Source: Clostridia bacterium
GTDB taxonomy: Bacteria > Bacillota > Clostridia > Christensenellales > Aristaeellaceae
NCBI GenBank assembly: GCA_017512805.1
Contig: JAFWES010000019.1
Location: 1 to 42,702, forward strand
Direction: 5' to 3'
Length of the DNA: 42,702 nt
In this document: positions 1-42,702 of the stretch, in pieces
Numbering within the stretch: the stretch's first letter is position 1
How the letters are laid out: each line of letters opens with the position of its first letter
Position numbers and translations under genes: made by a program
The notes under the pieces: generated by a model
Told to the model about the DNA's origin: nothing
The model's database searches: none
What the model saw: only the letters and a program-made list of their open reading frames with translations

Positions 1-96
1 CTTTTGAGGCCATTCCAATCATCCCTTTGCACATATGGTTGCGATGGGAACAGTATACCCAAAATGACTATGAAAAGCAAGAACCAATTCTCCTGA

Positions 97-125
97 TTGA
101 TCCCGGCGGGTAAATGGGATATAAT
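97..125 (+). promoter_or_regulatory. Sigma70-type promoter for the alpha-galactosidase gene
   Basis: TTGATC (97-102), a 17-base spacer and a perfect TATAAT (120-125) lie about 105 bases before the start codon. The leader contains a GC-rich hairpin near 149-175. Bases 1-96 hold no gene or element that I can recognise. Confidence 0.6.
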
Positions 126-229
126 AAAAAAAACAGCTTCCCGCCGGTGCCGGCCGCTTCGCCGCTGGCCGGGATCGGAACAAGGAAGCCCTTCGCTTCA
201 TGCCCGCAAATGGTAAGGAGGAACAGAGA

Positions 230-1489
230 ATGTCCGGAATCATGACCTCTGTCACAGCCGCGCAAGTCCCGCCCATGGGATGGAACAGCTGGGACTGCTA
301 CGGCGCCGCCGTCACGGAAAGCACCGTTCGGAAAAACGCCGAGTATATGGCGCACTATTTGAAGCCCTTCGGCTGGGAGTATGTGGTGGTGGATATCCAG
401 TGGTATCAGCCCACCGCCTCCTCCCATGAATACGAACCCTTCGCCGATCTGTGCATGGATGCCTTCGGCCGCCTTCTTCCCGCGGAAAACCGCTTCCCGT
501 CCGCTGCCGGTGGAAAGGGGTTTCAGCCCCTGGCGGACTTCATTCACTCCCTGGGGCTGAAGTTTGGCATTCATATCATGCGGGGTCTGCCCCGGATGGC
601 TGCCCACCGGCATCTGCCGATTCAGGGCAGCGGCTTCACCTGCGCCGATGCGGCCCATCCCAACTCCGTGTGCGCCTGGAACCCGGACATGTACGGGCTG
701 AAGGCGGATCTTCCGGCGGCCCGAGCCTATTACGACAGCATTTTCCGTCTCTATGCCCAGTGGGGCGTGGACTTTGTGAAATGTGACGACATCGCCCGGG
801 AATATCCCCACTGCAGAAGGGAAATCGAGCTGATTTCCGAGGCCTGCCGTTCCTGCGGGAGGGACATCGTGCTGAGCCTGTCCCCCGGCCCCGCCCCGCT
901 CGCTGAGGCGGAGCATCTGAAACGGTATGCCAATATGTGGCGGATGACCGACGATTTCTGGGATGACTGGGCGCTGCTGAAGGGCATGTTCGAGCGGGCG
1001 GAAAAATGGTGCGTACACTCCGCGCCCGGCCACTGGCCCGACGCGGATATGCTGCCCGTGGGCGCCCTGCGGCAGTGCTATGCCGATAAGGGCTGGACCC
1101 GTTTGACCCAGGCCGAGCAGCGCACCATGATGACCCTGTGGTGTATCATGCGATCCCCCCTGATGATCGGCGGGGATCTGCCGCAGAACGATCCCTTCAC
1201 CCTTTCCCTCCTGACCAACGAAAAGGTGCTCGCCCTGGAAAAGGAAAGCTGGTGCGCCCATCCCCTGCGGACCACGGAAGATGAGTCCCTGTGGGTCGCG
1301 GACGCGAAGGACGGCAGCGGATCCTGGCTGGCCGCCTTCAACCTCTCCGATCAGGATCGGGAAATCCTCCTCCCGGAGCCGGAGGCGCCGTTCCGCTCCG
1401 CGCAAGAGCTGTGGACCGGCCAAAAACAAATCGGCCGCTCCGTCTCCCTCGCCCCGCACGACGCCGCGGTCTGGAAGCTCACCCGCTGA
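230..1489 (+). CDS. Alpha-galactosidase, glycoside hydrolase family 27
   Basis: Retaining alpha-galactosidase that releases terminal alpha-linked galactose from melibiose- or raffinose-type oligosaccharides or galactomannan side chains. The start at 230 is chosen over the ATG at 200 because AAGGAGG (215-221) sits 8 bases before it, giving 419 residues, normal for a GH27 catalytic barrel plus a beta-sandwich. Visible motifs are PPMGWNSWDCYG at residues 14-25, the VKCDD segment with the likely nucleophile Asp186, and RMTDD with the likely acid/base Asp241. No signal peptide is seen, so it probably acts in the cytoplasm on imported oligosaccharides. It faces the ytfQ-type importer operon convergently, and both fit galactoside use. 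Family call is firm; the substrate is inferred. Confidence 0.92.
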   Translation: MSGIMTSVTAAQVPPMGWNSWDCYGAAVTESTVRKNAEYMAHYLKPFGWEYVVVDIQWYQPTASSHEYEPFADLCMDAFGRLLPAENRFPSAAGGKGFQPLADFIHSLGLKFGIHIMRGLPRMAAHRHLPIQGSGFTCADAAHPNSVCAWNPDMYGLKADLPAARAYYDSIFRLYAQWGVDFVKCDDIAREYPHCRREIELISEACRSCGRDIVLSLSPGPAPLAEAEHLKRYANMWRMTDDFWDDWALLKGMFERAEKWCVHSAPGHWPDADMLPVGALRQCYADKGWTRLTQAEQRTMMTLWCIMRSPLMIGGDLPQNDPFTLSLLTNEKVLALEKESWCAHPLRTTEDESLWVADAKDGSGSWLAAFNLSDQDREILLPEPEAPFRSAQELWTGQKQIGRSVSLAPHDAAVWKLTR

Positions 1490-1496
1490 AGCGGCG

Positions 1497-1524
1497 GGCC
1501 GACCGGCTTCAGCCCCGGTCGGCC
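1497..1524. terminator. Hairpin at the convergent alpha-galactosidase/permease junction
   Basis: A 10-bp perfect stem (GGCCGACCGG / CCGGTCGGCC, loop 1507-1514) lies between the converging genes and overlaps the last codons of the minus-strand permease. There is no clear U tract on either strand, so it may act as a weak bidirectional terminator or 3'-end stabiliser. Confidence 0.4.
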
Positions 1525-2591
1525 TGCATATCCTTCGTTCCGCCCTTTCCGCGCCGGTTCAGGATCACGCTCTGCAGCAGGATGAAAATGCCCAGCATGG
1601 CGCCGCTGGCCATATCCTGCCACCAGGATTCGTTCAGCGGGCTCAGTCCGATAATCTTCTGAATCGCCGCCAGGATCATGACCCCGAACAACGTGCCGAT
1701 CACATTGCCGACGCCGCCCGTCAGCAGCGTTCCGCCGATGATGGAAGCCGCGATGGCGTCCATTTCCGAGCGCATCGCAATGCTTGCGTTCGCGGCGGGT
1801 TTATGCATCAGGAAGACAAGCCCGGCCAGCCCGGCCAGCAGTCCGGAGATGACATAGCCGCGGAAGCATACGCTTTTCACATTGATGCCCAGCATCAGCG
1901 CGCTCTGCCGGTTTCCGCCCAGGGCGTATATGCCCCGGCCCAGCCGGGTATAACGCAGCATCAGCCAGACCGCCGCCACGACCGCAACGGCGATGATCGC
2001 GCCGATCTCCAGCTTGGCCGGGATCAGGTTTCCGTTCTTCGCCGTATAGCCCAGCCAGGGAATCTGCAGCTTGGTTTTCACCAGCGCCTGGAATCCCTCA
2101 TGGGTCACCTTTACAGGATTCACGCTCAGAATGGTGGTCAACCCCCTGGCCAGAAACATCCCGGCCAGGGTCACAATGAAGGGCTGGATTTCCAGATAGC
2201 TGACCATAAAGCCCTCGAACAGGCCGAAGGCCAGCCCGACGCCCAGCGCCAGCGCGACGGTCAGCAGCACGGCAAGGGTACTGTTTGCCGGCGCCGAATA
2301 CTCCAGAAACTTTGCGCACGCCATGCATGTCAGGCCGATGATTCCGCCCACGCTGATGTTAATACCCCCGCCGATCATCACCACCGTCAGCGCGCAGGCG
2401 ATGATGATCAATGCCGCGTTTTCATTGAACAAATCCAGGAACTGCTGCACCTTCTGAAAGGCGCCGCCCATGAAGATCACCGCCGCCGCGTACATGACCA
2501 CGAAGATTCCGATGGCGATGAGCGTCAGCAGGGACGCGTCGGACAGAGGCTCCCTCTGTTTCCGGCGAAGGGTCCGATTTGCTGTTGTCAT
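1509..2591 (-). CDS. yjfF: Sugar ABC transporter permease, YjfF-like
   Basis: Inner-membrane permease of the ribose/galactofuranose class (BPD_transp_2 family), 360 residues. It has a short basic N-terminus and many hydrophobic segments; the GGGINISVGGI stretch (about residues 74-84) and the GGTLLTGGVG stretch near residue 290 are typical of this family. It is the last gene of the importer operon. Its ATG overlaps the stop of the preceding permease by 4 bases, which implies translational coupling and a heterodimeric channel. In E. coli, YtfQ-YtfR-YtfT-YjfF imports galactofuranose and gene order is the same here. The yjfF assignment over ytfT rests mainly on position, and the substrate is an inference. 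Confidence 0.85.
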   Translation of the reverse strand: MTTANRTLRRKQREPLSDASLLTLIAIGIFVVMYAAAVIFMGGAFQKVQQFLDLFNENAALIIIACALTVVMIGGGINISVGGIIGLTCMACAKFLEYSAPANSTLAVLLTVALALGVGLAFGLFEGFMVSYLEIQPFIVTLAGMFLARGLTTILSVNPVKVTHEGFQALVKTKLQIPWLGYTAKNGNLIPAKLEIGAIIAVAVVAAVWLMLRYTRLGRGIYALGGNRQSALMLGINVKSVCFRGYVISGLLAGLAGLVFLMHKPAANASIAMRSEMDAIAASIIGGTLLTGGVGNVIGTLFGVMILAAIQKIIGLSPLNESWWQDMASGAMLGIFILLQSVILNRRGKGGTKDMQADRG

Positions 2592-3664
2592 GATGCCGCA
2601 CCTCCCTTGACCGCCGCGGCGCTCCTCCGGTTTCTCCAGAGGATCATCCGGTTCTTGATCACCGGAGAGCCTGCCCCAACGATGATGATGATGACCACGG
2701 CCTTGTATGCCTTGATGTTGACGGAATTGATCCCCATCGCCAGCAGGGTCACTGTCAGCATGGTGATGATATAGGCCCCCAGGATGGAACCGCTCATGCG
2801 GAATTTTCCTCCGCCCAGGCTGTTGCCGCCGATGGCCACCGCCAGGATGGCATCCATCTCGATATCGACCAGCAGCGTCTTATGGCTCACCTGGCTCATC
2901 CGGCAGGTCGCGATCACGCTGGCCACCGCCACGCACACTCCCAGCAGGCCAAAGGCAAGCATCTTCACCGCCGTGGGGCTGATCCCGTTCAGCCGGGCCG
3001 CGCCCTGATTGATGCCAACGCTCTGCGTATACAGGGCGGTATTGGTCCGCTTAAAAATCACCGCCAGAATCACCCCCACCAGGATCACCATGAACACGGG
3101 CGTGGGCACAGGGATCCCGGGAATGGTCATTCCGATGGCCGTGATGATCGGGCTGTCCACCTGCGGCGTGGCGCTGCCGGTGATCCAGTAGGCAATGGAA
3201 CGGCCGCAGGAATACAGGATCAGCGTGGCGATCATGGGCTGAATCCTGAACACGGATACCAGCGTTCCGTTGAACATCATAAAGGCGACAGCCGTGGCGA
3301 TGCAGGCCAGCGTGGCGACGGTCAGGGTGCCGGCCGTCACGTTTCCCATCCCGATCAGAAGCTTGATGAAAACGCTGGCGGAGATGGCGCCCACCGCGCC
3401 GACGGAAATGTCCTGCCCTCCGCAGGCCGCGGTCACCAGCGTCATGCCCATGGAGATGATCGCCAGTTCGCTGGCGCTGTTAATCACGCTGATGAGATTC
3501 CCTCCCAGAACGGGGTTTCCGCTGTTGTTGATGTTGACAACCACCGAAAAGAACCCCGGATCCCGGATCAGATTAAACAGAAACAGCAGCGCCAGCGCGG
3601 TCAGCGGAATGGCGAGCTGGCCGATACCCATCCGCTTCCAGATGCTCTCCTTTTTCTTATCCAT
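2588..3664 (-). CDS. ytfT: Sugar ABC transporter permease, YtfT-like
   Basis: Second membrane subunit of the same importer, 358 residues, BPD_transp_2 family. The CGGQDISVGAVGAI segment (around residues 90-103) and the IGGNSLGGG loop near residue 285 match the conserved membrane signatures of ribose-class permeases. The start overlaps the stop of the upstream ATPase gene by 8 bases and its own end overlaps the next permease by 4, so three genes are read as one coupled unit. It should pair with the 1509-2591 permease and two ATPase domains. Family call is secure; YtfT identity is by operon order. Confidence 0.86.
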   Translation of the reverse strand: MDKKKESIWKRMGIGQLAIPLTALALLFLFNLIRDPGFFSVVVNINNSGNPVLGGNLISVINSASELAIISMGMTLVTAACGGQDISVGAVGAISASVFIKLLIGMGNVTAGTLTVATLACIATAVAFMMFNGTLVSVFRIQPMIATLILYSCGRSIAYWITGSATPQVDSPIITAIGMTIPGIPVPTPVFMVILVGVILAVIFKRTNTALYTQSVGINQGAARLNGISPTAVKMLAFGLLGVCVAVASVIATCRMSQVSHKTLLVDIEMDAILAVAIGGNSLGGGKFRMSGSILGAYIITMLTVTLLAMGINSVNIKAYKAVVIIIIVGAGSPVIKNRMILWRNRRSAAAVKGGAAS

Positions 3665-5171
3665 GCTGCGCCTCCCCTCCCGCGATGGTTTCCATCACAT
3701 GCGCCTGGGTCAGTTCATCTCCCGTCAGCTCGCCCACCGTGTTGCCGTCCCGCATGACGATCAGCCGGGAACAGGTCCGAAGCATCTCCTCGATTTCGGA
3801 GGAGATGAACGTCACGCTCATGTTTTCTTCCGCCAGCTTCAATACCAGGCGCTGGATCTCCAGCTTCGTGCCCACGTCGATGCCGCGGGTGGGCTCGTCC
3901 AGAATCAGGTAGTCCGGATGGGTCAGCAGCCATCTGGCCAGAATCACCTTCTGCTGATTTCCGCCGGAAAGGCTTCCCACCGGCGTATTCTGGCTGGCGG
4001 TCTTGATGTTCAGTTCCCGGATGTATTCATCCGCGAACTTCTCCATCTCGCTCCTCTTCATCGGTTTGAAGAAGCCTCGCATGACCTGCAGCGCAAGGAT
4101 AATGTTCTCCCGTACGCTCAGCTCCGCGATGATGCCGTCCCGCTTCCGGTCCTCCGGCAGATAGCCGATCCCGTTTTTCATGGCTTCGTGCGGACCGGTA
4201 ATCCTGACCTCTTTTCCGTTCATCCTCACCTGACCGCCCGTGACCCGATCCGCGCCGAAAATCGCCCGGACGCTTTCGCTGCGCCCCGAACCCAGCAATC
4301 CCGTGAAGCCGTTGACCTCCCCTTTGCGGATCCGGAAGTCAAAGGGCTTCCGGACGACGCTGGAAAGGCCCTTCGCCTCGTACACGTTTTCCGTTCCGGC
4401 GGAAAAGGATTTGTCGGCTTTTTTCAGGTCTCCCAGATCGTTCAGGCTTTTGCCCATCATCCTGGCTACCAGCTCTACCTGCGGCAGCTCCGCGACCGGA
4501 TACTCTCCGACCAGTTCGCCGTTGCGAAGCACGGTGATCCGGTCGCTGACCTCGTAAACCTGCTCCAGGAAATGGGTCACGAAGATGATGCCGACGCCCC
4601 GGCTCTTCAGATCCCGCATCAGCCGGAACAGCATAGCCACTTCCTTTTCGTCCAGGGACGAGGTCGGCTCATCCAGGATCAGCACCTTGCAGTTCATGTC
4701 CACGGCCCGGCCGATGGCGACCATCTGCTGAACCGCCAGCGAGCAGCTGGACAGTTCCTGCTTCGGCCGGGCCGGAATCCCCAGGCTGTCCAGAATCGCG
4801 GCGGCCTTTTTCTCATATGCTTTCCAATGCACCACCGCGTCTTCGGTTCGTCCGATGAACATGTTTTCGGCCACCGTCAGATTCGGACAGAGCGTAATCT
4901 CCTGATACACGGTGCTGATGCCCGCGTTCTGCGCATCCTGCGGAGAGTGGATCGCCGCCTCCCCGTCGATTCCCTCAATATGGATGCTTCCGCTGTCCTT
5001 CTCGTAGACGCCGGTGAGCACCTTGATCAGCGTGGATTTGCCCGCGCCGTTTTCCCCCATCAGAGCATGGATTTCGCCCCGCCGCAGCGTGAAGTCCACG
5101 TTATTGAGCGCTTTGGTGCCCGGAAACAGCTTGCTGATCCCCCGCATGGTCAGAACCACGTCATTTTGCAT
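3657..5171 (-). CDS. ytfR: Sugar ABC transporter ATP-binding protein, YtfR-like
   Basis: Double-domain ATPase of the RbsA/MglA/YtfR type, 504 residues. The N-terminal domain has a full Walker A (GENGAGKST, about residues 39-47) and a Walker B LILDEPTSS. The second domain has the degenerate Walker A usual in this class (GLLGSGRSES), a complete LSGGNQQKV signature and LILDEPTRGID. It energises the two permeases encoded downstream. The start at 5171 is supported by AAAGGGG eight bases upstream. The gap to the binding-protein gene is 107 bases, which allows unequal expression of the two genes. Confidence 0.92.
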   Translation of the reverse strand: MQNDVVLTMRGISKLFPGTKALNNVDFTLRRGEIHALMGENGAGKSTLIKVLTGVYEKDSGSIHIEGIDGEAAIHSPQDAQNAGISTVYQEITLCPNLTVAENMFIGRTEDAVVHWKAYEKKAAAILDSLGIPARPKQELSSCSLAVQQMVAIGRAVDMNCKVLILDEPTSSLDEKEVAMLFRLMRDLKSRGVGIIFVTHFLEQVYEVSDRITVLRNGELVGEYPVAELPQVELVARMMGKSLNDLGDLKKADKSFSAGTENVYEAKGLSSVVRKPFDFRIRKGEVNGFTGLLGSGRSESVRAIFGADRVTGGQVRMNGKEVRITGPHEAMKNGIGYLPEDRKRDGIIAELSVRENIILALQVMRGFFKPMKRSEMEKFADEYIRELNIKTASQNTPVGSLSGGNQQKVILARWLLTHPDYLILDEPTRGIDVGTKLEIQRLVLKLAEENMSVTFISSEIEEMLRTCSRLIVMRDGNTVGELTGDELTQAHVMETIAGGEAQHG

Positions 5172-5278
5172 CCGTGCTGCCCCTTTCGTTTTTCGTCAAA
5201 AAGGCGCGGGGCCGCGCCGCGGATATTCTCCACTCGCTTCCCCGCGCCCACGCGTTTCATTGCCTGTTTTCGTTTTGA

Positions 5279-6259
5279 TTATTCGCCCAGGCCGTAGGTG
5301 TTGACGTCATCCTCGGTAATGGTGGTGGCGTCGAATCCCTTCTCCTCGTTGATGTACTGGTTCTTCTCATTCAGGCCTTCGATCTGGCCGCCGGCCTTCA
5401 GGGTCTTGATCATGCCGTCAATGACTTCCGCCTGGAAGGGGCTGCACTGTCCGTCGTAGTTCCACTCGCCGGCCAGCAGCAGGCGCAGCGCCCACTTGTT
5501 GCAGTCAAAGCCCATGATCTTCACGTCGCCTTCCACGCCGTGGGTGATGCCGGCAGCGTCCAGCGCCGCAACAACGCCGCGGGCCATACCGTCGTTCTCC
5601 GCGTACACAATGTTGAAGCTCTTGCCTTCGTTGATCGCCGCTTCGGCAATCTTCCGGGCTTCGTCTTCGCTCCAGCTGTCTCCGCCGGTGCCTTCCGCCA
5701 CGATGGTCCACTTGTCATCCGCAGCCGCTTTTTCGGCCAGAGGGGTGGAGCGGCCGATCTGGGCGTCGGAGCCCATCTGACCCTGGATGTGCAGGATGTT
5801 GTACTCTTCGAGGTTCAGGCTTTCCAGCCAGGCCACGGCGGTCTCGCCTTCCTTGGTCATGTCGGAAACAACGGCAGCCAGATACAGGGAAGGATCGCAG
5901 TCGATCATCCGGTCAAACAGGAACACGCCGATGCCGGCTTCCTGCGCGGCGGCCAGCGCTTCGTCCCAGCCGGTGGTCTCGGCGGCGGACACCAGGATGT
6001 AGTCCACGCCTTCATTCACGAACGTGTTGAAAGCATCCAGCTGCTTGTCAGCGGTGGGCGCGGTGACGAAGGAAGCGTCATATCCGTTTTCTTCGGTGAA
6101 CACCTTGTGCAGGTCATTGACGTTGGCCTCGCGGTATCCGGACTCGGACGGATCGAGATTGATGATGCCGACCTTTACCTTCGCATCGTCCGCTGCCGCG
6201 AAAGAAGCCATGCCGAGGCACAGCGCCAGGGCCAGAACCAGAGCGATCAGTTTTTTCAT
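5279..6259 (-). CDS. ytfQ: Sugar-binding protein of ABC importer, YtfQ-like
   Basis: Extracytoplasmic sugar-binding protein of the periplasmic-binding-protein type I fold (Peripla_BP_4), 326 residues. A signal peptide covers about residues 1-23 (MKK start, hydrophobic core, cleavage after FAAA); no lipobox is seen. The YREANVNDL segment resembles the E. coli YtfQ N-terminal sugar-contact region, and FLFDRMIDC and FDCNKWALRL are family landmarks. AAGGAGG lies nine bases before the ATG. It is the first gene of the transporter block and follows the sensor genes in the same direction after a 164-base gap. Galactofuranose or a related sugar is the likely ligand by homology; not proven. Confidence 0.88.
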   Translation of the reverse strand: MKKLIALVLALALCLGMASFAAADDAKVKVGIINLDPSESGYREANVNDLHKVFTEENGYDASFVTAPTADKQLDAFNTFVNEGVDYILVSAAETTGWDEALAAAQEAGIGVFLFDRMIDCDPSLYLAAVVSDMTKEGETAVAWLESLNLEEYNILHIQGQMGSDAQIGRSTPLAEKAAADDKWTIVAEGTGGDSWSEDEARKIAEAAINEGKSFNIVYAENDGMARGVVAALDAAGITHGVEGDVKIMGFDCNKWALRLLLAGEWNYDGQCSPFQAEVIDGMIKTLKAGGQIEGLNEKNQYINEEKGFDATTITEDDVNTYGLGE

Positions 6260-6350
6260 TTCAGGGATCCTCCTTCTTTTTTCAGACCGTTATCCGGTCT
6301 CTTTACGCAAAATATACACCAAAGCGGGCCGTCCGAAAATGCAGGAACAT

Positions 6351-6395
6351 CTTTTTTCGGTGTGAATTTTTTTCAACTTTGGGCCTTTTTCGGCG
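6351..6395. promoter_or_regulatory. Two direct repeats upstream of the ytfQ-like gene
   Basis: CTTTTTTCGGTG (6351-6362) and CCTTTTTCGGCG (6384-6395) are near-identical and in the same orientation, 33 bases apart (about three helical turns), 90-135 bases before the ytfQ-like start. A related ATTTTTCCGCGG follows at 6411-6422. AraC-type response regulators bind direct repeats, so these are candidate sites for the regulator at 8876-10129. The nearby -10-like TATATT lacks a good -35 box, as expected for an activated promoter. Confidence 0.3.
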
Positions 6396-6423
6396 GAAAA
6401 GTAGATTTTCATTTTTCCGCGGT

Positions 6424-7905
6424 TCAAAATGATTTTGAGCGGGAGGATTCCTCTTCTTCTATTTCCTCCGCCCTGCGGCAGGGAACCCGGAAGCTGGCCC
6501 GGGTTCCCCCGGGGCCGCTTTCGATGCTCAGCCCTCCGGGCTGGTTATAATACAGCCGAAGCCGCAGGTTCACGTTCACCAGTCCGAATCCGCCCCCGCC
6601 GGAGGACAGGGCCGGAGGCGTGCTTTCCCGCATGCTTTCCCGGACTTTCTCCAGGGTTTCCGGCGTCATGCCTTTTCCGGTATCCGATACCTCGAAAACC
6701 AGCTCTTCCCCCTCTTTCGCCCCCGTAACCCGGATCAGGCCTCCCCCGCGGGTGTTCTTGATGCCGTGATACAGCGCATTCTCCACCAGCGGCTGCAGCA
6801 GCAGCTTCAGCATATAGTACCCGCCGATTTCGTCCGGAATATCGATTTCGTAATTCAGGATATCGTGATACCGGGTCTTTTGGATGCTCAGGTATCCGGC
6901 AATATGCTTCTTTTCCTGGCTGATGGAGATCCAGTCCGCTCCGCTGCTCAGGCTGATCCGGAAAAAGTCGCTCAGGGACCTGGTCAGCTGAATCACTTCC
7001 TCCTGATCCCCTGCCTCCGCTTTCCAGACGATGGCATCCAGCGTATTGTACAGAAAATGCGGATTAATCTGCGCCTGCAGCGTCCGAAGCTCCGCCTTTT
7101 TCAATGCGCGCTCATCCTTCAGCCGCTGACGCATCATCTCTTCCAGGTTGTCCGCCATCACGTTGACCTGCCCGGTCAGATTCCACAGTTCACTGACCTG
7201 GGTCAGCGGCAGCCTGGCGCTCATGTCCCCTTCCGCCAGCTTTGCGGTCACGCTCTCCAGCTGGGCGATGGGTTCCCGGATAAACTGCGCCGTTTTTTTC
7301 CGGAACCGGGCCGTCATCACCAGCGCCGCCGCCAGCAGCAAAAGCTCCACGGCGGCTCCGGCATACGCCGCCCGGGTGATCAGCTGCACCGTCAGCGCGC
7401 CTGCCCCGATGGCTTCCGTGATGTAATCGTTCAGCATGCTGGCCACCAGGGCGGCCACATCGCGAACCTCCTGGAGAATCTTCTCGTTTTCCACCACCGG
7501 AGTCTCCCGGACGATGTTGATCCGGATCTGATCCACATACTGGCTCAGCGTGTCCATGGTCCGCCGGGCCACCACCAGCTCCAGCTGCTGGTTTCCGCCG
7601 CTCTCTTCGCTGACCCGCTCCATGGTCCGGTTCACCGTCTGAATACGGTCCATCACTCCGCTTTCCTCGGCGGTGGTTCTTCCGCTGACCATGTTCCATA
7701 CGGTCTCCGGAATCTCGGATTCCACGATGGGCTTCAGGCTGGCGATGGTGTTCATCCGCTGGTTTTCCCGGGCGTACTGCGCCGCCATCAGAATCATCAT
7801 GATCATCGCCGCAATGACCGGAATCCCCAGCAAAAGCGTCAGCCGGCGGGTCATCCGGTCCATCCGCTCGACGATGCTTCGCTCTCCCGCTCTGATCGTT
7901 CCCAT
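6424..7905 (-). CDS. LytS/YesM-type sensor histidine kinase
   Basis: Membrane sensor kinase of the His_kinase (PF06580) plus HATPase_c class, 493 residues. Transmembrane segments lie at about 21-43 and 176-198 and enclose a roughly 130-residue helical extracellular domain. A HAMP-like linker (about 198-255) is followed by the phospho-acceptor motif NPHFLYNTLD (His283), an N-box with LVENALYHGI and a G-box DTGKGM. It should phosphorylate the response regulator at 8876-10129. Only two bases separate it from the upstream sugar-binding lipoprotein gene, which probably presents bound sugar to its outer domain. The order regulator-lipoprotein-kinase-transporter mirrors the XylFII-LytS-YesN xylose sensors of clostridia. 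The signal sensed here is inferred. Confidence 0.9.
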   Translation of the reverse strand: MGTIRAGERSIVERMDRMTRRLTLLLGIPVIAAMIMMILMAAQYARENQRMNTIASLKPIVESEIPETVWNMVSGRTTAEESGVMDRIQTVNRTMERVSEESGGNQQLELVVARRTMDTLSQYVDQIRINIVRETPVVENEKILQEVRDVAALVASMLNDYITEAIGAGALTVQLITRAAYAGAAVELLLLAAALVMTARFRKKTAQFIREPIAQLESVTAKLAEGDMSARLPLTQVSELWNLTGQVNVMADNLEEMMRQRLKDERALKKAELRTLQAQINPHFLYNTLDAIVWKAEAGDQEEVIQLTRSLSDFFRISLSSGADWISISQEKKHIAGYLSIQKTRYHDILNYEIDIPDEIGGYYMLKLLLQPLVENALYHGIKNTRGGGLIRVTGAKEGEELVFEVSDTGKGMTPETLEKVRESMRESTPPALSSGGGGFGLVNVNLRLRLYYNQPGGLSIESGPGGTRASFRVPCRRAEEIEEEESSRSKSF

Positions 7906-7907
7906 CG

Positions 7908-8879
7908 TCAGTATCCTCTCGGCGCCAGCAGGCTCAGATCCTCATCATCCGTGAAGATCCGTTCCTCCGGATGAATCACCCGTTCCACCGCCTCGCCGTT
8001 TTTCAGTTTGACCGCCGTTTCCATCAGAACGCTGCCCAGTTTCGGGGTGCATTCCACAATGCAGTTGATTTTTCCTTCCTTCAGAATATCGATGGCGTCC
8101 TGCCCCCCGTCGATGGAAATCAGCAGAATGTCCTTTCCTGGCGCATAGCCCGCGGCCTCAATCTCCGGCAGCGCGCCGATGGTCATCTCGTCATTATGGC
8201 TGAACACCGCGTTGATCTGATTCCCGTGGGTCTTCAGCATCTCCCGCATGCACTCCGCTCCCCGGCTCCGCAGAAAATCCCCGTCCGCGCTGTCAAGCAC
8301 CCGCATGCGGACGTCTCCCGCGATGGTATCCATGAATCCCTGCTGCCGCTGCTTCATGGGGGTGGAGTTCTCGGTACCGCGGATTTCCACAATGTTGACC
8401 CGGTCCATTCCCAGCTGATCCGCCTTGCGGATCAGATATTCCGCCGCCATCACGCCTTCCCTGTAAAAATCGGATCCGATCTGCGCCGCGTACAGGCTGT
8501 CATCCCTGGTCTGGATCGTGCGGTCCACCAGCACCACCGGGATGCCGGCGTTTTTCGCCTCCGTCAGCACGGTGTCCCATCCCTCCTCCACGATGGGGGA
8601 GAAGGCGATCACGTCCACCCGGTAGGCAATCAGGCTGCGGATATCCGCGATCTGCTTCTCCTGCTTCTGATTGGCGTTTTTCATCATCAGGCTGATGCCG
8701 CAAGCCTCCGCCTGTTCCTCAATATCCTTCGTGTTGCCGATCCGGAAGGAGCTCTCCGATCCCAGCTGGCTGAACCCCAGCAGCAGCTTCGGTTCCTCCG
8801 CGGTTTCCTGCTTTCCGCCGCATCCGGTCAGGCCCAGCAATACGGTCAGCATCAGCGCCAAACAAACCGCTTTTCTCAT
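7908..8879 (-). CDS. Sugar-binding lipoprotein, probable sensor subunit
   Basis: A second periplasmic-binding-protein type I family member (323 residues), here a lipoprotein: the signal peptide ends in LTGC with lipid-attachable Cys20. The body carries the same landmarks as the YtfQ-like protein (FSQLGSESSFR, VLVDRTI, FSHNDEMTIGALPEIEAAG, ISIDGGQDA). It lies between the regulator and kinase genes: its ATG overlaps the regulator stop by 4 bases and its stop is 2 bases from the kinase start. There is no transporter subunit directly beside it. The placement argues that it is the ligand-sensing partner of the kinase and not a transport component. It could still feed the YtfRT-YjfF importer as an alternative binding protein. 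Confidence 0.87.
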   Translation of the reverse strand: MRKAVCLALMLTVLLGLTGCGGKQETAEEPKLLLGFSQLGSESSFRIGNTKDIEEQAEACGISLMMKNANQKQEKQIADIRSLIAYRVDVIAFSPIVEEGWDTVLTEAKNAGIPVVLVDRTIQTRDDSLYAAQIGSDFYREGVMAAEYLIRKADQLGMDRVNIVEIRGTENSTPMKQRQQGFMDTIAGDVRMRVLDSADGDFLRSRGAECMREMLKTHGNQINAVFSHNDEMTIGALPEIEAAGYAPGKDILLISIDGGQDAIDILKEGKINCIVECTPKLGSVLMETAVKLKNGEAVERVIHPEERIFTDDEDLSLLAPRGY

Positions 8880-10129
8880 TTTTCCTTCGCCCCTCCGTCC
8901 GGTTTCGCGCTGCGGTACTCTCCGGGGGTCATCCCCACGTTCTTCTTAAACAGATAGCTGAAATAGTGACTGTCGTTATATCCGACCTCAAAAGCGATCT
9001 CGCTGCTGCGCCGGTCCGTGCTGCGCAGCAGTTCCTTCGCCTTCTCCAGCCGCAGGCCGGTCAGATATTCGGTGAAGGTCTTTCCGCATTCCTGGGCAAA
9101 CACCGTGGAAAACCGGCTGTTGCTCATGCCCACCGCCGCCGCGGCATCCTGCAGCATCAGGCTCCCGTTCTGATAATGTTCCGCCAGATACAGCTTCGCC
9201 CGGGCCGTCATCACCGCGGCGCTTCGTTCCCCGTTCCCCTCGCTGAATTCCCTCACGCCCACGATGCGCGGAGCCTGCTCTGCCTGGTCCGTTAGCACGT
9301 GGCGGATATGTCTTGCGCTCTGCAGGCTGCGGTAAATCCGCTCCGGCCCTTCAACGATTTCCCCGATCCCGATGCGGATGCTGCCGCATCCGATCCGCTC
9401 CAGCTCTGTGGCGATGGACGCCCCGAAAGCGTATGCCCGTTCCTCCGCGTCCTCATCGTTGTCGCCCAGCACCAGAACCCTTCCCCCGGTCCTGCAGGGA
9501 GAAACGTGAACGATGCCGCCGCTGCCCTCCGCCAGTTCGGCCAGCTCCGCGTATCCGGTTTCCACAGGTTCAAATGCCGCGTCGATCACCGCGTATCTCG
9601 GGGCCGCGATGCTGACACCCATCGCCCGCATCTGCTCCACCACCGCCCGCGCGTCCCCGTCCCGCTGGTCCTCGCTGTACAGGCTGCCGAGCATCTTTTC
9701 CGTCACAAACCGCTGATCCGAGCCGCTCTTTCTGGATCCGCGCTCCCGCTGTTCCTTCCGGATGCTCTCGCTCACCCGGTCCAGCGCCTGCTTCAGCTCC
9801 TCCGCGGTGACGGGCTTGAGCATGTATTCCCGTACGCCCAGCTGAATGCCTTTCCTGGCATACTCAAACTCGTCATACCCGCTGAGGATGATGATCCCGA
9901 TCCACGGCATCTGGCTGCGAACCGCCGCGCACAGCGCCATCCCGTCCATAAAGGGCATGCGGATATCCGTCACCAGGATGTCCGGCTGCGTGTCCCGAAT
10001 CATGGGCAGCGCCATCTCCCCGTCCGGGGCCTCCCCTACCAGGACATATTCCGTTTCCTCCCATGGAAAAGATGTCCGGATCCCTTCCCGGATCACGATT
10101 TCGTCGTCCACCAGAAACACCTTTACCAC
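8876..10129 (-). CDS. YesN-type response regulator, AraC-family output
   Basis: DNA-binding response regulator of 417 residues. A receiver domain (about 1-120) shows acidic residues DD at 8-9, phosphorylatable Asp55 in DILVTDIRMP and Lys in LKPV. A variable middle region is followed by an AraC-type double helix-turn-helix at about 310-405 (GMSNSRFSTVF... and IAFEVGYNDSHYFSYLFKK). The start is GTG at 10129 with a purine-rich GGGAGG site just upstream; an ATG alternative is not near. It is the first gene of the sensing operon and should activate the ytfQ-type transporter genes, and possibly itself, when phosphorylated by the LytS-like kinase. Confidence 0.9.
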   Translation of the reverse strand: MVKVFLVDDEIVIREGIRTSFPWEETEYVLVGEAPDGEMALPMIRDTQPDILVTDIRMPFMDGMALCAAVRSQMPWIGIIILSGYDEFEYARKGIQLGVREYMLKPVTAEELKQALDRVSESIRKEQRERGSRKSGSDQRFVTEKMLGSLYSEDQRDGDARAVVEQMRAMGVSIAAPRYAVIDAAFEPVETGYAELAELAEGSGGIVHVSPCRTGGRVLVLGDNDEDAEERAYAFGASIATELERIGCGSIRIGIGEIVEGPERIYRSLQSARHIRHVLTDQAEQAPRIVGVREFSEGNGERSAAVMTARAKLYLAEHYQNGSLMLQDAAAAVGMSNSRFSTVFAQECGKTFTEYLTGLRLEKAKELLRSTDRRSSEIAFEVGYNDSHYFSYLFKKNVGMTPGEYRSAKPDGGAKEK

Positions 10130-10240
10130 AGTCTCCCCTCCCTGCCTGCAAAAGGATGATGGTTATCCCCGTTTCTCCTTTTTTGTTCGCCGCCTCTCCG
10201 CTTCAGCGCGGTTCGCGATGCCTTCCGCCATTGTGCCGGA

Positions 10241-10269
10241 ATTATAGCATAATTGCGCCGTTTTTTCCA
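10241..10269 (-). promoter_or_regulatory. Promoter for the three-component sensor operon
   Basis: On the minus strand a perfect TATAAT (10246-10241) is preceded by TGC, an extended -10, and at 17 bases by TGGAAA (10269-10264), a weak -35. It lies about 110 bases before the response-regulator start. The 10130-10571 interval otherwise holds only the opposing promoter at 10485-10513. Confidence 0.55.
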
Positions 10270-10484
10270 CAGGGAGGGCAGATACCAGAGCTGTTCTATT
10301 CAGTTCCTTCTCCGATGTCTTCCGTATGTTTATTCAGATGAATGCACGAAGCGCCGTTCCCCGTCGTTTGCTGTGGAGACTGCCCGGCAGCCAGCAGATG
10401 CGATGGAGCGGACTTTTGACATCCATAGGCCGTCTATTTCGCAAAGATTGAGAAACATGACCTGCTATTTTGCCGGAAACAGGG

Positions 10485-10513
10485 TTTATATTCCGGTCCT
10501 GTCATGCTACAAT
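10485..10513 (+). promoter_or_regulatory. Promoter for the ABC-2 exporter pair
   Basis: TTTATA (10485-10490), a 17-base spacer and TACAAT (10508-10513) precede the ATPase gene by about 60 bases. The -10 is good and the -35 is modest. Confidence 0.45.
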
Positions 10514-10571
10514 GACCGCGGTGCCGGGCGGAAGGCCCGGCGGAAAACGCGAAAGGACGGTCCTTCAAAGG

Positions 10572-11321
10572 ATGATAGATCTGCAGCATGTAACGAAGAC
10601 GTATGCAAAAAACGGGAAGAAGGCGGTGGATGATCTGACGCTGACCGTGGAAGGCGGTGAGCTTTTTGGCTTCATCGGCCCCAACGGCGCCGGAAAGACC
10701 ACCACCATCAAGCTGATGACCGGCATCCTGAAGGCCGACGCGGGCAGCGTGACCATGGCCGGCCATCGGATCGACCAGGACCGCATCGCCGCCCAGCGGC
10801 TGATCGGCTTTGTGCCCGACGGAAACGATCTGTACGACCGGCTGACCGGGATGGAGTATCTGAACTTCATGGCGGATATCTATCAGGTGGACGCCGCGCG
10901 GCGCAAGGCGCATATCGAGAAATATCTGGATTTATTTGACCTGGAGGAGGCCATCGGCAACCAGGTGCGCAGCTATTCCAAGGGAATGAAGCAGAAGCTG
11001 GTGGTCATCGGCGCGCTGATTCACAACCCGCCTGTGTGGATTCTGGATGAACCGCTGGGCGGGCTGGATCCCCGGGCGGCCCACCTGCTGAAGGAAGAGA
11101 TGATCCGCCACTGCCGGGAAGGGAATACCGTGTTCTTTTCAACCCATGTGCTGGAGGTGGCGGAAAAGCTGTGCACCCGGATCGGCGTCATCGATCACGG
11201 CAGCCTGAAGGCCCAGGGCACCCTGGAGGAGCTGCGCAGCGGAGAGAAGGGCGCCAGCTTGGAACAGCTGTTCCTGGAGCTGACCGAAGACCCGGAGGAT
11301 AACGGAGGAGAAGGGAAATGA
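10572..11321 (+). CDS. ABC-2 type transporter ATP-binding protein
   Basis: Single-domain ABC ATPase, 249 residues, of the class that drives ABC-2 permeases for drugs, lipids or peptides. Walker A GPNGAGKTT, signature YSKGMKQKL, Walker B WILDEPLGGLDP and the switch histidine in FFSTHVLEVAE are all intact. The ATG at 10572 begins MIDLQHV, the expected domain start; upstream in-frame codons would add a low-complexity leader with no clear ribosome site, although the GAAAGGA before 10572 is rather far (15 bases). The stop overlaps the permease start by 4 bases. Substrate and direction are unknown; export is the usual role of this class. Confidence 0.9.
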   Translation: MIDLQHVTKTYAKNGKKAVDDLTLTVEGGELFGFIGPNGAGKTTTIKLMTGILKADAGSVTMAGHRIDQDRIAAQRLIGFVPDGNDLYDRLTGMEYLNFMADIYQVDAARRKAHIEKYLDLFDLEEAIGNQVRSYSKGMKQKLVVIGALIHNPPVWILDEPLGGLDPRAAHLLKEEMIRHCREGNTVFFSTHVLEVAEKLCTRIGVIDHGSLKAQGTLEELRSGEKGASLEQLFLELTEDPEDNGGEGK

Positions 11322-12985
11322 CGGGATTTCTGGCATTGCTGAAACTGCAGCTGCTGTCCCGGTTCGCGGATCTGAAGCCCCGTAACTTCATTCGGCGCCT
11401 GCAGGAGAAAAAAGGCCGGACCATCGGAAAAACGCTGCTGTATGTTTTTCTGGTGCTGTATCTGGGCGGTATGCTCTTTTATCTGGAAAACAAGATGCTG
11501 GATGTGCTGATCCAGCTTCGGATGCCCGATCTGATCGTCAGTCTGGCGATCCTGGTCAGCATGGTGGGTACGCTGATCATGAGCTTTTTCTTTGTGATGA
11601 GCAGCCTGTATCTGAACCGGGACGGCGTATTCATGGCCAGCCTGCCCCTGCGGCAGAGAACGGTCCTGGGCGCGCGGCTCTGTCAGATCTGGATCAGCGA
11701 AACGGGCATCGCCGCGCTGCTGCTGTGGCCCGTCTGTATCCTGTACGGGGTGCGCACCGGGCAAAACGCCCTGTTTTATCTGCGGCTGATCCCGGTATGG
11801 CTGGGCGTCTCCGTCCTGCCGATCTGCATGATCGCCCTGATTTCCAGCCTGCTGATCCGTGTGACGGCCCTTTGGAAGCATCGGGAGATGGCGGCGACCG
11901 TCGGCGGCATCGTGTTTATTGTCGCCTACATGCTCCTGGCGATGAACATCGGCAGCATGACCGGCGACAGCGCCAGCGGCGGAGATGCCTTCGTACAGTT
12001 TGTGACAAGCAACCGGCAGCGGATTTCGATGCTGACGCATTCTTTTCCTCCGGCCGGATGGGCCGCGGGGGGGCTTCTGGGCAACCTGGGAGAGCTGGGG
12101 CTGTTTGTGCTGGTGAATCTTCTCGCCGCCGCGCTGACCTTCTGGCTGCTGGGCCTGAACTACCGGAAGCTGTCTCTGCTGCAGGCCGAGACACCGGCCG
12201 CTGCAGGTAAAAGAGTAAAGGGCGAGACCGCCTATCGCCAGAGGAGCGTGTTTGCGGCCTGCGCCTGGCGCGAACTGAAAACCATTCTGCGGGTACCGGC
12301 CTATGCCACCAATATCCTCCCCATTGCCTTTATGCCCCTCCTCATGGTGATTATGATGAGCATCATCGCCGGGAACGCGATGAATCAGGAGGCGGGGGAA
12401 ACGCTGCAGATGGTGTTTGACCAGCTGAATCCGGCAATCCCCATGGCCATCATGGCCGCGGTTCTGTCCTACATGGCAGGAATGAACCCCGCCATGGCGA
12501 CGGCGGTGTCCCGTGAGGGTAAAGGCCACGATTTTCTGGTGGGGCTGCCGATCCGTGGAAGAACCCTGATCTGGGCCAAGCTGGCGGTGGGATTCGGGAT
12601 GACCCTGCTGGGTGTGGCCTGCGCGGCCGTTGCGCTGTGCGTGCTCTTTCCGGGACAATGGATGCAGACGGTTCTGGCCTTCCTGCTGTGCGCGGTCTTC
12701 TCCTATGTGGGCGCCGTCATCTCGCTGGCCAAGGATGTGAGGCGGCCCCGGCTGGACTGGGTCACCGAACAGGAGGCTGTGAAGCAGAATTTCGGCCTCC
12801 TGACCTCCATGCTGATTACCTGGGGCATTCTGCTCAGCCTGGGGGTGCTGACGTTCTTCCTGATTCACTGGGGGATGGGAATGTTCGCGGTCTTCGCGAT
12901 TCTCTTCGCGGCGCTTTGCATGATCGCGCTGCTGACCACCTGGATCCTGCGGAAAGTGGTGGATAAGTATTACTGCCAGGGATAG
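11318..12985 (+). CDS. ABC-2 type transporter permease
   Basis: Large membrane protein of 555 residues with about a dozen hydrophobic segments in two halves. These are separated by a cytoplasmic region near residues 285-320 (charged RVKGETAYRQRS then CAWRELKTILRVP). It resembles the long putative ABC exporter permeases found beside single ATPases in clostridia. The start overlaps the ATPase stop (ATGA), so the two are co-translated and form one exporter. No accessory binding protein or regulator is adjacent, and nothing in the sequence identifies the cargo. It is closed by a strong terminator at 13012-13055. Confidence 0.82.
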   Translation: MTGFLALLKLQLLSRFADLKPRNFIRRLQEKKGRTIGKTLLYVFLVLYLGGMLFYLENKMLDVLIQLRMPDLIVSLAILVSMVGTLIMSFFFVMSSLYLNRDGVFMASLPLRQRTVLGARLCQIWISETGIAALLLWPVCILYGVRTGQNALFYLRLIPVWLGVSVLPICMIALISSLLIRVTALWKHREMAATVGGIVFIVAYMLLAMNIGSMTGDSASGGDAFVQFVTSNRQRISMLTHSFPPAGWAAGGLLGNLGELGLFVLVNLLAAALTFWLLGLNYRKLSLLQAETPAAAGKRVKGETAYRQRSVFAACAWRELKTILRVPAYATNILPIAFMPLLMVIMMSIIAGNAMNQEAGETLQMVFDQLNPAIPMAIMAAVLSYMAGMNPAMATAVSREGKGHDFLVGLPIRGRTLIWAKLAVGFGMTLLGVACAAVALCVLFPGQWMQTVLAFLLCAVFSYVGAVISLAKDVRRPRLDWVTEQEAVKQNFGLLTSMLITWGILLSLGVLTFFLIHWGMGMFAVFAILFAALCMIALLTTWILRKVVDKYYCQG

Positions 12986-13011
12986 GACCGAAGCGGATTG
13001 TCCGATACGAG

Positions 13012-13055
13012 CGCCGGAGAACGGCTCCCGAAACGGGAGCGTTCCCCGGCGTTTT
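13012..13055 (+). terminator. Rho-independent terminator of the ABC-2 exporter operon
   Basis: A long stem with one bulge and one mismatch (CGCCGG..GAAC..GCTCCCG pairing to CGGGAGC..GTTC..CCGGCG, AAA loop at 13031-13033) is followed by TTTT at 13052-13055. Confidence 0.8.
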
Positions 13056-13061
13056 CTGTGA

Positions 13062-13094
13062 TAAAAATCCCCGCAGCCCATACGGGATGCGGGG
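13062..13094 (-). terminator. Rho-independent terminator of the mgl operon
   Basis: On the minus strand CCCCGCA (13094-13088) pairs with TGCGGGG (13075-13069), followed by ATTTTTAT. It sits back to back with the plus-strand terminator, cleanly separating two convergent operons. Confidence 0.8.
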
Positions 13095-13144
13095 AGACGT
13101 GGATCGTGATGATCCGCCTGTCGGTTTTCCGTGTTCGGCAGCGA

Positions 13145-13378
13145 TCAGGCGGGCGGGGTTCCGGTGGCGATGCCGTAGATCAGCAGCAGGATGATCAGCG
13201 CAGAGACGGTCACAATGATCAGGTCCACCGTCCGCAGGGAGACATGATCCTTGATTTTATCGTACAGGTGATACCGCCGTGGCAGCCGCTGGCCGCCAAC
13301 GTCCCGTTCCGAACGGGCTTTGGCCTGATCCATCTCTTCGCGGGTTCTTCGGATGTCCCTTTCCTGAAGATCTGACAT
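13145..13378 (-). CDS. Small single-span membrane protein after mglC
   Basis: Predicted 77-residue protein: a charged, probably helical N-terminal half (residues 1-45, rich in Arg/Glu/Asp) followed by one hydrophobic span at about 51-71 and a short tail, so it is likely N-in membrane anchored. It begins six bases after the mglC stop and is the last gene before the mgl terminator, which supports a real gene co-expressed with the galactose importer. The ribosome site is weak (AAGAAG). I do not recognise a family. A role as an accessory subunit or stability factor of the importer is a guess from position only. Confidence 0.65.
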   Translation of the reverse strand: MSDLQERDIRRTREEMDQAKARSERDVGGQRLPRRYHLYDKIKDHVSLRTVDLIIVTVSALIILLLIYGIATGTPPA

Positions 13379-13384
13379 CGGGTA

Positions 13385-15055
13385 TTACTTCTTGACGATA
13401 TACTTGCGGACGTCGATGGACACGGCCAGGATGATAATCAGGCCGCGGATGATGTACTGGATGTAGGGGTTTACGCCCAGGAACTGGAGCGCGTAAACGA
13501 TGGCCTGCATGATCACCGCGCCGATGACCACCCCCTGAATGGTACCGACGCCGCCCGAGAAGCTGACGCCGCCCACGACCACGGCGCTGATGGCATCGGT
13601 CTCGTAGTTCAAGCCTGTGTTGGCGCCCACGGAGGTGATGCGGGCTGCTTCAAGGAAGGAGGCAATCCCGTACAGAACACCTGCCATCAGGTAAACGAGC
13701 ATGATGGTTTTGGCCACGTTCACACCGGAGACGGCGGCCGCTTCCGTGTTGCCGCCCACGGCGAACATGTTCTTTCCCAGGCGGGTCTTGTTCCAGATGA
13801 CCCAGACAATCAGCGCCAGAACGATGAAGTAGATGACCACCAGCGGCACCCGTACCTCGCCGATGTAGAAGGCGCCGGCCGCGATGTTCAGGAAGGTGGG
13901 ATCAAAGGTGGACAGCGCCTGCGCCGTGCCCGAAGGCTGGGATTCGATGTACAGGCAGTTGGCGCCGTAGGCGATCAGCTGGGTGCCCAGGGTGACGATG
14001 AAAGCGTGCAGATGCAGCTTGGCGACGCCGAAGCCGTTGATCATACAGAAGGCCACCGCCACGGCGATCGAGGCGAACAGCGGGATCAGAAGGCCAAAGC
14101 CGCCCAACGAGCTGACCATGGTGGGATACATGCGGCTGGCATAGGTGGTGCTCTGTACCAGGGAAGCTGTTACGGCGGCAGAGATGCCCAGCACCCGGCC
14201 AATCGAAAGATCCGTACCGGCCAGCACGATCAGCCCGGCGCATCCCAGGGCCAGAATGCCCTTCGTGGAGGCATTCTGCAGGATGTTCAGAATGTTTGTC
14301 ATGCTGAGGAAGTCAATCCGGATGATCGACACCGCGACCAGAATCAGCCCGAGGATGATGAACAGCGCATAATTCAGCAGGAAAGAAGTGATTTTTGCGG
14401 TCTTCGGGTTGGCGGCATGCGTCCGGGGCCGGGGTTTGATGTCCATGGCCTGGATCAGGAAGTACGCCAGGGCGGCAACGATCAGCACGATGCCGATGAA
14501 CTGCACCTGAACCGCGTTTGTCATGTGGCTGTCTTCCAGCAGCCTGGGAAGCCCCTGGCGGTACAGCGTCAACAGGGTCTCGTTGGAAGCAAGCTTTTCA
14601 GCGGCTTCCTCATCCACGCCCAGCTGCTGACGGATCATATCCGCCTTCATGGGGTCACTGCGGCTGTGATCCTTAATCAGGTCGTTCAGGTTTTCCTCGG
14701 TGACGGTTTCGTCCACGGTCTGAGCGTAGGCCAGGAACTTCTCCCGGTCCTTGGAATCGGCCAGCGCCTGCTCATAGGCGGCGCGCTGGTCGACCGCCTG
14801 GTCCACGGCGGCGGCGTCCTGGCCAAGACCTTTCAGGAAGTTCTTCATGTTGTCGGCGCCGATCTTGGCGACCGCTCCCAGCTCTGTCAGCTTGGAGGGA
14901 TCCTGAATATAGGTCATGGCGGCTTTTTTGTCACTGCCCATCATGGCAGCCGCGTTATCATAAATGGCTGTGCCCGTGACGCCGTATACGGCCAGGGCGA
15001 TGCCCACAGCCAGGACGACGAGCATGACAATGCTGACGATACGATTCTTCTTCAT
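13385..15055 (-). CDS. mglC: Galactose/methyl galactoside ABC permease with extra N-terminal domain
   Basis: Permease of the MglC/RbsC class, 556 residues, about 220 more than E. coli MglC. The additional N-terminal part has a membrane segment at about 8-28, an Asp/Glu/Lys-rich helical region at about 40-170 and another span near 185-205. The standard permease follows from about residue 230, with LAGTDLSIGRVLG and GGVSFSGGVGTIQG signatures. The ribosome site GAGGTG lies 7 bases before the ATG, and the gap to mglA is 14 bases. The extracytoplasmic extension might contact the binding protein, but no function can be read from it. Permease assignment is firm; galactose specificity follows from the MglB-like partner. 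Confidence 0.88.
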   Translation of the reverse strand: MKKNRIVSIVMLVVLAVGIALAVYGVTGTAIYDNAAAMMGSDKKAAMTYIQDPSKLTELGAVAKIGADNMKNFLKGLGQDAAAVDQAVDQRAAYEQALADSKDREKFLAYAQTVDETVTEENLNDLIKDHSRSDPMKADMIRQQLGVDEEAAEKLASNETLLTLYRQGLPRLLEDSHMTNAVQVQFIGIVLIVAALAYFLIQAMDIKPRPRTHAANPKTAKITSFLLNYALFIILGLILVAVSIIRIDFLSMTNILNILQNASTKGILALGCAGLIVLAGTDLSIGRVLGISAAVTASLVQSTTYASRMYPTMVSSLGGFGLLIPLFASIAVAVAFCMINGFGVAKLHLHAFIVTLGTQLIAYGANCLYIESQPSGTAQALSTFDPTFLNIAAGAFYIGEVRVPLVVIYFIVLALIVWVIWNKTRLGKNMFAVGGNTEAAAVSGVNVAKTIMLVYLMAGVLYGIASFLEAARITSVGANTGLNYETDAISAVVVGGVSFSGGVGTIQGVVIGAVIMQAIVYALQFLGVNPYIQYIIRGLIIILAVSIDVRKYIVKK

Positions 15056-15069
15056 CTGCTTTCACCTCA

Positions 15070-16623
15070 TTATACATACCTGGCGGCCAGCGCCATGATG
15101 GTTTCCTGCTCTCCGGGGATGCCTCCAAAGTCTTTCCCGCGTTCAACAATGCCGGCAAGCCGGCCGTTGCTCATGACCAGAATCCGGTCACAGATGCCCA
15201 GAAGCTCGGGCATTTCCGATGAGACCATCATGACGCCCTTGCCCTGCTCCGCCAGATTCAGAATCAGCTGATAGATCTCGTATTTCGCGCCGACATCAAT
15301 GCCGCGGGTGGGCTCGTCCAGCAGCAGCACATCCGGGTTGGTCAGCAGCCAGCGGCCGATAATAACCTTCTGCTGGTTGCCGCCGGAGAGGCTTTTGATC
15401 AGGGTTTTCTTGGAAGGGGTTTTGACCTTCATCGACTCGATGACCCAGTCGGTGTCCTTGTCCATCTTCTTTCCTTTGAGCAGGGGGGATCCGTAGCTGC
15501 CCACGTTGGCGATGATGGAGTTGAACAGAATCGTATTCTCGCCGAAGATACCGGTGGCCCGGCGCTCTTCCGTAATCAGGGCAAAACCATTTTTCCGGGC
15601 TTCGTCGGTGGTAACGTTGCGAATCGGCTTTCCGTTCATCGAAACCTCGCCGCCGCCCTGGGTGAAGTATCCGAAGAGACTGTTCAGCAGCTCGGTCCGG
15701 CGGGAACCGACCAGCCCGGCCACGCCCAGCACTTCACCCTTGTGCAGCTGGAAGGTGACATCATGGCAGGTAGGCTCATACATGCCGGAAAAGTTTTTCA
15801 CGTCCAGCAGGACATCGCCGACCTCATTGTGCTTGGGCGGGAACTGATTCGTCATTTCCCGGCCGACCATCAGGCGGATGATTTCCTCCTTGGTCAGGGA
15901 ATCGGCGGAACGGGTGGCGATCCACTGCCCGTCGCGCATGATGGTTACATCATCGGAAATCCGAAGGATTTCGTCCATCTTGTGGCTGATGTAGATGATT
16001 CCGACGCCTTCCGAGGTCAGCCGGGTCATGATGCGGAAAAGATGCTCCACTTCATCCTCGGTCAGCGAACTGGTCGGTTCATCCAGAACGAGAATCTTCG
16101 CGTTATAGGAGACAGCCTTGGCGATTTCCACCATCTGCCTCTTGGAGACGGAAAGACCTCCGATGATCTGACGGGGATCCACATCGATCTCCAGCCGCTC
16201 GAAAACGGCCTTGGTGTCAGCGTACATCTTTTTGGAGTCAACCGTGCCCAGACGGGTGGTGGGGAAGCGGCCCAGCCAGACGTTTTCCATTACGTTTCGG
16301 CGCAGCACCTGGTTCAGCTCCTGATGCACCATGGCCACGCCGTTGTCCAGCGCGTCGCGGGGGCTGGTGAAGGTTACGGGGACGCCGTTCATGGTCACCG
16401 TTCCGCTGTCGCGGGTATAGATGCCAAAAAGACATTTCATCAGGGTGGACTTTCCGGCGCCATTTTCTCCCATCAGGGCGTGCACCGTCCCGGCCCGCAG
16501 CTGCAGCTTTGCGTGATCCAGCGCTTTGACGCCGGGAAACTGCTTTTCGATATCCAGCATTTCCAGCAGGTATGGCGCCTGAGGACGGGTCTCCTGTCGT
16601 TCGGACATATTCAGAATCACCAC
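15070..16623 (-). CDS. mglA: Galactose ABC transporter ATP-binding protein
   Basis: Double-domain sugar ABC ATPase, 517 residues as drawn. Domain 1 has Walker A GENGAGKST and Walker B LVLDEPTSS. Domain 2 has the degenerate GLVGSRRTE, signature LSGGNQQKV and LLLDEPTRGID. The start is uncertain: GTG codons at 16623 and 16620 lie right after AGGAAGA, while the ATG at 16608 (MSERQ) is 15 bases from it; any choice changes only a few residues. It lies between the binding protein and permease in one operon. The 199-base gap behind mglB contains strong hairpins that may reduce its expression relative to mglB. Confidence 0.92.
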   Translation of the reverse strand: MVILNMSERQETRPQAPYLLEMLDIEKQFPGVKALDHAKLQLRAGTVHALMGENGAGKSTLMKCLFGIYTRDSGTVTMNGVPVTFTSPRDALDNGVAMVHQELNQVLRRNVMENVWLGRFPTTRLGTVDSKKMYADTKAVFERLEIDVDPRQIIGGLSVSKRQMVEIAKAVSYNAKILVLDEPTSSLTEDEVEHLFRIMTRLTSEGVGIIYISHKMDEILRISDDVTIMRDGQWIATRSADSLTKEEIIRLMVGREMTNQFPPKHNEVGDVLLDVKNFSGMYEPTCHDVTFQLHKGEVLGVAGLVGSRRTELLNSLFGYFTQGGGEVSMNGKPIRNVTTDEARKNGFALITEERRATGIFGENTILFNSIIANVGSYGSPLLKGKKMDKDTDWVIESMKVKTPSKKTLIKSLSGGNQQKVIIGRWLLTNPDVLLLDEPTRGIDVGAKYEIYQLILNLAEQGKGVMMVSSEMPELLGICDRILVMSNGRLAGIVERGKDFGGIPGEQETIMALAARYV

Positions 16624-16680
16624 TCTTCCTAATTTATAATTATTCTTTCTTTTGCTTCCTGGGAGGAAGTGAGATTTCCG

Positions 16681-16794
16681 AAAAGAATGATTCCCGCCGC
16701 CGGGCAGGAACAGGCTGAAAACCGGAAACCATTGTTTTCGGAAACCGTATCATTCTTTTCAAAACGGTTCCGGCGACCGAAGCCGCCGGAACCG
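16681..16794 (-). promoter_or_regulatory. Hairpins between mglB and mglA (3'-end stabiliser or partial terminator)
   Basis: Two nested signals occur. An 11-bp perfect stem CGGTTCCGGCG / CGCCGGAACCG (16765-16775 with 16784-16794) is followed on the minus strand by TTTT. An 11-bp inverted repeat AAAAGAATGAT / ATCATTCTTTT (16681-16691 with 16749-16759) lies just downstream. Together they could let most transcripts end after mglB, giving excess binding protein, the usual stoichiometry for such importers. Confidence 0.5.
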
Positions 16795-16822
16795 CGTCCT
16801 GATTCAGAACAGGTGAAAAGAA

Positions 16823-17869
16823 TTACTGAACGGAATCAGAGGTGATCTTCGCGTACGGAATGTACACAGAGCAGCCGTCTTCGTTCAGGGTGTACTTGTC
16901 TTCCAGCCCCGCATAGAAGGCGCCGTTGAGCAGATAATTCATCATGAAGCGGATGTTGGCTTCGCCCATGGCGTCACCGTCCTGCTTCACGGTCGCGGTC
17001 ATCTTGCCGGCCTTAATGGCTTCGATGGCGGCATCGGTCGCGTCCACACCGATAACGGTGATGGCGGGATCCCCTTCGTTGCCGGTGTTGTAGCCGGACT
17101 GGTTCAGAGCCGCGATGACGCCGATGGCCATATCATCGTTGTTGGCGAAGACCAGCTCGATTTCAGGATGGGACTGCCAGGTGGACAGCATGGCATCGTT
17201 GGCCTTGGTGGTGTCCCAGTCGGCGACGATGATGTCGGTCACCATCTCCAGCGGCACGCCCAGCTCCACGGCGGTCTCTTCGGAATACTGCGTACGGGCA
17301 ATGGCTTCGGGGTTGTTGGCAACGCCCTTGAACTCCACGAACTGCACCTTGCCGTCGCCATTCTTGTCGATGGCAGCGGAGTCAGCGGTCCACAGATCGG
17401 CCAGGATTTCGCCCTGCATGTCGCCGGCTTCGCGCGGCAGCGTGCCGACGAAGAAAGCGCCGGATTCCTTCACGACGGAATCATAGGTTTCTTCAGACGG
17501 GGGAATGTTGTAGAACAGGAAGGGGATCTTCGCTTCGGTCAGCTTGTCCACCAGGGTCTGACCGCCGGCGGGCTCCGCCAGGTTGATGATGACGAAATCG
17601 GGGTTCTTGCCGATGGCCTGGTCGCACTGTTCGACCTGTTTGGCCATGTCATCACCGGCGTCCTGCAGGTCCAGATTGATCTTCACGCCCAGTTCTTCGC
17701 CGATGGTTTCGGCCCACTTGAGCATACCCTGACGGACGGTGGATCCGTAGGTGTCGTCAAACTTCCAGACCAGGACGGTCACGTTGTACTCCGTCTTCGC
17801 TTCCGCGAAAACAGCAGTGCAGCTCAGCGCCATCAGCAGCGCCAGTACCAGGGCTACCAGTTTCTTCAT
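16823..17869 (-). CDS. mglB: Galactose/glucose-binding protein, MglB-like
   Basis: Sugar-binding protein of the MglB type, 348 residues. A signal peptide covers about residues 1-24 (cleavage after FAEA or near). The EF-hand-like calcium loop characteristic of MglB is present (DKNGDGKVQ), as are FANNDDMAIG and VIGVDATDAA, which match ligand-contact segments of the family. AAGGAGG lies 8 bases before the ATG. It heads the mgl operon behind its own promoter (18022-18050). The calcium loop makes galactose/glucose or methyl-galactoside the most likely ligand and distinguishes it from the YtfQ-like protein at 5279-6259. Confidence 0.92.
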   Translation of the reverse strand: MKKLVALVLALLMALSCTAVFAEAKTEYNVTVLVWKFDDTYGSTVRQGMLKWAETIGEELGVKINLDLQDAGDDMAKQVEQCDQAIGKNPDFVIINLAEPAGGQTLVDKLTEAKIPFLFYNIPPSEETYDSVVKESGAFFVGTLPREAGDMQGEILADLWTADSAAIDKNGDGKVQFVEFKGVANNPEAIARTQYSEETAVELGVPLEMVTDIIVADWDTTKANDAMLSTWQSHPEIELVFANNDDMAIGVIAALNQSGYNTGNEGDPAITVIGVDATDAAIEAIKAGKMTATVKQDGDAMGEANIRFMMNYLLNGAFYAGLEDKYTLNEDGCSVYIPYAKITSDSVQ

Positions 17870-18021
17870 AGGGGTTGCCTCCTTCTTTTATTTTCACGGC
17901 TCCGGAGAGCCCGTGAACTCCATGCAGCGGAGCAAGATACCTGTGACAGATGTGAACCTCATTTGCTTCCGGGACGGTTTGCGGAATATGCCTCGGATTC
18001 TGCCCTTTTCAGACAAACACT

Positions 18022-18050
18022 ATTCTACCACTTTTTGACGATGAAATCAA
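18022..18050 (-). promoter_or_regulatory. Promoter of the mgl operon
   Basis: On the minus strand TTGATT (18050-18045), 17 bases, then TAGAAT (18027-18022), about 150 bases before mglB. The leader between has no obvious long stem. Confidence 0.6.
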
Positions 18051-18102
18051 CAGGAATTCTTCAATGCTGAAAACGCCGGATAGCCTTTGCATACATAACG
18101 GG

Positions 18103-19179
18103 TTACCGCCACTGCAGTTCTTCCAGTTTATGGGCGATGGCATCCGCGGCGGGCGGACATCCCATCACGCAGGTTTCGGCTCCCCGGCAGCACTTGCCGA
18201 TTCCCAGACCTTCCAGCTTTTGTCCCTGCCAGCCCTGCCCGATGTAGATTTCCTCCCTCTCCCCGCATCGGCTGGTATACAGGGCGCGGGTCAGGGCGGC
18301 AAAGCAGGCGGAACAGGCCTGATTCTCGTGCACGTTCCGGGTCAGCTGGGCCACGATTCCCCTTGGCCGGGGATATGGCGCGCTTTGATCCGGCTGATTC
18401 AGTTCCACCACATCCGCCGGAGACCAGACCGCCTTTCCGCCCCCGTACTGCTCGCACAGTTCCACATAGGGCACATCCTCCGGATTCAGCCCCATCAATG
18501 ACCGACCGTAAGCGTCCAGCTGCACCGCGTCCGTTCCCAGATACATCCGGTTGGTCTGGATCGGGTTTCCCCCTTCCTCGAAATCCAGATCCCCGCAGAT
18601 GCTGTCCACCACAATGAGCCCGGGCTTCAACACCGCTCCCAGGGCCGCGATCGGCTTCTGCAGCCCCATCGCATGGAAATGCCGCTTCTCCCGGTCCGGA
18701 AGGCAGCCTTTCAGATTCTTCAGCGCGCAGGTCATCAGGGTCTGCCCGTGCCCCTTCAGCACCGGAAGATCCACCAGCAGGCCCGCGTCCAGCGCTTTGG
18801 CGCAGATATCGATGGGCCCTGCCGCGGTTCTGACCGTGCGGGTCTGATCCTTTTTCAGATCGAAAAAGGGCACTTCGTACTTTTTACATACCTGATCGTA
18901 TCCGGCCCGGCGCATGGCCCGCATGGTATCGTCCCCTACCCAGCTGCCTTCGATGACGCTGATATCGGTGACGCCGTGCGCCCGAAAATATTCGATGCAG
19001 CCGCTGAGCAGGCCCGGATGGGTGGTCGCGCCGCTTTCCGGCGTGCCGGCGATCACCAGATTGGGCTTCAGGGCTACGGAACCTCCCGCAGGAACCAGCC
19101 TGAACGCCTCCGCCGCTTCCAGCAGCTTCAGGGTCATCTCGTGGGCATCCCGGCCATAGATCTGATAAATGCTGCTCAT
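18103..19179 (-). CDS. DUF362-domain protein with C-terminal cysteine cluster
   Basis: Protein of 358 residues matching the DUF362 family: the segments VALKPNLV (near residue 37), DLPVLKGHGQT and CALKNLKGCLPD are family hallmarks. The C-terminal quarter has a Cys cluster (ACSAC near 282 and CCRG...CVMGCPP near 334-345) that could bind an Fe-S cluster. DUF362 proteins are often annotated as ferredoxin-like, but their reaction is unknown. It is the last gene of the garD-glycerate kinase operon (16-base gap to the kinase), with a GGAGAG ribosome site. Its place suggests a link to sugar-acid breakdown; no activity is claimed. Confidence 0.82.
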   Translation of the reverse strand: MSSIYQIYGRDAHEMTLKLLEAAEAFRLVPAGGSVALKPNLVIAGTPESGATTHPGLLSGCIEYFRAHGVTDISVIEGSWVGDDTMRAMRRAGYDQVCKKYEVPFFDLKKDQTRTVRTAAGPIDICAKALDAGLLVDLPVLKGHGQTLMTCALKNLKGCLPDREKRHFHAMGLQKPIAALGAVLKPGLIVVDSICGDLDFEEGGNPIQTNRMYLGTDAVQLDAYGRSLMGLNPEDVPYVELCEQYGGGKAVWSPADVVELNQPDQSAPYPRPRGIVAQLTRNVHENQACSACFAALTRALYTSRCGEREEIYIGQGWQGQKLEGLGIGKCCRGAETCVMGCPPAADAIAHKLEELQWR

Positions 19180-19195
19180 CTTTCTCTCCGTTGTT

Positions 19196-20338
19196 TCACT
19201 TCAGATTCATACCGATCCGGATCGCCCGAAGCAAACGCTCCGCCGCGTATTCGTACAGGGCCGGCGCGTCCGCCATGGCTTTCTCCAGGCTCATGGGGCC
19301 GGAAACCGTCGTCATAATCGTTCCCTCACACAGGTCGAAAAAGCCCTCCGCACCGTCCCCGATGCCGCCGACGATGGCCGCGGTGGGAATGCCCTTCGCG
19401 GCGCAGCGCCTCGCCACGCCCACCGGCACCTTCCCGAACCGGACGCTCTGTCCGTCCATCCTGCCTTCCCCGGTAATGGCCAGGGATACGCCCTCCAGCT
19501 TCTGCTCAAAGTGCACCGCGTCCAGCACCGCGTCAATGCCGGATTTCAGCGTCGCCCCCAGCACGCCGCCCAGCGCCGCGCCCAGGCCGCCGGCCGCGCC
19601 CGCGCCGGGGAAGGATGAAATATCCCGTCCCAGGGTCTTTTCCATCACGCCCGCGTAATGGGCCATGCCCGCTTCCAGCTCGTCCCGGATGGCCGGAACC
19701 GCCCCCTTTTGCGGCCCGTAGATCCAGGTGGCCCCGTTTTCACCCAGCAGGGGATTGGTCACGTCGCAGATGACCGTAATCTCCGTTTCCTTCAGTTCCG
19801 GCATCAATCCGGAGAAGTCCACCTTCGCCACCCTGGCCATGCCCGCGCCGGTGGGTTCGACCGGCTTTCCCTCCGCGTCGGCAAACGCCGCGCCCAGGGC
19901 TTTTAACATACCGATGCCCCCGTCGTTCGTGGCGCTTCCGCCGATGCCGATCAGGATCTTCCGAACGCCCTCCTTCAGGGCCGCGGCGATCATCTCCCCA
20001 GTCCCCAGGCTGGTGGCCTTCCGGGGATCCTTCCGATCCGTGGGAACATAGGGCAGCCCGCTGGCCTGAGCCATCTCCATGACGGCGGTTCCATCCGCCA
20101 GCAGACCCCATTCCGCGGTTTCTTCCTCAAACAGGGGGCCGGTCACTTTCGTCTTCCGCCGCGCCCCACCCATGGCCCGCAGCAGGGCGTCCACCGTCCC
20201 TTCCCCTCCGTCTGCCACGGGAATGGCCACCGTTTCTGCCTCCGGAAAGATCCGGGCGGCTGCCTTTTCCAGAATATCGCAGCTCTCCAGGGCCGACAGA
20301 GATCCCTTCATGGAATCTGGCGCAAACAATATTTTCAT
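19196..20338 (-). CDS. Glycerate 2-kinase
   Basis: Glycerate kinase of the GarK/GlxK family, 380 residues (usual length). It phosphorylates D-glycerate to 2-phosphoglycerate. The N-terminal APDSMKGS, the VADGGEGTVDALL stretch, GIGGSATNDGGIGML near residues 131-145 and the C-terminal ITGEGRMDGQS match the family. GAGGAGGAG lies just before the ATG. It follows garD by 17 bases, so both are in one operon. In enteric bacteria, galactarate is dehydrated, cleaved to pyruvate and tartronate semialdehyde, reduced to glycerate and finally phosphorylated by this enzyme. The two middle enzymes are absent from this window. Confidence 0.94.
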   Translation of the reverse strand: MKILFAPDSMKGSLSALESCDILEKAAARIFPEAETVAIPVADGGEGTVDALLRAMGGARRKTKVTGPLFEEETAEWGLLADGTAVMEMAQASGLPYVPTDRKDPRKATSLGTGEMIAAALKEGVRKILIGIGGSATNDGGIGMLKALGAAFADAEGKPVEPTGAGMARVAKVDFSGLMPELKETEITVICDVTNPLLGENGATWIYGPQKGAVPAIRDELEAGMAHYAGVMEKTLGRDISSFPGAGAAGGLGAALGGVLGATLKSGIDAVLDAVHFEQKLEGVSLAITGEGRMDGQSVRFGKVPVGVARRCAAKGIPTAAIVGGIGDGAEGFFDLCEGTIMTTVSGPMSLEKAMADAPALYEYAAERLLRAIRIGMNLK

Positions 20339-20355
20339 CTTTCTCCTCCTCGAAA

Positions 20356-21867
20356 TCAGGTAATGGGCGCCGGGTTAAAGATGCACAGGTAGTTATGCAT
20401 CCGGTATTTTTCCGCGAAGGGCTGATCCTTCCCGCTGGCGCAGGCGATGATTTTATGGAAGATCTCCGTGCCTACCTCCGCGATGGTTTTCTCTCCCGTG
20501 GCTACATCCCCGGCGCTGATATCGATGATATCCGGCCACTGCTCCTTCAGATCGTTCCGGGAGCAGACCTTGATCACCGGCACCGCCGCCAGGTTGTAGG
20601 GCGTGCCCCGGCCGGTCATGAACACCTGCAGCCCGATGCCGCTGGCCATCTGACAGGGGCCGCACACGATATCGCTGGCGGGCGTCGCCGCGAAGATTTC
20701 CCCGTGCTTCGTGGGTTTCTCCGCCGGGCTGAGTACTTCCACGATGGGAGATGTTCCTGATTTGGCGATGGAGCCCATGGCCTTTTCCACGATATTGGCC
20801 AGGCCGCCCTTCTTGTTTCCGGGGGTCGGATTGGCGCTGCGGTCCACCTGGGCGTCCAGCAGATACTTGTCATACCACCGCATCTCGGCGGCCAGCTTGT
20901 CCCTCACCTCCTCGCTCACGCACCGCTCGGCGATGAAATGCACGCCGTCCCGAACCTCGGTCACCTCGCTGAAAAGGACCGTACCGCCGCCCTGGACCAG
21001 CATATCCGCCGCGTATCCCGCGGAGGGATTGGCGCTGACGCCGGAGAAAGCGTCGCTGCCGCCGCACTGCATGCCGATCAGCAGGTCGCTCAGGGGAAGT
21101 TCCTCCCGGCGCCTCCCGTTCAGCCTCGCCAGCTTTTTGTCCGCCATGTCCATCAGGGCTTTCATGCACCCTTCAAAGCCGTGGCATTCCTGGAGCACCA
21201 CCACGTTTTCGGGCGTGTTGTTCTCCGGGCCCACCAGCATATCCACCGTCAGCTTCTCGCATCCCAGGGACACCACCATCAGCTCGCCGCCGAAGTTCGG
21301 ATGATGCGCGATGTTCCGCAGCGCCCTGATCGGCACCTTCGCCTCCGGGGCGTTGATCGCCACGCCGCAGCCGTAGGCGTGATTGATGGCCACCACGTCG
21401 TCCACGTTGGGATACTTCGGCAGCAGTTCCCTGCGGATCCGCTCCAGCGCCACGTTCAGCGTGCCTTCCACGCACTGCACCGTGGTCTGGATTCCCAGCA
21501 TGTTCCGGGTCCCCGCGTATCCTCCTTCCGGATTCCTGTATCCCCACCAGGTTCTCACCGGCGGTTCCGGAAGATCCGTCCGGATATTGACCCCCCATGG
21601 CATATCATCCAGCGACGGCGGCGTCGGCAGCCGGAGCATATACTCGTTGATCCACTGCCCCTTCGCGATGGGATCCAGCGCGTATCCCAGGGTCACGCCG
21701 TAGCGGATCACCGCGCCGTCCTTCGGAATATCCTCCAACGCGATCTTGTGTGCCTGGGGAATGTCGCTGAGCGTTATGACACCGGGCATGATTTCCGTTC
21801 CCTTCGGCAGCTCCTTCACCGCGATCGCCACATTGTCTTCCGGTTTGATCTGTACGTAGGTTCGCAT
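20356..21867 (-). CDS. garD: Galactarate dehydratase
   Basis: D-galactarate dehydratase of the UxaA/GarD family, 503 residues (E. coli GarD is 523). It converts galactarate to 5-dehydro-4-deoxy-glucarate. The N-terminal SAF-like part (DNVAIAVKELPKGT, IPQAHKIALEDIP) and catalytic part (NHAYGCGVAINAP, GMQCGGSDAFSGV, DRSANPTPGNKKGGLAN, TGRGTPY) follow GarD closely, down to the FNPAP end. This favours galactarate over altronate dehydratase. GGAGGG lies 8 bases before the ATG. It is the first gene of the garD-glycerate kinase-DUF362 operon, behind a promoter with an overlapping palindrome. The cysteine-containing CGG and GCG motifs fit the metal-dependent mechanism of the family. Confidence 0.92.
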   Translation of the reverse strand: MRTYVQIKPEDNVAIAVKELPKGTEIMPGVITLSDIPQAHKIALEDIPKDGAVIRYGVTLGYALDPIAKGQWINEYMLRLPTPPSLDDMPWGVNIRTDLPEPPVRTWWGYRNPEGGYAGTRNMLGIQTTVQCVEGTLNVALERIRRELLPKYPNVDDVVAINHAYGCGVAINAPEAKVPIRALRNIAHHPNFGGELMVVSLGCEKLTVDMLVGPENNTPENVVVLQECHGFEGCMKALMDMADKKLARLNGRRREELPLSDLLIGMQCGGSDAFSGVSANPSAGYAADMLVQGGGTVLFSEVTEVRDGVHFIAERCVSEEVRDKLAAEMRWYDKYLLDAQVDRSANPTPGNKKGGLANIVEKAMGSIAKSGTSPIVEVLSPAEKPTKHGEIFAATPASDIVCGPCQMASGIGLQVFMTGRGTPYNLAAVPVIKVCSRNDLKEQWPDIIDISAGDVATGEKTIAEVGTEIFHKIIACASGKDQPFAEKYRMHNYLCIFNPAPIT

Positions 21868-21919
21868 AAGAAATACCCTCCACCTTCTACTTCGTCTTCC
21901 ATACCTGCGTAACCAACTG

Positions 21920-21954
21920 TGATAAATGTATCATATCCTTCCCAAATGCGTCAA
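21920..21954 (-). promoter_or_regulatory. garD promoter with overlapping palindromic operator
   Basis: Minus strand TTGACG (21954-21949), 18 bases, TACATT (21930-21925). The palindrome TGATA-AATG-TATCA (21920-21933) covers the -10 box, a position where a repressor would block polymerase. No regulator gene lies next to it. Confidence 0.5.
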
Positions 21955-22017
21955 CCGCCCCCTCCATGACCGGCCGCTCTGTCAGGAAAGCAGCGCCCTT
22001 GAACGCGATGATTTGCT

Positions 22018-22941
22018 TCAGAGCATCTGAATCAGCCAGGTAATCAAAGGGACCGTCACAACGCTCAGCAGCGTTGAAACGCTGACGCAGGCGGAGGCAA
22101 ACACATAGTCCCCGCCGTAACGTTCCGCCATCGCCGCCGTATTGGAAGCCACCGGCATCGCCAGCAGGATGACGCTGAGATTCATCGTCATGGCGTCCGT
22201 ATGGAACACCAGTTTTAAGATGACAGCGATCAGCAGGGGAAAGGCGATCAGCCGGAAAAAGCTGGTTCCGAGCACCGTTTTATCCATCAGCATCTTCCAG
22301 TCCATATGCGCCAGCGTCGCGCCGATCAGGATCATGGAAAGCGGCCCCGTCATGCTCCCCAGATTGGCGATCGCTGTCCCGAATACGCCGGGAATCTGCC
22401 AGCCCGTGATCATCAGCGCCGCGCCGATATAAATGGTCATCACCATGGGATTCAGCAGCACATTCTTCACCCAGCCGCCCTTCTCCGGCTTTACGAAGAA
22501 GCCCAGGCCGACTGTCCACTGCAGGATCCGCGGCGGGATCAGGTACATGCTGCCGTAAAAGACGCCGGTCGGTCCAAACACCAGGCTGAGGATGGGCAGC
22601 CCCGCATTCCCCGCGTTTGAAAACATGCTGGCGTACATCAGGACCTTCCGTTTGTTTTCCGGCTGATTTCGCCAGAGGATCGCTCCGATCAACCAGGAAA
22701 CCATGCAGCCCGCAAAGGCGATCGTCATCACCCACAGGGAGGAAAGGAGCTCGTCTCCGTTGGTGGGTTTGTTAAACGCGTTCAGCACCATCATGGGCAT
22801 GGCCACATCCATCAGCAGCCGGACCAGTACCCCCCGGTTGTCCTCCCGGATGATATTCAGCCTGCTGACGATAAACCCGCACAGCATGTACAGAAACAGC
22901 AGCAGCTGAGTATCAATCATTTTCGTTACGATGTCGGTCAT
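22018..22941 (-). CDS. AEC-family (auxin efflux carrier type) transporter
   Basis: Membrane protein with about ten hydrophobic spans, 307 residues from the ATG at 22941, which is preferred because AGGAAGGAA lies just upstream; the longer reading from 22992 adds an unlikely soluble leader. The family (Mem_trans, PF03547) includes malate and other organic-acid carriers of bacteria. The N-terminal LLLFLYMLCGFIVSRLN and the polar NAGNAGLPI motif, near the middle, are characteristic. It lies downstream of the LarA-like gene in the same direction, which suggests uptake or exchange of a hydroxyacid. Substrate and direction are inferred. Confidence 0.87.
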   Translation of the reverse strand: MTDIVTKMIDTQLLLFLYMLCGFIVSRLNIIREDNRGVLVRLLMDVAMPMMVLNAFNKPTNGDELLSSLWVMTIAFAGCMVSWLIGAILWRNQPENKRKVLMYASMFSNAGNAGLPILSLVFGPTGVFYGSMYLIPPRILQWTVGLGFFVKPEKGGWVKNVLLNPMVMTIYIGAALMITGWQIPGVFGTAIANLGSMTGPLSMILIGATLAHMDWKMLMDKTVLGTSFFRLIAFPLLIAVILKLVFHTDAMTMNLSVILLAMPVASNTAAMAERYGGDYVFASACVSVSTLLSVVTVPLITWLIQML

Positions 22942-23044
22942 CTTGGTTCCTTCCTGAAAAAGCGCCCCATCGCACTTCTCCGCCGATCCCATGTTTCCGA
23001 ATACCGCCGCCCGTCCCAGCCCGGCCGACGAAGATTCGTTCCCT

Positions 23045-24355
23045 TTACGCCAGCCAGGGGGTTGTCAGCGTATCCTCCTGATCAAATGCCAGCGGCGCAG
23101 GCGCGTCCAGTGCCGTCAGCCCCGCGTATTTCCCGGCCAGCACGTCTTCATAATACGCCGCCGACAGCATGATCTGGCCCACATGCAGGCTGTTCTGAAT
23201 CCGGATCACCCGGGGATGATCCCCGTCGATCCGGTTGCAGGTCCGGATACAGAACTGGATCGCTTCCTTGTCCGTGCTCATGACGCACGGAATCATGGCG
23301 CTTTTGATCACGGTGCTGGTCATACAGTTCGTATACATGGCGTCCGCGTCGATCTGGTCAAAGATACGCCGGGTAATGGCGCTGGCCAGGCCGACTCCGA
23401 GGCTGTTTCCGTGGCTTTCCTCCGTCAGATTCAGGAAACAGGTCCGCTGCACCTGTACGCCGCCGGAGGCATAGGGGGTGGAAAACGTTCCGGTAATGTT
23501 GGGATCCACGCCGGTGCCGCTGTAATTCTTGCCGATCCGGTCCACGATCAGCACATCCCCCTCCCTTACCAGAATGCTGGGCATATTCGCAAAGGCCATT
23601 TTCAGCAGCTCCGGTTCCCGCTCCAGGATATTTTCCGCCGGAATCGCCTCAAACATCAGGGTCTGGTCATAGGCATTTTCCAGGCAGGGGATCGCGAAGA
23701 GAATCTTTCCGGTCCCCAGGGTCACCTTTGCCATGGTGGGGATATTCTTCGCGATGATATCCATTCCATCGGAATGCACCTGCTCCGCGCCCTTCTGTTT
23801 TCCCAGTCCCACCGTCATCATCTTGCACGGACCGCTCTCCACCGGTCCGCGGAAGGCATTGTGCGGTTTCAGCCGGCAGCTCAGGATGACGCCGTCGGAC
23901 TCATAGGCGTTTCTGTCCATATAAACAGGTTTCCCCAGCTCGCTGTTCCCCAGGAATACGGTCTCCATGGAGGAACGGATTTCGCATCCCATGCGTTCCT
24001 CCGTGATGCCGTAGCCCGCCAGCAATTCCTTCTGTCCTTCCGCCGTGGCGCCCCCATGGCTCCCCATGGCCGGGACAATAAAGGGCTCCGCTCCGCATGA
24101 TTTCACAAAGGCCACCACGGATCGGGTGATTTCATCCACATTCCGAATCCCCCGGCTGCCCGCGGTGACCGCGATCCGCATCCCCGGCCGGATCCGCCGG
24201 TCCATGCCCTTGCCGCGGATCTCCCCGAAGATGGTCTTTTCGATATCCTCCCGTTCAATATGCGCGCCGTTGAATGTCTGCGCCGCATGGAACATGTCCG
24301 GAATCGGCACCTCCCGCAGCAGCCTGGAAACCGTTCCGTCATTCCGAATTCGCAT
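23045..24355 (-). CDS. LarA-like (nickel-pincer) hydroxyacid racemase homologue
   Basis: Protein of 436 residues related to lactate racemase LarA (N-terminal DUF2088). LarA uses a nickel-pincer nucleotide bound to a lysine and inverts the C2 centre of lactate. Candidate equivalents are visible: VDEITR at 73-78 (LarA has a D-x-x-R type motif), MGSHGG with His100, KPHNAF with His165 and GPCK with Lys178 for the cofactor. Divergence from true LarA means the substrate is likely another 2-hydroxyacid or sugar acid. Cofactor genes larB, larC and larE are not in the window. It lies behind tctA and a terminator-like hairpin, ahead of the AEC carrier. Homology is good; residue alignment was made by eye. 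Confidence 0.8.
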   Translation of the reverse strand: MRIRNDGTVSRLLREVPIPDMFHAAQTFNGAHIEREDIEKTIFGEIRGKGMDRRIRPGMRIAVTAGSRGIRNVDEITRSVVAFVKSCGAEPFIVPAMGSHGGATAEGQKELLAGYGITEERMGCEIRSSMETVFLGNSELGKPVYMDRNAYESDGVILSCRLKPHNAFRGPVESGPCKMMTVGLGKQKGAEQVHSDGMDIIAKNIPTMAKVTLGTGKILFAIPCLENAYDQTLMFEAIPAENILEREPELLKMAFANMPSILVREGDVLIVDRIGKNYSGTGVDPNITGTFSTPYASGGVQVQRTCFLNLTEESHGNSLGVGLASAITRRIFDQIDADAMYTNCMTSTVIKSAMIPCVMSTDKEAIQFCIRTCNRIDGDHPRVIRIQNSLHVGQIMLSAAYYEDVLAGKYAGLTALDAPAPLAFDQEDTLTTPWLA

Positions 24356-24400
24356 TTTCCGTCATTCCTTTCTTCTCCCCCCCTGGCGGCGGGGTCCGAT

Positions 24401-24443
24401 GGGGAAAAACCCCCGTGGGGTTACTTCCACGGGGGTTTTTCCC
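24401..24443. terminator. Strong bidirectional terminator between tctA and the LarA-like gene
   Basis: Perfect 14-bp stem AAAAACCCCCGTGG (24405-24418) with CCACGGGGGTTTTT (24427-24440), loop of 8, extended by GGGG/CCC. It has a U run in either orientation. Only 45 bases separate it from the LarA-like start and no promoter is visible there, so that gene probably depends on read-through. Confidence 0.8.
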
Positions 24444-24451
24444 TGTAAAAC

Positions 24452-25972
24452 TTACTGTTTCGCTGCTTTTTTCTTCGCCCGCAGCGTCTTGGTCCCCGTC
24501 AGCAGGATGACGAAGATGGCAATGGCCAGGAACACCGCGCTGATGGGGCTGGTCAGGAAGGGGATAAAGGTTCCGTTCGAGCGGATCATGCCCCTGCGGT
24601 AGTTCACCTCTGCCAGCGGCCCCAGGATGAAGCCCAGGATGAAGGGCGTGGATGGAATCTCCAGTTTTTTAAAGGCAAAGCCCAGCGCGCCGAAGATCAG
24701 GCAGGCGATGACCTGGCTCATATTGTTCTTCAGGGCATACGCGCCGATGACGCACAGCACGAAGACGCAGGGCAGCAGAATGTATTTCGGGATGCTCAGC
24801 AGCTTCACGAACACCCGCAGCCCAAAGAATTCCATGAACAGCATGATCACAGAGGCGATCAGCATTGCCGCGAAGATGCCGTAGACGACGTCCGCCTGAT
24901 TCTGGAACAGCAGCGGCCCGGGGGTCAGCCCGTGCAGGGTCAGAGCGCCCAGCAGCATCGCAGTGGTGGTATCTCCGGGAATGCCCAGGGTCAGCAGAGG
25001 AACCATGGCGCCGCCGATGGTGGCGTTGTTCGCGGTTTCCGATGCGACCACGCCGTCAATCCGGCCGGTCCCTAGAGGGCCGCGTTCCGCGGCATGCTTG
25101 TCACTGTTCTTGGCAACGGTATAGGCCATCATATTGGAAGTGCCGCCGCCGATGCCCGGCAGGATACCAATGCCCATGCCGATGGCCGCGGAGCGAAGAG
25201 CGTTCCACAGCTGGTCCGTGAATTCCTTCACGCTGAAACCAAAGCCCTTGACGCCCTTCATGCTGGGCTGGGTGACTTCCTCATCGTTATGCCGGCTGGT
25301 TTCCGCCGCCCCGATGATTTCGCCCACGGCGAAGAGGCCCACCATCACGGCCAGCATATCGAAACCGCCTTTCAGGGTGGTCAGCCCGAAGGTGAAACGG
25401 GCCGTTCCTTCGATCGCGTCCGTTCCCACGGTGGAGAACATGAATCCGATCACGCCCGCCATAATTCCCTTGACCATGTTGCCGCTGGAAAGGGTCGCGA
25501 TCATGGTCAGGGAGAAGATGGCGATGGAAAAGAATTCATAGGAACCGAAGTTGATCGCCACCCTGGCAATCTCCGGTGCGATGAACATCAGCAGCACCGT
25601 GGAAAAGATCGTCCCCAGGAAGCTGAATACCACGCCCACGCCCAGGGCCTTGGCCGCCTGGCCTTTCCGCACCAGCGGATGCCCGTCAAAGCAGGTGGCC
25701 ACGCTTGACGGCGTGCCGGGAATATGCAGCAGGATGGCGGAGATCAGGCCGCCGGAGATGGCGCCGATGAACAGAGCCATCAGCAGCGTCATGGCGTTGG
25801 AGGAGGTCATGGCGTAGGTCACCGGAAGAAAAAGAGCAATGGCCATCGTGGCGCTCAGCCCGGGCAGCGCGCCAAACACGATGCCGACAGCTACGCCGAT
25901 GAACATCAGAAAAAGGCCGGTGGGCGTCAATACGGTGGCAAATCCGCCGCCGATCAATTGCAATGTTGACAT
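24452..25972 (-). CDS. tctA: Tripartite tricarboxylate transporter, large permease TctA
   Basis: Large membrane subunit (506 residues, about 12 spans) of a TctABC secondary transporter. The GALPGLSATMAIALFLPVT segment near residues 33-51, GAISGGLISAILLHIPGTPSS and GGAMVPLLTLGIPGD are TctA signatures. TctABC systems take up citrate or other di- and tricarboxylates and related acids with the aid of binding protein TctC. AAGGAG lies upstream of the ATG and the gap from tctB is 29 bases. The binding protein gene is divergent at 26788. Neighbouring garD, glycerate kinase and LarA-like genes make an aldarate or hydroxyacid a plausible substrate. Confidence 0.93.
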   Translation of the reverse strand: MSTLQLIGGGFATVLTPTGLFLMFIGVAVGIVFGALPGLSATMAIALFLPVTYAMTSSNAMTLLMALFIGAISGGLISAILLHIPGTPSSVATCFDGHPLVRKGQAAKALGVGVVFSFLGTIFSTVLLMFIAPEIARVAINFGSYEFFSIAIFSLTMIATLSSGNMVKGIMAGVIGFMFSTVGTDAIEGTARFTFGLTTLKGGFDMLAVMVGLFAVGEIIGAAETSRHNDEEVTQPSMKGVKGFGFSVKEFTDQLWNALRSAAIGMGIGILPGIGGGTSNMMAYTVAKNSDKHAAERGPLGTGRIDGVVASETANNATIGGAMVPLLTLGIPGDTTTAMLLGALTLHGLTPGPLLFQNQADVVYGIFAAMLIASVIMLFMEFFGLRVFVKLLSIPKYILLPCVFVLCVIGAYALKNNMSQVIACLIFGALGFAFKKLEIPSTPFILGFILGPLAEVNYRRGMIRSNGTFIPFLTSPISAVFLAIAIFVILLTGTKTLRAKKKAAKQ

Positions 25973-26001
25973 AAGCTTTCTCCTTTCTATCCCGTTCCGT
26001 A

Positions 26002-26508
26002 TCAGAATCCCAGCATGCTTTCAATGGGACCCCTGGGCAGCAGCTGCTGCAGCCCGATGCGGAAGGCCACGAAAACCAGTGCGGTGAATGCGATGGCCAC
26101 GATGGCAAAAAGCAGGTAGTTGCGTTTTTCCGCCGGCGCCAGAATAATCATCTGCAGGAAAAGATAGATCAGCGTAGAGAGGATGAATCCCAGAGTCGGC
26201 ATAATGAGGATATACCCGATGATCACGGCAAACGTGAAAACCACCGCCATGATGTCGCCTTTATCCTTCTTCTTTCCCTCTTCCTCCGTCCCGTCCGCCG
26301 TTTTCATCTTGCGGATGCCCTGAACGATGCAGATCACGGACAGGATGGCCAGCAGCACGCCCAGCAGAACGGGCATGATCTGCGCGCTGGCGTAGGACGG
26401 TGTCAGCTTCGGACGGGTCTTGATCTGGAAGGCATTAATAAGGTAGAAACCGCTGAAGAGCAGCATCACGATGCCCAGGATCAGGTCCCTGCATTTCTTG
26501 AAAGACAT
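26002..26508 (-). CDS. tctB: Tripartite tricarboxylate transporter, small permease TctB
   Basis: Small membrane subunit, 168 residues with four hydrophobic spans and a charged loop near residues 72-88 (GTEEEGKKKDKGD), as usual for TctB. The start at 26508 is chosen because AAGGAGGG stands right before it; in-frame codons farther upstream lie in the promoter region. First gene of the tctB-tctA unit and divergent from tctC, so both halves of the transporter can be controlled from the shared 279-base intergenic region. Confidence 0.88.
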   Translation of the reverse strand: MSFKKCRDLILGIVMLLFSGFYLINAFQIKTRPKLTPSYASAQIMPVLLGVLLAILSVICIVQGIRKMKTADGTEEEGKKKDKGDIMAVVFTFAVIIGYILIMPTLGFILSTLIYLFLQMIILAPAEKRNYLLFAIVAIAFTALVFVAFRIGLQQLLPRGPIESMLGF

Positions 26509-26545
26509 AAGATCCCTCCTTCGGTGTTTGAAAGTTGCTACGGTG

Positions 26546-26574
26546 ATTATAGGTGAAAAAACCGCCGATTTCCA
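26546..26574 (-). promoter_or_regulatory. Promoter for tctB-tctA
   Basis: Minus strand TGGAAA (26574-26569), 17 bases, perfect TATAAT (26551-26546), about 30 bases before the tctB ribosome site. Confidence 0.6.
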
Positions 26575-26711
26575 GTCTTTTTTTAGGGTTCTTCTTTCCG
26601 TTTTTGACAAAAAAAGGGAAAATTTGAATCATTTTGAAAATTGTGTTCCATTTCTTTTCTCAACGTTTCGGTTTGTTTCGTCTTTTCCAGCTGTCTCATT
26701 CTGGAAGGGTC

Positions 26712-26739
26712 TTGATTTTGTGCCAGAATTTGCTAATAT
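26712..26739 (+). promoter_or_regulatory. Promoter for tctC
   Basis: TTGATT (26712-26717), 16 bases, TAATAT (26734-26739), about 48 bases before the start codon. The AT-rich stretch 26575-26711 between the two divergent promoters is where a regulator could act; I see no clean palindrome in it. Confidence 0.5.
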
Positions 26740-26787
26740 TTTCTCCAGAGGGAGTTATCCCCAAATCGATGAAGGAGGATTACCCAA

Positions 26788-27741
26788 ATGAAGAAACTGT
26801 TTGCACTGCTGCTGGCCCTGGCGATGATGCTCGGCTGCGCGTCCGCCCTGGCTGACTGGCCGGAACGGGATATCGAACTGATCGTCCCCGCCAACCCCGG
26901 CGGAGACACCGACGCCAACGCCCGCGCGCTTGCGGCGGCCCTGAAGGAAACCATGGGCTGGAACGTGATCGTAACCAACATGGCCGGCGGCTCCGGCGCC
27001 GTGGCCTTTGAAGACTGCATGCAGAACCCCGGAGATGGCTATCGCTTCGTATTCTATCATTCCGGCGCCTGCATCACCCAGATGCTGGGCATGTACGAAG
27101 AGTTCAACGTGCTGGATGATTTCAAACTGGCCGGTATGCCCTTCCTGGATTATTCCAACGCTTTCGTCATTAACACCAAGAACGAGAAGTTCTCCGATGT
27201 GGAATCCATGGTGGCTTACATGAAGGATCATCCCGGCGAAGTCTCCTTCGCCACCGAGACCGGTTCCTTCACCCACCTGCACTGTGTGGCCTTCGAGCAG
27301 GCCGCGGGCGTGAAGTTCCAGATCGTGGACGCCGGCACCGCCGCCAACAAGACCACTGAGCTGCTGGGCAACCGGCTGGATGTCATCGGCACCCAGGCGG
27401 GCCTGGTCAAGGATTATTACACCACCGGCGAGTTCAAGTGCCTGGGCATCCTGGCGGACGAGCGGCTGGAAGGCGCTCCCGACATCCCCACCATGAAGGA
27501 ACAGGGCTATGACGTGGTCTTCTCCAAGTTCTTCTATCTGGCCGCTCCCAACTCCGTGGATGACGCGGTGATCGCTGCCATGAACGAAGGCCTGTCCAAG
27601 GTGATCGAGAATGAGGGGCTGAAGGAATACGCCGTCAATCAGTGGGTCAATCTGTCCAGCATGAGCGCTGAAGATACCGAGAAGTACTACGGCGAGCAGT
27701 ATGATCTGTATGCCGGCTTCCTGGCTGACTACATCGAATAA
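26788..27741 (+). CDS. tctC: Tripartite tricarboxylate transporter binding protein TctC
   Basis: Extracytoplasmic solute-binding protein of the TctC/Bug family, 317 residues. A signal peptide covers about residues 1-22 (cleavage after SALA); a Cys at residue 17 does not make a standard lipobox. The mature start WPERDIELIVPANPGGDTDANAR, the AGGSGAVAF loop and the two ligand-gripping loops are those of the family. AAGGAGG lies nine bases before the ATG. It works with TctA/TctB on the opposite strand. The Bug family binds carboxylates through conserved backbone contacts, so the substrate cannot be named from sequence. Confidence 0.93.
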   Translation: MKKLFALLLALAMMLGCASALADWPERDIELIVPANPGGDTDANARALAAALKETMGWNVIVTNMAGGSGAVAFEDCMQNPGDGYRFVFYHSGACITQMLGMYEEFNVLDDFKLAGMPFLDYSNAFVINTKNEKFSDVESMVAYMKDHPGEVSFATETGSFTHLHCVAFEQAAGVKFQIVDAGTAANKTTELLGNRLDVIGTQAGLVKDYYTTGEFKCLGILADERLEGAPDIPTMKEQGYDVVFSKFFYLAAPNSVDDAVIAAMNEGLSKVIENEGLKEYAVNQWVNLSSMSAEDTEKYYGEQYDLYAGFLADYIE

Positions 27742-27754
27742 TCTCCTATTCTTT

Positions 27755-27785
27755 GCCGCGTCCGTTCGGGCGCGGCTTTTCTTTC
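27755..27785 (+). terminator. Rho-independent terminator of tctC
   Basis: GCCGCGTCC (27755-27763) pairs with GGGCGCGGC (27768-27776, one U-G pair) around GTTC, followed by TTTTCTTT. It separates tctC from the FAD oxidoreductase cluster. No convincing promoter was found in 27786-27964. Confidence 0.8.
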
Positions 27786-27964
27786 ACCCTCCGGGATCTT
27801 TTGAACCGCCGGAAAAAAGAGGGGGCTGTACCTGTTCAGCCCGGAACCGTTCAGGGCGCGCAGTGGGGCTCGTCCGTGCCCGGAAAAGAAGGCCCGTCCC
27901 TTCTGCGCGGCTGAACCGGCGCGGCTGAATGGTGATCGATTTTCAACAATTGGAGGAATATTTC

Positions 27965-29429
27965 ATGCAGACTTATGATGTGCTCATCATCGGCGGCGGC
28001 GTGGTCGGCAGCGCGGTGGCCCGGGAGCTGAGCCGCTATCGCCTGAAAATCGGCGTACTGGATAAGGAGAGCGATGTTTGCTGCGCCACCAGCGGACGGA
28101 ACACCGGGATGCTGCACGCGGGTTTTCTCTATGTCCCCGGAACCCTGAAGGCTGCCTGCGCCGTGGAGGGAAACGCGGAGTTTGACCGGGTCGCAAAGGA
28201 ACTGGACGTGCCCTTCAAGCGAACCGGAAAGCTGATCGTGGGCTTTACGGAAGAGCACCGGCAGCGCCTGCTGAACATGATCGAACGGGGTAAAACCAAC
28301 GGCGTACCGGGCATGGAGCTCATCGATCGGAAGCGCATGGACGAAATCGATCCCTCCGCCGGCGGAAATTTCGCCATCTACTGCCCCTCCAGCGGCATCC
28401 TGGATCCCTTCATCTATACCATCGCCCTGGCGGAAAACGCGGTCAAAAACGTCGGAATACCATCTGTATACAGAGGTCACCGGCCACGGCCGAACCCCGG
28501 AAGGGCTCCATGTACTGCATACCTCCAAGGGCGATTTTTCCGCCCGCTGGGTGGTCAACAGCGCAGGGCTGCACTCCGCGGAAATCAGCGCCATGCTGGG
28601 CATTCCTGGATATGTGATTCAGCCGGTCAAGGGTGAATACTTCGTGCTGGACAAGAAAGCCGGCGCCTTCGCGAAAATCCCGGTCTATCCCGCCCCCACG
28701 GAGCGAAACACCTTCGATACCCATGCCACGCCCACGGTGGACGGAAATGTACTCGTGGGCCCCAACAGCTTCAACGTTCCCGACGGGGAGGATACCAGCG
28801 TATCCCAGAAAGGCATGGACGGGCTGCAGGAATCCGGCGCCCGGATGTTCGCCCACATGAAGCGGGAATACTATATCCGCACCTTTGCCGGATCCCGCCC
28901 CAAGCGAATCGACCCGGAAACCGGCGCCATTCAGGATTTCCTCATTGATCGGCCGGATCAGGAGCCGGGGGTCATCAACCTGGTGGGCATTGAAAGCCCG
29001 GGGCTGACCAGCGCCCTGCCCATCGCCCGGCGGGTCGTAAAGCTGATCCGGGAAAAGGAACCGCTGGAAGCCAATCCTTCCTTCGATCCATTCCGAAAGG
29101 GTATCGTCCGCTTCCATGAGGCCAGCCGGGAAGAACAGGCGGCTCTGGCCGCCGCGGATCCGGACTATGGCGAGATCGTCTGCCGCTGCGAAACCGTGAC
29201 CCGGGCGGAAATCCGCCAGGCCATTCATAACCCGCTGGGGGTCTGCACCGTAAACGGCATCAAGGTACGGACCCGGGCCAGCATGGGCCGCTGCCAGGGC
29301 GGATACTGCGAAACCCGAATAACCGCCATGATCCGGGAAGAACTGGGCAAGTCGGTCCCGGAGGTGGAACTGGGACCCCAGGGTTCCTGGATGTTTACCG
29401 GATGGATGAGAGGAGGCGAAACGGCATGA
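27965..29429 (+). pseudogene. GlpA-like FAD oxidoreductase with a frameshift
   Basis: FAD-dependent dehydrogenase of the GlpA/L-2-hydroxyglutarate-oxidase type with a C-terminal BFD-like [2Fe-2S] domain. The first part (27965 to about 28450) starts with YDVLIIGGGVVGSA, an FAD-binding Rossmann motif, after GGAGGA seven bases before the ATG. The reading frame then shifts by +1: from about 28452 the next frame reads EYHLYTEV and continues through NSAGLHSAEI to the cysteines CRC (near 29180) and GRCQGGYC (near 29290). A run of five A at 28445-28449 lies at the break; four A would restore one protein of about 487 residues. It is either an assembly indel or a real inactivation. The downstream GlpB-like start overlaps its stop by 4 bases, as expected for an intact operon. 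Confidence 0.82.
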
Positions 29430-30658
29430 AACGGCAGGCAGTGATCATCGGCGGGGGCCCCGCGGGATTGGCGGCAGCCCTGCGTCTGCGGGAAAAAGGC
29501 ATCCGGGATATTCTGATTCTGGAGCGGGAGCATTTCCCCGGCGGCATTCTCCGTCAGTGCATTCATGACGGGTTCGGACTGACCCGCTTTGGCGAATCCC
29601 TCTCCGGGCCGGAATACGCCCAGCGCTTCATCGACCGGGTGCGGGCGGAGAATATCGAAATCATCACGGACTGCACGGTGCTGGACGTTTCCCCGGAGAA
29701 GGTGGTTACCGCGGTCGGAAAGGCCTGCGGTCTTCTGCGGGTGGAAGCCCAGGCGGTCCTGCTGACCATGGGGTGCCGGGAACGGACCCGGGGCGCCCTT
29801 GCCACTCCCGGTACCCGTCCCGCCGGCGTCTATACCGCCGGCGTGGCCCAGGCATACATGAATCTGCAAAATATCATGGTGGGCAAAGAAGTCGTCATCC
29901 TGGGGAGCGGCGATATCGGGCTCATCATGGCCCGCCGGCTGACCCTGGAGGGGGCGCATGTAAAGGGCGTATTTGAAGTGCAGCCCTATCCCAGCGGGCT
30001 GCCCCGGAATATCGAACAATGCCTGAATGATTACGGCATTCCCCTTCATCTGAGTCACACCGTGGTGGAGATTCGCGGGCGGGACCGGCTCAGCAGCGTG
30101 GTCGTCGCCGCCTGCGATGAGCGTTTTCGCCCCATCCCGGGCACAGAGGAGGAAATCCTCTGCGATACCCTGATCCTCTCCGTTGGCCTGATTCCGGAAA
30201 ACGAACTGTCTCTTGCGGCGGGAGTCCGGCTTGATCCCCGAACCCGCGGGGCCTTTGTGGATGAATTCTGTCAGACGGAAGTTCCTGGCGTCTTTGCCGC
30301 GGGCAACGTACTGCACGTCCACGACCTGGTGGACTTTGTGTCCCTGGAAGCGGAATCCCTGGCGGACAGCGCCGCCGAGTATCTGCTGGAAGGAAGCCTC
30401 CCCCTCTGCGGGCTGGAAGTCGTCGCCGGTGCCAACGTTGGCCATGTGATTCCCCAGCGCTTCAGCGGCGCCCGGAGCTTTACCCTGTCCCTGCGCGTGC
30501 GGACGCCCCTGCGAAATGTGAGCGTCGTCCTGCGGCAAAACGGCCAGGAGATCCTGCGGAAGAAGATGCGCAAAGCCCTTCCGGCGGAGATGATCCAACT
30601 GCCCGTAAAGGCGGAAAAGCTGTCCGCGGAAGGAAATCTGGAGGTGAGTGTAGAATGA
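29426..30658 (+). CDS. GlpB-like FAD/NAD(P)-binding oxidoreductase
   Basis: Pyridine-nucleotide-disulphide-oxidoreductase-fold protein, 410 residues from the ATG at 29426, chosen for AGGAGG nine bases upstream and a 4-base overlap with the preceding stop. The FAD motif GGGPAGLAA is near residue 10, the second Rossmann motif LGSGDIGLIMAR lies near residue 155, and GVFAAGNVLHVHD near 290 closes the FAD site. In clostridia this protein stands between a GlpA-like dehydrogenase and a DUF1667 protein. Together they are thought to form an anaerobic dehydrogenase for glycerol-3-phosphate or a 2-hydroxyacid. Here the neighbourhood favours a hydroxyacid; that is inference. Confidence 0.88.
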   Translation: MKRQAVIIGGGPAGLAAALRLREKGIRDILILEREHFPGGILRQCIHDGFGLTRFGESLSGPEYAQRFIDRVRAENIEIITDCTVLDVSPEKVVTAVGKACGLLRVEAQAVLLTMGCRERTRGALATPGTRPAGVYTAGVAQAYMNLQNIMVGKEVVILGSGDIGLIMARRLTLEGAHVKGVFEVQPYPSGLPRNIEQCLNDYGIPLHLSHTVVEIRGRDRLSSVVVAACDERFRPIPGTEEEILCDTLILSVGLIPENELSLAAGVRLDPRTRGAFVDEFCQTEVPGVFAAGNVLHVHDLVDFVSLEAESLADSAAEYLLEGSLPLCGLEVVAGANVGHVIPQRFSGARSFTLSLRVRTPLRNVSVVLRQNGQEILRKKMRKALPAEMIQLPVKAEKLSAEGNLEVSVE

Positions 30659-31026
30659 AACGCACGTTTACCTGCATCATCTGCCCCAACGGCTGCGAGG
30701 TGGAGGCGGAATACGAGGGCACGACGGTTCTTTCCGTGTCCGGCAATCTGTGCCCCAAGGGGAAGGCTTACGTCACCCAGGAACTGACAGATCCCCGCCG
30801 CACCATCGCTTCCAGCGTCCGGATCAAGGGAGGCGAGCTGCCCCTCACCAGCGTCCGGCTGACGAAAGCCATTCCGAAAGCCCGGATCTTCGACGCCATG
30901 GAAGAGATCCGGAAAGTAACCCTGCAGGCGCCGGTTCAAATCGGCGATGTGGTGATTTCCGGCCTTCTGGGGCAGGACTGTGATGTGATCGTAACCAAAA
31001 ATGTCGGAAGGAAAGGCGATCAATGA
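30655..31026 (+). CDS. DUF1667 cysteine-rich protein
   Basis: Small protein of 123 residues of the DUF1667 family. Four cysteines are placed as in an Fe-S or zinc site: Cys7, Cys10, Cys14 (CIICPNGC) and Cys33 (NLCPKG). It nearly always follows GlpA- and GlpB-like genes in Firmicutes and may be the electron-transfer or membrane-docking subunit in place of GlpC. Its ATG overlaps the GlpB-like stop by 4 bases and its stop overlaps the next start by 4, so it is tightly coupled on both sides. Confidence 0.9.
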   Translation: MKRTFTCIICPNGCEVEAEYEGTTVLSVSGNLCPKGKAYVTQELTDPRRTIASSVRIKGGELPLTSVRLTKAIPKARIFDAMEEIRKVTLQAPVQIGDVVISGLLGQDCDVIVTKNVGRKGDQ

Positions 31027-31988
31027 GCGCAAAAAAAATAGTGGTTGTTCTCCCTCAGCTTGAGGATCAATATCGTTCCCGCATTCGAGCCGCCGCCGAA
31101 GCTCACGGGCTGGAGGTTTCCTTTTTCGGCACGGCGGCGGAAAGTCTGCCCGCGCTGGCGGACGCGGAAATCATTTTGGGGCAGTCCCCGGAACTGGCGC
31201 AGAACGCGCCGGCGCTCCGTTGGATCTGCACCCCTTCCGCAGGGGTCAATCAATTTCTCGGGGAGGGCGTCTTCGCCTCTCCCCGCGCGGTGCTTTCCAA
31301 TTCCTCCGGTGCCTATGGCGTCACCATCGCGGAACATACCCTCATGATGATCCTGGCCCTCTTCCGGCAGCGCCCTGCTTATGACGGCATCGTGGCCCGC
31401 CGGGAATGGAAGCGGGATCTCCCGGTTCGCTCCATCCTGGGCGGCCGCTTTCTGCTGGCTGGCACAGGCGACATCGGTCAGGAAATCGCCGTCCGGCTGA
31501 AAGCCCTGGGGGCCGCCAGCGTCCTGGGCGTCAACCGTTCCGGCCGGAATCCGAAAAACCTGTTCGACCGGGTCGTCCCCATCTCGGAGTGGGAGTCTCT
31601 CCTGCCGGAGCCGGACGCCCTGATTCTTTCCCTCCCCGGCACCCCCGAGACGAATCACCTGCTTGGCGCCCGGCAGCTTTCCCTGCTCAGGGACGGAGCC
31701 GCGGTTATCAACGTAGGCCGGGGAACCGTGATCGATCAGGCGGCGCTGGAAGCGGAGCTCCGGGCAGGCCGCCTGTGCGCGGCGCTGGATGTCTTCGAGC
31801 AGGAGCCCCTGCCCGCGGATCACTCCCTCTGGTCCTGCCCCCATCTGCTGATAACCCCCCATATCGCGGGAAACATGACCCTGCCCTGGACCGTAAAGCG
31901 CATCGTGGAATTATTCCTGGAGGATCTGGAAAACTACTGCGCCGGCCGTCCCCTGGCCCGCCGGGTCGATCTGAAAAAAGGATATTGA
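31023..31988 (+). CDS. D-isomer-specific 2-hydroxyacid dehydrogenase
   Basis: NAD(P)-dependent dehydrogenase of 321 residues in the D-2-hydroxyacid (glyoxylate/hydroxypyruvate reductase) family. The nucleotide-binding motif GTGDIGQEIA is near residues 141-150. The catalytic set is visible as Arg in NVGRGTVID, Glu in DVFEQEPLP and His in TPHIAGN. It interconverts a 2-oxoacid and the D-hydroxyacid; hydroxypyruvate or tartronate semialdehyde-derived acids are possible substrates given glycerate kinase and garD nearby. It overlaps the DUF1667 stop by 4 bases and ends the four-gene operon. Confidence 0.9.
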   Translation: MSAKKIVVVLPQLEDQYRSRIRAAAEAHGLEVSFFGTAAESLPALADAEIILGQSPELAQNAPALRWICTPSAGVNQFLGEGVFASPRAVLSNSSGAYGVTIAEHTLMMILALFRQRPAYDGIVARREWKRDLPVRSILGGRFLLAGTGDIGQEIAVRLKALGAASVLGVNRSGRNPKNLFDRVVPISEWESLLPEPDALILSLPGTPETNHLLGARQLSLLRDGAAVINVGRGTVIDQAALEAELRAGRLCAALDVFEQEPLPADHSLWSCPHLLITPHIAGNMTLPWTVKRIVELFLEDLENYCAGRPLARRVDLKKGY

Positions 31989-31990
31989 TG

Positions 31991-32019
31991 AAAAAGAACG
32001 GTTCGGCCCCGAACCGTTC
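31991..32019 (-). terminator. Terminator of the aldo/keto reductase gene
   Basis: Minus-strand stem GAACGGTTCG / CGAACCGTTC (32019-31996, loop of 4) followed by TTTTT (31995-31991). It sits three bases past the convergent hydroxyacid dehydrogenase stop and may also slow transcription from that side. Confidence 0.75.
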
Positions 32020-32045
32020 AGAAGAACCCATCAGAAGAACCCATC
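32020..32045. repeat. 13-bp perfect tandem repeat at the aldo/keto reductase stop
   Basis: AGAAGAACCCATC occurs twice head to tail (32020-32032 and 32033-32045). The second copy overlaps the reductase stop codon. It looks like a small slippage duplication with no effect on the protein. Confidence 0.8.
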
Positions 32046-33246
32046 ACTTTCCCGCCTGTTTCCGGGACGATCTGACCATAAAGGCGCGGACGGCATGAAT
32101 GCCGATTTTAACCGGCAGCGGCCGAAGCGCCCGATCGGCCTCCCTGAGTTTATCGCGGATCGGAATATGCTGCGGGCAGTGGCTCTCGCATTTTCCGCAC
32201 CCGACGCACTGCGTGGCGAAGGCCGGCTTCCGCGTCATGGCAACGTTCTGAAAAAAGCCCTTCCGCCCGCTCCATTTTCCTTCCGTATACATGGCGTTAT
32301 AGTACAGGAAAATGCCGGGAATATCCACCCCGCGCGGGCAGGGCATGCAGTACCGGCATCCGGTGCAGCCCACCTTTTCTCCGGCCCGGATCAGGCTTCG
32401 CACGCGATCGATCAGGTCAAAATCCTCCCGCGTAAACGCCCCGGCCCTGGCCGCCTCCGCGGTGGCCAGGTTTTCCGCGACCATATCCAGAGAATTCATT
32501 CCGGAGAGCACCACTGTGACCTCCGGCTGGTTGTATAGCCAGCGGAAGGCCCATTCCGCCGGCGTCCAGCCGCGGCTGTTTTCCGAGATCGCCCGCCGCG
32601 CCTCCGCCGGCAGCAGGTTCACCAGCTTTCCGCCCCGCAGCGGCTCCATGATGATCACCGGAATCCCCCTGGCCGCGGCGGCCTTCAGGCCCGCGGCGCC
32701 AGCCTGCGTATGCTCGTCCAGATAATTATACTGAATCTGGCAAAAATCCCAGTCATAATCCTCCAGGATTTTCAGAAAATTCTCGGTGTTTCCATGGTAG
32801 GAAAAGCCGATATTCCGGATGGCGCCTTCCTTTTTCTTTTCCTCGATCCAGCCCAGGATACCCATCTCCTTCAGGCGTTCCCACTGGGCGACATCGGTCA
32901 TCATATGCATCAGGTAGTAGTCGATATAATCCGTCCTCAGCCGGTTCAGCTCCTCCCGGAAGATCCTTTCCGCGCCTGACAGGTTATTCACCAGATACTG
33001 CGGCAGCTTCGTGGCCACATGGACCTTTTCCCGGATGCCGTTGCGCTCAAGCACCGTTCCCAGCAGCTCCTCGCTGCCGGGATAGATGTACGCGGTGTCA
33101 AAATAATTCACGCCCGCTTCATAGGCCGCCAGAAGTTCTTTTTCCGCCTTTTCCAGATTCAGCCGGCCTCCCCTTTGGGTAAAACGCATACATCCGAATC
33201 CCAGGACGGATAATTCGTGTCCGTATTTATCTTTTCGATACTGCAT
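32044..33246 (-). CDS. Aldo/keto reductase with C-terminal ferredoxin motifs
   Basis: Protein of 400 residues: an aldo/keto reductase barrel (about 1-290) followed by a 4Fe-4S segment. The N-terminal LGFGCMRF, the NYFDTAYIYPGSE motif (Asp50, Tyr55 region) and the strand with LMH (catalytic His) fit the family. The C-terminal CTGCRYCMPCPRG and CVGCGKCESHCP are typical of the clostridial reductase branch with iron-sulphur clusters. The start at 33246 is used because the upstream in-frame extension is Arg-rich and lacks a domain; the ribosome site (AAAGAGAAG) is modest. The substrate is unknown. It is alone between two terminators. Confidence 0.88.
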   Translation of the reverse strand: MQYRKDKYGHELSVLGFGCMRFTQRGGRLNLEKAEKELLAAYEAGVNYFDTAYIYPGSEELLGTVLERNGIREKVHVATKLPQYLVNNLSGAERIFREELNRLRTDYIDYYLMHMMTDVAQWERLKEMGILGWIEEKKKEGAIRNIGFSYHGNTENFLKILEDYDWDFCQIQYNYLDEHTQAGAAGLKAAAARGIPVIIMEPLRGGKLVNLLPAEARRAISENSRGWTPAEWAFRWLYNQPEVTVVLSGMNSLDMVAENLATAEAARAGAFTREDFDLIDRVRSLIRAGEKVGCTGCRYCMPCPRGVDIPGIFLYYNAMYTEGKWSGRKGFFQNVAMTRKPAFATQCVGCGKCESHCPQHIPIRDKLREADRALRPLPVKIGIHAVRAFMVRSSRKQAGK

Positions 33247-33331
33247 GCTTCTCTTTGCGCCTTTCCCGCGCAAGCCATCCCGTCTCCGGGGATGCCGGCG
33301 CGTGTCATCCGTCATTCCGCGTCCCTTTTTT

Positions 33332-33366
33332 AAAACAACCGCACGGAAAGCCCGTCCCTTCCGTGC
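33332..33366 (-). terminator. Probable terminator of the first MATE gene
   Basis: Minus-strand stem GCACGGAA / TTCCGTGC (33366-33359 with 33348-33341) followed by GGTTGTTTT, between the MATE stop and the aldo/keto reductase start. Confidence 0.6.
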
Positions 33367-33385
33367 AGCTGCGCAAATCAACCCT

Positions 33386-34786
33386 TTACAGTTTTGAAAG
33401 AATATTCCGGTCCACCTTGCGGTAGAACAGAATGGAGAGAACGGCGGAAATGGCTTCCGCGATCAGGAATGCCCACCAGACCGAATCCACCATTCCGAAG
33501 ATCATCTTCAGAAGCCACGCGGAGGGCAGCAGCACCACCAGCTGCCTGCACAGGGAAATGATCAGGCTGTAGGTCCCCTTTCCAATGGCCTGGAAGGAAT
33601 TGGAAAGGGTCATACCCACGGCGGCAAGCAGGAAGTGGACCGAAATGGTCCGCAGCGCGGTCACGCCCATGCGGGTCATGGCCAGCGTCACCTCGGAGGT
33701 GGAATCGCCCGATTCAAAAAGGCTCATCAGCGCGCCGGGGAAAAGCTGGAAGATCGCGAACCCGACCGCCAGCATGGCCATGTTCCAGAGAAACGCTGTT
33801 TTGATCGCCTGATACACCCTGTCCTTCAGGCGTGCGCCGAAGTTATACCCGACAATGGCCACCATCCCGTTGCCCAGGCCGAAGACCGGCATGAAAACAA
33901 AGGACTGGAGCTTGAAATAGACATTCAGGACGTTGACGGCCGCATTTCCCTCCGCAAAGGAGGACAGAAGGCCGTTCATTCCCACATTCATGACGGAGGC
34001 AATCGCCTGCATCACGGTGGAAGGAAATCCCACAGCCAGAATATCCCGAAGGATCGGCCAGGAAGGCCGGAACTCCCGGATCTGAAGCCGCAGCTCCGGA
34101 TTTTTCTTCTGATTCAGCAGGAAGCCGACGGTCATGCTGACATGCTGGCCGATGACCGTCGCGATGGCGGCGCCGGAAACACCCATGGCCGGAAAACCCA
34201 GGTAACCGAAGATCATGATCGGATCCAGGATGATATTCGTCACCGCGCCGGCCATCTGGGTCACCATGGAGAGCGTCGTGTTCCCCGTGGACTGAAGCAT
34301 ACGTTCAAACAACACCGACATAAAGATGCCAAAGCTGAACGTCGTAACGATGCGCAGGTAGCTGGTTCCCATGCCGAGGATCAGGTCCGCGTCCGCCAGA
34401 TGATCGGATACCACCAGGCCCATAAAGATCCTGGCCAGAAAAAGACCGATACAGCAAAAAATCAGGAACCCCGCGCCTTCAATCAGGAACCCGTTCCAGG
34501 AGGCAAGGCGGGCCGCTTCCCGCTTCTTCTCCCCCAGCTTGCGGCTGATGAGGCTGTTGATGCCGACGCCCATGCCGACGCTCAGCGCAATCATCAGCAT
34601 CTGGATCGGATAGGCCAGGGAAACCGCGGTCAGCGCGTTCGGATCGTAGCGGGCGACAAAGATACTGTCCACCACATTATACATGGCCTGGATCAGCATC
34701 GAAATCATGATGGGCACGGACACCTTCGGGATCAGCTTTCCTATGGGCATCTCTCCCAGCATTTTTGAACGTTCTTCCCGTTCCAA
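33386..34786 (-). CDS. MATE-family efflux transporter
   Basis: Twelve-span membrane protein of 466 residues (typical MATE length is 450-470) that exports organic cations or drugs using an ion gradient. The MPIGKLIPKVSVPIMISMLIQAMYN opening, split here as MPIGKLI then PIMISMLIQ, is the usual clostridial MATE N-terminus. The start is TTG at 34786 with AAAGGAG ten bases upstream; an ATG at 34762 is a possible alternative with a weaker site. It is transcribed from its own promoter with a built-in palindrome (34825-34854), so it is probably under a dedicated repressor not encoded here. Confidence 0.9.
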   Translation of the reverse strand: MEREERSKMLGEMPIGKLIPKVSVPIMISMLIQAMYNVVDSIFVARYDPNALTAVSLAYPIQMLMIALSVGMGVGINSLISRKLGEKKREAARLASWNGFLIEGAGFLIFCCIGLFLARIFMGLVVSDHLADADLILGMGTSYLRIVTTFSFGIFMSVLFERMLQSTGNTTLSMVTQMAGAVTNIILDPIMIFGYLGFPAMGVSGAAIATVIGQHVSMTVGFLLNQKKNPELRLQIREFRPSWPILRDILAVGFPSTVMQAIASVMNVGMNGLLSSFAEGNAAVNVLNVYFKLQSFVFMPVFGLGNGMVAIVGYNFGARLKDRVYQAIKTAFLWNMAMLAVGFAIFQLFPGALMSLFESGDSTSEVTLAMTRMGVTALRTISVHFLLAAVGMTLSNSFQAIGKGTYSLIISLCRQLVVLLPSAWLLKMIFGMVDSVWWAFLIAEAISAVLSILFYRKVDRNILSKL

Positions 34787-34824
34787 AGCTCAACAGCTCC
34801 TTTCACCATACAGCATGCGGAAAC

Positions 34825-34854
34825 ATCCTATCACCTGTCGGTGAAACCGGTCAA
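34825..34854 (-). promoter_or_regulatory. MATE promoter with operator in the spacer
   Basis: Minus strand TTGACC (34854-34849), 18 bases, TAGGAT (34830-34825). The palindrome TCACC-TGTC-GGTGA (34831-34844) fills most of the spacer, a classic repressor position. Confidence 0.55.
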
Positions 34855-34927
34855 GTTCTTTTTTTCATCAACCGCACAAGAGGGGCGGTTCTCTGTATGA
34901 ATGCACAGATGATCCATCCCCCGCTGC

Positions 34928-35725
34928 TTATTTGACCCGCCGGGAAGAGATGAATCTGCCGATCAGCGAGGGCGCTTCCCCGATCAGGAGGACCAGCAGA
35001 ATCATGATCAGCGCGTAGGCGTAGATGTCCTGATACTCGTTAAAGTAGCTGCTGGAATAGATGGCTTTTCCCAGGGAATCCCGGGTCTGTACCATGTATT
35101 CCGTACTGATGGCCAGACGAAGACCCATGCCGGCGGCGTTGATCCATGCCTGACGCAGATATCCGGCCATCAGGGGCAGATACACCCGGGTCAGAATTCG
35201 GGGATTCAGGCCGCTGTTGAGCTTGTATACATCGATGAGCTCCGGTTCGATCCGCCTGCAGCCTTCGTTGGCGGCTTCGCTGATGATGGGGATCAGGATC
35301 AGAGAGGAAGCGGTCACCGGGACCCGGGGATAGGGCATGAGCACCATGATGATCACGACCAGCACGATCATGGGAATGGAGCGAAGCAGGTTCATGAGCG
35401 GCCGGAAAAGCGCCCGCAGGAAGTCGCTGAGACCTTCCGCCAGCCCGACGGTCAGGCCGACGGCCGTAGCGATCAGCATGCTGAGAAGCAGATGCCGCAG
35501 GGACGTGCCGACCAAGATCCATGTGTGGGAATCCGCAATGAGCTTTCCGAAGGCTTGCAGGATCACATCCACCCCCGGAAACACCAGGGCATCCCCCTTC
35601 ATGGCGCCGAAGAGCTGAATCAGGGCGCCGACCAGCACAATCCCCAGGCAAAAACCCAGGGCTTCCCTGGGATTCCGGGAAGCCCTGTTTTCGTTCATCG
35701 AAGGATACACAGTCTTATTCGCCAT
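34928..35725 (-). CDS. ABC transporter permease, NitT/TauT type
   Basis: Single permease of the binding-protein-dependent SsuC/TauC type, 265 residues from 35725. It has about six spans and the cytoplasmic EAA-type loop (IISEAANEGCRRIEPELIDVY, read as EAANEGCRRIE) that docks the ATPase. The start is uncertain: the ATG at 35725 overlaps the binding-protein stop by 11 bases, while the ATG at 35698 follows that stop by 16; neither has a strong ribosome site. No ATPase gene follows in the window: the next gene is the MATE transporter. The ATPase must be elsewhere, or be shared. Confidence 0.85.
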   Translation of the reverse strand: MANKTVYPSMNENRASRNPREALGFCLGIVLVGALIQLFGAMKGDALVFPGVDVILQAFGKLIADSHTWILVGTSLRHLLLSMLIATAVGLTVGLAEGLSDFLRALFRPLMNLLRSIPMIVLVVIIMVLMPYPRVPVTASSLILIPIISEAANEGCRRIEPELIDVYKLNSGLNPRILTRVYLPLMAGYLRQAWINAAGMGLRLAISTEYMVQTRDSLGKAIYSSSYFNEYQDIYAYALIMILLVLLIGEAPSLIGRFISSRRVK

Positions 35726-36629
35726 AGTAGAAATCGTCCGCGGGGACGTCACCGCCATACTGGCTCAGGTCGATACCGGCGGTGATTTCCACCTGCTCTT
35801 TTGCCTCCTTCGCCGCCACAAAACGAATGGCGCAGCCGGGAATGGCCTTCAGCGCGACCGGCACCTTGGGCAGGATTTCCAGGGCCACGGCGGCTTCCGC
35901 GACCGCGTTCAGATCGGATTCGCATTTGGCGCAGGACTCCGCAACCTTCTCCAGATAGGCGTTTACTTCCTCCGGATGGGCTTGCGCGGTTTCGGCGCGG
36001 ACGAAGAGCGCGGCCTGGGTGAAGCCTTCGTATCCGGTGGCTTCCTTATACAGGTCGTTCAGGGCGATGCCGCTGACCTTATCGTTGTTCATGCTCGCCG
36101 CGGTCAGAGCGGGCTCCGCGGTCAGAACGATGGCGCTTTCATCGGTCAGAAGCAGCTTCTGCGTATCCGCCGCCCCGGCCAGGTACGCTACGCTGGCGGG
36201 AACAATGCCGTTTTTTTCCAGGACATAAAGGGCGATGGAGGCGTTGACGGTGCCTTCACCGAAGAGGGTCAGGGCTGCGCCGTTCAGATCGGACAGCTGG
36301 AAATCCGCTTTCTGGGAGGCGAAATACAGGTTGCCCCAGCAAACCACCGCCGCCATTTTGTAGGTGGACTTACCGGCTTTATACAGGCGGGCGCCCGCAT
36401 TCAGAGGGGCGATCACGAAGTCCGCCTCGTTGGCCGCGAAGGCGGCCGCAATGGTGTCCGCGGCGACAAAGCTGTAATTCTCGGGCGCTTCCACCGCCAG
36501 GGCGGCCAGGGCAAGGGCCGGGGCGCCCGCGGGGGCCGTGACCTTCATAGTGTATTCCTCCGCGCCGGCAAAGGCGGCGAGGCCCAGCACGAGGGTCAGG
36601 GTCAGGATCAGGGAAAGAATCTTTTTCAT
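35715..36629 (-). CDS. ABC transporter substrate-binding protein beside TM1266
   Basis: Type II periplasmic binding protein of the NitT/TauT or NMT1-like class, 304 residues, with a signal peptide at about 1-23 (cleavage after FAGA). Landmarks are PAGAPALALAALA near the mature start, ADFVIAPLNAGARL and GEGTVNASIALYVLEKNG. It sits between the TM1266-family gene (31-base gap) and its permease, with AGAAAGGAAG as the ribosome site. The ligand is unknown. Association with a TM1266 protein suggests a substrate or precursor needed for hydrogenase maturation, but that is conjecture. Confidence 0.85.
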   Translation of the reverse strand: MKKILSLILTLTLVLGLAAFAGAEEYTMKVTAPAGAPALALAALAVEAPENYSFVAADTIAAAFAANEADFVIAPLNAGARLYKAGKSTYKMAAVVCWGNLYFASQKADFQLSDLNGAALTLFGEGTVNASIALYVLEKNGIVPASVAYLAGAADTQKLLLTDESAIVLTAEPALTAASMNNDKVSGIALNDLYKEATGYEGFTQAALFVRAETAQAHPEEVNAYLEKVAESCAKCESDLNAVAEAAVALEILPKVPVALKAIPGCAIRFVAAKEAKEQVEITAGIDLSQYGGDVPADDFYYGE

Positions 36630-36660
36630 GGGAGCATACTTCCTTTCTGTAAATGATTTT

Positions 36661-36918
36661 TTATGTTTTGGAATAGGCCGTTTTGACGGAGACGCCGTCC
36701 AGCCGGCCCAGCTTTCCCGTCAGGGAGGAGATGGCGTCGGACGGCGCGTCCATCGCGATGCTGATGAGGCTGATCCGCCGCCCGGGGCAGGGAATCCCCA
36801 TTCGGCCGATGATATGCGAGCTGTGCGCATGCAGGAGTTCATTCAGGGCGTGGACGCTGTCAGGATTTTCCACAACGATCGCTACGACCGCCAGGCGGGA
36901 GTCCTCCGGTGCGCTCAT
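36661..36918 (-). CDS. TM1266-family iron-only hydrogenase system putative regulator
   Basis: ACT-like protein of 85 residues. The HIIGRMGIPCPGR, ISLISIAMDAP, ISSLTGKLG and GVSVKTAYSK motifs match the TM1266 family found with [FeFe]-hydrogenase maturation genes (hydE, hydF, hydG). The start at 36918 has AAAGGGGGA six bases upstream. It is the first gene of an operon with a binding protein and a permease. A promoter at 37096-37123 and a full terminator just 24 bases before the ribosome site imply attenuation of the operon. No hydrogenase or maturase gene is in the window. Confidence 0.9.
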   Translation of the reverse strand: MSAPEDSRLAVVAIVVENPDSVHALNELLHAHSSHIIGRMGIPCPGRRISLISIAMDAPSDAISSLTGKLGRLDGVSVKTAYSKT

Positions 36919-36941
36919 GCAATTCCCCCTTTCTTTCCAAC

Positions 36942-36967
36942 AAAAAAACGTCGGACAATATCCGACG
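36942..36967 (-). terminator. Leader terminator (attenuator) before the TM1266 operon
   Basis: Minus-strand stem CGTCGGA (36967-36961), loop TATTG, TCCGACG (36955-36949), then seven U (36948-36942). It lies between the promoter and the first gene. A second TCCGAC copy early in the leader (37085-37080) can pair with the 5' arm and so prevent this stem. Confidence 0.8.
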
Positions 36968-37090
36968 GCAAAAGCGAATTCCTCCCGTTTTCTTCCGAAA
37001 TCCGGCAAGGCGCGCTTTCCGGAATCATCGTCAGGACCAGGGAAAAAGGCTGCTCTTCCCGCTCAGAAGCCACTTTGCGGTCGGACTCAT
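36968..37090 (-). ncRNA. Candidate cis-regulatory leader RNA of the TM1266 operon
   Basis: The 120-base leader starts near 37090 and holds a GGGAA..UUCCC stem, a strong UCCGG-AAG-(CGCGC)-CUU-CCGGA hairpin (37023-37001) and the TCCGAC segment that competes with the downstream terminator. This arrangement is that of a riboswitch or protein-dependent attenuator. I compared it by memory with common classes (T-box, TPP, SAM, glycine, ZTP, FMN, cobalamin, THF) and recognise none. Confidence 0.4.
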
Positions 37091-37095
37091 GCACG

Positions 37096-37123
37096 ATTAT
37101 ATCTTATTTCCGGCAAAAGTCAA
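37096..37123 (-). promoter_or_regulatory. Promoter of the TM1266 operon
   Basis: Minus strand TTGACT (37123-37118), 16 bases, perfect TATAAT (37101-37096). Transcription should start near 37089, giving a leader of about 170 bases to the start codon. Confidence 0.7.
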
Positions 37124-37229
37124 GGGAGCCGATTCCGGCGATTTTTCGCTGGATCGGCCCCGAAGGAGCACGTTTCACCGCTCCCGAAGGATCCTGCCTG
37201 GCCTGCCCGGCTGTGGGAGGAAGGACAGC

Positions 37230-37724
37230 TTACCGTTGCCCGGATAGATGGAAATATTGCTGCGGAATGTGGCAGTATCCGCCGGGATTCTTATCCAGAT
37301 ACTTCTGGTGATACGTTTCCGCGGAGAAAAAGTTTTTCAGGGGGGCCAGTTCCACTGCCAGCTTCGCGCCGGCCTTTTCCTCCTGGGCCCGGTAAACCGG
37401 CTCAATCTCCCGCAGCTGATCCTCCGATGTATAGTAAATGCCCGTCCGATACTGGATGCCCTGATCATGCCCCTGCCGGTTAACCGAAAGCGGGTCAATG
37501 ACCAGGAAGTAGCTGTCCAGAATCTTTGACAGGGGAATCACCTGCTCGTCATACACGACCTTCACGGTTTCCGCGTGCCCGCTGTCATGGCAGACATCCT
37601 GATAGGTGGGCGCCGTGTCCGGCCCGTTGGCGTATCCCACTTCCGTGGAAAGAACGCCATCGAACTGATCCAGAAACTTCTGCACGCCCCAGAAGCAGCC
37701 TCCCGCAAGATAAATGATGCTCAT
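37230..37724 (-). CDS. msrA: Peptide-methionine (S)-S-oxide reductase
   Basis: MsrA of 164 residues. It reduces methionine-S-sulphoxide in proteins. The catalytic GGCFWG motif is at residues 8-13 (Cys10), and the conserved EVGYANG, HAETVKVVYD and DPLSVNRQGHDQGIQYRTGIY-type region (split DPLSVNRQG / QGIQYRTG) are all present. The start at 37724 is set by AGGAG six bases upstream; the longer reading runs into the hairpin region behind the ROK kinase. It follows the ROK gene by 52 bases that hold a GGAGGGA/TCCCTCC stem-loop (37749-37769), so it may be partly co-transcribed. Confidence 0.95.
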   Translation of the reverse strand: MSIIYLAGGCFWGVQKFLDQFDGVLSTEVGYANGPDTAPTYQDVCHDSGHAETVKVVYDEQVIPLSKILDSYFLVIDPLSVNRQGHDQGIQYRTGIYYTSEDQLREIEPVYRAQEEKAGAKLAVELAPLKNFFSAETYHQKYLDKNPGGYCHIPQQYFHLSGQR

Positions 37725-37776
37725 ATCCGGCTCCTCTCTTTCCGTCGGGGAGGGAGGTTTCTTCCCTCCGCGCAGT

Positions 37777-38685
37777 CTAAATGGATTCCCGATGATTTGG
37801 CTGGGCAAGCTTTTCAGCCTGCCGGGCCAGAAGCCAGGCGCCCATGATGCCGCTGGCGGTATCCAGCCCCGGTTCCGTGATATAGTCCGTCAGCCCCGCT
37901 TCCACCGCGGGATGGGAGACGTATCCCTTCAGAGACCGGACAGTCTTTTCCCGAATCATGGGCAGGAGGAACTTTTTCTGCATGACGCCGCCCCCGAGGA
38001 TGATTTTTTCAGGGGAAAAGCTCAGCATGGCGCTGACGCAAAGCTGGGAAAGATACCCGCTTTCCAGATCCCACGCGGGGTGATCATCCGGCAGCTCCTT
38101 TGCCGATACGCCCCAGCGCTTTTCGATGGCAGGGCCGGAGGCCATCCCCTCCAGGCAGGCGCCATGGTAGGGACAGATGCCGCCGGGCATGGGGTCATTC
38201 GGAAGGGGAGTCACCGGGATATGCCCGATTTCGGGGTGGACCAGTCCGTGGACGGGCTGGCCGTGAATGATAAGGCCGCCGCCGATGCCCGTGCCCACAG
38301 TGACATACAGGCAGCTTTCCAGCCCCTTGGCCGCGCCCAGCACGGATTCCGCCAGGGCGGCGCCGTTGACGTCCGTATCCAGGGCAGCGGGTACGCCCAG
38401 CTGTTTTGTAAATTCCTCCAACAGGGGATAGTTCCGCCACGCCAGTTTCGGGGTGGCGGTGATATATCCGAAGGTTTCGGACCGGGGATTCAGATCCAGG
38501 GGGCCGAAGCTCCCGATTCCCAGCGCCACAATAGGGGATCCGCGAAAGAAATCGATCATTCCCGGCATGGTTTCCGCCGGGGTCAGCGTGGGCATGGAGA
38601 CCCGCTTCTGAACGGTTCCTTCCTCATCGATCACGGCCAGCACCATCTTGGTGCCGCCCGCTTCCAGCGCGCCGTAGAACTTCAT
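37777..38685 (-). CDS. ROK-family sugar kinase (fructokinase-like)
   Basis: ROK kinase of 302 residues, closest in look to Firmicute fructokinases. The ATP-binding GALEAGGTK starts at residue 5, the substrate aspartate lies in LDTDVNGAALAES, the second nucleotide motif is VTVGTGIGGGLI, and the zinc-type segment CPYHGACLEGMASGPAI has His and two Cys. It phosphorylates a hexose, probably fructose, after uptake. The start at 38685 has AGGAGGG eight bases upstream. A leader of about 190 bases with four hairpins precedes it. It diverges from the second MATE gene, with paired LacI-type sites between. Confidence 0.9.
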   Translation of the reverse strand: MKFYGALEAGGTKMVLAVIDEEGTVQKRVSMPTLTPAETMPGMIDFFRGSPIVALGIGSFGPLDLNPRSETFGYITATPKLAWRNYPLLEEFTKQLGVPAALDTDVNGAALAESVLGAAKGLESCLYVTVGTGIGGGLIIHGQPVHGLVHPEIGHIPVTPLPNDPMPGGICPYHGACLEGMASGPAIEKRWGVSAKELPDDHPAWDLESGYLSQLCVSAMLSFSPEKIILGGGVMQKKFLLPMIREKTVRSLKGYVSHPAVEAGLTDYITEPGLDTASGIMGAWLLARQAEKLAQPNHRESI

Positions 38686-38702
38686 GCCGTATACCCTCCT
38701 CA

Positions 38703-38831
38703 CTGCGGCGAGTTTTTGCCGCAGAATTCTGACTTACTGTCTCCTGCCGCGTGGGGGACAAGCTTTGTCTCCTCATAATGGCGAGCCTTTCGTCATTGGT
38801 TTCTGACTCACTGCCGCCCTGCGGGCGGCAG
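38703..38831. repeat. Array of four hairpins with a 13-bp direct repeat
   Basis: Four stem-loops follow one another: CTGCGGC/GCCGCAG (38703-38724), GGGGACAA/TTGTCTCC (38754-38772), AATG.CGA/TCG.CATT (38777-38797) and CTGCCGCCC/GGGCGGCAG (38811-38831). TTCTGACTTACTG (38727-38739) and TTCTGACTCACTG (38801-38813) flank the middle two. It lies in the ROK leader right before the ribosome site. It may be a dispersed palindromic repeat (REP or BIME type) or a structured leader. Confidence 0.6.
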
Positions 38832-38883
38832 ACATGGTCTTCCAAAGAAATAAAGTTCAAGGCTGTGTTCTCCACTGACAGGT

Positions 38884-38912
38884 ATAATATCACAGAAGAA
38901 AGCCGGGAACAA
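38884..38912 (-). promoter_or_regulatory. Promoter of the ROK kinase gene
   Basis: Minus strand TTGTTC (38912-38907), 17 bases, TATTAT (38889-38884), giving a leader of about 190 bases. Confidence 0.55.
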
Positions 38913-38994
38913 GCGGAAGTACACCTGCAGGATAGAAAACTGGAACGGATAAGCATGATTCCAGCCAGGCGCTCCCATTTTTTTCATCAAGGTT

Positions 38995-39065
38995 AACGCT
39001 TATTGCAAAAATGTGCGTTATGCAATGAATGTTGTTCAACAATGGGCATTATGTTCATAAGCGTT
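38995..39065. promoter_or_regulatory. Pair of LacI-type operator candidates between ROK and MATE genes
   Basis: AACGCTTAT (38995-39003) and its perfect inverse ATAAGCGTT (39057-39065) lie 62 bases apart. Each fits the AANCGNTT core seen at LacI-family operators (the right one extended to ATAAGCGTTTGC). They lie between the two divergent promoters, where a looped repressor could control both. Confidence 0.45.
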
Positions 39066-39090
39066 TGCCATGTGCTGATGAATTTTTTTC

Positions 39091-39118
39091 TTGACAGGGA
39101 TATGAAATCCGCTACAAT
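39091..39118 (+). promoter_or_regulatory. Promoter of the second MATE gene
   Basis: TTGACA (39091-39096), 16 bases, TACAAT (39113-39118), about 34 bases before the GTG start. Confidence 0.7.
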
Positions 39119-39151
39119 GATCGGGTATCTCGCTTTCGGGAGGATGTAACC

Positions 39152-40543
39152 GTGCTGAAGCTCAGACGCCTGATCGGAACCCGCGCGTTCTACCGCTCCG
39201 TTCTGACTCTCTTGATCCCCATCATTATCCAGCAATTTATCTCCAGCTTCGTATCCCTGCTGGATAATGTAATGGTAGGCCGTCTGGGGACAGAGGCGAT
39301 TTCCGCCGCCTCCATCGCCAATACGGTGCTGAACGTGTTTATGCTGGCCGTTTTCGGCGGCCTCAGCGGCATCAGCATCTACGGCGCGCAGTTCTTCGGC
39401 AAGGGCGACATGGAGGGCATGCGCAACTCCTTCCGGCTGAAGTTCGTCTTCTGCGTCATCTGTTCCGCATTGGGAATCGGCATCTACCTGGCCTTCGGGG
39501 AATCCTTCATCGCCAGCTTCCTGCAGGGCAGCAGCGACGGGGGTGACCTGACGCTGGCCCAGCGGGAGGGAGCCGCCTACCTGCGGGTCATGCTCTGGGG
39601 GATCGCGCCTTTTGCCTTCGTTCAGGCCTATGCCAGCACCCTGCGGGAAAGCGGTGAAACCGTGATCCCCATGGTGGCCGGGGTCTGCGCGATTCTGACC
39701 AACCTCTTCCTCAACTGGGTGCTGATCTTCGGCCACCTGGGCGCCCCCGCCCTGGGGGTGCGGGGAGCCGCCATTGCCACCGTGATCTCCCGGTATGTGG
39801 AACTGCTGATCGTCGTCCTTTATGCCCACCGGCATACCGACAAATATCCCTTTTTGCGGGCTGCGTACAGCACCCTGCGCATTCCCGGGGTTCTGATCCG
39901 TCGGGTTCTGCCCACCGCGGCTCCGCTGCTGATCAACGAGATCCTCTGGTCCCTGGGCATGACGCTGATCAACCAGCTCTATTCCAGCCGGGGGCTGAAC
40001 GCGGTGGCCGCCCTGAACATGACCGGTACCGCCTGGAACCTGTTCTGCGTCATCATGTTTGCCATGGGCAGCGCGGTCTCCATCCTGGTGGGCCAGCAGC
40101 TGGGCGCCGGCCGGATGGAGGAAGCCCGGGATGTGGACCGGAAGCTGATCTTCCTGACGGAGGTGATCCACGTGATCATCGGCGCCTCCATGGTCATTGC
40201 CGCTCCCTATATCCCCCTGCTGTACAATGTAAGCGCGGAAGTACGGGATCTGACCCGCCGGATGCTGATCATTGCCGGTCTGAGCCTGCCCCTTCATTCC
40301 TTTGCGCACGTCTGCTATTTCACCATCCGCTCCGGCGGGAAAACCCTGATCACCTTCCTCTTTGACGCGGTATACACTTGGGCGGTCACGGTGCTGCTGG
40401 CGTTCCTGCTGACCCGTTTTACGGCGCTGACCATCATCCAGATCTACTTCTGCGTTCAGTTTATCGATATCATCAAGCTGGTCATCGGCCTGCTGATGCT
40501 CCGCAGCAACTTCTGGGCTCAGAATGTGGTCGCGGATATATAA
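39152..40543 (+). CDS. MATE-family efflux transporter
   Basis: Second MATE protein, 463 residues with twelve spans. LIPIIIQQFISSFVSLLDNVMVG near residues 21-43 is the usual first-helix motif (LLDNVMVG), and the repeat in the second half starts near residue 255. The start is GTG at 39152 with GGGAGGA seven bases upstream; an ATG just before is followed at once by a stop. Expressed from its own sigma70 promoter and divergent from the ROK kinase. A 27-base stretch of its coding region recurs downstream at 40652-40678. The substrate is unknown. Confidence 0.9.
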   Translation: MLKLRRLIGTRAFYRSVLTLLIPIIIQQFISSFVSLLDNVMVGRLGTEAISAASIANTVLNVFMLAVFGGLSGISIYGAQFFGKGDMEGMRNSFRLKFVFCVICSALGIGIYLAFGESFIASFLQGSSDGGDLTLAQREGAAYLRVMLWGIAPFAFVQAYASTLRESGETVIPMVAGVCAILTNLFLNWVLIFGHLGAPALGVRGAAIATVISRYVELLIVVLYAHRHTDKYPFLRAAYSTLRIPGVLIRRVLPTAAPLLINEILWSLGMTLINQLYSSRGLNAVAALNMTGTAWNLFCVIMFAMGSAVSILVGQQLGAGRMEEARDVDRKLIFLTEVIHVIIGASMVIAAPYIPLLYNVSAEVRDLTRRMLIIAGLSLPLHSFAHVCYFTIRSGGKTLITFLFDAVYTWAVTVLLAFLLTRFTALTIIQIYFCVQFIDIIKLVIGLLMLRSNFWAQNVVADI

Positions 40544-40651
40544 TCTTCTGACCGATTGCACAAATCCCTTGATGCAGCAATATGTCCCTATCGCTAGTAC
40601 TTACTGGTACCTTCGTAGGAAAGCACAGGGTATGCGTCATTCCAGAATGCC

Positions 40652-40678
40652 CATGCTTGCCATGGGCAGCGCGGTCTC
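40652..40678 (+). repeat. Fragment of the MATE coding sequence duplicated downstream
   Basis: 40652-40678 matches 40054-40080 inside the MATE gene at 26 of 27 bases. Eight more matching bases (TGCGTCAT, 40633-40640 and 40046-40053) stand in the same order with an extra 11 bases between. The copy is part of an 8-bp stem TGCCCATG/CATGGGCA (40648-40668). The 346-base gap 40544-40889 otherwise holds only the promoter at 40721-40749 and a leader. Confidence 0.65.
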
Positions 40679-40720
40679 TTTCCCCACATGTCCCACTTCC
40701 TCTTTTGGTTGATCAGGATA

Positions 40721-40749
40721 GTGACAACGTTCGAGGTTTCCATTATAAT
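40721..40749 (+). promoter_or_regulatory. Promoter of the unrecognised 248-residue protein gene
   Basis: GTGACA (40721-40726), 17 bases, perfect TATAAT (40744-40749). The leader of about 130 bases has GAAGAT (40801-40806) able to pair with ATCTTC (40840-40845). Confidence 0.65.
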
Positions 40750-40889
40750 ATAGGGCATTGAGGGGCTTACCGTTATTTAATACCAGTCTCCGACGGGAAA
40801 GAAGATTCGGAAGGTTCTGGTACCCGCTTCCAAACGATCATCTTCTCCTTCCGGAGGCCAAGAAAGAACGAGCTATTGGAGAAAAGAAT

Positions 40890-41636
40890 ATGAACGCAAA
40901 ACAAGCAGCCAGAGCAGCTAAGAAACTGGAAGAACAGGCGAAGAACCCCGCAAAAGCCCAAACACAGCTTGACCCGCTTAGCGAGATTCTTGTTTCCAAA
41001 GACGGTCGAAAGAATCTTCCGGGAGGATTTGAAGAAAAATATAAGAGTGAGGCCCTGAAGCAGCGAATTGCCGATCTTGGGATGTGGAACATGATTCCAG
41101 CCGTCAAATGCTCCATGAACAGCCCGGAAGGCATAAAACGTCTGGAAGCCAATGACGTTCTCTTCACATTTATCGATCAATACTTTCGGGATGTCCCATT
41201 CGCCTTTGAACCGAATATGCAGGATGGCCGATTTGTTTTTCTTCCTCACGATGTTTCTCATCAGGGAATTGGGATATGCGCGTCTAAAGATCTGCCGGGA
41301 TATCTGGAAATCGGGCAGTTTTGGTATCCGGCCGAGTTTACGGCAAAAAGATTGTTGCATATTGATCAGGTTTATGTCGCTCAATACAGTACCGAACCGG
41401 ATTTGGTATTTGCCAACGGAATCCGTACACTGTATACCGAAAAGCGGAAATCCAAACAAAGCTGTTATTGCACTTTTCCATTTGATCCGGATACCTATTT
41501 GCGATTTGACGGCAACTTCATGGATCAATTGAATAACACCTGCCAAAAAATCCAAAATGCGCTTAAGGATAGAAGTTTTCAGGTGCGGCGGAACGGAGAA
41601 GCCCTGATTTTATTTTTGCAAAGAATCATGCAGTGA
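40890..41636 (+). CDS. Unrecognised soluble protein
   Basis: Predicted 248-residue protein with no signal peptide and no membrane span. Residues 1-45 are Ala/Lys/Glu-rich and probably helical. The rest is a mixed alpha/beta region with many aromatics (FTFIDQYFRDVPF, DLVFANGIRTLYTEKRK) and a helical end (QLNNTCQKIQNALKD). The start at 40890 is preferred because GGAG stands eight bases before it; the longer reading from a TTG at 40758 lies in the leader. I do not recognise the family. Base composition is less GC-rich than the sugar operons. It shares direction with the DUF6483-like gene 26 bases downstream. Confidence 0.7.
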   Translation: MNAKQAARAAKKLEEQAKNPAKAQTQLDPLSEILVSKDGRKNLPGGFEEKYKSEALKQRIADLGMWNMIPAVKCSMNSPEGIKRLEANDVLFTFIDQYFRDVPFAFEPNMQDGRFVFLPHDVSHQGIGICASKDLPGYLEIGQFWYPAEFTAKRLLHIDQVYVAQYSTEPDLVFANGIRTLYTEKRKSKQSCYCTFPFDPDTYLRFDGNFMDQLNNTCQKIQNALKDRSFQVRRNGEALILFLQRIMQ

Positions 41637-41662
41637 AAGATCGGCATCGTTTGAAGTGAAAG

Positions 41663-42052
41663 ATGTACTATTACGAGAAAGATTATATCATGCGGCTGAT
41701 CCGCGGGATCGCTCAGGTATTGGCCTATCTGTACTTCGGGAAAAAGGGAGATGCGCTGTCTGAGGTGATGAGTCAGGAAGCCCGGGAAGATAACGACCAT
41801 CTCTTGCGTCTGATTGACAGCGGTCAGATCAACGCAGCGGAGAACAGGCTGTTTGAGCTGATCGAGTCTGTCGTTTGGGATGCCGATCAAAAAGCCGCCT
41901 TGATTATCACGTTTTATGACTACCTGAACGGGAAGAAAGACGATTTCCTGGAAAGCTCCGGGTTCTGCAGGGATGAAATCCTGCAAGGGCTGGATGAAGC
42001 GCTACGGATGATAGGGAAAGAGATTCCTGAATATCTGAAATGGGTGGAATGA
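41663..42052 (+). CDS. DUF6483-like protein
   Basis: Protein of 129 residues, helical throughout, beginning MYYYEKDYIMRLIRGIAQ, a start typical of the DUF6483 family common in Lachnospiraceae and relatives. Repeated helix pairs (LLRLIDSGQINAAENRLFELIES and the EILQGLDEALRMI end) give it a TPR-like look. Its function is unknown. The ribosome site is weak (GAAG). It follows the 248-residue gene by 26 bases, so the two may be one transcript. A CCGG.AAA/TTT.CCGG stem lies in the 3' region near 42098-42118. Confidence 0.75.
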   Translation: MYYYEKDYIMRLIRGIAQVLAYLYFGKKGDALSEVMSQEAREDNDHLLRLIDSGQINAAENRLFELIESVVWDADQKAALIITFYDYLNGKKDDFLESSGFCRDEILQGLDEALRMIGKEIPEYLKWVE

Positions 42053-42155
42053 TGGCCGTCCGTATGTTTTTCGACCTTCATGCCGGGTTACCGGGAAATC
42101 ATGGAGTTTCCGGCTTTCCGGGCGTGTGATTATGGCTTCAATGCGGATCACGCTC

Positions 42156-42183
42156 TTGACAGAATCCCGGAAATGCTTATAAT
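42156..42183 (+). promoter_or_regulatory. Promoter of a small RNA
   Basis: TTGACA (42156-42161), 16 bases, TATAAT (42178-42183), both boxes perfect. No coding start follows within the next 110 bases before a terminator. Confidence 0.75.
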
Positions 42184-42189
42184 AAAAAA

Positions 42190-42297
42190 CGAAGAGCAGC
42201 GAACCAACGGCTGTTCCTCGGTTAGTTGTTAAGAAGGTTGGTGGTCATAAGGCCACGGAACAATCGTCACTTCTCGCCCGAGTGGCGGTTGTTTTTT
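42190..42297 (+). ncRNA. Small RNA, candidate type I antitoxin
   Basis: An RNA of about 108 bases from the perfect promoter at 42156-42183 to the terminator ending at 42297. It folds into GA.CAGC/GCTG.TC (42193-42217), GTGGTC-ATAA-GGCCAC (42241-42256) and the 12-bp terminator stem. The second and third stems contain G-U pairs that work only for a plus-strand RNA (they would be A-C on the other strand), which fixes its direction. Its 3' half is complementary to the end of a convergent small ORF at 42245-42373. This is the tail-to-tail layout of type I toxin-antitoxin pairs such as txpA/ratA. The class is inferred; I cannot name an RNA family. Confidence 0.55.
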
Positions 42298-42373
42298 CGT
42301 TTTGGGCCTTACGCTTGGTTTCGCGGATAACAATCGTTATCGTGTACCTCCATACGTGAAAGGTGATCCGCAC
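42245..42373 (-). CDS. Small ORF convergent with the sRNA, candidate type I toxin
   Basis: A 42-codon ORF starting GTG at 42373, with AAAGGGGGG ending about nine bases upstream and a strong minus-strand promoter (42455-42483). Residues 3-17 form a hydrophobic, beta-prone stretch (ITFHVWRYTITIVIR) followed by basic ETKRK, the build of small membrane-active peptides. The last 17 codons overlap the sRNA terminator on the other strand, so translation or stability of this mRNA could be controlled by base-pairing. It may end shorter in related loci. It is too short for family statistics, and the toxin role is inference. Confidence 0.4.
   Translation of the reverse strand: MRITFHVWRYTITIVIRETKRKAQNEKTTATRARSDDCSVAL
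42260..42297 (+). terminator. Terminator of the small RNA
   Basis: A 12-bp stem (42260-42271 with 42281-42292, two U-G pairs) around a 9-base loop, then a T run to 42297. Confidence 0.8.
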
Positions 42374-42454
42374 GTCCTATCCCCCCTTTCGGTTCAGGGA
42401 GTAGGAACAGCCGCCAGCCACACTACATCTTCGTACCCTTTGCAGGGCAAGAAG

Positions 42455-42483
42455 ATTCTACCAGTTTTGATGACCGCCGTCAA
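42455..42483 (-). promoter_or_regulatory. Promoter for the small convergent ORF
   Basis: Minus strand TTGACG (42483-42478), 17 bases, TAGAAT (42460-42455). Transcription from about 42449 would cross the small ORF and run into the sRNA from the opposite side. Confidence 0.6.
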
Positions 42484-42571
42484 TTGTCACCTGCGGTTCC
42501 GACGCTTGTTTCTTCACCGGATCCGCTTTTTCTGGTTTTCAGTCATGCTGAATCCCTCCAGTCAAGATAAT

Positions 42572-42675
42572 ATGAAGTGACCCCGCGTTTGCAGCAACGT
42601 GGATTTACCCGTATACTGTGAATGCAAAATCACGCCAGCTGCGGGGCTTACCGCATGCAAAGGAGGTCACTTCAT
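42572..42675 (+). other. Structured region before a probable IS110 transposase (possible bridge-RNA end)
   Basis: An 11-bp perfect inverted repeat ATGAAGTGACC (42572-42582) / GGTCACTTCAT (42665-42675) encloses further pairing (CCCCGC 42581-42586 with GCGGGG 42641-42646; GCAGC with GCTGC). It ends on the ribosome site and start codon of the next gene. IS110 elements carry a noncoding bridge RNA in this position. The element continues beyond the window. Confidence 0.35.
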
Positions 42676-42702
42676 GCGTAGGATACTAAAAATCGGAATG
42701 GA
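42674..42702 (+). CDS. Start of a gene cut by the window edge, probably IS110-family transposase
   Basis: Nine codons are visible (MRRILKIGM) after AAAGGAGG seven bases upstream. IS110-family transposases often start with a short basic stretch followed by a (V/I)G(I/M)DVH motif, whose first residues this would match. The catalytic part lies outside the window, so the call is tentative. Confidence 0.4.

Follow-up and report, generated by a model that had tools for sequence, protein, structure and literature searches.

The window, by which we mean the whole 42,702-nucleotide stretch of clostridial DNA that was analysed, carries near its end two sigma70-type promoters that face each other across a small open reading frame (ORF), both at the places originally predicted. 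The plus-strand promoter (42156-42183, TTGACA-N16-TATAAT) scores 12/12, and the minus-strand promoter (42483-42455, TTGACG-N17-TAGAAT) scores 10/12, with a TG before its second hexamer. The former would drive an antisense, or antitoxin, RNA of ~109 nt (42189-42297, plus strand), whose ends are placed from the promoter and a T-run. The latter would drive the mRNA of a small toxin-like ORF.

On the minus strand, a small hairpin at the 5′ end of the toxin mRNA (42434-42449), recognised by eye in relatives and outside the consensus fold, is followed by a leader element X (42398-42434), a Shine-Dalgarno hairpin (42381-42401; in many relatives of the CCTCC-GAAA-GGAGG type) and a 42-codon ORF with a GTG start (42245-42373). 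The 5′ element of the antisense RNA (42189-42219, plus strand) has the same sequence type as X. Its complement, X′, would form the 3′ end of the toxin mRNA, where X is predicted to pair with it. The antisense RNA closes with a terminator hairpin and T-run (42257-42297, plus strand), which contains U.G pairs and overlaps the 3′ part of the toxin ORF; the predicted terminator with its T-run was recovered at 42257-42295. The fold of the antisense RNA has a z-score of -3.25, and in the predicted fold of the toxin RNA the two ends pair with each other (z = -5.05).

The original prediction needed correction in several respects. The minus-strand GTG frame of 42 codons and its G-rich ribosome site are present as described, but the tail after about residue 25 is not that of the family presented below. 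The plus transcript had been held to contain no ORF, yet a 34-codon TTG frame runs from 42226 to 42330. An overlap of about 50 bases between the two transcripts holds only for a toxin mRNA with its 3′ end close to the stop codon; given that the leader pairs with the 3′ end, the toxin mRNA would reach ~42189 and the overlap would be ~109 bases. The less GC-rich surroundings were found in block 40001-42000 (GC 0.500 vs 0.548-0.625 in the other 2-kb blocks), while positions 42001-42702 fall outside the tabulated blocks. The type I toxin-antitoxin reading stands as architecture: judged from sequence alone, convergent promoters with a 3′ overlap opposite a small ORF would give the geometry of convergent type I pairs.

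MatE and DUF6483 genes adjoin this copy, the DUF6483 protein being encoded directly upstream (41663-42049, plus strand; E = 2.9e-26). Upstream of the toxin promoter, a ten-codon ATG frame with a G-rich, ribosome-site-like stretch (42514-42546, minus strand), noticed by eye, may be a gene remnant. A repeated element, the putative IS110 element of the original prediction, starts at ~42562 (42562-42702 in the window) and occurs at five places in the genome, the window included (E <= 1e-5). Three of the four other copies touch contig ends, and the element may be the reason why the contig ends here. The 34 residues of it that lie in the window had no Pfam match, and two fetched copies likewise stop at contig ends. 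A bridge RNA of the neighbouring insertion element was considered and set aside because the repeat begins only at ~42562.

Within this region alone, four promoter-like sites were seen where 3.0 are expected. Single-region matches are thus barely above chance, and the case depends on relatives.

Relatives of the locus and probable decay of the window copy

A DNA search of 100 genomes (the window's own and relatives) gave matches in four, the own genome included; the best non-self match was an 86% copy, L004, in the same-genus genome G032. By protein, 8 of the 100 genomes matched, again counting the own genome, which was also the only match in a class-wide sample (1/391). An alignment-based scan of one genome per species, with an N-terminal pattern that made no use of the C-terminus, returned 267 stretches, 240 of them relatives, and the best 80 were retained. 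The record labels were Clostridiales, Lachnospiraceae, Oscillospiraceae, Christensenella, Oscillibacter and similar. Isolates and strains found to carry the family include Vescimonas fastidiosa MM35, Oscillibacter sp. MSJ-31, Oscillibacter valericigenes An907, Pseudoflavonifractor capillosus An827 and Lachnospiraceae bacterium FE2018. Two scans of virus contigs added 18 and 17 loci on largely identical contigs. Merged after removal of a spurious ORF (L008; 109 to 108), the set comprises 108 contexts, window included. The family consists mostly of proteins of 25-31 residues (104/108) of the form MRIT[FL]HIG.FTVTI...NRHSAK-stop.

The same locus was not found by DNA in plasmids or phages. By protein, the ORF was not found in phage records and was found in one plasmid record (E = 0.1): the Vescimonas fastidiosa plasmid pMM35_01 holds three ORF-matching places, of which this is the best value, two of them in tandem ~330 bases apart (L020, 3001-3405). 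The plasmid's gene table, which is incomplete, lists no gene at the best place or in the region shown. A scan of virus contigs with the terminator pattern, ignoring the N-terminus, returned 11 stretches, six with family ORFs. The other five (L045, L046, L047, L049 and L050) show three different N-termini before the same NRHSAK ending, for example MPITLTFHILGLTVTVRV...; these are related sub-families that the N-terminal search did not reach, so the family is wider than counted.

None of 32 members matched a model in Pfam or NCBIfam (E <= 1) or in PADLOC. This applies to an Fst/par profile in Pfam and NCBIfam at the same threshold, the libraries presumably holding an Fst model; the lack of a match to these two libraries bears on homology to TxpA only if they hold a TxpA model. 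One PHROG match (1/32 members, E = 0.19) was too weak to be used. At the gathering thresholds of Rfam 15, the unit was unmatched in the window and seven family loci, in which the single match was a SAM riboswitch outside the unit. This riboswitch lies near one family copy (L014, 1791-1896). Five family peptide strings did not occur in the literature text searched, and the titles and abstract starts searched, a scope that excludes subscription papers and preprints, held no description of the family.

Promoters were scored in mononucleotide shuffles and in 103 loci, the window among them; the other five of the 108 contexts had flanks too short for scoring. The antisense promoter reaches at least 10/12 in 100/103 loci, 67 of them with a perfect 12/12 (shuffles 9/515). 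The toxin promoter does so in 76/103 (shuffles 7/515) and falls below 10/12 in 27/103. An altered ORF end is found in each of the three loci that lack a good antisense promoter (L093, L108, L117); one deletion could explain both changes.

The ORF and the RNA stems, on whose conservation in relatives the original prediction had staked itself, are both conserved, and intact ORF copies are present in relatives. The window ORF reads MRITFHVWRYTITIVIRETKRKAQN..., with the start and middle conserved in the family. Relative to L004 and the family its frame changes around 42287-42301, in the last third, and the ORF therefore lacks the NNRHS ending of its family; the promoters, the leader and the terminator are still in place. 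A covariance model of the antisense RNA, trained on a set that includes the window copy, matched that copy at 42189-42312 and two more places in the own genome, C89 and C31 (E <= 2.7e-6), both remnants whose ORF N-terminus is gone. A fourth match (C8, E = 0.098) was set aside. The second copy in G032 (L007, 223-417) keeps the antisense promoter, the 5′ element and the terminator and has lost the toxin start. L007 is an apparent orphan antitoxin, and its promoter region recurs near a contig end (L008). The window copy is therefore probably a decaying family member, and these few sequences would fit a decay in which the toxin is lost first. In L004, the copy nearest to the window, the toxin promoter scores 9/12; together with the frameshift of the window ORF, this suggests that these loci may be inactive.

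Selection on the peptide, the terminator and a predicted long-range helix

Substitution patterns show that the family ORF is selected as a protein, under purifying selection and in its own frame. Over codons 2-17 of 63 non-redundant loci, pN/pS was 0.19 in frame and 1.54 and 2.20 in the shifted frames, and differences at codon positions 1, 2 and 3 numbered 5041, 2810 and 17358. For the peptide, a beta-hairpin and a basic tail are predicted: AlphaFold2, run with 32 aligned members, places two strands at residues 2-7 and 10-15, with mean pLDDT values per ten-residue block of 94, 86 and 57 and a pTM of 0.31, values that refer to a very small protein. The model does not present the hydrophobic transmembrane peptide that is a typical, not an obligatory, feature of type I toxins.

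The antisense terminator is built from the last codons of this ORF and its stop codon. Its Arg-His pair is written CGC-CAC in 106/108 contexts, the remaining two (the frameshifted window and L030) lacking the pair, and in all 81 contexts from the species-genome scan, which used the N-terminal pattern. Elsewhere in the same ORFs CGC makes up 36/201 Arg codons, and His-6 is CAT in 67/81. CGT, which at the terminator Arg codon would allow pairing on either strand, does not occur there. With CGC, the antisense RNA keeps a U.G pair that is a C.A mismatch on the other strand (U-G in 62/63 aligned sequences, window included), in agreement with the predicted stem that is valid on one strand only. In the aligned stem, 7 of 13 pairs have double changes. 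RNAalifold on the antisense alignment recovered the terminator only and no 5′ hairpin.

Within each locus, the toxin leader and the antisense 5′ end match in a sequence that is specific to that locus. Their mean score within a locus was 13.95, vs 8.20 for dissimilar loci, 6.77 for shuffled sequences and 6.80 for the complement (n = 101), and in 91/101 loci the own score was above that of more than 90% of dissimilar partners. Since the two genes point at each other, a toxin mRNA long enough to reach the antisense start ends in the complement of its own leader, and the likeness of the two elements means that leader and mRNA 3′ end covary as a long-range helix. For the helix tests, 82 loci whose promoters scored 9 or more (toxin) and 10 or more (antisense) were reduced to 63 by removal of near-duplicates; the tests therefore reflect loci with recognisable promoters on both sides. 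The mean duplex energy of leader and 3′ end was -47.9 kcal/mol for own ends and -32.9 kcal/mol for those of other loci. On folding, a mean of 25.7 pairs was expected between own ends, with at least 8 in 63/63 loci, vs 16.7 and 50/63 for swapped ends; as swapped 3′ ends still pair, the long-range pairing is partly generic.

Unconstrained RNAalifold likewise predicts the helix between leader and 3′ end. In an alignment of 36 sequences, hand-picked from the 63 and with a window row (L001) that gives no X′ cells, 88.9% of cells were paired vs 36-55% when the helix was slid, a comparison in which the structure is favoured over its slid versions by having been derived from the tested alignment. Double changes were found in 15/19 pairs, with 102 double-change cells vs 27.6 in shuffles. 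A 5′-3′ pairing like that of AapA/IsoA is thus found here in covariation and in predicted folding. Counted on the toxin strand, and treating related sequences as independent, the X:X′ helix has 48 G.U and 21 A.C, and the terminator stem 2 G.U and 8 A.C, the nearly invariant C.A pair being left out. Because G.U exceeds A.C in the one and the reverse holds in the other, the helix looks selected in the toxin mRNA and the terminator stem in the antisense RNA.

The Shine-Dalgarno hairpin is also conserved (five pairs, one with 14 double changes in 41 sequences), and RNAalifold on the leaders found nothing beyond it. Just past X′, around the antisense start, T is frequent on the toxin strand (mean 7.0 of 14 nt, n = 82), which may be compatible with a weak terminator of the toxin mRNA.

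A candidate toxin-antitoxin-like module and its alternatives

Together, these results make it likely that the window locus belongs, probably as a decaying copy, to a family of type I toxin-antitoxin-like modules that seems not to have been described before. The mobile settings of some copies, next to phage neck and tail terminator proteins on a genome contig, on a plasmid or with several copies in one locus, also speak for this reading. We infer that the family peptide acts as a toxin. In an intact locus, one promoter would give the mRNA for a peptide of mostly 25-31 residues, and the facing promoter, which is nearer to consensus, a short antisense RNA ending inside the ORF's last codons. The toxin mRNA would extend to X′, and the Shine-Dalgarno hairpin and the helix between leader and 3′ end would keep it closed and protected. 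The antisense RNA, with a 5′ end that copies the leader, would pair with X′ and the overlap and lead to mRNA decay. If the antisense RNA were lost, through loss of the mobile element or under stress, the peptide would be made and could act as a toxin.

The same RNAs could have another output if the peptide were a non-toxic regulatory or phage accessory peptide under antisense control, serving for example in host takeover, lysis timing or exclusion. We regard this as unlikely, although the beta-hairpin model does not resemble the membrane type I toxins of the PMC8167048 excerpt and some copies lie near phage genes. Among 17 different neighbour proteins in 20 scans, 8 were matched. On a genome contig (L053), the unit lies between a neck protein and a tail terminator whose match is just at the cut-off; a tape-measure protein lies near the copy in L135 and an integrase near that in L023, neighbours that are expected because two of these three loci, L135 and L023, were selected by being fetched from a virus collection. 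In L056 and L103, the neighbours are a DUF3383 and a phage-type nuclease-domain protein. Against this alternative, other copies sit beside ordinary lactonase (L112) and CarD (L101) genes, beside the MatE and DUF6483 genes of the window, and on the plasmid. The type I system par/Fst likewise combines a Shine-Dalgarno stem-loop with a convergent antisense RNA (PMC7472228, excerpt). The altered ORF ends in all three loci without a good antisense promoter also speak against a non-toxic peptide, to the extent that they do not stem from the single deletion mentioned above.

If the unit were instead a MITE-like non-autonomous element, X and X′ would be terminal inverted repeats selected in DNA by a transposase, and their RNA pairing would be incidental. 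The inverted repeats at both ends, the patchy distribution seen in the class-wide sample and the multi-copy loci (9/72 from the species-genome scan) agree with such an element. However, the repeats include neither of the conserved promoters, one copy of X has (by eye) an internal insertion relative to the other, G.U exceeds A.C on the toxin strand and the ORF is under protein selection, and we consider this explanation very improbable. A chance promoter-like pair with a random short ORF in an accessory stretch, which the weak single-region count would allow, can practically be dismissed, as the relatives, promoters, terminator, pN/pS and helix show a conservation that refutes chance for the family.

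Returning to the type I reading, the balance is about even on whether the family constitutes a new type I class on prophages, plasmids and chromosomes of gut Clostridia. Such a class would have a beta-hairpin toxin whose last codons double as the antitoxin terminator. Its antitoxin would begin with a copy of the toxin leader and hence compete with that leader for one 3′ site. With 240 relatives in one scan, a predicted beta-hairpin and no family model in the libraries tried, the peptide would, if a toxin, widen the range of type I toxins. The carriers are Clostridia of gut and rumen records and their phages, and cultured ones would allow tests of mobile-element addiction. Through the covarying helix and the terminator hidden in coding sequence, the control mechanism lends itself to direct tests.

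Comparison with known systems

In hok/sok, a long-distance 5′-3′ interaction closes the toxin mRNA; we take the hok/sok and AapA1 peptides to be unrelated to the family peptide. The same type of closure is shared with AapA1/IsoA1 of Helicobacter pylori (PMC8167048, excerpt). In the present family, in contrast to both systems, the leader's partner at the 3′ end is complementary to the 5′ end of the antisense RNA.

The typical type I toxin is a small membrane peptide, according to the excerpt of PMC8167048. As described there, TxpA/RatA and BsrG/SR4 of Bacillus subtilis share with the present family the convergent genes, an antisense RNA over the 3′ end of the toxin mRNA, the location on mobile elements and the small protein. 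Their toxins, however, have a predicted transmembrane domain (TxpA, 59 aa), whereas a beta-hairpin is predicted here, and an antisense 5′ end that copies the leader, as found here, is not mentioned for them in that excerpt. Type I modules of Clostridioides difficile (CD0956.2/RCd10 and others) are similar in their convergent overlapping RNAs, prophage location and small, previously unannotated proteins of 34-59 aa; these proteins differ from the present family in their hydrophobic N-terminus with a transmembrane domain and their lysine-rich tail (PMC6563280, excerpt).

With par of pAD1 (Fst/RNA II), the family shares convergent promoters, a Shine-Dalgarno stem-loop, a 5′ helix in the toxin RNA, a short peptide with a charged tail and a repeat present in both RNAs (PMC7472228, PMC8167048, excerpts). 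In par, however, direct repeats yield complementary sites on the two RNAs, whereas the repeat here is inverted, with the same sequence on both (same-strand score 13.95 vs complement 6.80). In the same excerpts, par has a bidirectional terminator and Fst a transmembrane helix (PMC7472228, PMC8167048). Here, the terminator lies inside the ORF and its stem is strand-specific, with a nearly invariant mismatch on the toxin strand, and the peptide is a predicted beta-hairpin. The closest designs are therefore par/Fst and TxpA/RatA in layout and AapA1 in long-range closure, and it is the inverted repeat, the strand-specific terminator within the ORF and the predicted hairpin fold that separate this candidate family from all three.
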